Source of the DNA: Nitrobacter sp. NHB1
GTDB taxonomy: Bacteria; Pseudomonadota; Alphaproteobacteria; Rhizobiales; Xanthobacteraceae
Length of the DNA: 64,000 nt
Reading direction: 5' to 3'
Assembly (NCBI RefSeq): GCF_036964665.1
Contig: NZ_JBAMDA010000001.1
Location: forward strand, 868,001 to 932,000
A model generated the notes under the pieces. It had not been told where the DNA came from, ran no database searches, and saw only the letters and a program-made list of their open reading frames with translations. Shown in pieces: positions 1 through 64,000 of this stretch. Within the stretch, counting starts at the first letter, position 1, and each line of letters opens with the position of its first letter. The translations under genes were made by a program, and so were the position numbers.

Positions 1-112
1 AACAAGACTTTTCTGATAGGTGTCATCTTCTCTTGAATGCATCCCATCCAAGGGAAGGGGCGCGCCAGCGGACCGGCGCACCCCTTTAGTGCTTGCGAAA
101 AGACCGGGCGGA

Positions 113-439
113 TCAGTACGGGCAGATCGTGCGGCCCCAGCGCGGGCTGTAGTAGCAACCGGGCGCCACGAAGCCCCAGCCGCGCCCGCGACCCCAGCCG
201 CGTCCGCGGCCAACACCGCGACCCCAGCCGCCCCCGCGACCCCAGCCGCGTCCGCGGCCAATACCACGGCCACCGCCGCGTCCACCGCCGCGCCCGCGGG
301 CTGCCGCCGACGTGGTCGATCCGGCGATCACAACCGAAGACACGCCGGCAACGCTGACAAAGTACACGCAAACCATCGCCGCTGCCGCCAGGACGCGGGT
401 GACGATGCTGCGTTGCGCGCTCGAACTTTTTTGAGCCAT
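113..439 (-). CDS. Secreted Gly/Arg-rich low-complexity protein
   Basis: This encodes 108 residues. The N-terminus (MAQKSS, a basic stretch, then a hydrophobic run containing VLAAAAMVCVYFVSVAG) looks like a signal peptide. The middle is almost only Gly, Arg and Trp in GRGRGWGRG-type units, and the end has a short conserved-looking tail, GCYYSPRWGRTICPY, with two Cys. I chose the ATG at 439 because GGGAG lies about nine bases upstream and the signal peptide then starts cleanly; an in-frame ATG at 499 would add 20 residues. Small secreted Gly-rich proteins ending in a Cys/Tyr tail are common in Bradyrhizobium relatives, with no known function. The matching DNA is strongly repetitive, so the repeat number may vary between strains. 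Confidence 0.6.
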   Translation of the reverse strand: MAQKSSSAQRSIVTRVLAAAAMVCVYFVSVAGVSSVVIAGSTTSAAARGRGGGRGGGRGIGRGRGWGRGGGWGRGVGRGRGWGRGRGWGFVAPGCYYSPRWGRTICPY

Positions 440-499
440 CAGGAGAAACTCCCATTCTGTTGGCACCGTCTTGAGCCAGACCATTATCGCGACAAGCAT

Positions 500-943
500 T
501 GTCGCGATTATAAGGCGGTCAGTTCGCTTTGGTTCGGTGCATGATGCAAATAATACAGATCAACGAATTTGAGCGTGTCGCCGTTCAGGGTTTCGGTCGG
601 CTTCCCGCCCGGTCAAAGGTCGGCCCGTGACGCTTGCAGGTTCAAGCGTCGTGGTGAAAAAGCCTGGAAATGTTGCGGGATGTCAATGAGAAACCCGGCA
701 TTGCCATCCCCGGCCTGCGTATCCTCCGGTTGCAATGGGCCGTTTTCAGGCATCGGCCCATTTGGGCCCATTTTCTGTTCCGGCCGCCATGAACTTAATT
801 TCCCGCACAAGCGACGCACAAGGGCAGGCATAACGTGGCCCGCCGGCGGTGTGGCGCGTTAACCACTCATTCGCGTACGGGCTCGGCTCCTCGAAAAGGT
901 GCGGAGCCCGAATTCTTCCTCCAGATTGCCCCGGCAGAGGCTC
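500..943. other. Intergenic, no gene seen
   Basis: No convincing reading frame is seen here. The stretch separates the leftward Gly/Arg-rich gene from the rightward carbamoyltransferase gene, so promoters for both probably lie in it. Around 735-775 there are short direct repeats of GGCCCATTT. The ribosome binding site for the downstream gene is GCAGAGG at 934-940. Confidence 0.5.
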
Positions 944-2755
944 ATGTCAAAACAGCACACTTATGTTCTCGGTCTCAACACCTACGATCACGACGTGAGC
1001 GCCTGCCTGCTTCGCGACGGCGCCGTCGCTTGCGCCATCGCCAAGGAACGGATCACGCGCGAAAAGCACGCCAGCGGGTTTTTTAAGGAAGTCATCGACT
1101 ATTGCCTGAGCGCCGAAGGCATCGGCATCGGCGACGTCGATCTGGTGGTCCGCAATTGCTACATCCTTCCCGTTGCGGAGATGGAGGAGCGGCTGATCTA
1201 TCAGGACATGCCGGGATTCCTTCCCGCCGAGGAGCGCCCGGATGCGCACGACCATCCGTATTTCCGCTCGCGCTCCGACAAGGTGGTGTCGATCTCCCAC
1301 CATCTGGCGCACGCCTACAGCGCCTTTGCGGCCTGCCCGTTCGATGAGGGCGCGATTATGATCGTCGACGGCGTCGGCAGCTATCGTTCGGACGTGACCG
1401 AGCCCTATCCGGAAAGCGACGCCGCATCGCCGCTCGCGCGGGAATCGGAGAGCTACTACCGGTTCAGCGGCGAAACTCTCGAAAGCCTGAAGAAGGTCTG
1501 GATGGAGCCGGACCGCGGCTTTTTCAGCGACGAGTTCTACAACATGCCGGGCCTCGGAGCGCTTTACAGCCGCGCCTCGACCTACGTGTTCGGCGACTGG
1601 AACAAATGCGGCGAGTTGATGGGGCTCGCACCGTACGGGCGCCGCGAGCAGGTCAAGTCGCTGATGGAGATCGCCGACAATCAGCTCACGGTCCTGCGCT
1701 GGTCGGCCGAGTTCAACCAGCCCTATGTCGTCGACGGCGGCGGAAAATGGGACAGCAGCCCCTCCATGCGCCATTGGGAGGATTTGGCGTGGCGTGTTCA
1801 GGACGACACCGAAAAGGTGCTGCTCGCACGCGCCAAGTGGCTGCGGGAAACCACCGGCGCGAAGAACCTCTGCATCGCCGGCGGCGTGGCGCTGAACTGC
1901 GTCGCCAACGGACGCATCGCGCGGGAGGCCGGATTTGAGAATGTCTGGATTCAGCCCGCGGCAGGGGACGACGGCATTGCGATCGGTTGCGCCTATTACG
2001 GCTGGCTCGAAGTGTTGAAACAGCGTCGCGGATTCGTGATGGAGCACGCCTATGTCGGCCGCAGCTACTCGGATGCCGAGGTCGACGCAGCAACCAAGCG
2101 CGCGATCGTCAAGGTCCAGACGGCGGCGGTGCGAAGCTCGAACGTCTACGCCGAAACCGCGAAACTTCTGGCGGATCAGAAAGTCATCGGCTGGTTTCAG
2201 GGGCGTTCCGAATTCGGCCCGCGCGCGCTGGGCAATCGCAGCCTGATCGCCGATCCGCGCAAGGCCGATATGAAGGACATCCTCAATAGCCGGGTCAAGC
2301 ACCGCCAGCCGTTCCGCCCTTTCGCGCCCATTGTGCTGGCCGAACGCATGACGGATATCTTCGAGGGCGACGAGGACTCGCCGTTCATGCTGATCGCCAA
2401 GGCGGTTCGGCCAGAGTGGCGCGACCGGATTCCGGCGGTGGTTCACGTCGACGGCACCGCACGGGTGCAGACCGTGCGCGAGAGGACGAACCCTGCGCTC
2501 TATCGGCTGCTGAAGGAATTCGAGGAGCTGACCGGCATTCCCGTGCTGATCAACACGTCATTCAACGTCAAGGGTGAGCCGATCGTGGAGACACCGCGCG
2601 ATGCCATGCGCTGCTTCCTGACCACGGGCATCGATCATCTCGTGCTGCACGATACGGTGATTTCCAAGAAGGGGCTGCACCGGATCGTGGGGCCGCTTGT
2701 CGGCATCTATACCGACGTCGGCGCCGTCGTTATGTCGAACCTCAGGCAGGCCTGA
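944..2755 (+). CDS. Carbamoyltransferase, NodU/CmcH/TobZ family
   Basis: This is a 603-residue enzyme of the family that transfers a carbamoyl group from carbamoyl phosphate, through carbamoyl adenylate, onto a hydroxyl of a small molecule or sugar. The N-terminal Kae1-like half shows the metal-binding HHLAH at residues 119-123 and the phosphate-binding VDGVGS near 141-146. The middle has the CIAGGVALNC motif, and the C-terminal half has GRSEFGPRALGNRS near 420-435. I chose the ATG at 944 because GCAGAGG lies just upstream and the protein then begins like its relatives (SKQHTYVLGLN). The gene stands alone. No nod, antibiotic or polysaccharide genes lie beside it, so the acceptor cannot be inferred. 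Confidence 0.88.
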   Translation: MSKQHTYVLGLNTYDHDVSACLLRDGAVACAIAKERITREKHASGFFKEVIDYCLSAEGIGIGDVDLVVRNCYILPVAEMEERLIYQDMPGFLPAEERPDAHDHPYFRSRSDKVVSISHHLAHAYSAFAACPFDEGAIMIVDGVGSYRSDVTEPYPESDAASPLARESESYYRFSGETLESLKKVWMEPDRGFFSDEFYNMPGLGALYSRASTYVFGDWNKCGELMGLAPYGRREQVKSLMEIADNQLTVLRWSAEFNQPYVVDGGGKWDSSPSMRHWEDLAWRVQDDTEKVLLARAKWLRETTGAKNLCIAGGVALNCVANGRIAREAGFENVWIQPAAGDDGIAIGCAYYGWLEVLKQRRGFVMEHAYVGRSYSDAEVDAATKRAIVKVQTAAVRSSNVYAETAKLLADQKVIGWFQGRSEFGPRALGNRSLIADPRKADMKDILNSRVKHRQPFRPFAPIVLAERMTDIFEGDEDSPFMLIAKAVRPEWRDRIPAVVHVDGTARVQTVRERTNPALYRLLKEFEELTGIPVLINTSFNVKGEPIVETPRDAMRCFLTTGIDHLVLHDTVISKKGLHRIVGPLVGIYTDVGAVVMSNLRQA

Positions 2756-2956
2756 TCGACCGGATGCGCCGTCGTGCCTTGCTGGCGCGGAACATGAGAT
2801 TGTCATGTCGCAACATAAAGATTATATTCAGCAGGGCGTTAGGCGCTTCTGCCGACGGATACGCAGGTCGAATTCCAGACCGGCGAGTTTTTCGGAAAAA
2901 GCGCCGGTTTCAAACAGATCGGCGCAAGTTCGCATAGCAGCAGGTCACAGCGATCC

Positions 2957-3262
2957 ATGACAGCACGTATCTTCAAGCCCGCTAAAAACGCGATGCAATC
3001 GGGGGTCGCTCAGACCAAGGAATGGCAACTGGACTACGAGCCCGAGCAGGCGCGAGTGATCGAGCCGCTGATGGGCTGGACCAGTTCCGGCGACATGAAA
3101 CAGCAGATCACGCTTCGCTTCGAGACCAGGGAGGATGCGATCGCCTATTGCGAGCGCGAGGGCATTCCCTATGAGGTGATCGAGCCGACGGTAAAGGTGG
3201 CGAGAAAGGCCGCCTACGCCGACAATTTTGCCTTTCGCCGCAGCGAACCCTGGACGCATTAG
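2957..3262 (+). CDS. NADH dehydrogenase accessory subunit, NDUFS4-like (ETC complex I subunit)
   Basis: These 101 residues match the 18-kDa accessory subunit family of respiratory complex I (human NDUFS4), which is retained in alphaproteobacteria. The protein starts MTARIFKPAKNAMQSG and carries the typical core LDYEPEQA, PLMGWTSSGD, LRFETREDAIAYCERE and, at the end, YADNFAFRRSEPWTH. It binds peripherally near the NADH-oxidising arm. It is normally encoded away from the nuo operon, as here. The length is normal for bacteria. A palindromic repeat begins seven bases after the stop. Confidence 0.9.
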   Translation: MTARIFKPAKNAMQSGVAQTKEWQLDYEPEQARVIEPLMGWTSSGDMKQQITLRFETREDAIAYCEREGIPYEVIEPTVKVARKAAYADNFAFRRSEPWTH

Positions 3263-3268
3263 ACTACC

Positions 3269-3346
3269 CGTCATTGCCGGGTTTCAAGCGTGGATGCCCG
3301 GCATAGAGCCGGGCATGACGGTTCAATCAAATTTCATCCCGCCTTA
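3269..3346. repeat. Palindromic intergenic repeat with conserved tail
   Basis: An imperfect palindrome begins CGTCATTGCCGGG and ends CCCGGCATGACG at 3320. It belongs to the same general family as the repeat inside uvrA (42579-42668). It is followed by the tail GTTCAATCAAATTTCATCCC (from 3321). Nearly the same tail recurs after a different palindrome at 21051, and a weaker copy lies near 28268. It sits between the NDUFS4-like gene and mccB. Confidence 0.8.
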
Positions 3347-3470
3347 GCGCGCGAGGCCGGCTGCCGGGAGGAAGCGCCGAACCACGGTTGACCTTGCCGG
3401 GGAGGGCGGGGCACCCTAGGCCGGGATTGCGGGCGTGAGAGTCAACGCCTGCCAACCATCCTGGACTGTC

Positions 3471-5075
3471 ATGGCGCTTCGTTCCGGTGTCGATCCCACA
3501 TCCTCCGATTTTGCGCGCAACACCGAGGCGATGAAGACTCTCGTCAACGAACTGCGCGACAAGCTCGCGAGCGTCGCGGGCGGAGGCGGCGGGACAGCGC
3601 GCGCCCGCCATACGTCGCGCGGCAAGATGCTGGCCCGCGACCGCGTCGATCTGCTGCTCGATCCCGGCACCGCGTTTCTCGAACTGTCGCCGCTGGCGGC
3701 GAACGGCATGTACGGCGGCGATATCCATTCCGCGAGCATCATCACGGGTGTCGGACGCGTCTCCGGCCGCGAATGCGTGATCGTCGCCAACGATGCCACC
3801 ATCAAAGGCGGCACCTACTATCCCATGACCGTGAAGAAGCATCTGCGGGCGCAGGATATCGCGCGGCAGAACAATCTGCCCTGCATCTACATGGTGGATT
3901 CCGGCGGCGCCTTCCTGCCGCAGCAGGACGAGATCTTTCCGGACGAGCGCCACTTCGGCCGCATCTTCTACAACCAGGCCAACATGTCGGCGCTAGGCAT
4001 TCCGCAGATCGCGATCGTCATGGGATCATGCACCGCGGGCGGCGCCTACGTGCCGGCGATGTCGGACGAGAGCATCATCGTCCGCAATCAGGGTACGATC
4101 TTTCTCGGCGGTCCGCCGCTGGTGAAGGCCGCCACGGGTGAGGTCGTTACCGCCGAAGAACTCGGCGGCGCCGATGTGCATTCGCGGCAGTCGGGCGTCA
4201 CCGATCACTATGCGCAGAACGATGCCCATGCGATCGGGATCGCGCGCCGCATCGTTTCCGCTCTGAAACCGCCGCAGCGCGCGTTGCTGAATATGCGTGC
4301 GCCGCGTGAGCCGCTGTTCGCGAGAGACGAAATCTACGGCGTGGTACCGGCGGACGGTCGCAAGCCGTTCGAGGTGCGCGACATCATCGCGCGCATCGTC
4401 GACGGCTCCGAGTTCGATGAATTCAAGAAGCTTTACGGCCAGACGCTGGTTTGCGGTTTCGCCCATATCTGGGGCTATCCGGTCGGCGTTATCGCCAACA
4501 ACGGCATCCTGTTCAGCGAAAGCTCGCTGAAGGGCGTGCATTTCATCGAGCTATGCTGCCAGCGAAACATTCCGCTGGTGTTCCTGCAGAACATCACCGG
4601 CTTCATGGTCGGCAAAAAGTACGAGGCAGGCGGCATCGCGCGCGACGGCGCCAAGCTGGTCACGGCGGTTGCGACCGCTGCCGTGCCGAAGTTTACCGTG
4701 GTGATCGGCGGTTCCTACGGCGCGGGCAATTACGGCATGTGCGGCCGCGCTTACTCTCCACGATTTTTGTGGATGTGGCCGAACGCGCGGATTGCCGTAA
4801 TGGGCGGCGAGCAGGCCGCGACGGTGCTGAGCACGCTGCGGCGGGAGAGCATCGAAGCCAAAGGCGGCACATGGTCCGCGGAGGAGGAGCGCGAATTCCA
4901 GGCGCCGATCCGCGCACAATACGAGAGCCAGGGCAATCCCTATTACGCCACCGCGCGGCTGTGGGACGACGGGGTGATCGATCCCGCCGACACCCGCCTC
5001 GTGCTGGGGCTCGGATTGTCGGCGGCAGCGAACGCGCCGATCGAGCCGACGACATTTGGCCTGTTCAGGATGTGA
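3471..5075 (+). CDS. mccB: Acyl-CoA carboxylase carboxyltransferase subunit, methylcrotonoyl-CoA carboxylase beta type
   Basis: This is a 534-residue carboxyltransferase subunit that moves the carboxyl group from biotin to an acyl-CoA, most likely 3-methylcrotonyl-CoA in leucine breakdown. Two crotonase-like halves are visible. Landmarks are [14 protein letters not shown] in the N-terminal part, [11 protein letters not shown] near residue 190, NITGFMVG in the middle and [10 protein letters not shown] near residue 444. The start at 3471 gives [14 protein letters not shown], which fits relatives; a GTG at 3435 would add 12 residues. The stop is two bases before the ATG of the biotin subunit, so the two are co-transcribed. 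Other leucine genes (ivd, hydratase, lyase) are absent here, so geranyl-CoA or another substrate is not excluded. Confidence 0.87.
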
Positions 5076-5077
5076 CC

Positions 5078-7111
5078 ATGGCCAAGCGTCCGCAGTACCG
5101 CCGTTTCCAGACGCTCCTGATCGCCAATCGCGGCGAGATCGCCTGCCGCGTGATCCGTTCCGCCCGCGCCATGGGCCTGCATACCGTTGCCGTCTACTCA
5201 GAAGCCGATCGCGACGCGCTGCACGTCGGCATGGCCGACGATGCCGTGCTGCTCGGACCTGCGCCCGCCCGCGACAGCTATCTCGATGTCGACAAAGTGA
5301 TCGCTGCCGCCCGTCGGAGCGGCGCGGAAGGCATCCATCCCGGCTACGGATTTTTGTCCGAGAATGCCGCCTTCGCACAGGCCTGTGCCGATGCTGGCCT
5401 CGTGTTTGTCGGTCCGACCGCTACCATGATGACCGCGATGGGCTCGAAGTCGCGCGCCAAGGCGCTGATGGAAAAGGCGGGCGTGCCGCTGGTGGCGGGC
5501 TATCACGGCGAGGCGCAGGACGACGCCACGCTGCAAGGTGCGGCAGATCGGATCGGCTATCCGGTGCTGGTGAAAGCATCCGCCGGCGGCGGCGGCCGCG
5601 GTATGCGGATCGTGCGGTCGGCGGCGGAGCTTGCTCCGGCCATCGTCAGCGCCAGGCGCGAGGCCATGGCGGCGTTCGGCGACGACCGGATGCTGATCGA
5701 AAAATACGTCGACAATCCCCGGCACATCGAGGTGCAGGTGATCGGCGACAGCCACGGCAATCTGCTGTCGCTGTTCGAGCGCGAATGCACGCTGCAGCGG
5801 CGGCACCAGAAGGTGGTCGAGGAGGCCCCGTCGCCGACGCTCGATGCAGCGGGACGCGAGGCCGTCTGCGCAGCAGCGCGCAAGGCGGCCGGCGCGGTGA
5901 ACTATGTCGGCGCGGGCACCGTCGAGTTCGTGTCCGACGGCAATGACGTGTTCTTCATCGAAATGAACACCCGCTTGCAGGTCGAGCATCCCGTGACCGA
6001 ACTCATCACTGGCGTCAATCTCGTCGAATGGCAACTCCGCGTCGCTTTCGGCGAAAAGCTGCCGCTGACGCAGGATCAGATCAGACTGAACGGCCACGCC
6101 ATCGAGGCACGCGTCTACGCTGAAAACCCGAACAAGAACTTCATGCCGTCTGTCGGTCGTATCAGGACCTGGCGGACGCCGCCCGAGGTCGACGGCTTGC
6201 GCATCGATTCCGGCTACCGCGAGGGCGATACGGTCTCGCCGAACTACGACGCCATGCTCGCCAAGGTGATCGCGTGGGCTCCGACACGCGAGGCCGCGAT
6301 CGGCCGGCTCGACCGCGCCCTGCAAGAGACCGATGTCCGCGGCGTGATTACCAACATTCCGTTCCTGTCCGCGTTGGTGACGCACCCCGAGGTGCGCGCC
6401 AACGCGATCGACACCGGCTTTATCGAGCAACACCTGAAAGACCTGACCGGGACGCCGGCCGTGCCGGGCGAGACCGAGCTTGTCGCCGCCGTCGCCGCGA
6501 TCCTGCAAACGGAAAGCAAGGCGTCCCGACCGGACGCGGCATCGCCCTGGCAAACCGCCGGATGGATGCCGGTTGGCCGTCGTCAGCGGCGGTTCGCATT
6601 CCGTACGGGCCAGACCGAGCACAAGGTCACGTTCGCCTATGGCAACGGGCCGGACCAAATCCGGATCGGGGAGCGGGACCTCGCATTCTCATACGCGCTG
6701 GACGACGCCGGAGGCCTTGTGCTCTCGCTGGACGGAATGCGAAGCCACGTTGTCTCCGTCGTCCAGGGGCGCGACCTGTACTTGCGGACGCGCAACGGCC
6801 GGTTCGAACTGCACTTGGCCGATCCCTTCGGTGGAGACGACGAGGAGCAGGCCGGCGAAGATCGCATTGTCGCGCCATTGCCCGGCATCGTGGTCGCGCT
6901 GCTCGCGGAGGAGGGCGCGGTGCTGGAGAAGGGCGCACCCATCCTCACGCTGGAAGTGATGAAGATGGAGCAGACGTTGCGCGCGCCCTACGCCGGCAGG
7001 CTGAAAGAGCTCAAATGCAAGGTCGGCGATATCGTGCAGGAGGGCGTCGAACTCGCCGACATCGAGCCCGCCGCTGCCGTTTCAGCCGGACTGGTGCAAA
7101 CGTCGACATGA
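5078..7111 (+). CDS. mccA: Acyl-CoA carboxylase biotin subunit, methylcrotonoyl-CoA carboxylase alpha type
   Basis: This is a 677-residue protein combining biotin carboxylase and the biotin carrier. Residues 1-450 are the ATP-grasp biotin carboxylase: LIANRGEIACRVIR at the start, HPGYGFLSENA, the glycine loop GGGGRGMR near 170, and EMNTRLQVEHPVTE. A linking BT-type domain follows. The C-terminal biotinyl domain has EVMKMEQ with the biotin-accepting lysine at K629. It charges biotin with CO2 using ATP and works as a dodecamer with MccB. It is translated right after mccB with a two-base gap. Domain order and length are those of MCC alpha rather than the shorter AccC. Confidence 0.9.
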   Translation: MAKRPQYRRFQTLLIANRGEIACRVIRSARAMGLHTVAVYSEADRDALHVGMADDAVLLGPAPARDSYLDVDKVIAAARRSGAEGIHPGYGFLSENAAFAQACADAGLVFVGPTATMMTAMGSKSRAKALMEKAGVPLVAGYHGEAQDDATLQGAADRIGYPVLVKASAGGGGRGMRIVRSAAELAPAIVSARREAMAAFGDDRMLIEKYVDNPRHIEVQVIGDSHGNLLSLFERECTLQRRHQKVVEEAPSPTLDAAGREAVCAAARKAAGAVNYVGAGTVEFVSDGNDVFFIEMNTRLQVEHPVTELITGVNLVEWQLRVAFGEKLPLTQDQIRLNGHAIEARVYAENPNKNFMPSVGRIRTWRTPPEVDGLRIDSGYREGDTVSPNYDAMLAKVIAWAPTREAAIGRLDRALQETDVRGVITNIPFLSALVTHPEVRANAIDTGFIEQHLKDLTGTPAVPGETELVAAVAAILQTESKASRPDAASPWQTAGWMPVGRRQRRFAFRTGQTEHKVTFAYGNGPDQIRIGERDLAFSYALDDAGGLVLSLDGMRSHVVSVVQGRDLYLRTRNGRFELHLADPFGGDDEEQAGEDRIVAPLPGIVVALLAEEGAVLEKGAPILTLEVMKMEQTLRAPYAGRLKELKCKVGDIVQEGVELADIEPAAAVSAGLVQTST

Positions 7112-7133
7112 CCAACGTCCGTTGTATCGCCGG

Positions 7134-7481
7134 CTATTTCTTCCGCTCTTTTCTGGCGGCATAGCGGGCATCGCGCGCCGCCTTGCGTTCGACCTCGAGC
7201 GCGGCCTCGGCTGCTGCGGCTTCTTCCTTTTCCCGGGCGAGCTGCGCGGCGGCGCTGGCAGCGGCCTCCGCCTCGCGGGCTTTTCGCGCGGCCTTCTCGG
7301 TCTCGCGGGCCTGCCGCGTCTTGTCGCGGGCAGCCGCCAAGGCCTCGCGTTCGGCCTGCCTTTGCTTCACGGCGGGGTCGTCGGGGCCGGGCTTCGCGCG
7401 AAACTTGTCGAGAATACTTTTCCGGGCCTCAAGCGCCGCCTTTTGGCGGTCAGCGAAGCCGGGCTCCTTGAATCCACTCAT
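7134..7481 (-). CDS. DUF6481 family charged helical protein
   Basis: These 115 residues begin MSGFKEPGFADRQKAA and continue as a long Ala/Arg/Glu/Lys-rich helix ending in RKERKK. This is the DUF6481 family of alphaproteobacteria as I recall it; no function is known. The composition predicts a continuous alpha helix or coiled coil, and there is no signal peptide. It converges on mccA with a gap of 22 bases between the stop codons. An antisense reading of the same stretch is open but looks like a by-product of the Ala-rich codons. Confidence 0.7.
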   Translation of the reverse strand: MSGFKEPGFADRQKAALEARKSILDKFRAKPGPDDPAVKQRQAEREALAAARDKTRQARETEKAARKAREAEAAASAAAQLAREKEEAAAAEAALEVERKAARDARYAARKERKK

Positions 7482-7771
7482 CTATCGAGGCCTGTTCCTT
7501 CATCGCAATGCGGAGGGCTTATAGCAGCTTCGCCATCCATGCGTTGTGAAAAACGCATTCGCGGGCGCGCTTTGTTATCCCTTGTCGTCACCATATTGCA
7601 CGAAAATTAACGGATTTTCGGCGCCGCGTGATCCCCGGCGCGTGTTGCTCCCCGCATTGGCCCCGCAAAGGCTTTTGGCTTGGCGTCCGCGCGCCGGCCA
7701 TGCTTGCCGTCGATGGTGCGCGCCGATATAAGCGCCGCAATTCCCACGACCGCTACATCAAGGACGATATC

Positions 7772-8194
7772 ATGGCGATTGAACGCACCTTTTCGATTCT
7801 CAAGCCGGACGCAACCGCGCGAAACCTGACCGGCGCGATCAACGCCCTGATCGAGAAGGCCGGGCTTCGGATCGTGGCTCAAAAGCGCATCCGCATGACC
7901 CGCGAGCAGGCCGAGACCTTTTATGCCGTGCACAAGGCGCGTCCCTTTTTCGGAGAGCTTGTCGAGTTCATGATTTCCGGTCCCGTGGTGGTGCAGGTGC
8001 TCGAAGGCGAGAACGCCGTGCTCAAGCATCGTGACATCATGGGCGCGACCGACCCGTCCAAGGCAGCCGACGGCACCATTCGCAAGCTCCATGCGAAGTC
8101 GGTCGGTGAAAACTCCGTGCATGGATCGGACGCGGCCGAGACCGCTGCGGTCGAAATCGCCCAGTTCTTCTCGGGCAACGAGATCGTCGGCTAG
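7772..8194 (+). CDS. ndk: Nucleoside diphosphate kinase
   Basis: This is a complete 140-residue NDP kinase, which passes the gamma phosphate from ATP to other nucleoside diphosphates through a phosphohistidine. It begins [14 protein letters not shown]. The catalytic histidine is H117 in NSVHGSDA, preceded by the kpn-loop region [16 protein letters not shown]. The ATG at 7772 has AAGGA upstream. A longer reading to 7628 is open but lacks support. The stop is 26 bases before the TerC-like gene, so the two may share a transcript. Confidence 0.96.
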
Positions 8195-8220
8195 GCGGCG
8201 AGGCGAGGGACGGACGGGCA

Positions 8221-9042
8221 TTGGATTCGCTGCTGCACATCTTCGATCTGGCGGCGATCACATCGGTCTTCGCTGAATTTCGGAGCGAGGTGCAGCATCC
8301 GGCATTCTGGCTCGCCGTCGGCAAGATCATCTGGATCAATGTTCTGTTGTCCGGCGACAACGCGCTGGTGATTGCGCTTGCCTGCCGCGGGCTGGCGCCG
8401 CCGCAGCGCCTTTGGGGCATGGTGTTTGGGGCCGCCGCCGCGGTTGTTCTCCGCATCGTTTTTACCGGGATCGTCGCGACCCTGATGGAGTTGCCCTACC
8501 TCAAGCTGGCCGGGGGGCTCGCGTTGCTGGTGATCGCCGCCAAATTGCTGGTGCCGGAAAAAGAGGACGGGGAGGTCGCGGCGGCCCGGCATCTGTGGAC
8601 CGCCGTTCAGGTCGTGGTTGTCGCCGACATCGTCATGAGCCTGGACAATGTGATCGCGGTCGCGGCCGCGGCGAACGGCAGCGTGCCGCTGTTGGTCATC
8701 GGACTGGCCGTCAGCGTTCCGCTGATCGTGGCAGGTGCCGCGCTGATCATGATGCTGCTGACACGCCTGCCTTTTCTGGTGTGGGCCGGCGCGGCGTTGC
8801 TGGGCTGGATCGCAGGCGAAGTCATCGCGACCGATCCGGCGGTCGCGCCGCGACTGCATGGGCTGTTCGACACGGGCGCCGGCGTCTTCCTGGATGCGGT
8901 GCTGGCGCGATTCGGCATCGCGCCGCAATTCGCCGCCGGCGGAGCCGGTGACGAGATTTTCTGTGCCGTGCTGGGAACGATGATCGTGCTGATCGCCGGC
9001 TGGATCTGGCGCAATCGAATGCAGGGCGCAGAGCGTTTCTGA
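8221..9042 (+). CDS. TerC/YjbE family integral membrane protein
   Basis: This is a 273-residue membrane protein with about seven hydrophobic segments and the two hallmark acidic motifs of the TerC family, NVLLSGDNALVIALA near residue 40 and VMSLDNVIAVAAAA near 140. Members are linked to metal ion export (manganese or tellurite resistance); YjbE-type members are often under metal control, but no riboswitch is seen here. The start is TTG at 8221 with GAGGGA ten bases upstream; no ATG or GTG fits better. The C-terminal stretch (residues 205-240) is longer than the family core. It follows ndk by 26 bases. Confidence 0.82.
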   Translation: MDSLLHIFDLAAITSVFAEFRSEVQHPAFWLAVGKIIWINVLLSGDNALVIALACRGLAPPQRLWGMVFGAAAAVVLRIVFTGIVATLMELPYLKLAGGLALLVIAAKLLVPEKEDGEVAAARHLWTAVQVVVVADIVMSLDNVIAVAAAANGSVPLLVIGLAVSVPLIVAGAALIMMLLTRLPFLVWAGAALLGWIAGEVIATDPAVAPRLHGLFDTGAGVFLDAVLARFGIAPQFAAGGAGDEIFCAVLGTMIVLIAGWIWRNRMQGAERF

Positions 9043-9427
9043 AGCGGGTAGATCGATATTCGTCGTCCCGGCAATCCACGTCCTGAACGCGCTCAAACAT
9101 GTGGATAGTTTGGAACATCGGCGAGCGAAGCGACGGCGGTGTTGGAACGGCCGCGCCCCGCCACGAGGCGTTGAAACGCTTTATCATCAACCGGTGCGGT
9201 CGCCGCGTCGTTGTTTTGAAACCGCGGATTCGGTCAGTTTCACGATCACTTGTCATGACTTGCTAAGAGGTAATTTTCGTGTTGCAATCTTGGCGCAGTC
9301 GGATCCGAGCCCGCTCGTTTGTGCGTTTCGCTATGCGGAGGTTCAGCAGACACCAGGAGGCCCGCTTGCGGCGTGGTGCGCGAGGTGCGTGGCCGCGTCT
9401 TTTTTGTATCCAGACAGGAGACAGACG
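9043..9427 (+). other. Intergenic, presumed promoter and leader of the cold-shock gene
   Basis: No gene is seen here. The 200 or so bases before the cold-shock gene are lower in G+C than the flanks. A long leader is expected for csp genes, whose mRNA 5' regions act as cold sensors. A possible -35 (TTGTCA at about 9250) exists but its spacing to a -10 is poor, so no promoter is called. ACAGGAG just before 9428 is the ribosome binding site. Confidence 0.35.
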
Positions 9428-9631
9428 ATGCAGAAGGGCACCGTCAAATGGTTCAACCCGACGAAGGGGTATGGATTCATCAAACCGATGACCGATGACC
9501 GGGACGTATTCGTTCACATCTCTGCGGTTGAGCGCGCTGGCCTCAGCACTCTCAATGAAAATCAGGTTATCGAATACGACCTGGTCGAAAATCGCGGCAA
9601 GACCTCCGCTGAAAATCTGAAGGTCTCATAA
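9428..9631 (+). CDS. Cold-shock domain protein, CspA family
   Basis: This is a 67-residue single cold-shock domain, a nucleic-acid chaperone that binds single-stranded RNA and DNA. The RNP1 motif is KGYGFI and RNP2 is VFVHIS, both on an OB fold that begins MQKGTVKWFNPTKGYG. The start is supported by ACAGGAG upstream. It is followed by a GC hairpin at 9676-9696. Alphaproteobacteria carry several csp paralogues, so no number is assigned and cold induction is only inferred. Confidence 0.95.
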   Translation: MQKGTVKWFNPTKGYGFIKPMTDDRDVFVHISAVERAGLSTLNENQVIEYDLVENRGKTSAENLKVS

Positions 9632-9675
9632 TTCGTCACGTTCTCGCGATTGTGCGGGTCGTCGTAACGTGTTCT

Positions 9676-9696
9676 CCCCCGGTCGCAGGCCGGGGG
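9676..9696. terminator. GC-rich hairpin between convergent csp and purN
   Basis: CCCCCGG and CCGGGGG pair around a short loop, followed by a broken T-run (ATTCGTTCTTGT) on the + side. It lies 45 bases after the cold-shock gene and 28 bases before the end of purN, so it could stop transcription from either side. Confidence 0.6.
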
Positions 9697-9723
9697 ATTC
9701 GTTCTTGTCCGGTCCGGATCCGG

Positions 9724-10374
9724 TCAGATCACCGATGGCGAGATCAGGCTGTCGTCCGGACTGGCATTTGCCGACGTCTGGCAGATATCGTCATCCAGTT
9801 GTGTGCCGCCGCTTGCGACAAGCCGCAGCGCGTCCGGGTAGATGCGATGCTCGATCTCCAGCACGCGCGCGGCCAGCGTCTCCGCCGTGTCGTCGCCTCG
9901 CACGGCGACCGCGCCCTGCATGACAATGGGGCCGGCATCGGTTTCCGCAATGACGAAATGGACGGTGGCGCCGGAGATCTTCACGCCGGCACGCAAGGCC
10001 TGGCCGTGAGGATCGAGGCCGGGAAACGACGGCAGCAGCGACGGATGGATGTTGAGCATCCGTCCATGCCAGCGCTGGACGAATTCGGCGGTGAACAGCC
10101 GCATGAAACCGGCGAGGCAGATCAGCTCGATGCGTTTGTCGTCCAACGCCGATTGCAGTTTGGTTTCGAACGCCGCGCGGTCCTTGCCGAACGGCTTGCT
10201 TTCGATGACGACGGTGTCGATGCCGGCCGCCTTGGCTCTGGCGAGGCCCTCCGCGCCGGCCTTGTTGGAAATAACGACGGCGATTTCAGCCGGAAAACCC
10301 TCGGCCTTTGCGGCTTCCACCAGCGCCGTCATGTTCGATCCGCGCCCGGAAATCAGGATTGCGACGCGCTTCAT
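9724..10374 (-). CDS. purN: Phosphoribosylglycinamide formyltransferase
   Basis: This is a 216-residue GAR transformylase, the third step of de novo purine synthesis, using 10-formyl-THF. It begins MKRVAILISGRGSNMTAL (phosphate-binding loop SGRGSN). The catalytic region shows NIHPSLLPSF with the active-site Asn and His, then GATVHFVIAETDAGPI with the catalytic Asp. The last 20 residues are poorly conserved. It lies 14 bases downstream of purM in the same direction, the usual purMN pair. Confidence 0.96.
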   Translation of the reverse strand: MKRVAILISGRGSNMTALVEAAKAEGFPAEIAVVISNKAGAEGLARAKAAGIDTVVIESKPFGKDRAAFETKLQSALDDKRIELICLAGFMRLFTAEFVQRWHGRMLNIHPSLLPSFPGLDPHGQALRAGVKISGATVHFVIAETDAGPIVMQGAVAVRGDDTAETLAARVLEIEHRIYPDALRLVASGGTQLDDDICQTSANASPDDSLISPSVI

Positions 10375-10388
10375 CGTCTCACCCTGCC

Positions 10389-11459
10389 TTATATCGCGAG
10401 ATCGAGGTGGTTGTCGTAAACGACGCGGTCGCCGCTGGCCTCGATAACGCTACCGAGCAACGCAACCCTTTCGCCGGTCTGCGTCAGCACGTCCACGACC
10501 TGCTCGACCGCGTCGCGCCGCACGATCGCGATCATTCCGACACCGCAGTTGAAGGTTCGCAGCAATTCGAATTCGGCGATGCCGCCCTGTTTTGCCAGCC
10601 ATTTGAACACCGGCAGCATCGTCAATCTGGAGAGGTCGATGCGGATGCCGAGATGTTTGGGCAGTACGCGGGGAATGTTTTCGGTGAAGCCGCCGCCGGT
10701 GATGTGGGCAAGCCCCTTCACCGCGCCGGTTTCGCGGATCGCGCGCAGACAGGATTTGACGTAGAGCCGGGTCGGCGTCAGCAGCGCGCCGCCCAGCGTG
10801 GTGACCGGTGCAAATGGGGCAGGGGCGCTGAAGCCCAGCCCCGAAGCCTCGACGATCTTCCGGACTAGTGAATAGCCGTTGGAATGGACCCCGGACGAAG
10901 CTAACCCGATCACCGCATCGCCGGCGGCGATATCGCGGCCGGGCAGCAGGGTGCCGCGTTCGGCCGCGCCGACTGCGAAACCCGCCAGATCGTAGTCGCC
11001 GTCCTTGTAGAGACCCGGCATTTCGGCCGTTTCGCCGCCGATCAGGGCGCAACCCGCCTCCCGGCAACCTACCGCGATGCCGGCCACAATCGCCGACGCA
11101 ACCTCGGGATCGAGCTTGCCGCAGGCAAAATAGTCGAGGAAGAACAGAGGTTCCGCGCCTTGAACGACGAGATCGTTGACGGACATGGCGACGAGATCGA
11201 TCCCGATGGTGTCGTGCATTCCGGTTTCGATTGCGATCTTGACCTTGGTTCCCACGCCGTCGTTGGCCGCGACCAGAACCGGGTCCGTGAAACCAGCCGC
11301 CTTGAGGTCGAACAGTCCGCCGAAGCCGCCGATTTCGGCATCCGCGCCTGCGCGCGCGGTGGCGCGCACCATCGGCTTGATGAGGTCAACCAGCCGGTTG
11401 CCGGCGTCGATATCGACGCCAGCGTCTGCATAGGTAAGGCCGCTCTTCCGATCGGTCAT
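10389..11459 (-). CDS. purM: Phosphoribosylformylglycinamidine cyclo-ligase (AIR synthetase)
   Basis: This 356-residue enzyme makes aminoimidazole ribotide from FGAM and ATP. It begins [20 protein letters not shown]. Typical blocks are [43 protein letters not shown] and [16 protein letters not shown], and [13 protein letters not shown] in the second half. It is of normal length. It is the first gene of the leftward purMN unit and diverges from the CDP-alcohol phosphatidyltransferase gene, with a 173-base promoter region between them. Confidence 0.97.
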
Positions 11460-11632
11460 GCAATAACGTCCGAAGAATTTTCCGGCTGGTTACGTCGGAT
11501 TCCGGACTCGCGCAATGGCTCGCAAAGCCCCATCAAGCATATACTATGTAGACAAGAGGTTGATCCGGGCCGCGGAAGCCTCGAATCCCCGAGCCGCTTG
11601 CGCGGAAACGGGCCGGAGGCGGGAAGCGTCGC

Positions 11633-12175
11633 GTGAGTATTCCGAATATTATTACACTCGGCCGTATTCTGCTGGTGCCGATCATTGTCTGGGCTATCGC
11701 CTCCAATCAGATGGAAATCGCTTTTGCGATCTTTGTGATCGCCGGCGTCAGCGATGCGGTGGACGGATTTCTCGCCAAGCGCTTCGACATGGCGAGCGAA
11801 CTGGGAGCGCTTCTGGATCCCCTGGCCGATAAGGCGCTGCTGGTCTCGATCTTTGTGGCGCTCGGCATCTGGGGCGCCATTCCCCGCTGGCTTGTCATCC
11901 TGGTGGTCTCACGCGACATCATGATCGTCGGCGCCGTGATCGTGTCGTGGTTATTCAACAAACCGATTCCCATGAAGCCGCTGATGGTCTCGAAGCTCAA
12001 CACGGGAGCGCAGGTTGCGTTCGCGGCGCTGGTGCTGGCTGCGCTCGGCTTTGGATTCGATTCCTCGCCCTACGAGGCTATTCTCATGGCGATCGTCGCG
12101 GTCTTGACGTTGCTTTCAGTCGCCTTCTATGTCGTCGAGTGGGTGCGCCACATGAGCACCATCGAGCAAAGCTGA
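11633..12175 (+). CDS. CDP-alcohol phosphatidyltransferase family protein (PgsA-like)
   Basis: These 180 residues form an integral membrane enzyme with several hydrophobic helices. The signature of CDP-alcohol phosphotransferases is present in variant form: DAVDGFLAKR, then G, then LLDPLADK, so the usual AR is KR. These enzymes swap CMP on CDP-diacylglycerol for an alcohol such as glycerol 3-phosphate. The start is GTG at 11633 with GGAGG about 13 bases upstream. It precedes hda in the same direction, an order I recall from related genomes. The exact alcohol substrate is not determined, so no symbol is given. Confidence 0.82.
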   Translation: MSIPNIITLGRILLVPIIVWAIASNQMEIAFAIFVIAGVSDAVDGFLAKRFDMASELGALLDPLADKALLVSIFVALGIWGAIPRWLVILVVSRDIMIVGAVIVSWLFNKPIPMKPLMVSKLNTGAQVAFAALVLAALGFGFDSSPYEAILMAIVAVLTLLSVAFYVVEWVRHMSTIEQS

Positions 12176-12224
12176 CGACCATATCGACGGCAGGCGCGAG
12201 TTCGTTCCGGCAAGGAGTAGATGC

Positions 12225-12905
12225 GTGGCAGGCCGTCCCCGACCCCGTCAACTCGCATTGGCGCTGCCCCACGCGGAAAGTCTTTCGCGGGACGATTTTC
12301 TCGAAGGTCCCGCGAACGCGGCGGCGCTGTCGCTGATCGAGAGTTGGCCGGAATGGCCGAACCGGGTCATGCTGCTGGCCGGCCCTGAAGGTTGCGGCAA
12401 GAGCCATCTTGCGACGATCTGGACGGAGCAGGCGGGCGCGCGTTCCATAAGCGCGCACGGCCTGACTGCGGCGGCGGTGCCGGGAGCGCTGGCGACGGGG
12501 GCGCTCGTCGTTGAGGACCTCAACCCGCAAGCCTTCGACGAGCTTGCGCTGTTTCACCTGATGAATCTCGCCCGCGAGGACGGCGCGTTCGTCCTGATGA
12601 CGGCGCGGGTGCCTCCGGCCGCCGTCGAGATCGGGTTGCGCGACCTTCAGTCGCGACTTCGCGCGGTGCCCGTCGTGACGCTGATGCCGCCCGACGATCA
12701 GTTGCTCCGGGCGCTGATTATCAAGTTCTGTGCGGACCGCCAGATGACCATCGACGAGACGGTCGTCAATTTTATCGCAACGCGGACCGAGCGCTCGTTT
12801 GCTGCCGCCCGCCACGCCATCGAAAGGCTCGATGCCGAATCGCTGCGGCTTGGCAGGCCGGTGACGCGCGCGCTTGCCGCCGAATTGCTGCGGAACCGCG
12901 ACTGA
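12225..12905 (+). CDS. hda: Hda-type regulator of DnaA (HdaA)
   Basis: This 226-residue DnaA-like AAA+ protein lacks the DNA-binding domain. Near the N-terminus QLALAL (residues 9-14) matches the sliding-clamp binding motif of Hda proteins. Walker A is GPEGCGKS (53-60), and the Walker B region is ALVVEDL. The arginine-rich C-terminal sensor region follows (TRTERSFAAARHAIERLD). Bound to the clamp, it promotes hydrolysis of DnaA-ATP and so limits re-initiation. The start is GTG at 12225 with AAGGAG upstream; the ATG four bases earlier is out of frame. It sits between a CDP-alcohol transferase and ppk. Confidence 0.88.
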   Translation: MAGRPRPRQLALALPHAESLSRDDFLEGPANAAALSLIESWPEWPNRVMLLAGPEGCGKSHLATIWTEQAGARSISAHGLTAAAVPGALATGALVVEDLNPQAFDELALFHLMNLAREDGAFVLMTARVPPAAVEIGLRDLQSRLRAVPVVTLMPPDDQLLRALIIKFCADRQMTIDETVVNFIATRTERSFAAARHAIERLDAESLRLGRPVTRALAAELLRNRD

Positions 12906-13030
12906 GCGATCCCGCCGGCCGCCCTTGACGCGCCGGCCTTCGGGAACATCAATGTCATTGAAACGTCATCGAGCCGGCCCAAAGTTTGCGGCTGCCGCGC
13001 GACCCGATGAGGATACGGACCGACATATCA

Positions 13031-15232
13031 ATGGAATCAGTTCAGGCTATTGTTATTGAAGAGAAAAATCTGAGTCCGGAACCCGATTTCGCAATACGGA
13101 CCAGCACAGAACGGTTCATCAACCGGGAGCTATCCTGGCTGAATTTCAATCGCCGGGTGCTTGAAGAGTCGGTTAATCCCCGCCATCCCGCGCTCGAACG
13201 CGTCCGCTTCCTGTCGATTTCCGCCAATAACCTTGACGAGTTCTTTATGGTCCGTGTCGCCGGCATCAAGGCGCAGGTGCGGGAAGGGATCACGGAGCGT
13301 AGTCCGGATGGGCTGACGCCGTCGGAGCAGCTCGTTCTCATCAACGAAACCGTCTCGAATCTCGCGAGCGATCAACAGGCGATCTGGCGGGATCTGCGCC
13401 ACGTGCTGACTGAGGTCGGCATCGTCCTGATCGACGGTAAGGACGTCACCAAGGCCGAGCGGACGTGGATCGCGGACCACTTTCTCCGCAATATCTTCCC
13501 CTTGCTGACGCCGCTCGCTATCGATCCGGCCCATCCGTTTCCATTCATTCCGAGTCTTGGCTTCACCATCGCGCTGCAGCTCGCGCGCACCTCCGACGGC
13601 AAGCCGATGAATGCGCTGATCCGTATGCCCGGCAAGATCGACCGGTTTCTGCGGCTGCCGCCGGCCGGCAAGGACGACCCCGTCAGGCTGATCACGCTTG
13701 AAGGCGCCACCAGCCTGTTCATCGACCGGCTGTTTCCAGGCTACACGGTCAAGGGGCAGGGCGCGTTTCGCATCATCCGGGACTCTGAGCTGGAGATCGA
13801 GGAAGAGGCGGAAGATCTGGTTCGCCTGTTCGAGACCGCGTTGAAGCGCCGCCGCCGCGGGTCCGTCATCCGGCTTGAGGTCGAAGCTGCAATGCCGGCC
13901 GAGCTGCGTGCATTCGTTCAGCGCGCATTGTCGGCGGCCGACGACGAAGTCTTGCTGGTGGACGGCGTCCTGGCCATGAACGAGCTGTCGCAACTGACAC
14001 GGCTCGACCGGCCCGACCTTGAATTCGTGCCGTACGTCCCGCGCCATCCCGAGCGCGTGCGCGATCACGGCGGCGACGTGTTCGCTGCGATCCGGCAGAA
14101 GGACCTGATCGTTCATCATCCGTATGAATCGTTCGACGTCGTCGTGCAGTTTCTGCAGCAGGCCGCGCGCGATCCTGACGTCGTTGCGATCAAGCAGACG
14201 CTCTATCGCACATCCAACAACTCGCCGATCGTGCGGGCGCTGGCGGAGGCCGCGGAGGCGGGCAAGTCGGTCACGGCGCTCGTTGAGATCAAGGCGCGGT
14301 TCGATGAAGAAGCCAACATCCGGTGGGCGCGCGATCTCGAGCGCGCCGGCGTGCAGGTGGTTTACGGCTTCCTTGAACTGAAGACGCACGCCAAGCTGTC
14401 GCTGGTGGTACGCCGGGAAGGCGGCAGTCTCTCGACCTATGTTCACACCGGTACCGGCAACTATCACCCGGTGACCGCACGCATCTATACCGACCTGTCG
14501 TATTTTACGTCGGATCCGATCATCGGCCGCGATGCGGCGCGCGTGTTCAATTACATCACGGGCTACGCAGAGCCGAGGGACATCGAGAAGATGGCGGTGT
14601 CGCCGCTGACCTTGCGCAACCGGATCCTCGACCACATTCGCGGCGAAGCCGGTTTCGCGCGCCACGGCAAGCCGGCCGCGATCTGGATGAAGATGAATGC
14701 GCTGGTCGATCCCGATATCATCGATGCGCTGTATGAAGCGTCCCAGGCCGGCGTCTCAGTGGAGCTGATTGTGCGCGGCATTTGTTGTCTGCGGCCCGGA
14801 GTTCCCGGATTGTCGGAAAACATTCGCGTCAAGTCCGTGATCGGCCGCTTTCTGGAACACGGCCGGATTTACTGTTTTGGAATGGGGCAGAACATGCCCG
14901 GACCGAAGGCCGCTGTGTATATCTCGTCCGCGGACATGATGCCGCGCAATCTCGACCGGCGCGTCGAAGTGCTGTGCCCGTTGCAAAATGTGACGGTGCA
15001 TCAGCAGGTTCTTGAGCAGATCATGGTCGCGAATCTGAAGGATACCGAACAGAGTTGGCAGTTATTGCCGGATGGATCGTCAACGCGTATGAAGGTCGCG
15101 AAGGGTGAGGAGCCCTTCAACCTGCACAACTATTTCATGACGAATCCGAGTTTGTCCGGCCGTGGAAAGTCGCTCAAGGAATCCTCGCCACGCCGCCTCA
15201 CGCGTCGCGCAGAGCGGCAGCCGCCGGCGTAG
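13031..15232 (+). CDS. ppk: Polyphosphate kinase 1
   Basis: This 733-residue PPK1 polymerises the gamma phosphate of ATP into polyphosphate. The N-terminal domain has [19 protein letters not shown] and [17 protein letters not shown]. The phosphorylated histidine is H453 in LKTHAKL, and the second conserved histidine is H610 in [11 protein letters not shown]. The start is uncertain: ATG 13031 fits relatives (MESVQAI), but in-frame ATGs at 13007 and 12986 exist and none has an ideal ribosome site (GAGGA at 13009-13013 is about 17 bases before 13031). The ppx gene follows within eight bases. Confidence 0.95.
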
Positions 15233-15239
15233 GGGACCT

Positions 15240-16751
15240 GTGCAAAAATATCCGCGCCCGCGCAAGCCGGCCTCCAGCGTCGCCGTTATCGATATCGGCT
15301 CCAATTCCGTCCGCCTTGTCGTTTATGAAACGTTGGAGCGGAGCCTCGTCTCGATCTTCAATGAGAAGGCGTTGTGCGGGCTCGGCCGCGAGGTGCAATC
15401 CACCGGCCTGCTCGCGCCCGATGCGGTCAACAAGGCGCTGATATCGCTGCGACGCTTTCATGCGCTGTGCAGGGTGATGAAGGTCGGCCGCGTTTATGCC
15501 ATCGCAACCGCCGCCTGCCGCGATGCCACGAACGGCGCGGATTTCATCGCCAAGGCGGAACGCATCTGCCGTGTGCCGGTGGATGTCCTGTCGGGTTCGG
15601 AGGAGGCGCATCTGGCGGCGCTGGGCGTGGTTTCCAGTGTCCACAAGCCGAACGGAATCGTCGGAGATCTGGGCGGCGGTTCGCTGGAGTTGACCGACGT
15701 GCGCGGCCATCGCGTCCGTCGCGGAGTGACGCTGCCGCTGGGCAGTCTCGCATTGCAGGACGCATCGAAGAAATCGTTGAAGCACGCCGAGCGTATCGTG
15801 AAAACCGAGCTTTCCGGTGCCGTGCCGCTCAAGGCCGGGGAGGGCCGCACCTTCTATGCGGTCGGTGGAACGTGGCGGGCACTGGCGCGGATTCACATCA
15901 TCCAGAGCGGCTACCCGCTTCGCGTCATGCACGGCTATTCCATTCCCGCCGCCGACGCGCTCGATTTCGCCAGGCGACTGCGTCGTCTGGCGGCGTCCGA
16001 TACGCTGGCGGATATCGACGCGGTCGCCGAGGCACGGCAGCCACTGCTGACTTATGCCGCTCTTGTGCTGGAATATATCATCCGGATCGCGAAGCCGAAG
16101 ACCATCGTGTTTTCGACCTATGGCGTCCGCGAGGGCCTGCTTTATTCGATGCTGCCCGCCGCCGAACGGTCCAGGGATGGATTGATCTGCGCCGCGCAAA
16201 CGCTGAACGGCCTGCTCTCGCGTTCGGCGCGTCATGCCGAAGAACTGATCGGATGGACCGATCGGCTGATCCGGATCGGAAAGCTGCCGGAGGCCGAAGA
16301 CGATCGCCGGCTGCGTCACGCCGCCTGCCTACTCTCGGACATTGGCTGGCGCATCCATCCCGACTATCGCGGCGAGCAGACGCTCAATCTGATTATGAAC
16401 GGCAATTTCGGCGACATCGACCATCAAGGCCGGACCTTCGTCGCGCTGTCGGTGTATTACCGTTATGCCGGGTTGAATGAGGTCAACGAACCGTCCCTCG
16501 TGGTGCGCGAGCTGGTGACGCCTGCCATGAACGAGAGAGCCCGCATTCTCGGCGCAGCCTTTCGCGTCGCGCATCTGATCTCGGCGGCCAGGCCTGGTGT
16601 ATTGCCCGCGACGCATTTCAGGAGCAGCGGCCGCAAGCTGAAGCTTGTGTTCGAACACCGGCTGGTCGATCTGGTCGCGGATCGCGTCGGCGGTCGGTTC
16701 AAGCAACTGGCGCGTTTCATCGGTCGCTCGGGTTCGATCGTGCGGCGCTGA
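15240..16751 (+). CDS. ppx: Exopolyphosphatase / Ppx-GppA phosphatase
   Basis: This 503-residue member of the actin-fold Ppx/GppA family removes terminal phosphates from polyphosphate and may also hydrolyse pppGpp. It shows VAVIDIGSNSVRLVVYE at the start, ATAACRDATNG, and GIVGDLGGGSLELTDV with the phosphate loop. The C-terminal half carries the HD-like helical domain (RHAACLLSDIGWRIHPDYR). I place the start at GTG 15240, just after the ppk stop and with AGGGGA upstream; an earlier ATG at 15162 would overlap ppk by 71 bases. Being coupled to ppk, it allows synthesis and breakdown to be set together. Confidence 0.92.
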   Translation: MQKYPRPRKPASSVAVIDIGSNSVRLVVYETLERSLVSIFNEKALCGLGREVQSTGLLAPDAVNKALISLRRFHALCRVMKVGRVYAIATAACRDATNGADFIAKAERICRVPVDVLSGSEEAHLAALGVVSSVHKPNGIVGDLGGGSLELTDVRGHRVRRGVTLPLGSLALQDASKKSLKHAERIVKTELSGAVPLKAGEGRTFYAVGGTWRALARIHIIQSGYPLRVMHGYSIPAADALDFARRLRRLAASDTLADIDAVAEARQPLLTYAALVLEYIIRIAKPKTIVFSTYGVREGLLYSMLPAAERSRDGLICAAQTLNGLLSRSARHAEELIGWTDRLIRIGKLPEAEDDRRLRHAACLLSDIGWRIHPDYRGEQTLNLIMNGNFGDIDHQGRTFVALSVYYRYAGLNEVNEPSLVVRELVTPAMNERARILGAAFRVAHLISAARPGVLPATHFRSSGRKLKLVFEHRLVDLVADRVGGRFKQLARFIGRSGSIVRR

Positions 16752-16900
16752 CAATCTCGTACCCTTATTCTCGGTCTCACCATTGTGAACCGCGCCGACG
16801 GTTCGAATTCGGATCGTGCCGGTTATCGTGATGTCGGTGTGCTGCTGTCGTCGTAGCATTATCCGGCATCGGGGGCTCCAGTGTTTTCGTGGAGCAAACC

Positions 16901-17560
16901 ATGACCGATATCTCTTCCGGCGCGCGGATCAAAAAATCTTCGGACGGCAGTCCCACCCGGCGCGATTTCCTCTATATCGCGACCGCGGCCGTCGGCACCG
17001 TTGGAGTTGCCGCGGCGATCGTACCCATGATCTCGCAGTTAGAGCCGGATAAGGCGACGCTCGCAGCAGGCGGTCCGGTCGAACTCGATCTTTCCCAAGT
17101 CCAGCCGGGGCAGCAGGTGATCGTCCGCTGGCGCGATCATCCGATCCTGGTCATCAACCGTTCCGATGCGGCGCTGAAGACCCTTCAGGATCCGAAGCTG
17201 CTGGCCCGGCTTTCCGATCCTCAGTCCAGCGAGTTTCAGCAGCCGAAATACGCGCGCAACTGGCACCGCTCAGCCAAGCCGGAATACGGAGTGTTCGTCG
17301 GGATCTGCACTCACCTCGGCTGCATCCCGCTTTACTACCCGGACCCGAATGCCATCCATCCGGCGGCGGACTGGCTCGGCGGCTACTTCTGCCCGTGTCA
17401 TGGATCGAAATACGATCTTGCGGGGCGGGTCTTCAGCGGCGTGCCTGCACCGTACAACCTGCCGGTGCCGCCGTATCGCTTCGTTAGCCACAGCACGATC
17501 CGGATTGGAGAAAACCCGTCAAACTCGAATTTCAATTTTTCGGATATTCGGCAGATCTAG
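16901..17560 (+). CDS. petA: Ubiquinol-cytochrome c reductase Rieske iron-sulfur subunit
   Basis: This 219-residue Rieske protein belongs to the cytochrome bc1 complex. It has an N-terminal twin-arginine signal/anchor (RRDFLY at residues 20-25, then a hydrophobic helix). The 2Fe-2S cluster ligands lie in CTHLGC (from C136) and CPCHGS (from C164). It accepts electrons from ubiquinol at the Qo site. In related bacteria this gene (fbcF) is followed by the cytochrome b/c1 gene (fbcH). Here it is followed by a repeat at 17565 and then by rnd on the other strand, so its partners must be encoded elsewhere. ATG 16901 is used; a GTG 12 bases earlier is possible. Confidence 0.93.
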   Translation: MTDISSGARIKKSSDGSPTRRDFLYIATAAVGTVGVAAAIVPMISQLEPDKATLAAGGPVELDLSQVQPGQQVIVRWRDHPILVINRSDAALKTLQDPKLLARLSDPQSSEFQQPKYARNWHRSAKPEYGVFVGICTHLGCIPLYYPDPNAIHPAADWLGGYFCPCHGSKYDLAGRVFSGVPAPYNLPVPPYRFVSHSTIRIGENPSNSNFNFSDIRQI

Positions 17561-17564
17561 ATAC

Positions 17565-17605
17565 GATCCCGAAAAGTGGAAACCGGTTTGGATAAGATCA
17601 TGCTC
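17565..17605. repeat. Short dispersed repeat (GATCCCGAAAAGTGG type)
   Basis: This element begins five bases after the Rieske stop and reads GATCCCGAAAAGTGGAAACC, then GGTTTGGATAAGATCATGC. I recognise it as a repeat common between genes in Bradyrhizobium and its relatives. A single copy was noticed in this window. Confidence 0.55.
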
Positions 17606-17674
17606 AATCGAAACAGGGTTAGAGTCTATATCAATGTAAGTTGAATCAGACTCTGACAGGATGGCGGAAGTCGT

Positions 17675-18823
17675 TCAGGTTCGATCCACGCGCACCACGC
17701 GCCCCTTTTCGATCGCCAATGCCAGCCGACCATGCTTTAGCGCGAGCGCGGCCTCGCCGAACAGTTCGCGCCGCCAGCCGTGCAACGCACCGACGTCGGC
17801 CGCGTCATCCGCGGCGATCTGTTCGAGGTCGTCCACGGTCGCGATCACCTTGCTGGCAACGGCATGGCGCTCGGAGGTCATGCGCAGGAGAACCTTGAGA
17901 AGCTCCACGGTGGCGGCGCCGTTGGAATTGTTGCGCGGCTTCTCGATCCTGGGCAACTCGCGCGGGTCGCGGGCGAGGCCGCGCTGGACCGCAGCGACGA
18001 TGTCGGCGCCCCACTGCGATTTTTCAAAACCTTTTGGCAGCGAGCGCAGCGTCGCCAGCCGCTCCTGGCTGGCGGGTGCATGGATCGCGATATCGCCGAC
18101 GGCGTCGTCTTTCAGTACGCGCGATCGCGGAATATTCCGGCTCTGGGCTTCCTGTTCGCGCCAGGCCGCTACTTCCATCAGGACAGCGAGATCCTTCGGC
18201 TTGCGAACCCGGGTCTTCAACCGCTCCCAGGCGCGCTCGGGGTGGAAGTCGTAGGTTTTCGGCGAGGTCAAAACCTCCATCTCCTCGCTGACCCAATCGC
18301 CGCGGCCGCGTTTCTTGAGGTCGGGATCGAGGGCGGCAAACACGTCACGGAGATGGGTGACGTCCGCCACCGCGTATTCGAGTTGGTCCCTGGTCAGCGG
18401 CCGGCGCGACCAGTCGGTGAAACGATGGGTCTTGTCCGGACGGTGTCCGTTGACGCGCTCGACCAGCGCGTCATAGGCGATGGAATCGCCATACCCCAGG
18501 ACCATGGCGGCCACTTGCGTATCGAAGATCGGATGCGGAATGATGCCAGCCTGGTGCCAGACAATTTCAATGTCCTGGCGGGCGGCATGAAAGACCTTCA
18601 GGACGCGCTCGTTCGACATCAGGTCGAAAAAGGGCTTCAGGTCGATTCCCTCGGCGAGAGCATCGACCACCACGGCCTCGTCGGGGCTCGCCATCTGGAC
18701 CACGCAGAGCAGGGGGTAGTAGGTGGTCTCGCGGAGGAACTCCGTGTCGACGGTGATGACGGGGTAGTTGGCGAGGCGGGCGCAGACGGAAGCCAGCTCC
18801 GCGGTAGTCGTGATCAGGTCCAT
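17675..18823 (-). CDS. rnd: Ribonuclease D
   Basis: This 382-residue DEDD exonuclease trims 3' ends of structured RNA such as tRNA precursors. The first catalytic acids are D26 and E28 in VDTEFLRE; later ones are in [11 protein letters not shown] and [13 protein letters not shown]. The 3'-5' exonuclease domain occupies the first half, and one or two HRDC domains the second ([16 protein letters not shown] is the HRDC start). ATG 18823 has TGGAGC five bases upstream; an upstream in-frame start at 18865 is less likely. It runs convergent to petA and divergent from aspS. Confidence 0.93.
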
Positions 18824-19045
18824 GTGCGCTCCATAGCCCGTCTTTTTACCCTTGTCGCCCCGCATTCGCCACGCAGCACCCTTGTTTTTCTCGCGCTTTT
18901 CCGGTCAAAAACGGCATCCCGGACCCGCCATTGCAAGTTCCCTCATTCGGTTGCCGCACTCTCCCGGCTCGGGTAAACCCTGACGCTCTCCACCCGGCTC
19001 GGTCCACCTCTGATTCCGCCTTTGACGCATTCTCCAGGGATTTCC

Positions 19046-20950
19046 ATGCATCGCTATCGGTCCCATACCTGCGGCGCGCTCCGCGACAGCCACATCGATC
19101 AGACGGTCCGCCTGTCCGGCTGGTGCCATCGTATTCGCGATCACGGCGGGGTGTTGTTCATCGACCTGCGCGACCACTATGGGCTGACCCAGTGCGTGGC
19201 CGATCCAGACTCGCCGGCCTTTGCGCAGGCCGAGAAGCTGCGATCGGAATGGGTCGTCAGGATTGACGGCAAGGCCCGGCGTCGGCCAGCGGGCACCGAG
19301 AATCCGGAACTGCCCACCGGCCAGATCGAAATCTACATCAATGAGATCGAGGTGCTGGGTCCGGCCGGCGAATTGCCGCTGCCGGTGTTCGGCGAGCAGG
19401 AATATCCAGAGGACATAAGGCTTAAGTACCGTTTCCTCGACCTTCGTCGCGAGAAGCTGCACCAGAACATCATGACCCGCGGCGCCATCGTCGATTCGAT
19501 GCGCAAACGCATGAAAGAGCAGGGGTTCTTCGAATTTCAGACGCCAATCCTGACGGCTTCCTCGCCCGAAGGCGCGCGCGACTTCCTGGTGCCGTCGCGC
19601 ATCCACCCCGGCAAGTTCTACGCGCTGCCGCAGGCGCCGCAGCAATACAAACAGTTGCTGATGATGTCCGGCTTCGACCGCTATTTCCAGATCGCGCCGT
19701 GTTTCCGCGACGAAGACCCGCGCGCCGACCGCCTGCCGGGCGAGTTCTACCAGCTCGATCTTGAAATGAGCTTTGTCGAGCAGGATGATGTTTTTGCTGC
19801 AGTTGAGCCGGTCATCACCGGGGTGTTCGAGGAGTTCGCCAAGGGCAAGCCGGTGACAAAGAACTGGCCGCGCATTTCTCATTCCGCGTCCGTTCGGGCC
19901 TTTGGGACAGACAAGCCTGACCTGCGCAATCCGCTAATGATACACGACGTAACGAACGTGTTCCGCGATTCCGGATTTGGCTTGTTTGCGCGAGGAATCG
20001 CGCGCGATTCCAACGTAAGAATTTGGGCAATCCCGGCGCCGAAGGGTGGGAGCCGAGCGTTTTGTGATCGTATGGATGGTTGGGCAAAGGGTGAAGGTCA
20101 GCCCGGTCTCGGATACATTTTTTGGCGGGACGGAGATAATGCTGGCGCCGGACCCATTGCAAAAAACATTGGGCCTGAACTTGCGGCTCAACTGAAGCGA
20201 GAGCTGAACGGTCGGCTCGGGCAACTCGTTCGCGTACCCGTTCCAATGGAAGAACAGAACAGTCTTGAAAATTTGCTTGCGGAAACTTTTCCAATCGAGG
20301 TCGCGAATAGCTATCGCAATCTAAGACCAAGTGGCCTTGTCGATGGTGATGCTGTGTTCTTCGTGATGGGCGTTCCAAAGGACATATATAAGTTCGCAGG
20401 CACTGCGCGCACTAAAGTTGGTGAAGAACTCGCCTTGATCGACAAGGAACAGTTCGCAATGGCCTGGATCGTCGATTTCCCGATGTATGAATATGACGAA
20501 GAGGCCAAGAAGATCGATTTTGCGCACAACCCCTTCTCGATGCCGCAAGGAGGCTTAGGCGCGCTTGAGTCATTGGACCCTTTATCAATTCCGGCGTTCC
20601 AGTACGACATCACCTGCAACGGCTACGAGATCGCCTCGGGCGGCATTCGGAATCACAGGCCGGAAGCGATGGTGAAGGCGTTCGAGATCGCGGGCTATGG
20701 CGAGAACGACGTGGTCGAGCGTTTCGGCGGCATGTACCGCGCGTTTCAATACGGCGCGCCGCCGCATGGCGGCATGGCCGCCGGAGTCGATCGCATCGTC
20801 ATGCTGCTCTGTGGCACCACCAACCTCCGCGAAATATCACTGTTTCCGATGAACCAGCGGGCCGAAGACCTCCTGATGGGCGCGCCGTCCGACGTCACGC
20901 CGAAGCAGTTGCGCGAACTTCATATCCGGCTCAATCTGCCGCAGGACTAG
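19046..20950 (+). CDS. aspS: Aspartyl-tRNA synthetase with an extended, low-G+C GAD domain
   Basis: This 634-residue class II synthetase charges tRNA-Asp (and perhaps tRNA-Asn). The OB-fold anticodon domain starts [13 protein letters not shown]; motif 2 is [17 protein letters not shown]; motif 3 lies in [14 protein letters not shown]. Alphaproteobacterial relatives are about 590 residues long. The excess sits in the GAD insertion domain: roughly residues 388-429 ([14 protein letters not shown] to YRNLRPS) lie between NIGPE and [10 protein letters not shown], which are normally separated by about a dozen residues. Bases 20161-20460 are 49% G+C by hand count, against 63% in the line at 19621, and use codons rare in the flanks. 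The frame is intact and the catalytic motifs are native, so I expect it to work. ATG 19046 fits relatives; TTG 19022 is open. Confidence 0.93.
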
Positions 20951-21076
20951 AAAGGGATGAGTTAAAGCCCAATTGGCGTCATTGCGAGCGAAGCGAAGCA
21001 ATCCAGTTTGTCTCGTGGCGGTGGATTGCTTCGCTTCGCTCGCAATGACGGTTCAACTGATTTCATCCCGCTTTAG
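20951..21076. repeat. Nested palindromic repeats
   Basis: A perfect inverted repeat with 29-base arms lies at 20977-21005 and 21022-21050 (left arm starting CGTCATTGCGAGCGAAGCG), with a 16-base centre. It is flanked by a second, imperfect inverted pair: AAAGGGATGA at 20951 on the left, and TTTCATCCCGCTTT on the right at about 21061. The right flank is the same tail that follows the repeat at 3321. The element lies between aspS and maeB and may also act as a terminator of aspS. Confidence 0.85.
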
Positions 21077-21120
21077 CGGTCTCTTTAGCGGTCTTATGAA
21101 ATCTCCGGGGAGCGTTTATC

Positions 21121-23418
21121 GTGTCGTATTCTGAGGATCTCCGCTCCGCTGCGCTAGCCTTCCACCGCAACCCGCGTCCTGGCAAACTTGAAATCCAGGC
21201 CACAAAGCCGCTCGCCAACCAGCGTGACCTCGCGCTTGCCTATTCGCCGGGCGTTGCCGCGGCCTGCGAGGAGATCGTCGCCGATCCGGCGGAAGCCGCG
21301 ACCCTCACCGGCCGGGCCAATCTGGTCGCCGTGGTGTCCAATGGCACGGCCGTGCTCGGCCTTGGCAATATCGGGCCGCTAGCGGCCAAGCCCGTCATGG
21401 AAGGCAAGGCGGTTCTGTTCAAGAAATTCGCCGGCATTGACGTGTTCGACATCGAAATCGCCGCCGACACCATCGAGCGTGTGGTCGAGACGGTCGCAGC
21501 TTTGGAGCCGACCTTCGGCGGGATTAACCTCGAGGACATCAAGGGTCCGGAGTGCTTCGAGATCGAGGCGCAACTGAAAGCCCGGATGAAGATCCCGGTG
21601 TTCCATGACGATCAGCACGGCACCGCCATCATCGTCGCCGCTGCCATCACCAACGGCTTGCTGCTGAATGGCAAGACGCTCGCGGACATCAAGATCGTTG
21701 CTTCCGGCGCGGGGGCGGCGGCTATCGCCTGCCTCAACCTGCTGGTGTCGATGGGCGCGCGGCACAAGAACATCTGGGTCTGCGATATCGACGGCCTGGT
21801 CTATGAAGGCCGCAATACGTTGATGGACAAGTGGAAGGCGGCGTATGCGCAGAAGACCGACAAGCGCAAGCTGGCCGACGTGATCGCGGGCGCTGACGTG
21901 TTTCTCGGTGTCTCGGCCGGTGGCGTGCTGAAGCCGGAGATGGTCGCGCAGATGGCGGACAAGCCGCTGGTCATGGCGCTCGCCAATCCTGTTCCGGAAA
22001 TCATGCCGGACGAGGCGCGCAAGGTGCGGCCCGATGCCATGATCTGCACCGGGCGTTCCGACTTCCCCAATCAGGTGAACAACGTTCTCTGCTTCCCCTT
22101 CATCTTCCGCGGCGCCCTCGATGTCGGCGCGACAGCGATCAATGAGGACATGAAGCACGCCGCGGCCGATGCCATCGCGCAGCTCGCGCGCGAACCGCCG
22201 TCCGATGCGGCGGTCCGGTTTGATAGCGAGACCGAAGGTTTTGGACCGGGTTCGCTGATTCCGAGTCCGTTCGACCCGCGGCTGATCCTGCGCATCGCGC
22301 CCGCGGTTGCGAAAGCCGCCATGGCGTCGGGCGTCGCAACGCGGCCGATCACGAATTTTGACGAATACCACGGGCGGCTCGAACGCTTCGCGTTCCGCTC
22401 CGGCCTCGTCATGAAGCCGATGTTTGCCAAGGCGAAAACACAGCCCGTTCGGGTGATCTACGCCGAGGGCGAGGATACGCGGGTGCTTCGGGCCACCCAG
22501 CAGGTACTTGAGGAGCGACTCGCGCTTCCGATTCTGGTTGGTCGTCCCTCCGTCGTGGAAACGCGGATCAAACGCCTCGGTCTCGCGATCAGGGCTGGCA
22601 AGGATTTCGACCTGATCAATCCTGAGGACGATCCCCGTTACCGCTCATACGTGCAGTCCTATATCGACGTCGCCGGCCGGCACGGTGCGACGCCCGATGT
22701 CGCCCGGACCACGATCCGCACCAATGCGACGGTGATCGCCGCGCTTGCGGTGGTGCGCGACGAAGCCGACGCGATGCTGTGCGGAGTTGAAGGCAGCTAT
22801 ATGCGCCACCTCCGGCACGTCCGGGAAATCATCGGGTACATGCCCGACACGAGCGACTTCGCCGCGCTGTCGCTGATGATCACCGGCAAGGGCGCGTATT
22901 TCATCGCAGATACGCAAGTGCGTCCGAATCCGTCCGCGGAAGAACTCGCCGACATCGCGGCTCGGGCGGCGGTGCATGTGCAACGCTTCAACATCAAGCC
23001 GAAGATCGCGTTCGTATCGCATTCCGATTTCGGCAGCTACGATACCGAATCGTCGCGCAAGATGCGTCGGGCGACCGAGCTGTTCACTGAGCGCCATCCC
23101 AAGATCGAGGCTGACGGCGAAATGCAGGGCGATACCGCTTTGTCGGAGTCGGCGCGACAACTGATCCTGCCGCATTCCCGGCTCACGGGTGTCGCCAACG
23201 TCCTGATTCTGCCCAACCTCGATGCGGCGAATGCCGCCTATCAGATGATCAAGGTGCTTGGCAGCGGATTGCAGGTCGGCCCCATTCTGATCGGTCCCGC
23301 GCGGCCGGCGCACATCCTGACCCCGTCGGTGACGGCGCGCGGCATACTCAATATGACGGCCGTGGCAGTGGTCGAGGCACAGGAGCGTGCGAGTCGACAG
23401 CCAACCTTGTTCGGCTGA
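21121..23418 (+). CDS. maeB: NADP-dependent malic enzyme with phosphotransacetylase-like C-terminus
   Basis: This 765-residue MaeB-type enzyme decarboxylates malate to pyruvate. The N-terminal malic domain has [16 protein letters not shown] and [16 protein letters not shown]. The NAD(P)-binding domain contains the Rossmann stretch [14 protein letters not shown] and [13 protein letters not shown]. From about residue 430 a phosphotransacetylase-like domain begins ([16 protein letters not shown]). In MaeB proteins it senses acetyl-CoA and is not catalytic. The start is GTG at 21121. The length is normal for the three-domain form. Confidence 0.95.
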
Positions 23419-23524
23419 AATATGACGGGCGGGCTTTTTTTCGATCTTTCAAAACGCTGCGCGAAGCGTCCATACTCGAACTCTTGAGGGACGATTCACG
23501 TCTGCCTAATTTTGGGGGCCGATC

Positions 23525-23974
23525 ATGCCAGCGTTTATCATTGTCGGACGAATCCTGTTTTCTGTGTTGTTCATCGTTTCAGGCGCGTCCAAGCTGTTCG
23601 ACATCGCGGCGACAGCAGACGGGATTGCGTCCAAGGTCGTCATCCCATCCGCGCTGATGGGATTCACCACGCAACTTGAGGGGCTGACAGGCATGCCGAC
23701 CGCTCACATGCTGGCCATCGCAGTCGGCGTGCTTGAGCTTGTCTGCGGCGTGTTCATCGCGCTCAACCTCGGAGCGCGTTTCTTTTCGTGGGTGCTGGCG
23801 GTATTCATCGTCGTGGCGACGTTCTCCTACCACGACTTCTGGAACCAGGCTGGGCTCGAATCGACCAACAACTTGATCCACGCGTTGAAGAACCTGTCGC
23901 TGGTCGGGGCGTTGTTCATCATCGCCGGGATCGACCGTCGTCCGCAAACGTCAGAGCCGGCTGGCGGAGTTTGA
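23525..23974 (+). CDS. DoxX family membrane protein
   Basis: This 149-residue protein has four hydrophobic segments. It begins with the family feature GRILFSVLFIVSGASKLFD, and later has MLAIAVGVLELVCGVFIALNL (second to third helix) and NLIHALKNLSLVGALFIIAG at the last helix. DoxX-like proteins are small inner-membrane proteins with roles proposed in oxidative stress or as quinol oxidase partners; none is established for this subgroup. It converges on the DHFR-like gene with a five-base gap. Confidence 0.85.
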   Translation: MPAFIIVGRILFSVLFIVSGASKLFDIAATADGIASKVVIPSALMGFTTQLEGLTGMPTAHMLAIAVGVLELVCGVFIALNLGARFFSWVLAVFIVVATFSYHDFWNQAGLESTNNLIHALKNLSLVGALFIIAGIDRRPQTSEPAGGV

Positions 23975-23979
23975 GCCAG

Positions 23980-24558
23980 TCAAGACGTGGATGCCCGCAA
24001 CAAGTACGGGCGTGCGCGGCGCCAGGCGGTGACGCGAACCTCCTTCGCCGCATCGAGAATCCTGACTTCGCGAGGCTGGAGCCCATGCGCCGCCAGCACG
24101 GCTTGCGGAGAATCGTCGGGAACGCCCGGGAAGCAGCCTTCGCCGCCGGGCAGCGTCACGAGCGGAGCCTCCGACAGCCAAAACGTGTCGTAACGATCGA
24201 GAAACATTTCGAACACGCCGGGGCCGCCGATGATCGCGGCGGTTCCGTCTCGAACACCGGCGTGAGCACAGGCGTCCTCGAACGAAGCGCCGGCAGGATT
24301 CCACAAGGTCGCCTTTGCGTTCTCCGGATCGGCGGCCAGACCCGTGACGCGATGAGTCAATATGATCCGCTTACGAAGCGGCGAGTTGGGCTGATCCTCG
24401 AACGAATTGCGGCCGTGCACGACGATATCCACGCGATCCAGCCCCCCGGTGAAGAACTCAAGGTCGCCTTTGAATTTCAGCGCTTCGGGCATAACCCGGT
24501 TCGCATCGGCGAGCATTCCGTTCGCCGACACGATGACGTAACCTTCGATACGAAGCAT
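23980..24558 (-). CDS. Dihydrofolate reductase-family protein
   Basis: These 192 residues have the DHFR/RibD-C fold pattern: a start with EGYVIVSANGMLAD, a middle with VDIVVHGRNSFED (NADPH-binding region), and AAIIGGPGVFEMFL, the typical glycine-rich block. It is not the housekeeping folA: the active-site region is divergent and there is no thyA neighbour. A reductase of a pteridine- or flavin-related substrate is likely, but none can be named. It overlaps no other gene and is followed upstream by a decayed deacetylase gene. Confidence 0.72.
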   Translation of the reverse strand: MLRIEGYVIVSANGMLADANRVMPEALKFKGDLEFFTGGLDRVDIVVHGRNSFEDQPNSPLRKRIILTHRVTGLAADPENAKATLWNPAGASFEDACAHAGVRDGTAAIIGGPGVFEMFLDRYDTFWLSEAPLVTLPGGEGCFPGVPDDSPQAVLAAHGLQPREVRILDAAKEVRVTAWRRARPYLLRASTS

Positions 24559-24582
24559 TTGTGCGTCCCGGATCGTCGCTGG

Positions 24583-24890
24583 CTATTCGGAGATGGTCTG
24601 GACCACGCTATCGACCGGACGCGTGTTCACGGTCGGCAGCCTGGTATCCTTCTTCAACTCCTCGTCGTATTGCACGAGCGTCTCGACTGGCGCCTTGGTC
24701 TTCATCTGCACCACCTTGTAGCCTCCGGCCTTCAGCCTGCGCAGAATCTCCGGCAGCGCCTCGGCGGTATGCTTCTGGAAATCGTGCATTAAAATAACGC
24801 CCTTGCCGACCTTGTCGAGTTTCTTTCAGCACCACTTCCTTGTCGCGCAGGAAGTCGAGCGCATATCGATCACCTCAGAGGTTGTCGCAC
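24583..24890 (-). pseudogene. Remnant of a polysaccharide deacetylase, C-terminal part, frameshifted
   Basis: The last 69 codons read KLDKVGKGVILMHDFQ and continue to DSVVQTISE, which is the typical end of a secreted polysaccharide deacetylase (the MHDF motif holds the late catalytic histidine). Just upstream the frame changes. ALDFLRDKEVVLK is read in a neighbouring frame, and one extra A in CTGAAAGAAACTC explains the shift. A stop codon lies about 12 codons further up, and no N-terminal domain is visible before the L,D-transpeptidase gene. The gene is therefore both truncated and frameshifted, and dead. Confidence 0.75.
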
Positions 24891-24995
24891 GTTGAATCAC
24901 CCGCGCTTCTTCCGTCCCTCGTCATCCTAGCGCAGCTACGCAGAGCCCTTCCACAGAAACGGCGTTTAATCTCCGTCGGTTAACTGTTCCCTCGG

Positions 24996-26483
24996 CTATT
25001 GGAGCTTGACGATGAAGTCAGTGCCTTTGCCAGTTTCACCGCCGGCGATGCCCTGATCGGAGACGACGATGGAGTCGCCGGACGAAAGCGATTCGGCGAT
25101 TTTCGTCATGACGTCTTGAGGAAGGGAGATGCGGTCCAGCGCATCGGCAGCGCTGTCCGGAACAGGAGCCGGTCTGGACTTTGCGTCCGTTCGCTCGCGC
25201 GACCGCTTTTCGCGGACACGCACCCGGGCCGTGCGGCGCGCCATTGCCGGGAGCGACACCACCGACCAACGGAAGTCGTCCTTATTGTCCTTGTCGGCTT
25301 CGGCCGTGAACACGTGTGTTCCCAACGGCCGGTCGCTCGGGGTGATGGTGACGGGAGCATCGAATAGCGGTGCAAAGTTCTGCCGCACGTAAATCTTGCT
25401 GTCCTTGCGGCTGACAAAGACCGCGATCCGGTCGCTCCGCTTGAGCGCAGAGATCGCCATGGGCTCGGCGGTCACGTCGCTCGCCGGCGATGGTTGAGAT
25501 TGATCCTGCGCGGTCGCCGTGACGTCGGCGGCGGATCCGGCGCTTTGCGGCTTGCCTTCGGTCCTGGCCGTATCCGCGTCAGGCTTGACGGCTGCTGCCG
25601 CCGTGACGTCGGCGTCCTTCGTGTTGTCTGCATCGGCCTTGATCGGGTCGGCCGCCGGCTCAGGTGTTTGAAACTCGCCCGCCACAGGAGAATCGGTCGC
25701 GGTTGATAGGACCGCCCGCTGCACCGTTGCGCCGCCGGCATCGGCGGTCAGCACTTCGGCGGCGACAGGAGCGGGCTCTGGCCGATGCGTCGACAGCAGC
25801 GGATGCGAAAAATCCGCGGGCGTCACTTCGCCGGGGGTGATGATCACCCGCGCGCCTATTTTGGTCCAGCGCCACATCTTCACCGCGAAGCTCATGGGCA
25901 TTCGGATGCATCCATGCGATGCGGGGTAACCCGGAAGCACGCCCGCGTGCATCGCAATGCCGGACCAGGTGATGCGCTGCATGTAGGGCATCGGCGCACC
26001 GCTGTAGATGTTCGAGCGGTGCCATTTCTGCTTCTGGATGATGCTGAAAACGCCCATTGGGGTCGAGTGGCCGCGCATTCCGGTCGATACCGGCGTTTCG
26101 GCGAAAAGGCCGTTGGCGTCATAGACCTTGAGCATTTGCCGGCGGATCGAAATGGCAATGATGATCGGACCTTGAGGCTTGCGCGCAACCTTGGCGGCTG
26201 ATTTGGACTTTGCGAGGCGGTGATGTTTGGCTCGATGCGGCCGGGGCTTCGTGGCGGGAGGTGGAGGAGGCTCTTCGATATAGACCTCCGGATAATCGTC
26301 CGGATAATCGTTCTGCCAGAAAATCTGGCTCTGCGCGGGTGACATCAGTCCGATCAGGATAGCGGTGACCGGTCCGATCCAGAGCCGCACCGGGCCGACA
26401 CATGCAGGCGCTCGGACCGGGAAAAGTTTGCCCAACAATGAACACCATCGTGCCGTCGGGAGGAAAGACCAGTACTCGCTCAC
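24996..26483 (-). CDS. L,D-transpeptidase (YkuD domain), exported
   Basis: This 495-residue protein has an N-terminal hydrophobic signal (LWIGPVTAILIGLMSPAQS). A Pro-rich and basic linker follows, then the YkuD catalytic domain with MHAGVLPGYPASHGCIRM, where C192 is the nucleophile. Such enzymes form 3-3 cross-links in peptidoglycan or attach proteins to it. A long Ala/Asp/Pro linker follows (about residues 225-330), then a second region resembling a degenerate repeat of the domain (IAVFVSRKDSKIYVRQNF, DRPLGTHVFTAE) that lacks the SHGC motif. The start is GTG 26483; an internal GTG at 26390 would give a more ordinary signal peptide. Confidence 0.87.
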   Translation of the reverse strand: MSEYWSFLPTARWCSLLGKLFPVRAPACVGPVRLWIGPVTAILIGLMSPAQSQIFWQNDYPDDYPEVYIEEPPPPPATKPRPHRAKHHRLAKSKSAAKVARKPQGPIIIAISIRRQMLKVYDANGLFAETPVSTGMRGHSTPMGVFSIIQKQKWHRSNIYSGAPMPYMQRITWSGIAMHAGVLPGYPASHGCIRMPMSFAVKMWRWTKIGARVIITPGEVTPADFSHPLLSTHRPEPAPVAAEVLTADAGGATVQRAVLSTATDSPVAGEFQTPEPAADPIKADADNTKDADVTAAAAVKPDADTARTEGKPQSAGSAADVTATAQDQSQPSPASDVTAEPMAISALKRSDRIAVFVSRKDSKIYVRQNFAPLFDAPVTITPSDRPLGTHVFTAEADKDNKDDFRWSVVSLPAMARRTARVRVREKRSRERTDAKSRPAPVPDSAADALDRISLPQDVMTKIAESLSSGDSIVVSDQGIAGGETGKGTDFIVKLQ

Positions 26484-26684
26484 GCCTTTGTTCCTCGAAT
26501 CATGGCTCAGATGTTAACGTCGCAGACGCTCATACTCGCCGGGCACGGCCCGTCCGGAGCCCTCGTTCGGTCAAAAATAGTTTGAATGTCTTCACACGAG
26601 TCTAATGCCCGCCGTCTTGGCGATCGGCATCTTTCCGTGGGAACCAGGCGATCCTACATACGCCTGGACCAGCAAACGGAGCGA

Positions 26685-27251
26685 ATGATGGCATTTCGTG
26701 ACCAGACTGATGATGACAAGCGCCGAACGGCCTGGATCTCCTTCGTCTTCGCCATCCTGGCGATTGCGGTGCTCGCCGGATCGCAAGCCCATGCGGCGGA
26801 CGAACCCGACCTGATCTTTCGCCGCTCGACGGTATTCAACCTGCTGACTCCGAATGACAAGCTTGCGACCTATGGCGTCGATGACCCGGAGATCGAGGGC
26901 GTCGCCTGCCATTTCACCGTGCCGGAGAAGGGCGGCGTCAAGGGCTGGCTGGGGCTGGCGGAGCAGGTCTCGGATATTTCGCTGGCCTGCCGCCAGATCG
27001 GGCCGATTCGTTTCAAGGGAAAAAAGATGGAGCAGGGCGGGGACATGTTCCAGCAAAGGCGCTCGCTGTTTTTCAAGAAGATGCAGATCGTGCGCGGCTG
27101 CGACGCGAAACGAAACGTGCTGGTCTACATGGTTTATTCGGACCGGCTGATCGAAGGTTCGCCGAAGAATTCGACATCCTCGGTGCCAATCATGCCATGG
27201 GGCGCCGCGGATACGGCCGTGCAAAAATGCGGTGATTTCTTTTCGCATTAG
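26685..27251 (+). CDS. creA: CreA family periplasmic protein
   Basis: This 188-residue protein has a signal peptide (ISFVFAILAIAVLAGSQAHA), after which the mature protein shows the CreA core. Characteristic pieces are DPEIEGVACHFTVPEKGGVKG, SLACRQIG and LVYMVYSDRLIEGSPKNS. CreA is widespread in Proteobacteria and of unknown function; the name comes from the cre locus of E. coli. ATG 26685 has ACGGAGCGA before it; in-frame alternatives are ATG 26688 and a start at 26586, which would bury the signal peptide. Confidence 0.88.
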   Translation: MMAFRDQTDDDKRRTAWISFVFAILAIAVLAGSQAHAADEPDLIFRRSTVFNLLTPNDKLATYGVDDPEIEGVACHFTVPEKGGVKGWLGLAEQVSDISLACRQIGPIRFKGKKMEQGGDMFQQRRSLFFKKMQIVRGCDAKRNVLVYMVYSDRLIEGSPKNSTSSVPIMPWGAADTAVQKCGDFFSH

Positions 27252-27296
27252 GTTTTGGCCGCAGGCTGCGTTTCGAGTTGCGGTTGCGACCCGCAT

Positions 27297-27542
27297 TCAC
27301 CGTCTCAAGCCGGTCCGTGGTACGCATTTGCGTGTACGAACAACGCCGGTCGGGCCGAGTTTCGCGCCGGAGATTTCCTTGATCTGCCCCGCCGGGCAGG
27401 ATCCGTCGTCGACGAGGATGCGTTCGCCCAATCGCAGCGTGACGATGTCGGTTTCTCGCGACACTTGCGAAGCGTTTGCGGCGGACGCCGCGACGATCAG
27501 CGCACCGACCGTCAGAAACAGCAGGTCACGATTTCCCGGCAT
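27297..27542 (-). CDS. Small secreted protein with DDGSCPAGQIKE motif
   Basis: This encodes 81 residues. MPGNRDLLFLTVGALIVAAS is a signal peptide ending at ANA. The mature part has RETDIVTLRLGERILVDDG, then SCPAGQIKEISG and RTRKCVPR. The two Cys may form a disulfide. Similar short secreted proteins occur in Bradyrhizobium relatives (a DUF family, perhaps DUF6719); no function is known. I start at 27542. A longer reading to 27620 would run through the palindromic repeat at 27556 and is rejected. Confidence 0.7.
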   Translation of the reverse strand: MPGNRDLLFLTVGALIVAASAANASQVSRETDIVTLRLGERILVDDGSCPAGQIKEISGAKLGPTGVVRTRKCVPRTGLRR

Positions 27543-27555
27543 TCCCGGCCCCCTT

Positions 27556-27706
27556 GTGGAGTGAATTTGACATTCGCTACACAATTTGCAGCAAACCCGG
27601 CAAGCGAATGTCAAATCCAAACTCTATTATAAACTTATATTGCGGTCCTTCGATTCTAGCATTCGCGAGACGGCGTTGCTGAACGGGATACGAATTTAGA
27701 GTCGGA
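27556..27706. repeat. Composite palindromic repeat, copy 1
   Basis: Part one is an inverted repeat starting GTGGAGTGAATTTGACAT at 27556, with its partner GCGAATGTCAAAT from 27604. After an AT-rich spacer, part two runs from about 27647 (TTCGATTCTAGCATTCGC) to about 27706 (the partner reads ATACGAATTTAGAGTCGG). The same two-part layout is seen, better preserved, at 59558-59798. Confidence 0.75.
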
Positions 27707-27799
27707 CCAACACAGCCTTTCCGCTTCTGATGCAGAAGCGGGGCTCTATGTTTTTGATTTTGACGCGGGACGGCAAGCTGGTCGCGGCGACGATCCGGA

Positions 27800-28099
27800 T
27801 CAGATTCGTTTATCGTTGCCGAATCTGCGGACCACGCGGCGCTCGACTACGACCGAGCGCAGCGCGCCCTGTTCGCCGGCAATCACGCGCGTCGTGGGCG
27901 ACCGCGCAATGACGCGGGCGGCTTTCTTGACCTCGGCGTGAACGACATCGAACGGCATCCCAATCAACGATGCCGCGATCTCGGCCTGCGAGTCGAGATC
28001 GTCGGTGATGCCAGTGGCCGCGAAGATGGCTTCGTCCAGCGTGGGAGGATCGCGGCGGACCCGCCGGATGCCATATTTCGTCTGCCAGCCTTCGTTCAT
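27800..28099 (-). CDS. Conserved hypothetical protein
   Basis: These 99 residues begin MNEGWQTKYGIRRVRRDPPT. The middle has LDEAIFAATGITDDLDSQAE and IAASLIGMPFDVVHAEVKKA, and the end is a basic stretch, VVVERRVVRRFGNDKRI. The protein is soluble with no signal peptide. I recognise near relatives in Bradyrhizobium but no domain or function. ATG 28099 starts the conserved part; an in-frame start at 28123 is possible. A role in nucleic acid binding could be guessed from the basic tail, but nothing else supports it. Confidence 0.6.
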   Translation of the reverse strand: MNEGWQTKYGIRRVRRDPPTLDEAIFAATGITDDLDSQAEIAASLIGMPFDVVHAEVKKAARVIARSPTTRVIAGEQGALRSVVVERRVVRRFGNDKRI

Positions 28100-28497
28100 C
28101 GGTCGCCTCAGTGTGTTTCGCAAACCTAAAACCCGAGAAAATTGACGATGAAGCGCTTCAACGCATCATAGCCGTGCGACGAACGACGTCGCTTCGTTCG
28201 CCTTTGTCCCGTACACTCACGTCTTCAATTCGATTCAAACTCGGGACGTGATGTCCGGCAGAAACCGGAACACAACGATTCAATCAAATCTCATTCCGCT
28301 TTATGAGACTTGATGCTGTATCTCAATACGGAATTTGCCTTGGCAAGACAGCTATGCATTTTGACGCGCTTGCGGCTACGGATTGTCGCAGTCGATATGA
28401 ACCGCATGAGACATGCAGCCGCGCCTCGCGCGAGTGATGCATGTGTTCGAGGCACGGCTGGGAGCCTCATCGAAGAGATCTTCATGGCCCGGCAGTG
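28100..28497. other. Intergenic with repeat remnants, no gene seen
   Basis: No gene is recognised. A degenerate copy of the repeat tail (GATTCAATCAAATCTCATTCC) lies near 28268-28300, and there are inverted ACGTC/GACGT pieces at 28220-28255. The open frames here show no relatives or codon bias. Confidence 0.5.
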
Positions 28498-29172
28498 TCA
28501 GGCGGTTGGCGACGATCCGGGGAAATGCTGTGGCCATCGCTTCAACGCGGCGTGGCCCGCGTCGGTCAAGGTATAGGTCCCGCGCTCGACGCGGTCGAAC
28601 CATCCATAGACGTTATGGAGAAGGATTTTTCCGGCGTCCGGATTTTCCGGCCTGAGATCCCGCACGCAGCGCGGACCCGCGGCCATCGCGGCCGCACAGC
28701 TCAGCGCCTGCTGGCGATAGGCTGTCATGATCGGCGTCCGTGTGGTGCCGCCGGCCACGGGATCGCCCTTGCGGCGCTGGTGCTCCGCGACCAGCCGGGA
28801 CCGCTTTTTGGGATTGCGGCGGGGACTGGCGGCGGAGGGCGCGACCAGCACTTCAACGCCACCCCGCTCGGTTACCCCAAGCATCCCGAAGCCGAGCCGC
28901 CGGCACAGGTTGCGATAGCGCGCGTCACGCTCGCGACCCTTGCCGCGCATCGACAGCCTGGCGGCAAGCCAGACCTCGTCGCAGGCGCCGGCGCGGTCGA
29001 CGCCTTGCAGGATCAATTCGAGATTGAAGCTGAGCTTCAACTCGCCGATCACCACGACAGGCGGATCGTCGCCGCTGAGCGCGACCAGATCGCAGCCGCC
29101 GATCTCGCCCTTGACCGTGAAGCCGAGGCTTTCAAGATGACGTTTGACCGGGAGATAAAGAGCGGTTTCCAC
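28498..29172 (-). CDS. DUF2161 family protein, putative PD-(D/E)XK-type nuclease fold
   Basis: This 224-residue protein has the pattern of DUF2161. At the start METALYLPVKRHLESLGF is followed by a core, CDLVALSGDDPPVVVIGELK, that looks like the D...ExK of a restriction-endonuclease-like fold. A basic middle (AASPRRNPKKRSRLVAEHQR) is followed by a winged-helix-like end (YGWFDRVERGTYTLTDAGHA). No biological role is known for the family. It lies downstream of the FabA-like gene on the same strand, 38 bases away, so the two may be co-transcribed without an obvious link. Confidence 0.75.
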   Translation of the reverse strand: METALYLPVKRHLESLGFTVKGEIGGCDLVALSGDDPPVVVIGELKLSFNLELILQGVDRAGACDEVWLAARLSMRGKGRERDARYRNLCRRLGFGMLGVTERGGVEVLVAPSAASPRRNPKKRSRLVAEHQRRKGDPVAGGTTRTPIMTAYRQQALSCAAAMAAGPRCVRDLRPENPDAGKILLHNVYGWFDRVERGTYTLTDAGHAALKRWPQHFPGSSPTA

Positions 29173-29210
29173 GGGTGCGGCGACTCCGGATGACTCACGG
29201 CCTGAGTTTA

Positions 29211-29753
29211 TCAGCCGGCCGGTTCAATCGGCGAGTCAGGAAGGTGCTTGAACAGGCCGAGCCGAAGATCGCTGGCGCGATAGATCACCTCGCCATCCGC
29301 GCACACCGTGCCATCGGCAATCGCCATCACCAGTTTCGAACGCATCACGCGCTTGATATCCACAGTGTACGCGACTTTGCGGACGTGCGGCAGGATCTGC
29401 CCCGTAAACTTCAGATCGCCGAGGCCGAGGGCGCGGGCCCGCACATGGCGGTCGCGGCCGAGCCAGACCAGATAAAATCCAACCATTTGCCACAGCCCGT
29501 CGAGGCCAAGGCAACCGGGCATCACCGCGTCGTTCTGAAAGTGGCAACGAAAGAACCAGAGATCCGGTTTGATGTCGAGTTCCGTGCGCACCAGCCCGCG
29601 CCCGTACCTCCCGCCGCCTTCCGTGATCTCCGTGATGCGATCGAACATCAGCATCGGCGGCAGCGGAAGTTTCGGCTCATTGGGCCCGAACATTTCGCCC
29701 CGGCCGCAGGCCAGCAAGTCCTCGTAGTCGTAGCTACTGCGGAGCCCATGCAT
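29211..29753 (-). CDS. fabA: FabA-type 3-hydroxyacyl-ACP dehydratase (paralogue)
   Basis: This 180-residue hot-dog-fold enzyme belongs to the FabA family, which dehydrates 3-hydroxydecanoyl-ACP and can isomerise the product for unsaturated fatty acid synthesis. The catalytic residues are kept: H71 in [14 protein letters not shown] and D85 in LGLDGLWQ. The opening [19 protein letters not shown] is typical. It is not next to fabB or fabI, as the main fabA of these bacteria usually is, and several positions are unusual ([11 protein letters not shown]). It may be a second, specialised FabA. Confidence 0.87.
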
Positions 29754-29886
29754 GCGTTGTTGATCCTGCGGGAATTTGTCGCCGGCAAGGGTAGCAAACA
29801 GCGCGGCTGCGCCGCTTGATTGAATGGCAACGGTATTAATATCGGGTTACTTACCCGCGGTGTTGTATCCTGCGGAAAATCAGGCT

Positions 29887-30567
29887 TCAAATACGTCCGC
29901 GCACGGGCAGCAGTGCCCCGGTCACGGCGCTCGCCGCATCGCTTGCCAGAAACAGGATGACGTTCGCCAGTTCATCCGCCGTCACCCAGGCCGTAAAGTC
30001 CGCCTCGGGCATGTCCCTGCGATTGGCTGGCGTGTCGATGATGGACGGCAGCACGGCGTTGACGGTGACCTTTCCCTTCAGTTCGGCGGCGAGCGCTTCG
30101 GTCAGACGATGCACACCGGCTTTCGACGCGGCGTAAGCACCCATACCGCTGCCGGCCTGCAACGCCGCCACCGCACCGATGTTGACGATGCGTCCGGCGC
30201 CGGACGCAACCAGATACGGGATCGCGGCCCGCGAGGCGTTCAGCGCGGTGGTCACGTTGATCGCGTAAAGACGCTGCCAGGTTTTCGGGTCGCCGTCGGC
30301 GACGGTCTCGAACGTGAACGCGCCGGCGATATTGATGAGGGCGTCGAGCCGGCCGAAATGCGCGGCCGCCGCGTCGACGGCCCGCGAGGCCTGCGCCGCG
30401 TCGGACAGATCGACGCCGCCGAGATCGATGCGGTCGGCCGTGGCGCCGCCTTTCGCTGCAGCCCGGTTGATGCCAGCCACTCGGGCGCCGCGCGCGACAG
30501 CGGCGTCCGCGACCACCTTGCCCAGCGCGCCGGAGGCTCCGGTGACGACGACGGCTTTTCCATGCAT
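29887..30567 (-). CDS. Short-chain dehydrogenase/reductase lacking the usual catalytic Ser
   Basis: This 226-residue Rossmann-fold oxidoreductase has the cofactor motif TGASGALG (residues 9-16) and the structural NIAGAF (79-84). The catalytic Tyr and Lys are Y145 and K149 in YAASK. The position of the catalytic Ser, 13 residues before the Tyr, is Ala132 (NIGAVAALQ). This is probably a property of the subfamily rather than a mutation. The C-terminus is short (TGALLPVRGRI). The substrate is unknown. It lies between the FabA-like and GST genes on the same strand. Confidence 0.83.
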   Translation of the reverse strand: MHGKAVVVTGASGALGKVVADAAVARGARVAGINRAAAKGGATADRIDLGGVDLSDAAQASRAVDAAAAHFGRLDALINIAGAFTFETVADGDPKTWQRLYAINVTTALNASRAAIPYLVASGAGRIVNIGAVAALQAGSGMGAYAASKAGVHRLTEALAAELKGKVTVNAVLPSIIDTPANRRDMPEADFTAWVTADELANVILFLASDAASAVTGALLPVRGRI

Positions 30568-30611
30568 GAAGGGCTCCAGGTCGGAATGGCTGCAAATGAT
30601 GCAGGCGAGCG

Positions 30612-31484
30612 TTAGGCTTGTTTCGCCAGCTTATCCTGCGTCCGGGTTTCGAAATCGGAGGCGTCGTGGCGCTCGCGGAGCTGGCTTGCGGGATCGCCGG
30701 AGGTGCGGTTGACGATGCGACCGCGCTTCACCGCAGGCCGGGCTGCAATCTGCGCGGTCCAGCGTTGCACGTTCCTGTAGCTTTGAACGTCGAGGAAGGT
30801 GGCGCTGTCGCCGTAGAGCCTGCCCTGGGCCAGGCCGCCGTACCATGGCCACACCGCGATGTCCGCGATCGTGTATTCCTTGCCGGCCAGATATTCGTTG
30901 TCCTTAAGCCGGCGGTCCAGCACATCCATCTGCCGCTTCGTCTCCATCGCGAAGCGGTTGATGGCATATTCGATCTTCTCCGGCGCATAGTTGTAGAAAT
31001 GCCCGAAGCCGCCGCCGAGATAGGGCGCGCTCCCCATTTGCCAGAACAGCCAGGACAGGCATTCCGCGCGCGCCGCCGTTGCCTTCGGAATAAACTCGCG
31101 GAATTTCTCGGCAAGGTGCAAAAGGATCGCGCCGGACTCGAACACGCGGAACGGCACAGGTCTCGAGCGGTCAATCAGTGCCGGTATCTTCGAATTCGGA
31201 TTGACCTCGACAAATCCCGAGCCGAACTGCTCGCCGTCGATCTGGATCAGCCACGCGTCATATTCCGCGCCGGTGTGCCCGCGCGCGAGCAGCTCCTCGA
31301 ACATGATCGTGACCTTCTGGCCGTTCGGCGTTCCCCGCGAATAAAGCTGGAAGGGGTGTTTCCCCACGGGCAATACCTTCTCGTGGGTTGCTCCGGCGGT
31401 CGGCCGGTTGACCGAGGCGAATCTGCCGCCATTCTCCTTGTCAAAGGTCCAGACTTTGGGCGGCTTGTAGGGGGCATCGGTCAT
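30612..31484 (-). CDS. yghU: Glutathione S-transferase, YghU type
   Basis: This 290-residue member of the Nu-class GST family has disulfide-bond reductase activity in E. coli YghU and YfcG. It begins MTDAPYKPPKVWTFDKENGG; the thioredoxin-like N-terminal domain shows PFQLYSRGTPNGQKVTIMFEE and NPNSKIPALID. The helical C-terminal domain has GSAPYLGGGFGHFYNYAPEK. The tail after residue 260 (RERHDASDFETRTQDKL) is family-typical. It is a stand-alone gene 44 bases upstream of the SDR gene. Confidence 0.9.
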   Translation of the reverse strand: MTDAPYKPPKVWTFDKENGGRFASVNRPTAGATHEKVLPVGKHPFQLYSRGTPNGQKVTIMFEELLARGHTGAEYDAWLIQIDGEQFGSGFVEVNPNSKIPALIDRSRPVPFRVFESGAILLHLAEKFREFIPKATAARAECLSWLFWQMGSAPYLGGGFGHFYNYAPEKIEYAINRFAMETKRQMDVLDRRLKDNEYLAGKEYTIADIAVWPWYGGLAQGRLYGDSATFLDVQSYRNVQRWTAQIAARPAVKRGRIVNRTSGDPASQLRERHDASDFETRTQDKLAKQA

Positions 31485-31646
31485 CTAAGGAGGACTCCGG
31501 GAAAGGCGGGATATCCCAACTAGTTAGGTCCGAATGCGAGAGGCCGCAAGCCGGTTTGTGTGTAAGGCAGGCGACGGCAATACGGCCGCATTTGATCGCT
31601 TCATCGGAACCTTGGGCATAGATGAGACGTTCTAGGGACAGACACC

Positions 31647-32336
31647 ATGAAAACAGCGCGCACGAACCCAACCGCCCGATCCATTCTCGCGATCGACGTC
31701 GGCGGGTCTCACGTCAAGGTCATGACCAGCAAGGACCGCATCAAACGCGAGTTCGAATCCGGACCCGATCTCACGGCGAAAGAAATGGTGCGCAGGGTCA
31801 AGGCGCTGACGAAGGACTGGTCCTGCGACGTCATCTCGATCGGCTATCCCGGCCCCGTCGCAGGCAATCGTCCGCTGCACGAGCCGTGGAATCTCGGCGA
31901 GGGGTGGAAGGGCTTCGACTTCCAGAAGGCGTTCGGCAAACCGACCAAGGTCGTCAACGATGCGCTGATGCAGGCGCTCGGCGGTTACAAAGGCGGACGG
32001 ATGCTGTTTCTTGGGCTTGGCACCGGGCTCGGCTCCGCGATGATCGTCGACGGCGAACTGGAGCCGATGGAATTGGGACACCTGCCGTATCGCAAGGGCA
32101 AGACCTACGAGGATTATGCCGGCGAAGCCGGGCGCGAGCGCCGCGGCGACAGGAAATGGCGGAAGCACGTCACCGATATCGTCAAGCAGCTCGCCGCCGC
32201 GCTGGAGCCCGATGAGGTGCTGATCGGCGGCGGCAATGTCGAGCATCTCGACAAGCTGCCGCCAAAGTCACGGCGTGGCGATAACGCCGACGCATTCGAG
32301 GGAGGCTTTCGGTTGTGGGACAAAGGACGGCGTTAG
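31647..32336 (+). CDS. ROK family sugar kinase, polyphosphate glucokinase-like
   Basis: This 229-residue actin-fold kinase has phosphate loop 1, ILAIDVGGSHVKVMTS; the sugar-binding region VVNDALMQALGGYKG; phosphate loop 2, LFLGLGTGLGSAMIV; and ELGHLPYRKGKTYEDYAG. The last replaces the zinc-binding Cys cluster of typical ROK kinases, as in polyphosphate/ATP glucokinases. The likely reaction is glucose to glucose 6-phosphate, with polyphosphate or ATP as donor. The ppk-ppx pair 15 kb away shows that the cell handles polyphosphate. HVA1 follows after 26 bases and may share the transcript. Confidence 0.83.
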   Translation: MKTARTNPTARSILAIDVGGSHVKVMTSKDRIKREFESGPDLTAKEMVRRVKALTKDWSCDVISIGYPGPVAGNRPLHEPWNLGEGWKGFDFQKAFGKPTKVVNDALMQALGGYKGGRMLFLGLGTGLGSAMIVDGELEPMELGHLPYRKGKTYEDYAGEAGRERRGDRKWRKHVTDIVKQLAAALEPDEVLIGGGNVEHLDKLPPKSRRGDNADAFEGGFRLWDKGRR

Positions 32337-32362
32337 CGCGTAGCCCGACCCGGGAAAACACG

Positions 32363-32578
32363 ATGGCAAAGCGATTCAAGATCGGCGATCATGTGAGCTG
32401 GAATTCCGAAGCGGGCCGGGTGTCTGGGACAATCGTCGCCATCCACACCGGGGATTTCGACTACAAGGGCCACACCCACCGCGCATCGGAAGACGACCCG
32501 CAGTACGAAATCAAAAGCGACAAGACCGCTCACGTCGCGGCCCACAAGGATGGCGCGCTTGAGCATATCCGCAGGTGA
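32363..32578 (+). CDS. DUF2945 / HVA1 family small protein
   Basis: This is a 71-residue protein, MAKRFKIGDHVSWNSEAGRV followed by SGTIVAIHTGDFDYKGHTHR and YEIKSDKTAHVAAHK. This is the small beta-barrel HVA1 (hypervirulence-associated, TUDOR-like) domain of the DUF2945 family. It is often found beside small stress-related genes; its function is unknown. The ATG at 32363 lies 26 bases after the ROK kinase. A palindromic repeat begins 30 bases after the stop. Confidence 0.85.
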   Translation: MAKRFKIGDHVSWNSEAGRVSGTIVAIHTGDFDYKGHTHRASEDDPQYEIKSDKTAHVAAHKDGALEHIRR

Positions 32579-32608
32579 GGGCGCGAGCGGCGCGCGGTTC
32601 CCAGCCAC

Positions 32609-32690
32609 CGTCATTGCGAGGAACGAAACGACAAAGCAATCTAGAAAGCCAGAAGAAGAACTGGATTGCTTCGCTTCGCTCGCAATGACA
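32609..32690. repeat. Palindromic repeat, CGTCATTGCGAG family
   Basis: The left arm begins CGTCATTGCGAGGAACGAA (degenerate) and the right arm ends GCTTCGCTCGCAATGACA. It is the same family as the perfect 29-base-arm palindrome at 20977-21050, here with an imperfect left arm and a longer centre. Confidence 0.85.
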
Positions 32691-32739
32691 TATGCATGAA
32701 GCGTTTCAGTCAAAATCTGAAATGCGTTAGGATCAACCT

Positions 32740-33102
32740 ATGTTGCGACTCCTGTGCCTATCGATGGTCATCGTTATGTCGCTGCCGTCCGTCGCAGCGG
32801 AGGCGGCGCCGCGCCATAAGAAGCACATGCATCGCTCGCACAATTACGGCTTTCTGCCGGGTTATCGTCAACCGCTGAACAACGCCGCTCCGCTGTTCAA
32901 GCAGGAGCCTGTCGTGCTGCGCAACGCGCGTCGTGCCCGCCGCCATTGGTACATCGACCCGAACGTGCAATATTTTAATTGGCGCAGCGGCGAATGGCGC
33001 TATCCCGGCCGTCCCGGCTTCTACCGCGGCCGCTTCAACGGCGGCAGCATCGGCCCATGTTGGACGCAGACCCCGATCGGGCCGGTGTGGACGTGTGGGT
33101 GA
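32740..33102 (+). CDS. Small secreted hypothetical protein
   Basis: These 120 residues carry a signal peptide (LRLLCLSMVIVMSLPSVAAEA). The mature part is rich in His, Arg and Tyr: HKKHMHRSHNYGFLPGYRQP, then VVLRNARRARRHWYID, ending GSIGPCWTQTPIGPVWTCG with two Cys. The ending PCWTQTPIGPVWTCG is shared by several secreted proteins of Bradyrhizobium relatives as I recall. Periplasmic or surface location is likely; the function is unknown. Confidence 0.72.
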   Translation: MLRLLCLSMVIVMSLPSVAAEAAPRHKKHMHRSHNYGFLPGYRQPLNNAAPLFKQEPVVLRNARRARRHWYIDPNVQYFNWRSGEWRYPGRPGFYRGRFNGGSIGPCWTQTPIGPVWTCG

Positions 33103-33315
33103 GGCGGTAGGCTCGTTTAGATCGAAGCGCAATTCGGTGCCGTTTCTGTATACCCGGCTTGCTATTCACTAATGGTTGCTGCGTTGGCAATCTCACCAAT
33201 GAATAAGTAAGTATGGCTTCCGCAACCTTCGTCGTGCATCGCTACAGAACCAAAATTACGCAGTGCGAACGGCGTCCACACGTCGGTCGCATTGCGCGTT
33301 TACGAGTGACTACTT

Positions 33316-33627
33316 TTAAATATTCACGTCCTGAGCACCCGAAATGTAACCGGAATAACCAGCGTAACCCGGATAACCGGGGTATCCTGGATAGCCTGGG
33401 TAACCCGGATATCCCGGATAACCTCGATACGGTCGCGAATTAAATCGTACAAACCGGTTGCCTACAGCAGTGCCTAGGTATTTTCCGTTTGTATCGACCG
33501 CATCATTGTCGCTCCAAGGAAACCATCCAACCCACCTCCCATTCTTGTCGAACAAGTATTTGTCATCTGGACTTCGCCTGAAGCCTATCCAATTGCCGCT
33601 CATTGCAAAGTAATGCTGCGTCATCAC
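33316..33627 (-). CDS. 4-fold beta-flower-like protein with GYPGYPG tail
   Basis: This encodes 103 residues. The first half has repeated short beta motifs, YLFDKNGRWVGWF, AVDTNGKYLGTAV and NRFVRF, each built as x-D-x-N-G-x-hydrophobic-G. These match the small 4-fold beta-flower proteins. The second half is a run of GYPG units (about residues 68-88), then GYAGYSGY. No signal peptide is seen. It lies in the low-G+C patch, and its DNA repeat could shorten or lengthen by slippage. Function unknown. Confidence 0.6.
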   Translation of the reverse strand: MMTQHYFAMSGNWIGFRRSPDDKYLFDKNGRWVGWFPWSDNDAVDTNGKYLGTAVGNRFVRFNSRPYRGYPGYPGYPGYPGYPGYPGYAGYSGYISGAQDVNI

Positions 33628-33650
33628 TCTCTCCTGTTGTCTGCCCGAGG

Positions 33651-33854
33651 TTATTTCCGGCGATTATAGGGAGATTGATTAGTCGGCTTCAGCGAAACGC
33701 CATTTTCTGACGCTTTCGCTCTTACCGCTGTTTCAGTGCGGCCAAGATGCAGTCCGATTACACGAGTCGGAGTGTTGTCCTTCGCTTCTTGGCGAAGTTG
33801 CTTCACTTCGCTTGGCGTCCAAGCTTTGCCTGAGTTCCTGTCGTATTTAGCCAT
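33651..33854 (-). CDS. Small putative DNA-binding protein, SANT/Myb-like
   Basis: These are 67 residues: MAKYDRNSGKAWTPSEVKQL, then RQEAKDNTPTRVIGLHLGRT and ETAVRAKASENGVSLKPTNQ. The W-T-x-x-E-V-x-x-L opening and the later GLHLGRTETAVRAKA look like the first and recognition helices of a small helix-turn-helix of the SANT/Myb type. The end is basic. ATG 33854 gives this compact domain; an in-frame start at 33986 would add an unrelated-looking 44 residues. It lies just upstream of the beta-flower gene on the same strand, 23 bases away. Confidence 0.6.
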   Translation of the reverse strand: MAKYDRNSGKAWTPSEVKQLRQEAKDNTPTRVIGLHLGRTETAVRAKASENGVSLKPTNQSPYNRRK

Positions 33855-34002
33855 TTGTCTTGTCTTCTGCCCATTGGGCGTTGGAAAACGCTGAGGCTCC
33901 GCTGGACGCCGGATGATAGAATCGCTTAACTGCTCACGCGACTGAGAGGAAGCGATGCTTTCTCGGCGCCCCCGCAAGTACCTCAACTGTGCTTCACGGG
34001 TT

Positions 34003-34032
34003 CCAATGCCGAGGTTCGCGCCTCGGCATTGG
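34003..34032. other. Perfect 12-bp stem hairpin
   Basis: CCAATGCCGAGG and CCTCGGCATTGG pair perfectly around TTCGCG. It lies 134 bases past the end of the metallopeptidase gene in the direction of that transcript, and before the SANT-like gene. There is no T-run on the leftward side, so it is not a classical terminator; it may protect the mRNA end or bind a protein. The rest of 33855-34165 is AT-rich and holds no gene that I can see. Confidence 0.6.
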
Positions 34033-34165
34033 TATTTCAGGAAAACGAATCATTTCTTTTATACTATGAACGGTCATGCTTTGTTCGTTTTGTAAAACCT
34101 AACCTTTGCAGGTTGTCCCCAATTTTGTTGAGGAATACGAAAAGCGTTTCTCGAAACCGTATTTT

Positions 34166-34822
34166 CTAACATTCCGCCCGGCGAGCACATGTGTCGCACA
34201 TTAGGACAGTACCGTTACGAACCAATGTGAAGTTCGAGCAATCGGGACACATGTCGCCCCCATAAGTCGGCATCAATATTTCTTTCTCAGACTTAGCTTC
34301 GTGGATTCGTCGTTCGGCTAGTTCGTCGGTCACTACGCACAGACCGGCAATAACGTCGGGTATCTTAAGTTTTACAGCTACATGATCGGGCACCAAGAAA
34401 TAGTCGGCAAAAATGTTTGCCTGCCACTCGCCAGATTCTTCGTCTTGAATGAAATTGAGCTGCGCAGTTTTGTCGTCCGAGAACGCTACCGCATTACGAT
34501 CGTGGAGCACGATATGACCAATTTCGTGGGCGACTATTCGTCGAGCGTATGGTTTACCTAAGTCCGCGTCGATCCAGATTTGCTCGACGATGTGTAGCGT
34601 TAGTGGGTCGAAGGTCACGCATGCCTTCTCGTGCAAATCTTCATGGCGGTAGTAAATTATTTTGAGGGTGCCTTTGTTGCGCAGCTTTTTTGCAAGTATC
34701 TCGGTAACAAATGTGCAGATGTTAAAGCTGTGTCCAAGCCTATTAGCAACGAGCCACCAAGACATCGCAATTTTAGCGATGCCTTTGCGGTCATTGATTC
34801 GAACTTTGTGATCGCGGGCCAT
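34166..34822 (-). CDS. ImmA/IrrE-type metallopeptidase with an NrdJ-like C-terminal zinc ribbon
   Basis: This encodes 218 residues. The metallopeptidase centre is H99-E-I-G-H103 (IVAHEIGHIVLHD), and EWQANIFADYFLVP is the usual downstream block of the ImmA/IrrE family, which cleaves repressors in phages and mobile elements or acts in stress control. The last 30 residues form a ribbon with Cys at 192, 195, 209, 212 and 218. From GDMC to CDTC this tail matches the end of the adjacent NrdJ at 19 of 24 positions (shared core FTLVRNGT). No helix-turn-helix domain is attached. ATG 34822 lies ten bases after the nrdJ stop, so it is co-transcribed with nrdJ. Bases 34261-34620 are 49% G+C by hand count, unlike the bulk of nrdJ. 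Confidence 0.8.
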   Translation of the reverse strand: MARDHKVRINDRKGIAKIAMSWWLVANRLGHSFNICTFVTEILAKKLRNKGTLKIIYYRHEDLHEKACVTFDPLTLHIVEQIWIDADLGKPYARRIVAHEIGHIVLHDRNAVAFSDDKTAQLNFIQDEESGEWQANIFADYFLVPDHVAVKLKIPDVIAGLCVVTDELAERRIHEAKSEKEILMPTYGGDMCPDCSNFTLVRNGTVLMCDTCARRAEC

Positions 34823-34832
34823 AGTCGTCGTC

Positions 34833-37800
34833 TCAGCTACAGCCCGTTGTTGAACCGCAAGTGTCACATTTTAAACAAGTTCCGTTTCTCACCAAAGTGA
34901 AGCTGCTGCATTCTGCGCACATATCGCCGACATAGCCTTTCGCTTGAGCTTCTGCGCGTCGTTCGGCTTTTGAAGGCCCAAACTGCACTGATGCTGCTTG
35001 TGCTGAACCAGGCTTGCTCCGCGCTTGTGCCTCAAGCTTTTCGGTTGGCGACCGATCACGTTCTGGCTCAAGCCTCAAAGCCGTTACTGTGTTTTCGCTT
35101 TTGCTATCCGAATATCCCATTCTCGGCTGATCAGATTTGGCGACGGCATCCGTGTTCGCGATATCAGTTCCACCCCCGCGCATGACGACGAGGTTGTCGG
35201 TGCGCGAACGGGTCAGGCCCTTGGAGACGTAGCGGGTGGCCTGCTGGCCTTCCGGCTCCTTGCCTTCGGCGACACCCTTGCCGATGGCGTCGAAACCGGA
35301 TTCGCTGGGATCGACATGGGCGAGGTCGTAGCGGCCCATATAGCTCACTGCGAGTTCGCGGAACACATAGTCGAGGATCGAGGTCGCGTACTTGATCGAG
35401 TCGTTGCCCTGCACCGGGCCGGCAGGCTCGAAGCGGGTGAAGGTGAAGGCGTCGACATACTCTTCCAGCGGCACGCCGTACTGCAGGCCGAGCGACACCG
35501 CGATGGCGAAGTTGTTGATGAAGGAGCGCAGCGCCGCGCCTTCCTTGTGCATGTCGATGAATATCTCGCCGATGCGGCCGTCGTCGTATTCGCCGGTGCG
35601 GACGTAAACCTTGTGTCCGCCGACAACCGCCTTCTGGGTATAGCCCTTGCGGCGGTCCGGCATCTTCTCGCGTTCGCGCAGCACGACGATACGCTCGACC
35701 AGTTTCTCCACGACCCTTTCCGATACCTGCGCGGTGCGCGCCGCCATCGGCTTGTCATAGAACGTCTCGATCGCATCGTCATCCTCGTCGTCGTCGCTGA
35801 TGAGCTGCGAGTTGAGCGGCTGGGACAACTTCGAGCCGTCGCGGTAGAGTGCGTTGGCTTTCAGCGCGAGCTTCCAGGACAAAAGATAGGCCGACTTGCA
35901 GTCGTCCACCGTGGCGTCGTTCGGCATGTTGATGGTTTTGGAGATCGCGCCAGAGATGAACGGCTGCGACGCCGCCATCATGCGGATGTGGCTCTCGACC
36001 GACAGATAACGCTTGCCGATCTTGCCGCAGGGGTTGGCGCAGTCGAACACCGCATAGTGCTCGGCCTTGAGGTGCGGCGCGCCTTCCACCGTCATCGCGC
36101 CGCAGATGTGCACGTTGGCGGCCTCAATCTCGCGCTTGCTGAAGCCGATCGCCGCGAGCAGGTCGAAGGTCGGCGATGCGAGGGCCTCGGAGCCGATGCC
36201 GAGCGTGTCGCGGATGAAGTCTTCGCCGAACGTCCATTTGTTGAAGGCGAACTTGATGTCAAACGCAGTCGGCAGCGCTTTCTCCACTTTCACAATGGCC
36301 TCGTCGGTAAAACCCTTGGCCTTCAAGGTGGAGACGTTGATGCCGGGCGCGTTGGACAGGGAGCCGTGACCGACCGCATAGGCCTCGATCTCGGCGATCT
36401 CGCTCTCGCGATAGCCGAGTGCGCGCAACGCCTCCGGCACGGCGCGGTTGATGATTTTCCAGTAACCGCCGCCGGCCAGCTTCTTGAACTTCACCAGCGC
36501 GAAGTCGGGCTCGATGCCGGTGGTGTCGCAATCCATCACCAGGCCGATGGTGCCGGTCGGCGCCACCACGGTCACTTGCGCATTGCGGTAGCCGTGCTGT
36601 TCGCCGAGCGCGAGCGCGTCGTCCCACGCCTTCGTCGCATGGGCGATGAGGTCGGACTGCGGGCAGGAGGCATGGTCGAGCGGCACCGGGTTGACCGCGA
36701 GCGCCTCGTAGCCGTGCGACTGACCGAGCGCGGCGCGGCGGTGATTGCGAATCACGCGCAGCATGTGGCCAGCGTTCTTCTTGTAGCCGTGGAAGGCGCC
36801 GAGTTCGCCGGCCATTTCGGCGGAGGTCTTGTAGGCGATGCCGGTCATGACCGCGGTCAGCGCGCCGCACAACGCCCGGCCTTCCTTCGAGTCATAGGAC
36901 AGGCCCATGGTCATCAGGAGGCCGCCGATGTTGGCGAAGCCGAGGCCCAGCGTGCGGAATTCGTAAGAGAGCTCCGCGATCGCCTTCGACGGGAACTGCG
37001 CCATCAGCACCGAGATTTCCAGCACGACGGTCCAGAGACGGACGGTGTGTTCATAGGCGTCGATGTCGAAGGCGCGATCTTTTTCCTCCCCCCTTGTGGG
37101 GGAGGGTAGGGAGGCGGGTAAACCATTGGTGCCAGCGTTTGCAGCTTTATCCCCCTCTCCACACAAGGGGGGAGAGAACAGGGAAGCGTCTGCCGCGCTG
37201 CTGCGATAGAACGTCAGCAGATTCAGCGACGCCAGATTGCAGGCAGTGTCGTCGAGAAACATGTATTCCGAGCACGGATTCGACGCGCGGATATCGCCGG
37301 ATGCCTTGCAGGTGTGCCAGTCGTTCATGGTGGTGTTGAAGTGCAGGCCGGGATCGGCCGATGCCCAGGCGGCGTAACCGATCTTTTCCCAGAGATCGCG
37401 GGCCTTCAGCGTCTTCGTCACCTTCTTGTTGGTGCGGCCGACCAGACTCCAGTCGCCGTCGGTCTCGACCGCGCGCAGGAAGTCGTCCTTTAGCGACACC
37501 GAGTTGTTGGAATTCTGGCCGGAGACGGTGAGATAGGCCTCGGAGTCCCAGTCCGTATCGTAGACCGGGAAGTCGATGTCCTTGTAGCCCTGCCGGGCGT
37601 ACTGGATCACCCGCTTGATGACGTTGTCGTTGACCAGCGCGCGGCGCGCCAGCTTGATCTCGCGGCGCAACGCCGGGTTCTTCTCGGGATCGAAGCAGTC
37701 GTCGCCCGAGCCCTCGCAGTTGACGCAGGCCTTCATGATGGCCTTGAGGTGCTTCTGGTTCAGCTTCGAGCCGGTGACCAGCGCCGCGACCTTCTGCTCC

Positions 37801-38699
37801 TCCTTCACCTTCCAGTCGATGTACTGCTCGATGTCCGGATGATCGGCATCGACCACCACCATCTTGGCGGCGCGGCGCGTGGTGCCGCCCGACTTGATAG
37901 CGCCCGCGGCGCGGTCGCCGATCTTGAGGAAACTCATCAGGCCGGAGGAGCGGCCGCCGCCCGAGAGGCGTTCGCCTTCACCGCGCAGCCGCGAGAAATT
38001 GGAGCCGGTGCCGGAGCCGTATTTGAACAGGCGCGCCTCGCGCACCCACAGGTCCATGATGCCGCCCTCGTTGACGAGGTCGTCCTCGATACCCTGGATG
38101 AAGCAGGCGTGCGGCTGCGGATGCTCGTAGGACGACTTCGACCTGGTCATCTTGCCGGTCTTGAAGTCGACGTAGTAGTGACCCTGGCCGGGTCCATCGA
38201 CGCCGTAGGCCCAGTGCAGTCCGGTGTTGAACCACTGCGGCGAGTTTGGCGCCACCATCTGGCGCGCCAGCATGTAGCGCAGTTCGTCGTTGAAGGCGCG
38301 AGCGTCGTCTTCGCTCGTGAAGTAGCCGCCTTTCCAGCCCCAATAGGTCCAGCACCCCGCGAGGCGATCGAACACCTGCTTTGAGGAGAGTTCGCTGCCG
38401 AAGCGCTCTTTTTCGGGCAGCAGGCTGAGCGCCTCGGTGTCCGGCTCTGAGCGCCACAGCCACGACGGCACGGTCTCTTCCTCGACCTTCTTCAGGCGCG
38501 CCGCGACGCCCGCCTTCCGGAAATACTTCTGGGCCAGAACATCGGAAGCCACCTGCGACCAGAACTCCGGCACTTCCACGTTCTCGAGGCGAAACACCAC
38601 CGAACCGTCCGGATTACGGATCTCGCTTGTCGTCAGCCGGAAATCGATCTCCGCATAGGGTGACTGGCCATCTTTGGTGTAGCGCCGTTGGAATCGCAT
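34833..38699 (-). CDS. nrdJ: Vitamin B12-dependent class II ribonucleotide reductase, with an in-frame repeat
   Basis: This 1288-residue adenosylcobalamin-dependent enzyme makes deoxyribonucleotides with or without oxygen. Landmarks are [15 protein letters not shown], the [14 protein letters not shown] region, the active-site [15 protein letters not shown], and [26 protein letters not shown]-type region ([17 protein letters not shown]) follows, then a C-terminal ribbon with Cys at 1261, 1264, 1275, 1278, 1281 and 1287. Around residues 509-538 a palindromic repeat (37086-37174) is translated between LLTFYR and FDIDAYEH, adding about 36 residues relative to relatives. After about residue 1179 the DNA falls from 67% to about 52% G+C. 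ATG 38699 fits relatives. No cobalamin riboswitch was found upstream. Confidence 0.95.
37086..37174. repeat. Palindromic repeat inside nrdJ
   Basis: The arms CTCCCCCCTTGTG (37086-37098) and CACAAGGGGGGAG (37162-37174) are perfect complements. This is a repeat of the kind normally found between genes in Rhizobiales. Here it is read in frame, giving Pro/Gly/Ser-rich protein ([12 protein letters not shown] on one side, [12 protein letters not shown] on the other). Confidence 0.88.
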
Positions 38700-39515
38700 T
38701 GTCTTCGTGCCCCGTAACTGCCCGTAACCGCTTCGGCGCGGCATCGGCGATTTCCATTCGCGGACTTTTCGCGGCCCGCAGCTTCAGCCGGTGGTTCCGG
38801 CCCTGTTTTCCTGGAAGCCCGATCCGCCCGAACCTTCCGGTTCGGCCACGCTTCGGACTCAACGCCTTACACCTCGATTTGAGCCGGCCCCCGGTTTTTG
38901 GCCGCCCTGATAGCCCCGGTTTCAGAGCAGACACGTCCACGCTCCGCTGCCTCGACCGGCGGACGGAGTGGCCATTCTGGAACCCTTCAGGAGCGACCGG
39001 CGAAGACCCGAAACACACTCGCGCCGAACAGGATCGAAGCTATGACGACTCCGTCGTACCCGTCAAGGAGTAGTACGAGTTTCTAAATCAAATACTAAAT
39101 ATGGTGGAAAGAGAGGAAAGCCAGGGATCAAACCCGCGCCTTGGATGGTCCCAAGTATCAGTGAGTCCTCAGGGATTCCCAAGCGAAAGAATCCTCCAAT
39201 TCACTCTTCGGACGAGCTTCGCACGCTGTTCACAGGACAACTATTTATTGCTCGCGAGGGATTGCTTTAAGCGCGACTCGCGCCGCACCGCGGCGTAGCT
39301 GGCGAACCGGCCTGGGCGAGAGCGCAGCGTCGTCATAACCGGCGTTCTGGCGGTCAATTCCGCCGGATTCTTCAATCAATGCCAGAGAGTAACTCGGGGC
39401 TCGAATTACAGTCGTGTGTACGGAGTACGGAGCGTTAAAAACAAAAGCGGTGCACGAAGGCACCGCTCCTGGATTTGAGGGCAACGGCTCGCGAATCGCG
39501 AGCCCGGCCACGTGT
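38700..39515. other. Intergenic, nrdJ upstream region, no gene seen
   Basis: About 800 bases have no convincing gene. The first 350 are GC-rich and give open but meaningless frames on both strands. Around 39077-39105 there is an AT-rich block (GTTTCTAAATCAAATACTAA) that could hold the nrdJ promoter. I looked for a cobalamin riboswitch (GCCACTG box) and paired NrdR boxes and saw neither. Confidence 0.45.
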
Positions 39516-40061
39516 TTACGGGCAGGGGTGACGCAGACCATCGTAACCAAGATAGGTTCCCGAGCGCACGTCGTATGATTTGAACCGCTGCTGGCAATAG
39601 GCGACGGCGTCGCCACTGTTCGGAACGACTTCAACGTCCGGACCGTCGTCATAATACCCGTAGGAGTCATCGTAGTAATAGGGACTGGCGAATGCACTGC
39701 CGATCCCGAACCCCGTGACGAGGCCGGGATAGAATCCGCCGAAATGACGGTGGTGGCCGCCATGCCAGCCGCCGTGGTGCCCACCGCCGTGCCAGCCACC
39801 ACCGGCCATATGTCGGCCGCCACCGCCACCCGGACGCATACCCATGTGGCCACCGCCACCGCCCATGTGACCGCCGCCGCCACCGCGCCCCATGTGGCCG
39901 CCGCCCCCGTGGCCCATGTGACCGCCGCCCCCGTGACCTCCGTGACCGCCGCCAAGGCCAGAGTACTGACCTATTGTCTGCGCGAAGCTTGGGGATGTCG
40001 TCGCCAGCGGCACTGCAAGTGCGATGACTGTTGCAGCCAATACTGGTTTGAAATTGAACAT
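39516..40061 (-). CDS. Secreted BA14K-like protein with Gly/His-rich repeats
   Basis: This encodes 181 residues: a signal peptide (MFNFKPVLAATVIALAVPLA... to SFAQ), then about 70 residues of Gly/His/Met repeats of the GGGGHMGHGG type, then HHGGWHGGHHRHFGGFYPG and a Tyr/Asp-rich stretch. The end, AYCQQRFKSYDVRSGTYLGY followed by DGLRHPCP, is the BA14K motif first known as a Brucella immunoreactive protein. His clusters suggest metal binding, which is only inferred. ATG 40061 begins the signal; a start at 40088 adds nine residues. Confidence 0.78.
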   Translation of the reverse strand: MFNFKPVLAATVIALAVPLATTSPSFAQTIGQYSGLGGGHGGHGGGGHMGHGGGGHMGRGGGGGHMGGGGGHMGMRPGGGGGRHMAGGGWHGGGHHGGWHGGHHRHFGGFYPGLVTGFGIGSAFASPYYYDDSYGYYDDGPDVEVVPNSGDAVAYCQQRFKSYDVRSGTYLGYDGLRHPCP

Positions 40062-40389
40062 ATTTGTAACTCCGTATCGGATTTCCAATAAATCGAGCCT
40101 TTGCTCCAGAACCTCAACGTGGCGATAAGAGGCAAGTTCCGCTACGCGCGTTACGGAATTGTCATGATTGGGGTATTCTCACTTTTGAGAGGGGCTCACT
40201 TTTCAGCCTGTCGGAATCTATTGTTGCCGCTCGAAGGTGACGTAAAATTTTCCTAACGAGACTAAATAGATGTAAGGCTTTCCTCAATTATGACTTCAAC
40301 CGTGGGCGCAGGATTTCCGGCCAAATCCAGACAAGCCATCGTCAAAATCACTTATCGATTGCCTGATTGATACGCAGACTCGATTGGTG
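40062..40389. other. AT-rich intergenic, no gene seen
   Basis: The 328 bases between the BA14K-like gene and the end of uvrA are AT-rich compared with their surroundings and hold no gene or clear hairpin. The BA14K-like promoter is expected near 40090-40300. Confidence 0.4.
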
Positions 40390-43434
<3,045 letters not shown>

Positions 43435-43524
43435 GACAGGCTTTTCCGGACCGCGACGGCGGCGCAGCGTTCGTGCGCGCCGTACCGAGGAAATCCAGGC
43501 TGGCGCTGTGTGTAGCTATCTGTG

Positions 43525-43539
43525 GAACGTAGATAGAAC
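43525..43539. promoter_or_regulatory. LexA (SOS) box upstream of uvrA
   Basis: GAACGTAGATAGAAC is a perfect GAAC-N7-GAAC, the reverse of the alphaproteobacterial GTTC-N7-GTTC LexA site. It lies 91 bases before the uvrA start, and induction by DNA damage is expected. Confidence 0.8.
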
Positions 43540-43669
43540 GGCGGGCGATTTCCAGAGGGCGTCAGCGATCATCACCGATTTCATCGCGAGGAAGCCGGTC
43601 ATATCCGCCGGCCGCCGATTTTCGTAGCGGCCTCCAGCGACCGCATACCGATACCAGCGGGATCAACAA

Positions 43670-43694
43670 AAAGGCCGGCGAAAAGCCGGCCTTT
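43670..43694 (-). terminator. Rho-independent terminator of the outer-membrane protein gene
   Basis: AAAGGCCGGC and GCCGGCCTTT pair around GAAAA. On the minus strand the stem is followed by TTTTTG, a normal T-run. It lies 36 bases after the stop of the beta-barrel gene and before the uvrA promoter region, and may work in both directions. Confidence 0.88.
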
Positions 43695-43729
43695 CATAGT
43701 TTTCCGAGAGAAGTATTGATCAGATAAGA

Positions 43730-44497
43730 TCAGTACCGCGCAACGGCCGGGCCACCCCAGCGGTAGTTGATGCGCGCGGTCACGAGATCCACATCCTGAC
43801 TGGTTTTGTCAGTTGCGAACAGCGTACCAGGCACCCCGGCGACGCCGTTGTTGATGAAGTTGTGGTTGCTGTTGCCCATGAAAATGTGATCGTACTCGAA
43901 GCCGAGCGACCAGTTCGGTGCGAAGCCATATTCAAGGCCGACGCCGACCACGCCGCCCCAACGCGTGTTGTTGACGTTGTCGGTCAACTGAGTGCCGGTC
44001 GCGGTATCGAGCCTTCCATAGCGGTTGGAGGTCACCGCGGCGCCGCCCTTCACGTAAAGCAGGGTCGCATCCCAGGCGTAGCCGATCTGGCCGGTGAATA
44101 GCCCGAACGCATCAAGACGGCTGGTGTTGGTGACGAGAGGGTTGAAGAGGCTGGCATTGCGGCCGTTCAGATCGGCCCAGTTGCCCTGAGCTTCAAGGCC
44201 GAACACCCAGTTATTGGATTGCCAGCGGTAGCCGATCTGGCCACCGACCGTGCCGCCGGTCGCGTCGTGGCAACCTTCATTAGGGCTAGCTACAATCGGA
44301 TCGGTCAGGGTCAAGCAATTCCTGCTCGATCCCCACCCGCCGTTCGCACCGATGTAGAAGCCGCTCCAGTCGTAGATCGCGGCCATCATCGGAGGAGCCT
44401 TGGTATAATGACGCGGGGCGAGATCGGCCGCGGTGGCCGGCACGGCGCCGAGGCCAATGGCGAGAGCACCGACGACCCCGATCAGTAACTTGTTCAT
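43730..44497 (-). CDS. Outer-membrane beta-barrel protein, Omp25/Omp31-like
   Basis: This encodes 255 residues: a signal peptide (MNKLLIGVVGALAIGLGAVP to TAA), then a short linker and eight amphipathic strands. Family features are YDWSGFYIGANGGWG at the start, GGTVGGQIGYRWQSNNWVFG, LYVKGGAAVTSNRYG and WSLGFEYDHIFMG, ending VTARINYRWGGPAVARY with the expected late aromatic. Such proteins are abundant surface porin-like or structural proteins in Rhizobiales. ATG 44497 is used; the upstream frame is not conserved. Its own terminator follows. Confidence 0.9.
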   Translation of the reverse strand: MNKLLIGVVGALAIGLGAVPATAADLAPRHYTKAPPMMAAIYDWSGFYIGANGGWGSSRNCLTLTDPIVASPNEGCHDATGGTVGGQIGYRWQSNNWVFGLEAQGNWADLNGRNASLFNPLVTNTSRLDAFGLFTGQIGYAWDATLLYVKGGAAVTSNRYGRLDTATGTQLTDNVNNTRWGGVVGVGLEYGFAPNWSLGFEYDHIFMGNSNHNFINNGVAGVPGTLFATDKTSQDVDLVTARINYRWGGPAVARY

Positions 44498-44721
44498 TGC
44501 GATTCCCCGGATTTCCGCTTTATTTTCAACAAACTCAGGCGCGAGCGCTGGATAGGCAGTTTGAAACTCGTGAAGCACTATACCGCCCGCCGTTGCAAAA
44601 TGCCGTCTCTCAAGTGCAACACTCCGGGCCAAATTGATCCGTCCCGAAGCCCATTTATCTGAAACCAGCGTGGAATCTTTCTAAGCCCGATCCGCAGTTT
44701 TGTTCGCATTGCCGGCCTTGA

Positions 44722-44736
44722 GAACAAATATGGAAC
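44722..44736. promoter_or_regulatory. LexA (SOS) box upstream of ssb
   Basis: GAACAAATATGGAAC is a perfect GAAC-N7-GAAC. It is 157 bases before the ssb start and 225 bases from the beta-barrel start. In many alphaproteobacteria ssb and uvrA are LexA targets, which makes ssb the likely target. The rest of 44498-44893 holds no gene and must carry both divergent promoters. Confidence 0.75.
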
Positions 44737-44893
44737 ATTGTATATTCGACCGGTGGATAACCCGTCAATTGACCGTCTCGACGATGTGACGGGAGTATAG
44801 GCTCGAGAACGAAGCCGCAAAGAGCGATGCCGGGGATGAACCGGCGGCGCCTGTGCGTGTTGGCAAATCGGGACCGGAGATTGGAGAACGGCG

Positions 44894-45382
44894 ATGGCGG
44901 GTAGCGTGAACAAGGTCATTCTGATCGGCAATCTCGGCGCCGATCCCGAAATCAAGCGGACCCAGGACGGCCGGCCGATCGCCAATCTGCGGATCGCAAC
45001 GTCTGAAACCTGGCGCGACAAGACCAGCGGCGAGCGCAAGGAAAAAACCGAGTGGCACCGCGTCGTGATTTTCAACGAGGGCCTCTGCAAGGTCGCCGAG
45101 CAATATCTGAAGAAAGGCGCGAAGGTCTACATCGAGGGTCAGTTGCAGACCCGTAAATGGACCGACCAGAACGGCGTCGAAAAATACTCCACCGAAGTCG
45201 TGCTGCAGAATTTCAATTCGACGCTGACGATGCTTGACGGCCGCAACAGCGGCGGCGGCAATTTCGGATCGGACGACTCCGGCGGCGATTTCGGGTCCGG
45301 AAGTCCCTCCGGCGGCACGCCGCGCCGCGCCGTTGCGGCCGGTGCCCGCCGCAGCGACATGGACGACGACATTCCGTTCTAG
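44894..45382 (+). CDS. ssb: Single-stranded DNA-binding protein
   Basis: This 162-residue SSB has the OB fold in residues 1-115 ([57 protein letters not shown]). A Gly/Ser-rich flexible linker follows, and the acidic tip DMDDDIPF binds partner proteins in replication and repair. The ATG follows GGAGAACGGCG. It reads away from the beta-barrel gene. A palindromic repeat begins ten bases after its stop. Confidence 0.97.
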
Positions 45383-45391
45383 TGGAGTCTG

Positions 45392-45455
45392 GTGGAGTGA
45401 ATTCGACATTCGCGACCCAGGCCGCACGTCCCGGACGCGAATGTAAAAACTCCAC
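45392..45455. repeat. Palindromic repeat, GTGGAGTGAA family, copy 2 (part one only)
   Basis: It begins GTGGAGTGAATTCGACATT and ends GCGAATGTAAAAACTCCAC, with a 26-base GC-rich centre. It is the uninterrupted version of the element that carries a nested insertion at 59558-59714. It may also end the ssb transcript. Confidence 0.82.
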
Positions 45456-45493
45456 TGGTAACCTGCACTTGCTGGCGGTCTTTATAAAAATGG

Positions 45494-45570
45494 TGGCGAT
45501 CCCGGCAGGATTCGAACCTGCAACCCGCGGAGTAGAAATCCGCTACTCTATCCAGTTGAGCTACGGGACC
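45494..45570 (-). tRNA. tRNA-Arg (anticodon TCT)
   Basis: The minus strand reads GGTCCCGTAGCTCAACTGG at the 5' end, with a 7-bp acceptor stem GGTCCCG/CGGGATC including one G-U pair. The anticodon arm is GCGGA-TTTCTAC-TCCGC with TCT at the anticodon position, and the T arm contains GGTTCGAATCC. The discriminator is G and CCA is encoded. The AGA codon it reads is rare in this genome. Confidence 0.95.
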
Positions 45571-45741
45571 GTTAACGTCGCCATATCACCGCAATATGAA
45601 AAATCCGCCCTCGCGCCAAGCCCCGATCCGGACCATTCTGATGGATCGGACGACGAACCGGTACGGGCGCCCGCTGTTTTGTCCGAAGCCCTTGGGTTTG
45701 CCAAGCCAACCTTTGAACCTGAACCACACTCAAATCATAAG

Positions 45742-45810
45742 TTTGCTAGTATCCTTTCGAATCCGACGTTCGCTACGGAAGGCGCAGTGAGGCGGACTTT
45801 GAATTCGGGA
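45742..45810. repeat. Degenerate composite-repeat remnant, copy 3 (part two)
   Basis: TTTGCTAGTATCCTTTCGAA at 45742 matches the spacer and left arm of part two of the repeat near 59728 (TTTGCTAGTGCTCCTTCGAT). The right half (GGACTTTGAATTCGGGA) is only vaguely complementary. It lies 36 bases before the macroglobulin start. Confidence 0.55.
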
Positions 45811-45845
45811 ACGTTAGGCGGCATTTGTCCGCGCAGGGAGCTTTC

Positions 45846-48800
45846 ATGACCGGTTTGGTTCGTGCGGTGGTCCTCTGTGTGGCGCTGGCGATCGGGCTTG
45901 TTTCGGCGCAGGCAGCGGACAAGGCTTTCAAGCGCGACGATCTCGCCGACTCGGCGATCAAGTTAGAGGCCCAGATCAAGAGCGAAGCCGGCACCATCGT
46001 CAAATCGGCCCCGACGCTGCGGACCGATGCCGACGCCGCCTTCAAGCGATCCGATTTTCGCAGCGGCCTCCAGATTCTCGGCCAGATCGCGACCGTCGCA
46101 CCCGACGATAGCGGCAACTGGCTGCGGCTGGCGCGGACGATTTTCCAGATCAAGCCGACCACGAGCCAGGAACAGACCTTCCTGCGGGAGCGGGCCTCCA
46201 CCGCCGCCTATATCGCCTATCAGCGGGCGAACGATCCCGGTGCCGAGGCGGATGCATTGGCGGTTCTTGGACGCGCCTTTTCGGAACGCAAGCTGTGGCG
46301 ACCGGCACTCGACACGTTGCGTCTGTCGCTTGATCTGCGGGAGGTCGCCGACGTTCGCGAGCAGTACGAAAAAATGCGCGACGACCACGGCTTCCGGCTG
46401 CTCGATTACACCGTCGATTCGGATTCGACCTCGCCGCGGGTCTGCTTTCAGTTCTCGGAGGACCTTGCCAAGCGGACCGACTTTTCACCGTTCGTCGCGC
46501 TCGCCGGTGCGGACCGGCCGGCGCTGTCGTCGGAAGACAAGCAGCTTTGCGTCGAGGGCCTCAAGCACGGCGAGCGATACAATATCAATCTGCGCGCCGG
46601 CCTGCCATCGACCGTCAAGGAAAGCCTGCCGAAATCCGCTGAATTCAACGTCTATGTGCGGGATCGCAAACCGTTTGTCCGCTTCACCGGGCGCGCCTAC
46701 GTGCTGCCGCGCACCGGCCAGCGCGGCATTCCGCTGGTCAGTGTGAATACCCAGGCGGTGTCGGTGCAGGTATTCCGGATCGGCGACCGCAATCTCATCA
46801 ACACCGTGATCGACAGCGACTTCCAGAAGACGCTCAGTGGCTATCAATTGTCCGATCTCGGTAACGAGCGCGGGGTCAAGGTCTGGTCGGGCGAGGTTAC
46901 GACGGCCTCCACGCTGAACGCCGATGTGACCACTGCGTTTCCCGTCGATGAGGCGCTCGGAAACCTCCAGCCAGGCGTCTACGTGATGACGGCCGCGCCC
47001 AAGGGGCCGGGTTCGGCGGGTGACGAGGAGTCCGGCTCGCTGGCGACCCAGTGGTTCATCGTCTCCGATCTGGGCCTGACCGCCTATTCCGGCAATGACG
47101 GCATCCATGTCTTCGTCAATTCGCTGGCCACGACCGATGCGGTGGGCAGGGCGGAAGTCCGCCTGATCGCACGCAACAATGAAATCCTTGCGACCCGAAA
47201 GACCGATGAGTCCGGTCATGCGCTGTTCGAGCCGGGTCTCGCCCGGGGCGAGGGCGGCCTGTCGCCCGCGCTGCTGACGGTGACCACCGACAAGGCCGAC
47301 TATGCATTCCTGAGCTTGAAGTCGAGCGCCTTCGATTTGACCGATCGCGGTGTGTCGGGCCGAGCCGTGCCTGCCGGGGCCGACGCATTCGTTTACGCCG
47401 AGCGCGGCGTCTATCGCTCCGGGGAGACGGTCTATCTCACGGCGCTGCTGCGCGACGGGCAGGGCAACGCCGTGACCGGCGGACCGCTGACGCTGGTGGT
47501 GGAGCGGCCCGACGGTGTGGAATTCCACCGCGCCGTGCTGCCCGATCAGGGCGCGGGCGGGCGAAGCCTGACCCTGCCGCTCAATTCGGCGGTCCCGACC
47601 GGAACGTGGAGGGTTCGCGCGTTCACCGACCCGAAGGGGCCGTCGGTCGGCGAAACCACCTTCATGGTCGAAGACTATGTACCAGACAGGATCGAATTCG
47701 ACTTAACAACCAAAGCGAAGCAGATCGATACTCAAGCTCCGGTAGAACTTAAGGTTGACGGCCATTTCCTCTATGGTGCGCCGGCATCCGCCCTGCAACT
47801 CGAAGGCGACATGCTGGTGGCACCCGCAGCCAGCCGCCCGGGTTATGCCGGATATCAGTTCGGGGTCGCCGACGACGAGACCACCAGCAACGAGCGCACG
47901 CCGATCGAAAACCTGCCCGAATCCGACGCCAACGGCGTCGCCACATTCCCGGTCAGCCTCGCCACGCCGCCGGCATCGACCCGCCCGCAGGAAGCGCAGA
48001 TCTTCGTTCGCATGGCGGAGGCCGGCGGACGCGCGGTCGAGCGGAAACTGGTGCTCCCAGTCGCCCCCGCCGCCGCCATGATCGGCGTCAAGCCGCTGTT
48101 TGCCGACAAGAACGTCGCGGAAGGTGACAAGGCCGGTTTCGATGTCGCCTTCGTCGCCCCGGACGGCACCGCGCTTGCGCGCGGAGGCCTGCGCTACGAA
48201 CTGCTCAAGCTTGAGAGCCGCTATCAGTGGTATCGACAGAATTCGTCCTGGGAATACGAGCCGGTGAAATCGACCAAGCGGGTGGCCGACGGCGATATCT
48301 CGATTGCCGCCAATAAGCCAGCGCGGATCGAATTCTCTCCCCAGCCGGGACGCTACCGGCTCGATGTCAAATCGTCCGATCCCAACGGTCCGCTGACGTC
48401 GGTTCAGTTCGACGTCGGCTGGTATTCCGACGGCAGCGCCGACACGCCCGATCTGCTGGAAACCTCGATCGACAAACAGGATTACCAGTCCGGCGACACC
48501 ATGACCGTTTCGGTCAATGCCCGGGCCGCCGGCAAACTCACGATCAACGTTCTCGGCGACCGGCTGCTGACCACCCGGACCATCGATGTCGAGAAAGGCA
48601 CGTCGCAGGTCAAAATCCCGGTCGGCAAGGATTGGGGCACCGGCGCCTATGTGGTGGCGACGCTGCGGCGGCCGCTCGATGTCGCCGCCCAGCGGATGCC
48701 CGGCCGGGCGATCGGCATCAAATGGTTCGGCATCGACAGGACGGCGCGCACTCTGTCGGTTAACCTGTCACCGCCGGCATTGGTGCGGCCATCGACAACG

Positions 48801-51062
48801 CTGAAGCTGCCTGTGAAGATTGGCGGTCTAAGCCCCGGCGAAGACGCCAAGATCGTCGTTGCCGCCGTCGATGTCGGGATCCTCAACCTCACCAACTACA
48901 AGCCGCCCGCGCCCGACGACTACTATCTCGGCCAGCGTCGCATGACCTCGGAAATCCGCGATCTCTACGGGCAACTGATCGACGGCATGCAGGGAACACG
49001 CGGCCAGCTCAGGACCGGCGGCGATTCCGCCGGAATGGAGTTGCAGGGCAGCCCGCCGACGCAGAAGCCGCTCGCGCTCTATTCCGGTATCGTCACGGTG
49101 GCCGCGGACGGCACGGCCGAGATCAGCTTCGACATTCCGGAATTCGCCGGCACCGCGCGGGTGATGGCGGTTGCCTGGAGCGCGACCAAGCTTGGCCGTG
49201 CGACGGTCGATGTCACCGTGCGCGATCCGGTCGTGCTGACGGCGACCCTGCCGCGCTTCCTGTTAACCGGCGACCAGGGCACCATGAGCTTCGATCTCGA
49301 CAACGTCGAGGGTGCGCCGGGCGACTATACCATCAACGTCAAGACCTCGGGGCCCGTGACGGTGGTCGGCAATCCCGCGACCACGGTCACGCTCGCGGCC
49401 AGGCAGCGCAACTCGACGGCGCTGACGCTCAATGCTGGCGGCTCCGCCGGCACAGCGCAATTCGATGTCGATATCAGGGGGCCGAACGGCCTGACGCTGG
49501 CGCGGCACTATGATCTCGACGTCAAGCCCGCGACCCAGATACTGGCCCGACGCTCGGTCCGCACGCTGGCAAAAGGCGAGAGCCTGACGCTGACCTCGGA
49601 CATGTTCTCCGACCTCGTGGAGGGGACAGGCGGGGTGTCGATGTCTGTTGGCCTGTCGTCCGCGCTGGATGCCGCGAGCGTCCTGAAAGCCCTTGATCGT
49701 TATCCTTTCGGCTGTTCCGAGCAGATCACCAGCCGGGCGATGCCGCTGCTCTATGTCAACGATCTCGCGGCCGGAGCACACCTCGCGATGGATACCGGCA
49801 TCGACGAGCGCATCAAAAGCTCGATCGACCGTCTGCTGGCCCGGCAAGGCTCGAATGGCTCGTTCGGCTTGTGGTCATCCGGCGGCGGCGATGCGTGGCT
49901 CGACGCCTATGTCACCGACTTCCTGACCCGCGCCCGCGAGAAGGGATTTGCGGTTCCCGATCCCCTGTTCAGGAGCGCGCTCGATCGCATTCGCAACTCG
50001 GTCGTGAATGCCTCCGAACCGGAGAAGGACGGCGGCCGCGATCTGGCTTACGGACTTTACGTTCTCGCCAGGAACGGCGCCGCCCCGATCGCGGATTTGC
50101 GCTATCTGGCCGATACCAAGCTGAACAATCTGGCGACACCGATCGCCAAGGCGCAACTGGCCGCGGCGCTGGCGCTGGTCGGCGACCGGACGCGGGCGGA
50201 ACGGGTGTATGCGGCGGCGGCTGAAAGTCTGACGCCCAAACCGGTCATCGAATTCGGACGGACGGACTACGGCTCGGCCCTGCGCGATGCCGCGGCGCTG
50301 GTGTCGCTGGCGAGCGAGGGCAACGCGCCGCGGGCTACGGTGACGCAGGCGGTGCAGCGGGTCGAGGCGGCGCGGGGGCTGACGCCCTTTACCTCGACGC
50401 AGGAGAACGCGTGGCTGGTTTTGGCGGCGAGGGCGCTTGCGAAAGAATCCATGTCGCTCGATGTCGATGGCACACCGGTCAAAACCGCGCTCTATCGCAG
50501 CTACAAGGCAGCCGAGATGGCCGACAAGCCGATCAAGATCGCCAACACCGGCGATGCGCCGGTGCAGGCGGTGATTTCCGTGGCCGGCGCGCCGGTGACC
50601 CCGGAACCGGCTGCCTCGAACGGATTCGAGATCGAGCGCAACTATTTCACTCTCGATGGAACGCCGGCGGATCCGACGCAGGCCAGGCAGAACGACCGGT
50701 TGGCCGTCGTTCTCAGGATCACCGAGGCCAAGCCGGAATACGGTCACATCATGGTGGCCGACTATCTTCCGGCAGGTTTCGAAATCGACAATCCGCACCT
50801 GGTCTCGTCCGGCGACACCGGCACGCTCGACTGGATCGGGGAGGGTCAGGAGCCGGTCAACACGGAATTCCGCGACGATCGGTTCACCGCGGCCTTCGAT
50901 CGCGCCGGTAACAACAAGGCGGTGTTCACCGTCGCCTACGTCGTGCGCGCGGTGTCGCCTGGCAAGTACGTTTTGCCGCAAGCCTATGTCGAGGACATGT
51001 ACAATCCCTCGCGCTACGGCCGCACCGGCACCGGTCGCGTCGAGGTGCGTCCCGCGAAATGA
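45846..51062 (+). CDS. Bacterial alpha-2-macroglobulin, thioester-type
   Basis: This 1738-residue exported protein has a signal peptide TGLVRAVVLCVALAIGLVSA. Several macroglobulin (MG) beta domains fill the first half (VYAERGVYRSGETVYLTALL is the MG2-type hallmark). The bait region is followed by the complement-like helical domain with YPFGCSEQITSRAMPLLY, in which C1290 and the Q three residues later form the thioester (CSEQ). Bacterial A2Ms trap proteases that breach the envelope. The next gene, pbpC, overlaps it by four bases, the well-known A2M/PBP1C pair. No lipobox Cys is seen, so the protein is probably soluble in the periplasm. ATG 45846 has AGGGAG upstream. Confidence 0.92.
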   Translation: MTGLVRAVVLCVALAIGLVSAQAADKAFKRDDLADSAIKLEAQIKSEAGTIVKSAPTLRTDADAAFKRSDFRSGLQILGQIATVAPDDSGNWLRLARTIFQIKPTTSQEQTFLRERASTAAYIAYQRANDPGAEADALAVLGRAFSERKLWRPALDTLRLSLDLREVADVREQYEKMRDDHGFRLLDYTVDSDSTSPRVCFQFSEDLAKRTDFSPFVALAGADRPALSSEDKQLCVEGLKHGERYNINLRAGLPSTVKESLPKSAEFNVYVRDRKPFVRFTGRAYVLPRTGQRGIPLVSVNTQAVSVQVFRIGDRNLINTVIDSDFQKTLSGYQLSDLGNERGVKVWSGEVTTASTLNADVTTAFPVDEALGNLQPGVYVMTAAPKGPGSAGDEESGSLATQWFIVSDLGLTAYSGNDGIHVFVNSLATTDAVGRAEVRLIARNNEILATRKTDESGHALFEPGLARGEGGLSPALLTVTTDKADYAFLSLKSSAFDLTDRGVSGRAVPAGADAFVYAERGVYRSGETVYLTALLRDGQGNAVTGGPLTLVVERPDGVEFHRAVLPDQGAGGRSLTLPLNSAVPTGTWRVRAFTDPKGPSVGETTFMVEDYVPDRIEFDLTTKAKQIDTQAPVELKVDGHFLYGAPASALQLEGDMLVAPAASRPGYAGYQFGVADDETTSNERTPIENLPESDANGVATFPVSLATPPASTRPQEAQIFVRMAEAGGRAVERKLVLPVAPAAAMIGVKPLFADKNVAEGDKAGFDVAFVAPDGTALARGGLRYELLKLESRYQWYRQNSSWEYEPVKSTKRVADGDISIAANKPARIEFSPQPGRYRLDVKSSDPNGPLTSVQFDVGWYSDGSADTPDLLETSIDKQDYQSGDTMTVSVNARAAGKLTINVLGDRLLTTRTIDVEKGTSQVKIPVGKDWGTGAYVVATLRRPLDVAAQRMPGRAIGIKWFGIDRTARTLSVNLSPPALVRPSTTLKLPVKIGGLSPGEDAKIVVAAVDVGILNLTNYKPPAPDDYYLGQRRMTSEIRDLYGQLIDGMQGTRGQLRTGGDSAGMELQGSPPTQKPLALYSGIVTVAADGTAEISFDIPEFAGTARVMAVAWSATKLGRATVDVTVRDPVVLTATLPRFLLTGDQGTMSFDLDNVEGAPGDYTINVKTSGPVTVVGNPATTVTLAARQRNSTALTLNAGGSAGTAQFDVDIRGPNGLTLARHYDLDVKPATQILARRSVRTLAKGESLTLTSDMFSDLVEGTGGVSMSVGLSSALDAASVLKALDRYPFGCSEQITSRAMPLLYVNDLAAGAHLAMDTGIDERIKSSIDRLLARQGSNGSFGLWSSGGGDAWLDAYVTDFLTRAREKGFAVPDPLFRSALDRIRNSVVNASEPEKDGGRDLAYGLYVLARNGAAPIADLRYLADTKLNNLATPIAKAQLAAALALVGDRTRAERVYAAAAESLTPKPVIEFGRTDYGSALRDAAALVSLASEGNAPRATVTQAVQRVEAARGLTPFTSTQENAWLVLAARALAKESMSLDVDGTPVKTALYRSYKAAEMADKPIKIANTGDAPVQAVISVAGAPVTPEPAASNGFEIERNYFTLDGTPADPTQARQNDRLAVVLRITEAKPEYGHIMVADYLPAGFEIDNPHLVSSGDTGTLDWIGEGQEPVNTEFRDDRFTAAFDRAGNNKAVFTVAYVVRAVSPGKYVLPQAYVEDMYNPSRYGRTGTGRVEVRPAK

Positions 51063-53182
51063 CCGCATCCGACACCATGGCAACGAGGATACGGCCGCGC
51101 CGCTGGCGGCGGATGAAGCTGGCGGCGGCGATCGTCGCGATTGTCGTTGTCGTAACCGTCGGCGCGGTTGCGGGCTGGATCGTCTCGCTAGGGCCGCTGC
51201 CGCTGGCAAAGGCGCGCGAGGTCTCGACGACGGTACTCGACCGCAACGGCAAATTGCTGCGCGCCTTCGCCATGGCCGACGGCCGCTGGCGATTGCCGGT
51301 CAATGCCAGGACCGATGTCGATCCCGGATATATCAACCTGCTGCTGGGTTATGAGGACCAGCGTTTCTATTCGCACACAGGCGTCGATCCGCTCGCGCTT
51401 GGGCGCGCCGCGCTGCAACTCTTGACCAGCGGCCACATCGTCTCGGGCGGATCGACCATCACCATGCAGCTCGCCCGGCTGATGGAGCCGCGCCGCCGGC
51501 GCTCGATCTACGCCAAGCTGCATCAGATGGTGCGCGCGTTCCAGCTCGAGCACGAACTCTCCAAGGATGAAATCCTCAACCTGTATCTGGCGCTGGCACC
51601 GTACGGCGGCAATCTCGAAGGCATTCGCGCTGCCTCCATTGCCTATTTCGGCAAGGAGCCGAAGCGGCTGTCGCTGGCGGAGTCGGCGCTGCTCGTGGCC
51701 CTGCCGCAATCGCCTGAAAGGCGGCGTCTCGACCGGCACCCGATTGCTGCGCGCGCCGCACGCGACCGCGTGCTCGCACGCATGGTCGAGGAATCGCGCA
51801 TCTCCGCGGAAGATGCAGCGCAAGCCAAGACTGTGCCGGTCATACGCATGCGGAGACCGTTTCCGATGCTGGCGCCGCATTCGGCGGATCAGGCCCAAGC
51901 GACGGTCAGGGATTCCAGTGTCATCCGACTCACGCTCGAGTCCGGATTGCAGCGAACGCTCGAAGCGCTGGCGCGCGACCGCGCGGCGGCGCTCGGGCCG
52001 GACATTTCGATCGGCATCATTGCGGTTGATAACGCCACCGGCGACGTGCTGGCCCATGTCGGGTCCGCAGATTATTTCAACGAGCGACGCGCCGGGCAGG
52101 TGGACATGACGCGGGCCGTGCGCTCGCCGGGATCGACGCTAAAGCCGTTTATCTACGGACTGGCGTTTGAAGACGGGTTCGTTCACCCGGACAGCCTGAT
52201 CGACGACCGCCCGGTCCGGTTCGGCAGTTACGCGCCAGAAAACTTCGACATGACATTCCAGGGCACTGTGGCCGTGCGCCGCGCCCTGCAATTGTCACTC
52301 AATGTTCCGGCAATCGAACTGCTCGACCGGGTCGGCGCCAGTCGGTTGTCGTCGCGGCTGAAACAGGCGGGCGCCGACCTCGTGCTTCCGAAGGACGAAG
52401 CCCCGGGTCTGGCGATGGGACTCGGCGGCGTCGGGGTGACCCTGCATGATCTGGTGCAGGCCTATTCCGGCATCCCCAGGCTGGGCAGCGTGATGCCCTT
52501 GCGTGAAATCGAGCGCGGCGGCGGCAGCGTTCAGGAGCCTTTGCGACTGCTGGATCCGGTCGCAGCGTGGCAGGTCGGCAACGTTCTTTTGGGGACGCCG
52601 CCGCCGGAAAACGCGGTCCGGAACCGGATCGCTTTCAAGACCGGCACCAGCTACGGCTATCGCGATGCGTGGTCAGTCGGCTTCGATGGCCGCATGACAA
52701 TCGGCGTCTGGGTCGGACGCCCGGACGGCGCGCCGGTGCCGGGTCTTGTCGGGCGCGTGGCAGCCGCGCCGGTTTTATTCGATGCTTTCGCTCGCACCGG
52801 CAAGTTGCTCGTGCCGCTGCCAAAAGCCCCGCGAGGAACCCTGATCGCCAGCAATGCAAAGCTCCCGCTTCCCTTGCGGCGGTTTCGTCCCGCGGGTGAA
52901 CTCATCCGAACCGGCAATGAGCACACGCTCCATATCCAGTTTCCGCTGAACGGTTCGCGGATCGATGCCGGAGGAGGGCACGGAGTAAAGCTCTCCGCGC
53001 TACCGGTGAAAGTGGCGGGTGGCATTTTGCCGATGACGATGCTGGTCAACGGGGTTGCGGTCGGGGAGATCGACGGCCGTCGCCAGCGGACCATCGATCC
53101 CCCGGGACCGGGATTTGTCCGTCTGACGGTGATGGACGCGGCTGGCAGCGCGGACACAGTTACCGTCAGAATTCAATATTGA
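51059..53182 (+). CDS. pbpC: Penicillin-binding protein 1C
   Basis: This is a 707-residue bifunctional peptidoglycan synthase. A cytoplasmic basic end and one membrane helix (AAAIVAIVVVVTVGAVAGWI) precede the GT51 glycosyltransferase with E99 in EDQRFYSHTGVD and GGSTITMQLAR. The transpeptidase domain has S359 and K362 in SPGSTLKP, the SLN motif and KTGTS at K527. A C-terminal BiPBP-type beta domain ends the protein. The start codon overlaps the macroglobulin stop (ATGA). In this pairing PBP1C is thought to repair wall at sites where the macroglobulin has caught a protease. Confidence 0.95.
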   Translation: MTASDTMATRIRPRRWRRMKLAAAIVAIVVVVTVGAVAGWIVSLGPLPLAKAREVSTTVLDRNGKLLRAFAMADGRWRLPVNARTDVDPGYINLLLGYEDQRFYSHTGVDPLALGRAALQLLTSGHIVSGGSTITMQLARLMEPRRRRSIYAKLHQMVRAFQLEHELSKDEILNLYLALAPYGGNLEGIRAASIAYFGKEPKRLSLAESALLVALPQSPERRRLDRHPIAARAARDRVLARMVEESRISAEDAAQAKTVPVIRMRRPFPMLAPHSADQAQATVRDSSVIRLTLESGLQRTLEALARDRAAALGPDISIGIIAVDNATGDVLAHVGSADYFNERRAGQVDMTRAVRSPGSTLKPFIYGLAFEDGFVHPDSLIDDRPVRFGSYAPENFDMTFQGTVAVRRALQLSLNVPAIELLDRVGASRLSSRLKQAGADLVLPKDEAPGLAMGLGGVGVTLHDLVQAYSGIPRLGSVMPLREIERGGGSVQEPLRLLDPVAAWQVGNVLLGTPPPENAVRNRIAFKTGTSYGYRDAWSVGFDGRMTIGVWVGRPDGAPVPGLVGRVAAAPVLFDAFARTGKLLVPLPKAPRGTLIASNAKLPLPLRRFRPAGELIRTGNEHTLHIQFPLNGSRIDAGGGHGVKLSALPVKVAGGILPMTMLVNGVAVGEIDGRRQRTIDPPGPGFVRLTVMDAAGSADTVTVRIQY

Positions 53183-53229
53183 CCGGCTAAGCGGTTGTCC
53201 CTGCGTTGGCTTCAGCGTATGCGAAACCC

Positions 53230-54972
53230 ATGGCCGAGACCCTTCCCCGTCCCCGATTTGGACAATCGCGCGAGCCGAAGAACCCGGTGAATGTGGGACG
53301 GGGCCTTGCGAACGTGATCGATTTTGTCACTACCAGCCACATCAGGTCGGCGCTGTTTCTGACGATCGTCGGTCTAATGTTCTTTCTGCCCGGCTTCTTC
53401 AACATCCCGCCGATCGATCGCGACGAGCCCCGTTTCGCGCAGGCGACCAAACAGATGGTCGAGACCGGCGATTTCGTCGACATCCGCTTTCAGAACGAGG
53501 TGCGTTACAAGAAGCCGGTCGGCATTTACTGGTTGCAGGCAGCCGCGGTGGAAACGGCGTCGTCGCTCGGACTCCCGCGAGCGCAAATCCGTATCTGGCT
53601 GTATCGCGTACCCTCCCTGATCGGCGCGATCGGCGCGGTACTCCTGACCTACTGGGCGGCGCTCGCTTTCGTGGGGCGGCGCTGCGCTGTTCTGGCCGGG
53701 CTGATCCTGTGCAGTTCGGTATTGCTGGGGGTGGAAGCGCGGCTCGCAAAGACCGACGCCATGCTGCTGCTGACCGTTGTCGCAGCGATGGGCGCGCTCG
53801 CGCGGATCTATCTGTCGTCGCAGCGGCGCGAGAACCTGGAGCATCCGTCATGGATACATCCGGCGATCTTCTGGACCGCACTCGCCGGGGGAATTTTACT
53901 CAAAGGGCCGTTGATCCTGATGTTCGTGGGATTGACGATCGGGACCGTCTCCATTCTCGATCGCTCGGCGTCGTGGCTAAAGCGTCTGCGGCCCGTCTGG
54001 GGGCTGATATGGATGTTGGTTCTCGTCATGCCGTGGTTCGTTGCGATTTTCCTCCGCGCCGGAGATACGTTTTTCGCGGACTCGATTGGCGGCGACATGC
54101 TGAGCAAGCTCGCGGCTCAGGAATCACATGGAGCGCCGCCCGGAACTTATTTTCTGTTGTTCTGGATTACGTTCTGGCCTGGCGCGCCGCTGGCAGGGCT
54201 GGCGGCGCCGGCGGTCTGGCGCGCGCGCCGGGAGCCGGGGGTGCGGTTTCTGCTCGCGTGGCTGGTTCCGTCGTGGATCGTGTTCGAACTGGTGTTGACC
54301 AAACTGCCGCACTATGTGCTGCCGCTGTGTCCGGCGATCGCGATCCTGTCGGTTTACGCGCTGGAGCGCGGCGTGTTGTCCCGGTCGTGGCTCACGAAGG
54401 GCGCCGCATGGTGGTTTGCCATCCCCGCGATCACCCTGGTGCTTGCGGTCATCGCGACCATTACCCTGACGCGCCAGCCGGTCTTTATGGCATGGCCGTT
54501 TGCCGCCGCGGCCCTGATCTCCGGACTGTTCGCGTGGTGGCTCTATGACGACCGTAATGCGGAACGTTCCTTGCTGAATGCGGTCATGGCGGCGCTGTTC
54601 CTGAGCGTTTCCGTCTATGGGATCATTGTCGCGGCACTGACACCGCTGTTCCCGAGTCCGGAAATCGCGCGCGCGCTACGAAACGTGGTGTGCGTCGGGC
54701 CGAAGGTAGCGGCGGCGGGCTACCATGAGCCAAGTCTGGTCTTTATGACGGGAACGTCGACGCTGCTGACCGATGGTCCCGGCGCCGCCGATTTCCTCGG
54801 CCACGGAAGCTGCCGGTTCGCGCTCGTCGAATCGCGCTCCGAGCGGGCCTTCGCACAGCGCGCCGAAGCGATCGGCTTGCGCTACAACGTCGCCACGCGC
54901 ATCGACGGCTACAACTTTTCGCAGGGCAAGACGATTTCGATCGCCATCTTCCGCTCGGAGGGAACACGTTAG
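53230..54972 (+). CDS. ArnT-like membrane glycosyltransferase (GT83/PMT family)
   Basis: This 580-residue polytopic protein has about 12 membrane segments. The first periplasmic loop has the conserved PPIDRDEPRFAQATKQM, with the acidic catalytic pair typical of ArnT and PMT enzymes, followed by RYKKPVGIYWLQA. Such enzymes move a sugar from a polyprenyl phosphate carrier onto lipid A or another envelope target. The GT2 and LAB_N genes downstream would make and flip the lipid-linked sugar. The start is uncertain: ATG 53230 fits relatives, TTG 53206 is open, and neither has a clear ribosome site. Confidence 0.85.
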   Translation: MAETLPRPRFGQSREPKNPVNVGRGLANVIDFVTTSHIRSALFLTIVGLMFFLPGFFNIPPIDRDEPRFAQATKQMVETGDFVDIRFQNEVRYKKPVGIYWLQAAAVETASSLGLPRAQIRIWLYRVPSLIGAIGAVLLTYWAALAFVGRRCAVLAGLILCSSVLLGVEARLAKTDAMLLLTVVAAMGALARIYLSSQRRENLEHPSWIHPAIFWTALAGGILLKGPLILMFVGLTIGTVSILDRSASWLKRLRPVWGLIWMLVLVMPWFVAIFLRAGDTFFADSIGGDMLSKLAAQESHGAPPGTYFLLFWITFWPGAPLAGLAAPAVWRARREPGVRFLLAWLVPSWIVFELVLTKLPHYVLPLCPAIAILSVYALERGVLSRSWLTKGAAWWFAIPAITLVLAVIATITLTRQPVFMAWPFAAAALISGLFAWWLYDDRNAERSLLNAVMAALFLSVSVYGIIVAALTPLFPSPEIARALRNVVCVGPKVAAAGYHEPSLVFMTGTSTLLTDGPGAADFLGHGSCRFALVESRSERAFAQRAEAIGLRYNVATRIDGYNFSQGKTISIAIFRSEGTR

Positions 54973-55185
54973 GATATCCGGGGCGTTAGCACGGTGCAGC
55001 GATACGCTGCCGGTGTCTTTCCGTTCGCCGGACAATCGTTCCTGCGATTGGCACGGCCGCCATCACATTCTCCGCGCGTCGAAGCGGACCATTTCAAAAG
55101 GGTTGCCCGCGGCCTGTTCGCGCCATAAGAAGCGGACGCGGCCAGACCAGTTTGGCGCGGCTCTGACCAGCGGACCAATCGGACG

Positions 55186-55950
55186 ATGAACGACGACATG
55201 TCAGCCACCAGCGCGACAGCGCCGACGGTTTCCATTGTTGTGCCCGTGCGCAACGAGACAAACAATGTCGCGCCCCTCGTTGACGAGATCGCTGCGGCGC
55301 TCGACGGCCGATGGGCCTACGAGATCGTCTACGTCGACGATGGCTCCGCCGATGCGACCGCCGAGCGGTTGGCGGGGATTATGACCCAGCGCGGGAACCT
55401 GCGTCAGATCCGCCACGAAAGGTCATCCGGACAATCGGCGGCGGTCCGCACCGGGGTGCGCGCGGCGCGCGGCAAGATCGTTGCGACGCTGGATGGCGAC
55501 GGCCAGAACAATCCGGCGTTTCTGCCGGACCTGATAATCGCAATCGAGAACGGCGGCGATCGTATCGGTCTTGCCGCCGGCCAGCGCGTCGGCCGCAAGG
55601 ATACCGGATTCAAGAAATTCCAGTCGCGGATCGCCAACAAGGTGCGAAGCCGGGTGCTGAGCGACGGCACCCGCGACACCGGCTGCGGACTGAAGGCTTT
55701 TCGGCGGGAGGTGTTCCTGTCCTTGCCTTACTTCGATGGCTTGCACCGGTTTCTTCCGGCGCTGGTGCGGCGGGAGGGCTATGACATCGCCTATGTCGAC
55801 GTGATCGACCGGCCACGACGTTCCGGCGTGTCGAACTATGGTTTTTTCGATCGGCTGTGGATCGGAATCATGGACCTCGCCGGGGTGTGGTGGCTGATCC
55901 GCCGCAAGAATTCGACGCCGGTCGCAACCGAGGTATTGCGTCATGACTGA
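55186..55950 (+). CDS. Family 2 glycosyltransferase, dolichol-phosphate mannosyltransferase/ArnC-like
   Basis: These 254 residues form a GT-A fold. The nucleotide-sugar motifs are SIVVPVRNETNNV, EIVYVDDGSADATAE and the acidic TLDGDGQNNP. A later block, DTGCGLKAFRREVF, is typical of polyprenyl-phosphate sugar transferases. One hydrophobic segment near the end (LWIGIMDLAGVWWLI) may associate with the membrane. It probably makes a polyprenyl-phosphate sugar for the ArnT-like enzyme upstream. The next gene starts inside its last codons. Confidence 0.9.
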   Translation: MNDDMSATSATAPTVSIVVPVRNETNNVAPLVDEIAAALDGRWAYEIVYVDDGSADATAERLAGIMTQRGNLRQIRHERSSGQSAAVRTGVRAARGKIVATLDGDGQNNPAFLPDLIIAIENGGDRIGLAAGQRVGRKDTGFKKFQSRIANKVRSRVLSDGTRDTGCGLKAFRREVFLSLPYFDGLHRFLPALVRREGYDIAYVDVIDRPRRSGVSNYGFFDRLWIGIMDLAGVWWLIRRKNSTPVATEVLRHD

Positions 55951-56266
55951 TATCATCGGGACGCTGACGAACTATCTCTATGACGTGTTCGTCACCAAGT
56001 TCGACGGCTGGGTCATTCTCGGTTTTGTCGCGCAGGGATTTTTTACCATGCGGTTCGTCGTGCAATGGATTGCATCCGAACGCGCGCGGAAGAGCGTGGT
56101 ACCGGTCGCGTTCTGGTTCTTCTCGATCGGAGGCGGCACTCTTCTTCTGGCTTACGCCCTGTATCGGCGAGACCCGGTGTTCATTGCGGGCCAGGCCCTC
56201 GGCCTTGTCGTCTATTTCCGGAACGTCTACTTCATCATGCTCAACGGACGCCAATCATCGAGCTGA
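55943..56266 (+). CDS. LAB_N domain membrane protein (lipid A biosynthesis N-terminal domain)
   Basis: These 107 residues have three hydrophobic helices and the LAB_N signature FVAQGFFTMRFVVQWIASER, then ARKSVVPVAFWFFSIGGGTL and RDPVFIAGQALGLVVYFRNV. Small proteins of this type resemble ArnE/ArnF-like flippase subunits and sit with GT2/ArnT pairs. The start ATG at 55943 overlaps the end of the GT2 gene by eight bases, so translation is coupled. The three genes likely modify lipid A or another surface glycolipid. Confidence 0.9.
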   Translation: MTDIIGTLTNYLYDVFVTKFDGWVILGFVAQGFFTMRFVVQWIASERARKSVVPVAFWFFSIGGGTLLLAYALYRRDPVFIAGQALGLVVYFRNVYFIMLNGRQSSS

Positions 56267-56279
56267 GGGTGGTGTCCGG

Positions 56280-57971
56280 TTAGTGCGTGGACGGATGCGC
56301 TGGCGGGGAAATCCCGAGCAAATCGGTTTCACCCTGCCGTAAAGCCGGGAGCTTGCCTGCGGCCTCCAGAACCGGATAGGCGACCGAGCAAATGTGCGAA
56401 TGTATCCGCCGCAGATCGCGCAGGACGTCGAGATGCAGCGACGTGGTCTCGATCGTTTCGGGGCGTCCCTCGCGCAACCGGTCAAGGTGCCGCTCGGTGG
56501 CTGCGAGTTCGAGGTCGCGCAAGGCAACTTTCTCCGCGATGAGCTGGCTGGCCCCATTGACATTGCCGAACATGAAGACGCCGAAGGCGATACGAAGCGA
56601 ATCCATCGTCCGCTTGTGAAATGCCGAAAGCTCGCTGGCGCCTTCGGGCGAAAATTGAAAACGGTGTTTGATTTTCTTGGTGGCCAGATCGCTCAGATTC
56701 TTATCGATAATGTCGCCGATATGTTCGAGGTTGATGGCGAATGCGATGATTTCCATCGCGCGATGCCCCTCGCATTCGTCGAGGCTGCCGCGGGTCAGTT
56801 TGGTCACATAGAGCTTGATAGCTTCATCGAGCCCGTCGACGCCGTCATCCATCCGCGAAACCTGATCCACCAGCGATTTGTCGTTGGTCATCATCGCATC
56901 CATCACCTTGCGCAGCATGGCTTCCACGAGGTCGCCCATGCGCAGCGTTTCGCGCGCCGCGTCGGCGAGCGCAAGCGATGGCGTTTCCAGCGCGCTCTCG
57001 TCGAGATAGCGGGGTCGCCACGGATCGGCCTCGGACACCCTTTCGGGCAGAAGCCGCTCGAGCAGGCGTGCCAAGCCGTCGAGCAGGCCGATAAACAGGA
57101 TTGCGGTCATAACGTTGAATGCAATGTGAAACGTCGCGGTCGCTGTGGCGAGGTTCGGCTGCCATGCCAGCATGAAGTCTACCATCGGTCGCAGAAATGG
57201 TGCGACCAGCAGCACTCCTATGAGCCGGTTGAGCATGTTGCCGAGCGGTAGCCGATAGCTCGCGGGATTATCACGCCGGCCGCCTTCGACGATGGGGTTG
57301 ACGGCGCTGCCGATATTGGCGCCGAGCACCAGCGCGAAGGCCGCATGTGGCGAAACGAACTGGGAGTAGGCGAGCGACATGATGAGGAGAACGGTCGCGA
57401 CGCTGGAATGGACGGCCCAGGTCACGATGGCGCCGATGAGGATGCACAGGACCGGGTCGCCGGTGATGGCGTTGAGAAAAACCCGCACGCCCGGCGCATT
57501 TTCAGCCGGCGCGAGCGTCGTAAGTAAAATATGGAGCGCCAGCAGCATCAGACCGAGGCCGATAAAGACACGGCCGACGTCCTTGATGCGCGTGCGGGCG
57601 CCGCTGCGGAACGCCACCAGTCCGACCACGAAGAAGATCGGCGCGACGGCGGAGATATTGAACGACAGCACCTCAACGATCAGCGTGGTTCCGACGTTCG
57701 CGCCAAGCATGATCGCGAGCGCCGGAACAAGGCTTACCAGACCTTCCGCCGCGAACGAGCTGGTAATCAGGCCAGTGGCGGTGCTGCTCTGGAGCAGGGC
57801 GGTGAGACCGAGGCCGGCGCCGAACGCGGCAAAACGATTGCGAAGCGCTTTGCCCAGAAATCGGCGGAGGTCCGGACCGAAGGCGCGCAAGATTCCGCTC
57901 CGGACCATATGAAGGCCCCAGAGCAAAAGCGCGATACCACCCATCAGATCGAGAAGAACAAGGCTTCCCAT
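56280..57971 (-). CDS. Na+/phosphate cotransporter family protein with PhoU-like tail
   Basis: This 563-residue protein has two inverted Na/Pi cotransporter repeats, each with the QSS motif region: ALLQSSTATGLITSSF in the first and WAVHSSVATVLLIMSL in the second. After about residue 340, helical PhoU-like repeats follow (LRMGDLVEAMLRKVMDAM, EIIAFAINLEHIGDIIDKNL). Members such as YjbB export phosphate. ATG 57971 (MGSLVLLDLMGG) begins the first membrane helix; the open frame upstream to 58136 would add 55 non-conserved residues. The polyphosphate genes elsewhere make a phosphate-balance role plausible. Confidence 0.9.
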   Translation of the reverse strand: MGSLVLLDLMGGIALLLWGLHMVRSGILRAFGPDLRRFLGKALRNRFAAFGAGLGLTALLQSSTATGLITSSFAAEGLVSLVPALAIMLGANVGTTLIVEVLSFNISAVAPIFFVVGLVAFRSGARTRIKDVGRVFIGLGLMLLALHILLTTLAPAENAPGVRVFLNAITGDPVLCILIGAIVTWAVHSSVATVLLIMSLAYSQFVSPHAAFALVLGANIGSAVNPIVEGGRRDNPASYRLPLGNMLNRLIGVLLVAPFLRPMVDFMLAWQPNLATATATFHIAFNVMTAILFIGLLDGLARLLERLLPERVSEADPWRPRYLDESALETPSLALADAARETLRMGDLVEAMLRKVMDAMMTNDKSLVDQVSRMDDGVDGLDEAIKLYVTKLTRGSLDECEGHRAMEIIAFAINLEHIGDIIDKNLSDLATKKIKHRFQFSPEGASELSAFHKRTMDSLRIAFGVFMFGNVNGASQLIAEKVALRDLELAATERHLDRLREGRPETIETTSLHLDVLRDLRRIHSHICSVAYPVLEAAGKLPALRQGETDLLGISPPAHPSTH

Positions 57972-58155
57972 AAGTTTCCCGTCAACGAATTGGAGTCGAA
58001 GGGTCAGGCTATCGGCAAACGGCGGCGGATCAATCTCTTTATTCGTGTGTTTCGCCGCAGGCCGAACAAACGAGCTGACGAAAAGCGTCCGCCAGAGCGG
58101 GATGAGGAAAAGTGTGCAGCGGTTTTCCGCCCGCATCCCGCTCTAAATATTGAAA

Positions 58156-58210
58156 TTGATCACGTTCATGATTTTGGATCGATTCGATTCAAAATCATGA
58201 ACGTGATCAA
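58156..58210. repeat. Perfect 21-bp inverted repeat
   Basis: The left arm at 58156-58176 begins TTGATCACGTTCATGATTTT and the right arm at 58190-58210 is its exact complement, with a 13-base centre. It lies between the end of metC and the start of the phosphate cotransporter gene, both leftward. I recall similar elements between genes in Bradyrhizobium. It would form a strong hairpin in RNA from either strand. Confidence 0.9.
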
Positions 58211-58225
58211 GCGAGTCAGAGAGGT

Positions 58226-59422
58226 TCACCGCCGGGCGTTGCAGGCTTCAAATCCGCGGTCGAGATCGGCTTTGAGATCGTCCACGCTCTCCAGCCCGAT
58301 GTGGAGCCGCAGCGTCGGGCCGCCCGGTGCCCAGGTCGTCGCGGTGCGATACGCGGCGCAATCGAAGGGAATGATGAGGCTCTCAAAGCCACCCCACGAG
58401 TAACCCATGCCAAACAGCTTCACCGTATCGAGCAGCGCATCGACGGCCTGTTGTGGCGCGGGCTTGAGGACAATACTGAACAGTCCCGATGCGCCGGTGA
58501 AGTCGCGCTTCCAGATCGCGTGGCCGGGATCGTCCGGCAGCGCCGGATGCAGGACCCTCGTGACTTCCGGCCGTCTCGCGAGCCACTGCGCCATGTCGAT
58601 CGCGGCTTGCTGGTGATGCGCGAGCCTGACTGCGAGTGTCCGCAGTCCTCGCAATGCCAGAAACACATCGTCAGGTCCCGCACAGACGCCGAGCAGCCTG
58701 ATCGTTTCGGCGACGGCCGGCCACGCGTTGGCGTTGGCGGATATGGTTCCGAACATGATGTCGGAATGTCCCCCGATGTATTTGGTCGCCGCCTGAATGC
58801 TGATGTCCACACCTTGTTCGAGCGCCCTGCGGAATAGGGGAGTGGCCCACGTATTGTCGTCGACCACGAGCGCTCCTCGCGCGTGCGCGACCGCGGTGAC
58901 CGCCGGAACGTCGGGCATCTCCAGGGATTGGGAACCCGGAGCCTCGACCATGACCGCGCGGGTGTTGGGCCGGAACAGCGCCGCGATACCCGAACCGGCC
59001 AGCGGATCGAAATAGGTGGTCTCGACTCCGTAACGCGCCAGGAGCCCGTCGCAGAAATTTCGCGTGGGGCGATAGACATTATCGCAGACGAGGAGGTGAT
59101 CGCCGGCCTTCAGCACTGACAGCAGCGCGGTGGAGATCGCAGACACCCCCGATGGAACGAGGCCGACGCCTGCGCACTGTGGGCCTTCCAACGCCGTCAA
59201 CGCATCCTGCAAGGCGCGGGTAGTGGGCGTGCCGTGCCGTCCGTAATGGAATTCTCCGCGATGGGCGTGAAGGTCACCGGCGGTCGGGTAGAGTACGGTC
59301 GAACCGCGAACGACGGGCGGATTGACAAACCCCTTCTGGGCCTCGGTATCTCGACCCGAAACGACCAGTCTGGTTTCCGCATGAAGCGAATCCGTCGGTC
59401 CGTCGTCCTTTGAGAAGGTCAT
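58226..59422 (-). CDS. metC: Cystathionine beta-lyase (Cys/Met metabolism PLP enzyme)
   Basis: This 398-residue PLP enzyme cleaves cystathionine to homocysteine on the way to methionine. The PLP lysine is K214 in QAATKYIGGHSD. Other family blocks are YGRHGTPTTRALQDALTALE, PSGVSAISTALLSVLKAGDH, and MGYSWGGFESLIIP near the substrate end, which favours the lyase over the gamma-synthase. The length is normal. It stands alone, with a 21-bp palindrome after it and repeat-rich DNA before it. Confidence 0.92.
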   Translation of the reverse strand: MTFSKDDGPTDSLHAETRLVVSGRDTEAQKGFVNPPVVRGSTVLYPTAGDLHAHRGEFHYGRHGTPTTRALQDALTALEGPQCAGVGLVPSGVSAISTALLSVLKAGDHLLVCDNVYRPTRNFCDGLLARYGVETTYFDPLAGSGIAALFRPNTRAVMVEAPGSQSLEMPDVPAVTAVAHARGALVVDDNTWATPLFRRALEQGVDISIQAATKYIGGHSDIMFGTISANANAWPAVAETIRLLGVCAGPDDVFLALRGLRTLAVRLAHHQQAAIDMAQWLARRPEVTRVLHPALPDDPGHAIWKRDFTGASGLFSIVLKPAPQQAVDALLDTVKLFGMGYSWGGFESLIIPFDCAAYRTATTWAPGGPTLRLHIGLESVDDLKADLDRGFEACNARR

Positions 59423-59557
59423 CTGTTCGCCGCTGCAAAAGGAGGCATTTTGCCGCTGACGCGCTGCCTCGAACTTTGCCGGATCTTAAGTTCCGGCGTG
59501 ATTTCACCAGTAACAGGAAGGGGAAGACCCTCGTCAACCCCTTGACCCTGCCCGCCA

Positions 59558-59798
59558 GTGGAGAGAATTTGACATTCGCGACCCACTTGGTGTCCCGATC
59601 TAGTGTGGTACAGGCTCACACGTTCGCTGGAAGGACTTGCAGAGAAAATGAAGCGAACGTCTGAACCACCACACTAGCCGCGCGTTCCGGATGCGAATGT
59701 CAAATTCACTCCACGAGCAGCTTATATTTGCTAGTGCTCCTTCGATTCTAACATTCGCAACACACTCGCTGAAACGGGATGCGAATGTTAGAATCGAA
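59558..59798. repeat. Composite palindromic repeat, copy 4, best preserved
   Basis: Part one begins GTGGAGAGAATTTGACATTC at 59558 and ends with its complement GTCAAATTCACTCCAC at 59714. Part two is a perfect inverted repeat: TTCGATTCTAACATTCGCA at 59741-59759 and its complement at 59780-59798. The spacer between the parts (GAGCAGCTTATATTTGCTAG) is shared with the other copies. Confidence 0.88.
59601..59676. repeat. Third palindromic element nested in the composite repeat
   Basis: A 76-base element bounded by TAGTGTGGT and ACCACACTA-type ends, with inner arms CGTTCGCT and AGCGAACG, interrupts part one of the surrounding repeat. The copy at 45392-45455 lacks it and is accordingly shorter, which shows that this is an insertion. 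Confidence 0.75.
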
Positions 59799-60013
59799 AC
59801 ACTATTCGTTCTGTGATGAAATCCAACTCTCTGCTGACCGCATGTTGAGAGGCCCGCTGCGAGTTTCGATCTGTTCTCAACCTCGGCTGATCGACAAAAG
59901 TCTGTCTTTGGCCGGGATCCTGGTGGAGGAAAACAAATCGATCGACCGAATTCAACCGAGCGTCCGAACGGCAACGAACTGACAATCCATTGATGTCCCT
60001 GAAAGGCATTGCC

Positions 60014-61048
60014 ATGAAATGCGTACTTGCTGTCATCTTCGCTATCGCCGCCGGTCTTTCGTTGCAATCGGCATCCGCACAGGATTCCGCGAAGGCGAAG
60101 ACCACGCTCGAAGCAGTCAAGGCGCGAGGCATGTTGTCCTGTGGCGTGAGCCAGGGGTTGCCGGGGTTTTCGGCGCCTGATGACAAAGGCAACTGGACCG
60201 GCCTTGATGTGGACATCTGTCGCGCAATCGCGGCAGTGGTGTTCAACGATCCGACCAAGGTCAAATTCGTTCCGCTGTCTGCCAAAGACCGGTTTATCGC
60301 CCTCCAATCCGGCGAGATCGATGTGCTGTCACGCAACACGACATGGACGCTCTCACGCGACACCTCGCTCGGTGCAAATTTCACCGGCGTGACGTATTAC
60401 GACGGACAGGGTTTTCTGGTCAGGAAATCGCTCAAGGTCAATTCGGCGCTGGAATTGAACAGCGCGTCTGTCTGCGTCCAGACCGGCACCACGACCGAAC
60501 AGAATCTTGCCGACTACTTCAAGAGCAACAAGATGAAGTATGAGGTCATCGCGTTCAGCACGGCCGACGAAACCATCAAGGCCTACGAATCAGGCCGGTG
60601 CGATGTGTTTACGGCCGATATTTCGCAGCTTTATGCCGAGCGGCTGAAGCTCTCCAACCCCGCCGATCATGCGGTCTTGCCCGAGGTGATCTCGAAGGAG
60701 CCGCTCGGGCCGATGGTGCGTCATGGCGACGATCAGTGGTTCGATCTCGTGAAGTGGACCCTGTTTGCGATGATCGACGCCGAAGAACTCGGCATCACCC
60801 AGAAGAATGTCGACGAGATGGCCAAATCGAGCAACCCGGAACTGAAACGCGTCTTCGGGACCGACGGCAATTTAGGCGAACAGCTTGGCGTGACCAAGGA
60901 TTGGGTGTCGCGCATCATCAAAGCCGTCGGCAATTATGGCGAGTCGTTTGATCGTAACGTCGGCGCCGGCTCGAAGCTCGGGATCGCGCGGGGGCTCAAC
61001 AGGCTCTGGAACCAGGGCGGCATTCAGTACGCGCCGCCGATCCGTTAG
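60014..61048 (+). CDS. aapJ: General L-amino acid ABC transporter, substrate-binding protein
   Basis: This 344-residue periplasmic protein of the AapJ/BztA family binds a broad range of L-amino acids. It has a signal peptide (MKCVLAVIFAIAAGLSLQSA to SAQ), then RGMLSCGVSQGLPGFSAPDD, GLDVDICRAIAAVVF and EIDVLSRNTTWTLSRD. ATG 60014 has AAAGG eight bases upstream; an ATG at 59993 is less suited. The permease genes follow 20 bases later in the order J-Q-M-P. Confidence 0.95.
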   Translation: MKCVLAVIFAIAAGLSLQSASAQDSAKAKTTLEAVKARGMLSCGVSQGLPGFSAPDDKGNWTGLDVDICRAIAAVVFNDPTKVKFVPLSAKDRFIALQSGEIDVLSRNTTWTLSRDTSLGANFTGVTYYDGQGFLVRKSLKVNSALELNSASVCVQTGTTTEQNLADYFKSNKMKYEVIAFSTADETIKAYESGRCDVFTADISQLYAERLKLSNPADHAVLPEVISKEPLGPMVRHGDDQWFDLVKWTLFAMIDAEELGITQKNVDEMAKSSNPELKRVFGTDGNLGEQLGVTKDWVSRIIKAVGNYGESFDRNVGAGSKLGIARGLNRLWNQGGIQYAPPIR

Positions 61049-61068
61049 CGCCAGCGCCAGAAACAGCG

Positions 61069-62274
61069 ATGGCCGCCGAGCCTCGAAAACCGCCGCTTCA
61101 GTTGTTCTTAAAGCTCCGGCGCGCGCTCGGGGGCAGGGCAGGTTGGGGCGGACTCGCGCTCCAGGTGTTGTTCGTCGCCGCGCTGGCATGGATCAGCTAT
61201 GAGATCGTGGCCAACGCCCAAGGAAACCTGGAGACGCAGCATGTCGCGTCCGGCTTTGATTTCATGTCGCGCACGGCCGGATTCAGCGTCAGCCAGAGCC
61301 TGATTCCATACTCCGAGACCGACACCTACACGCGCGTGTTTCTGGTCGGCCTTCTCAACACGCTGCTGGTGGCCGTGGTCGGCATCTTCTTCGCAACGAT
61401 CATCGGCTTTATGGTGGCGCTTGGCCGGCTGTCACCGAACTGGCTGATATCGCGCATTTCCGGCGGCTATGTCGAGTTGGTCCGAAACCTGCCGCTGCTG
61501 TTTCAAATTCTGTTCTGGTATCTTGCTGTGCTGGGGGCGCTGCCGAGTCCAAGGCAAAGCGTTTCGATCTTCGGCAGTATCTTTCTCAACAATCGCGGTC
61601 TCGTCATTCCGAAGCCGATCGGGCACGAGGGGCTTGTCGCCTTTGCGATTGCGATCGGCGTCGCGATTGCAGGGTCCGCGCTGCTGCGCAGCTATTCGCG
61701 CCGCGCACGGTTCCATAGCGGACGAGCGGTGGTCGTCTGGCCTTACGTTTCTGGTCTGCTGATCGGTCTCTCGTTGATTGCGATACTCGTTTTCGGCGCA
61801 CCCTTCACATTCGAGATGCCCGTCCTCAAAGGATTCAATTTCTCCGGCGGAGCGCGCGTGACCCCGGAATTCGTTGCGCTCGCCATCGCGCTTTCGACGT
61901 ATACGGCCGCGTTTATCGCGGAAGTCGTGCGTGCCGGAATCCTCTCGGTTCATAAAGGGCAGATGGAGGCGGGAGCATCGCTCGGGCTCTCGCGCGGATC
62001 GACGCTGCGATTGATCGTGGTGCCGCAAGCGATGCGGATCATTCTGCCGCCGCTGACCAATCAGTATCTCAATCTCACCAAGAATTCGTCGCTGGCTGTC
62101 GCCATCGGATATCCGGACCTGGTCTCGGTGTTTGCCGGAACCACGCTGAGCCAGACCGGACAGGCCATTGAGATCATCGCAATCACGATGGGCGTTTATC
62201 TGCTGATTTCACTGGTGACCAGCGCGATCATGAGCTTCTACGGCTGGCGCGTCGCGCGGAGCATGGGCGCATGA
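61069..62274 (+). CDS. aapQ: General L-amino acid ABC transporter, permease AapQ
   Basis: This 401-residue inner-membrane permease has an N-terminal cytoplasmic stretch, then membrane segments with a large inserted periplasmic region (GFDFMSRTAGFSVSQSLI). The ABC-permease EAA-loop is AGILSVHKGQMEAGASLGLS. It forms the channel together with AapM. The length is typical of AapQ, which is longer than simple amino acid permeases. The stop overlaps the aapM start by four bases (ATGA). Confidence 0.95.
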   Translation: MAAEPRKPPLQLFLKLRRALGGRAGWGGLALQVLFVAALAWISYEIVANAQGNLETQHVASGFDFMSRTAGFSVSQSLIPYSETDTYTRVFLVGLLNTLLVAVVGIFFATIIGFMVALGRLSPNWLISRISGGYVELVRNLPLLFQILFWYLAVLGALPSPRQSVSIFGSIFLNNRGLVIPKPIGHEGLVAFAIAIGVAIAGSALLRSYSRRARFHSGRAVVVWPYVSGLLIGLSLIAILVFGAPFTFEMPVLKGFNFSGGARVTPEFVALAIALSTYTAAFIAEVVRAGILSVHKGQMEAGASLGLSRGSTLRLIVVPQAMRIILPPLTNQYLNLTKNSSLAVAIGYPDLVSVFAGTTLSQTGQAIEIIAITMGVYLLISLVTSAIMSFYGWRVARSMGA

Positions 62275-63791
62275 CCGATCAGCCCGCATTGTCGTTCGTT
62301 CGCGCCGATCTTGTTCCGGAGCGGCCCGTGCCGATCAAAACCATCGGCTTTGTGGGCTTTCTGCGGACCCGTCTGTTCAATACCCCGACCAATGCACTGC
62401 TGACCATCGTGGGTGCGTTGCTGCTCTGGTTCATCATTGTCCCCACGATCCAGTTTCTTCTCGTGGACGCAGTCTGGGAAGGCAAGGATCGGACATCGTG
62501 TCTGGCTGCGGATGCGGGGCATTCCGTCGGGGCATGTTGGCCGTTCGTCCAAGCGAAAATCACGCAGTTTATCTACGGCTTTTATCCCGAACCCGAACGC
62601 TGGCGGGTGAATCTGACCTTCCTGCTGGCGGCCGTTTTGCTGCTGCCGCTTCTGATCCCGCGATTGCCTGCCAAAAGTCTCAACGCGGGCCTGTTCTTTG
62701 TCGCTTTTCCCGTTGTGGCATTTTTTCTGCTGCATGGCGGAGGCATCGGTGGATTCGGCGTGAGTTGGACCGTCGGCTTTCTGTCGAACTTCGCTGACGG
62801 CGTGGGCAATGCCGGGCGGCAACTCGCCGCGTCAGGAGAGGCAGGCGGAATCGGTTCGACCTTGTGGCTTCTGGGAAATGCCGTTGCATGGATCGGCGAT
62901 GCGTTGAACTCGCTGGCGTGGCCCCTGATCTGGCTGCGCGATCGGGTCCAAAACTCCGGTCAACCGGTCTGGTCCGATTTTGCGTGTACCGCTGCGATCG
63001 TTTCGCTGCTGCTCTTTCTTCTGAGCGGCGCATTCCGCACGGGCTGGCGCGCGCTGCTCACCAGCCTGACAACGTTCGTCGGTATTGGTCTGGTGATCGC
63101 GGTGATGCACCTCGATCGCGGCGGCCTTCCGGTCGTCGGTACCCGACTCTGGGGCGGTCTGCTGGTGACATTGGTGGTGTCGGTCACCGGCATCGTAGCG
63201 TCGATACCGATCGGAATCACGCTGGCACTGGGACGACGCTCCACCATTCCACTGATCCGGATTTTTTCGATCGCCTTCATCGAGTTCTGGCGCGGCATTC
63301 CCTTAATCACCGTGCTGTTTTTCGCGACCTACATGCTGCCGCTTTTCCTCCCCGGAAACTTCACCGTCGATGGTCTGGTCCGGGTGTTGATCGGCGTCGC
63401 GCTGTTCGCCGGCGCCTATAATGCCGAGGTTATTCGCGGCGGCCTGGCCGCGATCCCGCGCGGACAGGCGGAAGCGTCTCACGCGCTTGGCTTGTCGTAC
63501 TGGAAGACGACGGGACTGATCGTGATGCCGCAGGCGTTGCGGCATGTCATCCCCGGACTGGTCAACAGCTTTATCGCGTTGTTCAAGGATACCTCGCTGG
63601 TCTCGATCGTTGCTCTGTTCGACCTGCTCGGGAGCTTGCGGGCCTCGTTCGCAGACCCAACGTGGGCGACGCCGACCACGCTGTTCACAGGGTTCGCCTT
63701 CACCGGAATTATCTATTTCGTGTTCTGCTTCAGCATGTCCCGCTATTCACTGTTCGTCGAACACCGGCTGAACGCGCACCGGCGAAGCTGA
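62271..63791 (+). CDS. aapM: General L-amino acid ABC transporter, permease AapM
   Basis: This 506-residue permease is the partner of AapQ. Several N-terminal helices precede the conserved core. The EAA-loop is GGLAAIPRGQAEASHALGLS, and the core shows EFWRGIPLITVLFFATYMLP and ALFKDTSLVSIVALFDLL. The central stretch of residues 130-260 has extra helices compared with the usual about 385-residue AapM, so this form is long. Translation is coupled to aapQ through a four-base overlap. Confidence 0.93.
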   Translation: MTDQPALSFVRADLVPERPVPIKTIGFVGFLRTRLFNTPTNALLTIVGALLLWFIIVPTIQFLLVDAVWEGKDRTSCLAADAGHSVGACWPFVQAKITQFIYGFYPEPERWRVNLTFLLAAVLLLPLLIPRLPAKSLNAGLFFVAFPVVAFFLLHGGGIGGFGVSWTVGFLSNFADGVGNAGRQLAASGEAGGIGSTLWLLGNAVAWIGDALNSLAWPLIWLRDRVQNSGQPVWSDFACTAAIVSLLLFLLSGAFRTGWRALLTSLTTFVGIGLVIAVMHLDRGGLPVVGTRLWGGLLVTLVVSVTGIVASIPIGITLALGRRSTIPLIRIFSIAFIEFWRGIPLITVLFFATYMLPLFLPGNFTVDGLVRVLIGVALFAGAYNAEVIRGGLAAIPRGQAEASHALGLSYWKTTGLIVMPQALRHVIPGLVNSFIALFKDTSLVSIVALFDLLGSLRASFADPTWATPTTLFTGFAFTGIIYFVFCFSMSRYSLFVEHRLNAHRRS

Positions 63792-63805
63792 GCCTGGGAT
63801 TAGCC

Positions 63806-64000
63806 ATGACAGACACGAATGCCATCGTTTCCATCGCCGGCCTCAACAAATGGTACGGCAGCTTCCACGTGCTGCGGGACATCGATCTCGATGTGGCGCG
63901 CGGCGAGCGTATCGTTATCTGCGGACCTTCAGGATCGGGAAAATCGACGCTGATCCGCTGCATCAACGCGCTCGAGGAATTTCAGGAAGGCCGGATCGTC
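63806..64000 (+). CDS. aapP: General L-amino acid ABC transporter, ATPase AapP (5' part only)
   Basis: The window ends inside this gene; 65 codons are present. They show an ABC ATPase start, VSIAGLNKWYGSFHVLRDID, and Walker A GPSGSGKST at residues 40-48, then LIRCINALEEFQEGRIV, typical of polar amino acid transporters. It starts 14 bases after the aapM stop and completes the J-Q-M-P operon. Confidence 0.95.
   Translation, partial: MTDTNAIVSIAGLNKWYGSFHVLRDIDLDVARGERIVICGPSGSGKSTLIRCINALEEFQEGRIV

Follow-up and report, generated by a model that had tools for sequence, protein, structure and literature searches.

The locus considered here raises the question of why a metallopeptidase, encoded directly behind the gene of a ribonucleotide reductase, should end in what looks like the tail of that very enzyme. 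In the window (the whole 64,000-nucleotide stretch of Nitrobacter sp. NHB1 DNA that was analysed, from the genome called G000 below), both genes lie on the minus strand and are ten bases apart, as the sequence-only reading had described, and their sequences hint at a protease which may act on, or watch, the cell's nucleotide supply. The features concerned are:

34833..38744, minus strand: nrdJ, class II (B12-dependent) ribonucleotide reductase of 1303 amino acids (open reading frame list, Pfam and NCBIfam matches)
34166..34822, minus strand: gene of the M78 (ImmA/IrrE-type) metallopeptidase, 218 amino acids from the ATG, with HEIGH motif and GC content of 0.49 (PF06114, 6.2e-9; model nearest to CapP 7t5t and IrrE 3dti)
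34823..34832, minus strand: gap of 10 bases from the nrdJ stop to the peptidase start
34502..34531, minus strand: codons for AHEIGHIVLH (peptidase residues 98-107), the metal-binding/catalytic motif (alignment of subfamily A)
34169..34258, minus strand: NrdJ-like zinc ribbon at the peptidase C-terminus, residues 189-218, with the four zinc-type cysteines kept and the Cys-933-type residue missing
34836..34928, minus strand: C-terminal six-cysteine zinc ribbon of NrdJ, residues 1273-1303 (cysteine count, and passages of PMC5704485)
34833..35168 (start at ~35168), minus strand: foreign nrdJ 3' segment, linker and ribbon (GC content and identity to genus mates)
35100..35126, minus strand: codons for the linker motif PRMGYSDSK, NrdJ residues 1207-1215, a proposed recognition or cleavage site
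33627..34057, minus strand: shared flank, a small ORF with MAKYDRNSGKAWTPSEVKQL.., ~83% identical in DNA to the region directly behind nrdJ in G003 (coordinates converted from the offset +776..1173 counted from the nrdJ stop)

As judged from profile matches and a structural model, the peptidase belongs to the M78 (ImmA/IrrE) family and is CapP-like. Its match to PF06114 passes the cut-off of 22 with 36.2 bits, which bears out the earlier assignment, and residues A98, H99, E100, G102, H103, L106 and H107 are invariant in 13 of the 13 aligned members of subfamily A (HEIGH is present in all but one of them, the exception having HEVGH). CapP is the nearest solved structure by profile (E 1e-9) and the best PADLOC match (2.3e-8); with the peptidase model, Foldseek likewise placed CapP (7t5t) and IrrE (3dti) first, at a probability of 1.00, yet with E values of 3e-3 to 1.5e-2. 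An alternative GTG start within nrdJ would give a peptidase of 233 amino acids. A promoter between the two genes was considered and set aside, as no sigma-70-like match was found in 33900-35300, a scan spanning the inter-gene gap; promoters of other types are possible.

The likeness of the two tails was confirmed by eye (19 of 24 residues from GDMC to CDTC are identical), in agreement with the match of the NCBIfam NrdJ model to peptidase residues 169-218 (6.4e-9). Over the full tail alignment, the two tails of G000 agree at 20 of 31 residues and just nine of these 20 are encoded by the same codon, so that a recent duplication at the DNA level can be rejected and the earlier view of a protein-level likeness stands. 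According to passages of PMC5704485, four of the six cysteines of the NrdJ tail are zinc ligands and two are redox-active. The CxxC-CxxC zinc pattern is kept in 17 of 18 peptidase ribbons, and the full six-cysteine array is present in none of the 18, as against 116 of 117 NrdJ tails; the zinc cysteines are conserved, and the complete redox array lost, among peptidases 31-58% identical to P0001. The idea that the ribbon acts as a redox sensor is less supported, because the redox-active pair is incomplete in all 18 ribbons counted, even if zinc ribbons as such are able to sense oxidation. The assumption that the NrdJ tail contacts thioredoxin did not fare well either: in the passages of Loderer 2017 (PMC5704485), the one enzyme of this tail type tested showed no activity with native thioredoxins or glutaredoxin.

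The possibility that the ribbon is a common domain of many proteins, which the sequence-only reading had named as damaging to its proposal, was largely dispelled. In the own genome, the NrdJ-type ribbon occurs on NrdJ and the peptidase only (E <= 10), and class-wide, among the matches listed, it lies mostly in NrdJ-size frames, with 7 in shorter ones. At the same threshold, a search of the own genome with the peptidase returned, apart from the query, the NrdJ tail and one weak match to the M78 region on a different contig. The ribbons of G106, G197, G254, G251, G712, G409 and subfamily B bear no special likeness to NrdJ; for the Devosia ribbon, the best-scoring NrdJ tail is its own, ahead of each of the other 119, and the two have identical codons at 18 of the 27 residues they share.

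Ribbon-bearing M78 genes were found in 20 genomes (14 of the close subfamily A, one of them frameshifted, five of subfamily B and one other). The adjacency which the sequence-only reading had proposed to look up proved general: nrdJ precedes the ribbon-bearing gene, on the same strand, in 19 of 19 genomes with a readable flank (G261, where the peptidase begins at a contig edge, was excluded). The distance is 6-228 bp in 18 of these; in G617, where a small HNH-like ORF (recognised by eye) intervenes, it is 625 bp. None of 25 M78 proteins encoded elsewhere and read for a ribbon (27 loci were picked) has one. Of 101 genomes, with 143 M78 matches between them, six have an M78 gene no more than 2 kb behind nrdJ, where about 0.07 would be expected by chance (our own arithmetic), and a separate contig scan of genomes gave at least two relatives. 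Mapped on the tree, a position behind nrdJ takes 4 changes; shuffled labels take 17.6 on average, and none of 500 shuffles was as low. In the opposite direction the expectation held in part, the ribbon being present in 14 of 14 members of the close subfamily and lacking in 9 of the 28 M78 first neighbours of nrdJ. The evidence for a near-perfect tie of the ribbon-bearing M78 clade to nrdJ is strong, and asks for an explanation even without a mechanism.

The end of nrdJ itself is unusual, an observation beyond what the sequence-only reading described. In G000, the last ~330 bp of the gene (34833..~35168) have a GC content of 0.52 against 0.63 in the remaining gene, and identity to seven genus mates is 0.36-0.74 in this 3' segment and 0.83-0.97 upstream of it. 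The native flank resumes at 33627..34057, as indicated by the match to the DNA right behind nrdJ in the genus mate G003. The nrdJ tail and the peptidase are an accessory, low-GC, foreign unit. A divergent nrdJ tail accompanies the peptidase in G000 and clearly in G251, and in G243 and G304 the divergence lies chiefly in the first part of the linker; the peptidase is rare and mobile, and several relatives pair it with an altered NrdJ tail. Two kinds of vehicle were considered and rejected. For a tyrosine-recombinase element, 30 genomes were covered, and none of the PF00589 matches listed falls within 10 kb of nrdJ. For a phage or plasmid gene, the M78 matches are all distant: eight plasmid records comprise one distant M78 and seven short matches to the ribbon end, of which one carries an NrdJ annotation and six, outside any listed gene, are taken to be NrdJ tails; phages gave two distant matches and IMG/VR three distant M78 matches.

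In the close subfamily A, the partner NrdJ has a conserved short motif in the linker just before its own ribbon, as would be expected if NrdJ were bound or cut. A motif of the [RK]M-x-[YF]S type ([MLI].[YF]S) is found in nine of ten bearing genomes of the window's family and in none of 107 other tails, with a pattern picked post hoc, after the sequences had been seen; of the hold-out genomes, G691 and G727 fit it (G727 inside an otherwise native-type linker), and G712 has KLGFT. Amino-acid identity is 0.43 in the motif (0.62 in its core) against 0.11 in both flanks, and in a random-quintet control other short linker blocks were conserved equally. Since 99 of 153 identical motif residues are encoded by different codons, the motif is conserved as protein, and a DNA-level site can be rejected. 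With leave-one-lineage-out scoring, seven of the ten bearing genomes stand above all 107 non-bearing tails, G251 is equalled by one and G000 by two of them, and G712 fails (48 of 107). Beyond the window's family the motif is weak (G409, G344 and Devosia rank 4, 19 and 26 of 110), and subfamily B and ribbon-less M78s, which also occur behind nrdJ, are found there without it.

The best explanation, to which we give a probability of roughly 0.35, would involve a CapP-like protease linked to ribonucleotide reductase at the nrdJ 3' end of Hyphomicrobiales-type alphaproteobacteria, which spread together with a matching NrdJ tail, its ribbon serving to dock and the NrdJ linker being its target. The ribbon probably arose from a displaced nrdJ 3' end, copies of which are found free behind nrdJ in other genomes. 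It would be a structural mimic of the NrdJ tail and dock the protease either on NrdJ itself or on a partner of NrdJ. As stated in parts of PMC10904395 and PMC13373217, M78 relatives cut one specific partner once single-stranded DNA is bound; CapP cleaves specifically after such binding, and with CapH controls adjacent immune operons. By analogy with CapP and IrrE, single-stranded DNA might be the trigger here as well. The triggered peptidase could then cut the NrdJ linker at or near the motif, and once the tail is lost, the active site would no longer be re-reduced and the dNTP supply would fail; growth arrest would follow, and a DNA phage would be starved. In 8 of 12 bearing genomes no PF02867 reductase other than NrdJ was found, so that its cleavage would kill the cell if it were not kept under tight restraint. 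A fuller version, tentative and rather less than probable, is that incoming DNA swaps the host nrdJ 3' end, by which the recognition motif is gained, and adds a peptidase with a zinc-only replica of the tail as docking arm; when triggered, this would cut the electron-delivering tail of NrdJ and turn dNTP synthesis off, so that an essential enzyme would contain a switch for abortive infection. Counting against the cutting of NrdJ are the weakness of the motif outside the window's family and its absence with subfamily B, the many ribbons that are little NrdJ-like, and the lack of a recognised defence gene in G000.

The nrdJ 3' flank is rich in anti-phage genes, and from this company we infer a defence role of the peptidase. 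Behind it lie NACHT in G691, AIPR/AbiU in G251 and, by eye, in G712, AbiTii in G254, DUF4145/PD-T7-4 in G304, AAA_15/AAA_21 in Devosia and, in G207 of subfamily B, CBASS cyclase, E2 and phospholipase; none was recognised by eye, in part of the ORFs, in G000, G106, G197, G344 and G409. The nrdJ 3' end as a defence site was not found in print in our literature searches. It is conceivable, if doubtful, that the peptidase is a CapP-like regulator of such downstream genes, sensing infection or DNA damage and cutting some repressor; the site behind nrdJ would offer no more than an insertion hotspot with steady co-transcription, and the nrdJ tail would hitchhike. The closeness to CapP in profile and PADLOC searches and the defence genes just named agree with this, as does the government of adjacent immune operons by CapH and CapP (parts of PMC13373217). 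However, the loci in which no defence gene was recognised do not, inspection by eye of the listed subfamily-A loci showed no HTH repressor gene next to the peptidase, except for an HTH-bearing ORF in G243, and the ribbon and the NrdJ motif would be left without explanation.

A further reading, a by-product of recombination, starts from displaced nrdJ tails. The tail survey drew on 92 relatives that match the tail and, leaving out G063, G068 and G090, covered 89 loci; free second copies lie behind nrdJ in four (G009, G027, G039 and G051), with a weak one in G044. Further displaced copies occur in G231, UBA3080, G409, G436 and G653; G409 combines a ribbon-bearing peptidase with a separate displaced tail behind it, and in G000 the peptidase ribbon is the sole second copy. 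Insertions at the nrdJ 3' end might displace tail copies, one of which was joined in frame to a cargo gene; some ribbons would stay NrdJ-like through gene conversion with nrdJ, the ribbon being at most a generic stabilising element or homology anchor. These free copies, the arrangement in G409 and the shared codons of the Devosia tails fit such a by-product of recombination, but we regard it as unlikely: the zinc cysteines are kept across these peptidases while the complete redox array is lost, which is not what decay would do, and the linker motif would need a separate explanation.

Integrated decoys occur in plant immune receptors. As a comparable guard or decoy, the peptidase would be held inactive on NrdJ, and attack on, or hijack of, the reductase tail or the look-alike ribbon by a phage protein would free it to act on another protein. 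This would suit an effector-like enzyme that carries a zinc-only mimic of the tail of an essential one, the defence-rich site, and the statement in part of PMC13275509 that phage reductases stimulate another defence system, DRT9. It is improbable, as a known trigger or second target is missing and in many members the ribbon has no close likeness to NrdJ.

If the preferred reading, a peptidase docking by its ribbon and directed at the NrdJ linker, is true, it would mean a protease switching off, or guarding, ribonucleotide reductase, and a mobile gene that makes its own target by altering the end of a gene essential to the host. The nrdJ 3' end would then be a place to seek new anti-phage genes in Rhizobiales-type bacteria, and the pair would offer a direct test of the role of the poorly understood class II tail.

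Bacterial defence hotspots, or islands, hold varied accessory anti-phage genes at one chromosomal site. The nrdJ 3' end resembles them in hosting such genes, and differs in being marked by displaced nrdJ tails and in the absence of a tyrosine recombinase within 10 kb among the matches listed. ImmA-ImmR is a further M78 system for comparison, alongside IrrE/PprI-DdrO of Deinococcus. The latter shares the HExxH M78 core, and IrrE cuts one partner in a loop (parts of PMC10904395), whereas here no HTH partner was found alongside, the proposed partner is a metabolic enzyme and a zinc ribbon is present. The cysteine-rich C-terminal domain of NrdJ (passages of PMC5704485) is like the peptidase tail in its CxxC-CxxC ribbon, in similar loop residues and in the identity found in the window, and unlike it in the redox array, complete in none of the peptidase ribbons. 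With CapH-CapP, an M78 peptidase and an HTH repressor, the likeness lies in the M78 core, nearest by both profile and Foldseek. CapP sits with immune operons; here defence genes lie downstream in G691, G251, G254, G304 and Devosia, and none was recognised in G000. Unlike CapP, the peptidase of this locus is preceded by nrdJ, in place of an HTH repressor gene, and ends in an NrdJ-like zinc ribbon.

The proposed interplay of a peptidase with ribonucleotide reductase rests on two minus-strand genes, separated by a gap of 10 bases:

38744..34833, minus strand, nrdJ
34822..34166, minus strand, M78 peptidase of 218 aa

Assignment of the peptidase to M78 was backed by Pfam (6.2e-9), and its final 50 residues match the NCBIfam NrdJ model (6.4e-9). 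The resemblance of its terminal ribbon to the NrdJ tail, pointed out in the sequence-only reading, was confirmed (19 of 24 residues identical from GDMC to CDTC); in the aligned tail 20 of 31 residues are common, and 9 of these 20 have an identical codon. The structure predicted from 13 aligned relatives (mean pLDDT 81.6; ribbon blocks 65-76) is closest, among solved folds, to CapP and IrrE, and CapP was also nearest in profile comparison (1e-9). Within nrdJ itself, positions 37080-37205 hold a 126-bp in-frame insertion with 26-base inverted ends, encoding [42 protein letters not shown] and missing in all seven genus mates read; it looks like a palindromic repeat element lodged in the coding sequence for an essential enzyme.

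Ribbon-bearing M78 peptidases are linked to nrdJ. The association, which had been put forward for checking, held in all 19 genomes with a readable flank (20 carry such a gene): the distance was 6-228 bp in 18 and 625 bp in G617 (G numbers denote surveyed relatives, G000 the window's own genome). The ribbon was missing in nine other M78s that are first neighbours of nrdJ, and was found in 0 of 25 M78s read away from it (27 such loci picked). When the peptidase part alone (residues 1-177) was searched against 296 genomes of the same family, 13 matches in 12 genomes were obtained, 11 of them the first M78 after nrdJ; in G243 a second M78 lies in the same place, and the G261 match starts at a contig edge. 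From another 391 genomes came three more cases behind nrdJ (G691, G727 and G712) and three ribbon-less M78s that do not adjoin it; of these last three, one lies in G727, ~4 kb further on. The order-wide search gave matches in 19 of 397 genomes. Among the matches listed for this and the assembled-contig searches were G344 (frameshifted), G409, G617 and Devosia, ribbon-less M78s behind nrdJ (G383, G436, G653, one Rhodobacterales bacterium), M78s elsewhere and bare NrdJ tails. Members of subfamily B, a second ribbon-bearing group (G043, G174, G207, G257, G314), likewise lie behind nrdJ; a query from it found matches in 7 of 296 genomes, each time at nrdJ, and two of these lack the ribbon. Among 143 M78 matches in 101 relatives, six fell within 2 kb behind nrdJ, against ~0.07 expected by our own arithmetic. 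When 52 M78 domains were placed on a tree, 4 changes accounted for the behind-nrdJ label, against a mean of 17.6 for shuffled labels, none of 500 shuffles reaching so low a value; 7 of 24 'elsewhere' rows, some fetched for their similarity, sit among nrdJ-linked ones. In G617, a small ORF, HNH-like by eye (locus L131:919-1212), separates nrdJ from the ribbon-bearing M78 and is possibly a homing-type nuclease.

The NrdJ tail has six cysteines, four zinc-binding and two forming a redox pair, all required for electron transfer according to the cited passages of Loderer 2017 (PMC5704485). This six-cysteine array is present in 116 of 117 NrdJ tails but in 0 of 18 peptidase ribbons, whereas 17 of the latter retain CxxC-CxxC (peptidase P0019 has CxxC-CxC); thus, the ribbon is a zinc-only copy of the tail. 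Strongly NrdJ-like ribbons occur in G000, G243, G691, G727 and Devosia, and weakly NrdJ-like ones in G106, G197, G254, G251, G712, G409 and subfamily B. Since the Devosia ribbon scored best, among 120 NrdJ tails, with that of its own NrdJ, the comparison suggests capture or conversion from the neighbouring gene.

The end of nrdJ is inherited together with the peptidase. The last ~330 bp of G000 nrdJ share 0.36-0.74 identity with seven genus mates, against 0.83-0.97 in upstream windows. In genus g24, the same drop was seen in G251, while in G243 and G304 the first part of the linker gave 0.45-0.70 and the remainder 0.76-0.93; values among eleven peptidase-free genomes were 0.65-1.00. Genus mates of G000 have differing inserts between nrdJ and the resumption of the common flank, and no such flank was found behind nrdJ in G001, G006 and G008. 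A free nrdJ tail copy downstream is clear in 4 of 89 loci and weak in one more. In G009 (L034) the ribbon-coding part is duplicated in tandem, the first copy having lost its final Cys and continuing in another frame.

In bearing genomes the NrdJ linker, which joins the barrel/TSCPD part to the ribbon, carries a motif: PRMGYSDSK in G000, and PRMGFSPPE, PRMAFSSPE, IKMPYSAPE, VKMAYSHPE, VKMAYSQPE or VRMNYSKLD elsewhere. The patterns, picked post hoc, fit 9 of 10 ([MLI].[YF]S) and 7 of 10 ([RK]M.[YF]S) bearing tails and 0 of 107 others, which include NrdJs adjoining subfamily B and other M78s. Two hold-outs, G727 and G691, fit, the latter hardly independent because it is close kin of G243; the third, G712, has KLGFT. 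Across five lineages motif identity was 0.43 versus 0.11 in flanks, with different codons at 99 of 153 identical motif residues. Leave-one-lineage-out scoring succeeded in 7 of 10 cases, came near in 2 and failed in 1; the random control was uninformative, and outside the window's family the motif is faint.

The site behind nrdJ is rich in defence genes. Subfamily-A peptidases, the close relatives of the window's, are followed by NACHT, AIPR/AbiU, AbiTii or DUF4145/PD-T7-4 proteins, and in Devosia by an AAA ATPase; where the peptidase is absent, a SLATT plus ThsB-TIR pair occupies the same site. PADLOC matched 89 families in the first 1.45 kb (69 ORFs, 52 loci) versus 12 in a control of 44 ORFs from 35 loci, taken 4.8-6.25 kb downstream, figures that give a lower impression of the number of defence proteins, not a count, because 25 of the 89 are listed, without member assignment. 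The families matched include capP (5 members, the M78s), E1-E2, PDC-S34, AriAB, a type II methyltransferase, AbiTii and ThsB; control matches were chiefly UvrD-like helicase models and one mad2. In G000 no defence gene was recognised behind the peptidase. In G207 (L219:263-3896) nrdJ and a subfamily-B ribbon M78 precede a CBASS cyclase, an E2-like protein and a patatin phospholipase, which looks like CBASS with an unusual first gene. Directly behind nrdJ of G002 (L025:8325-9856) lie genes for 312-aa and 197-aa proteins of no recognised family, the latter apparently membrane-bound, a candidate new defence pair. Behind nrdJ in G039 (L036:8659-9895), next to a displaced copy of the nrdJ tail, are an MT-A70-type methylase and a further ORF, BglII-like by eye.

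One plausible reading is that the peptidase docks by means of its ribbon and cuts NrdJ at the linker, and that the unit would serve defence. The arrangement was not found among the open-licence PMC papers listed for nrdJ as integration site or defence hotspot, IrrE with zinc ribbon, reductase in abortive infection, and phage decoys. In the cited passages, CapP and IrrE each cleave one partner once ssDNA is bound (PMC10904395, PMC13373217). In 8 of 12 bearing genomes no large reductase besides NrdJ was found, and cleavage of NrdJ would therefore arrest the cell; G000 has a second reductase (C1:2684014). Arrest brought about in this way would resemble abortive systems.
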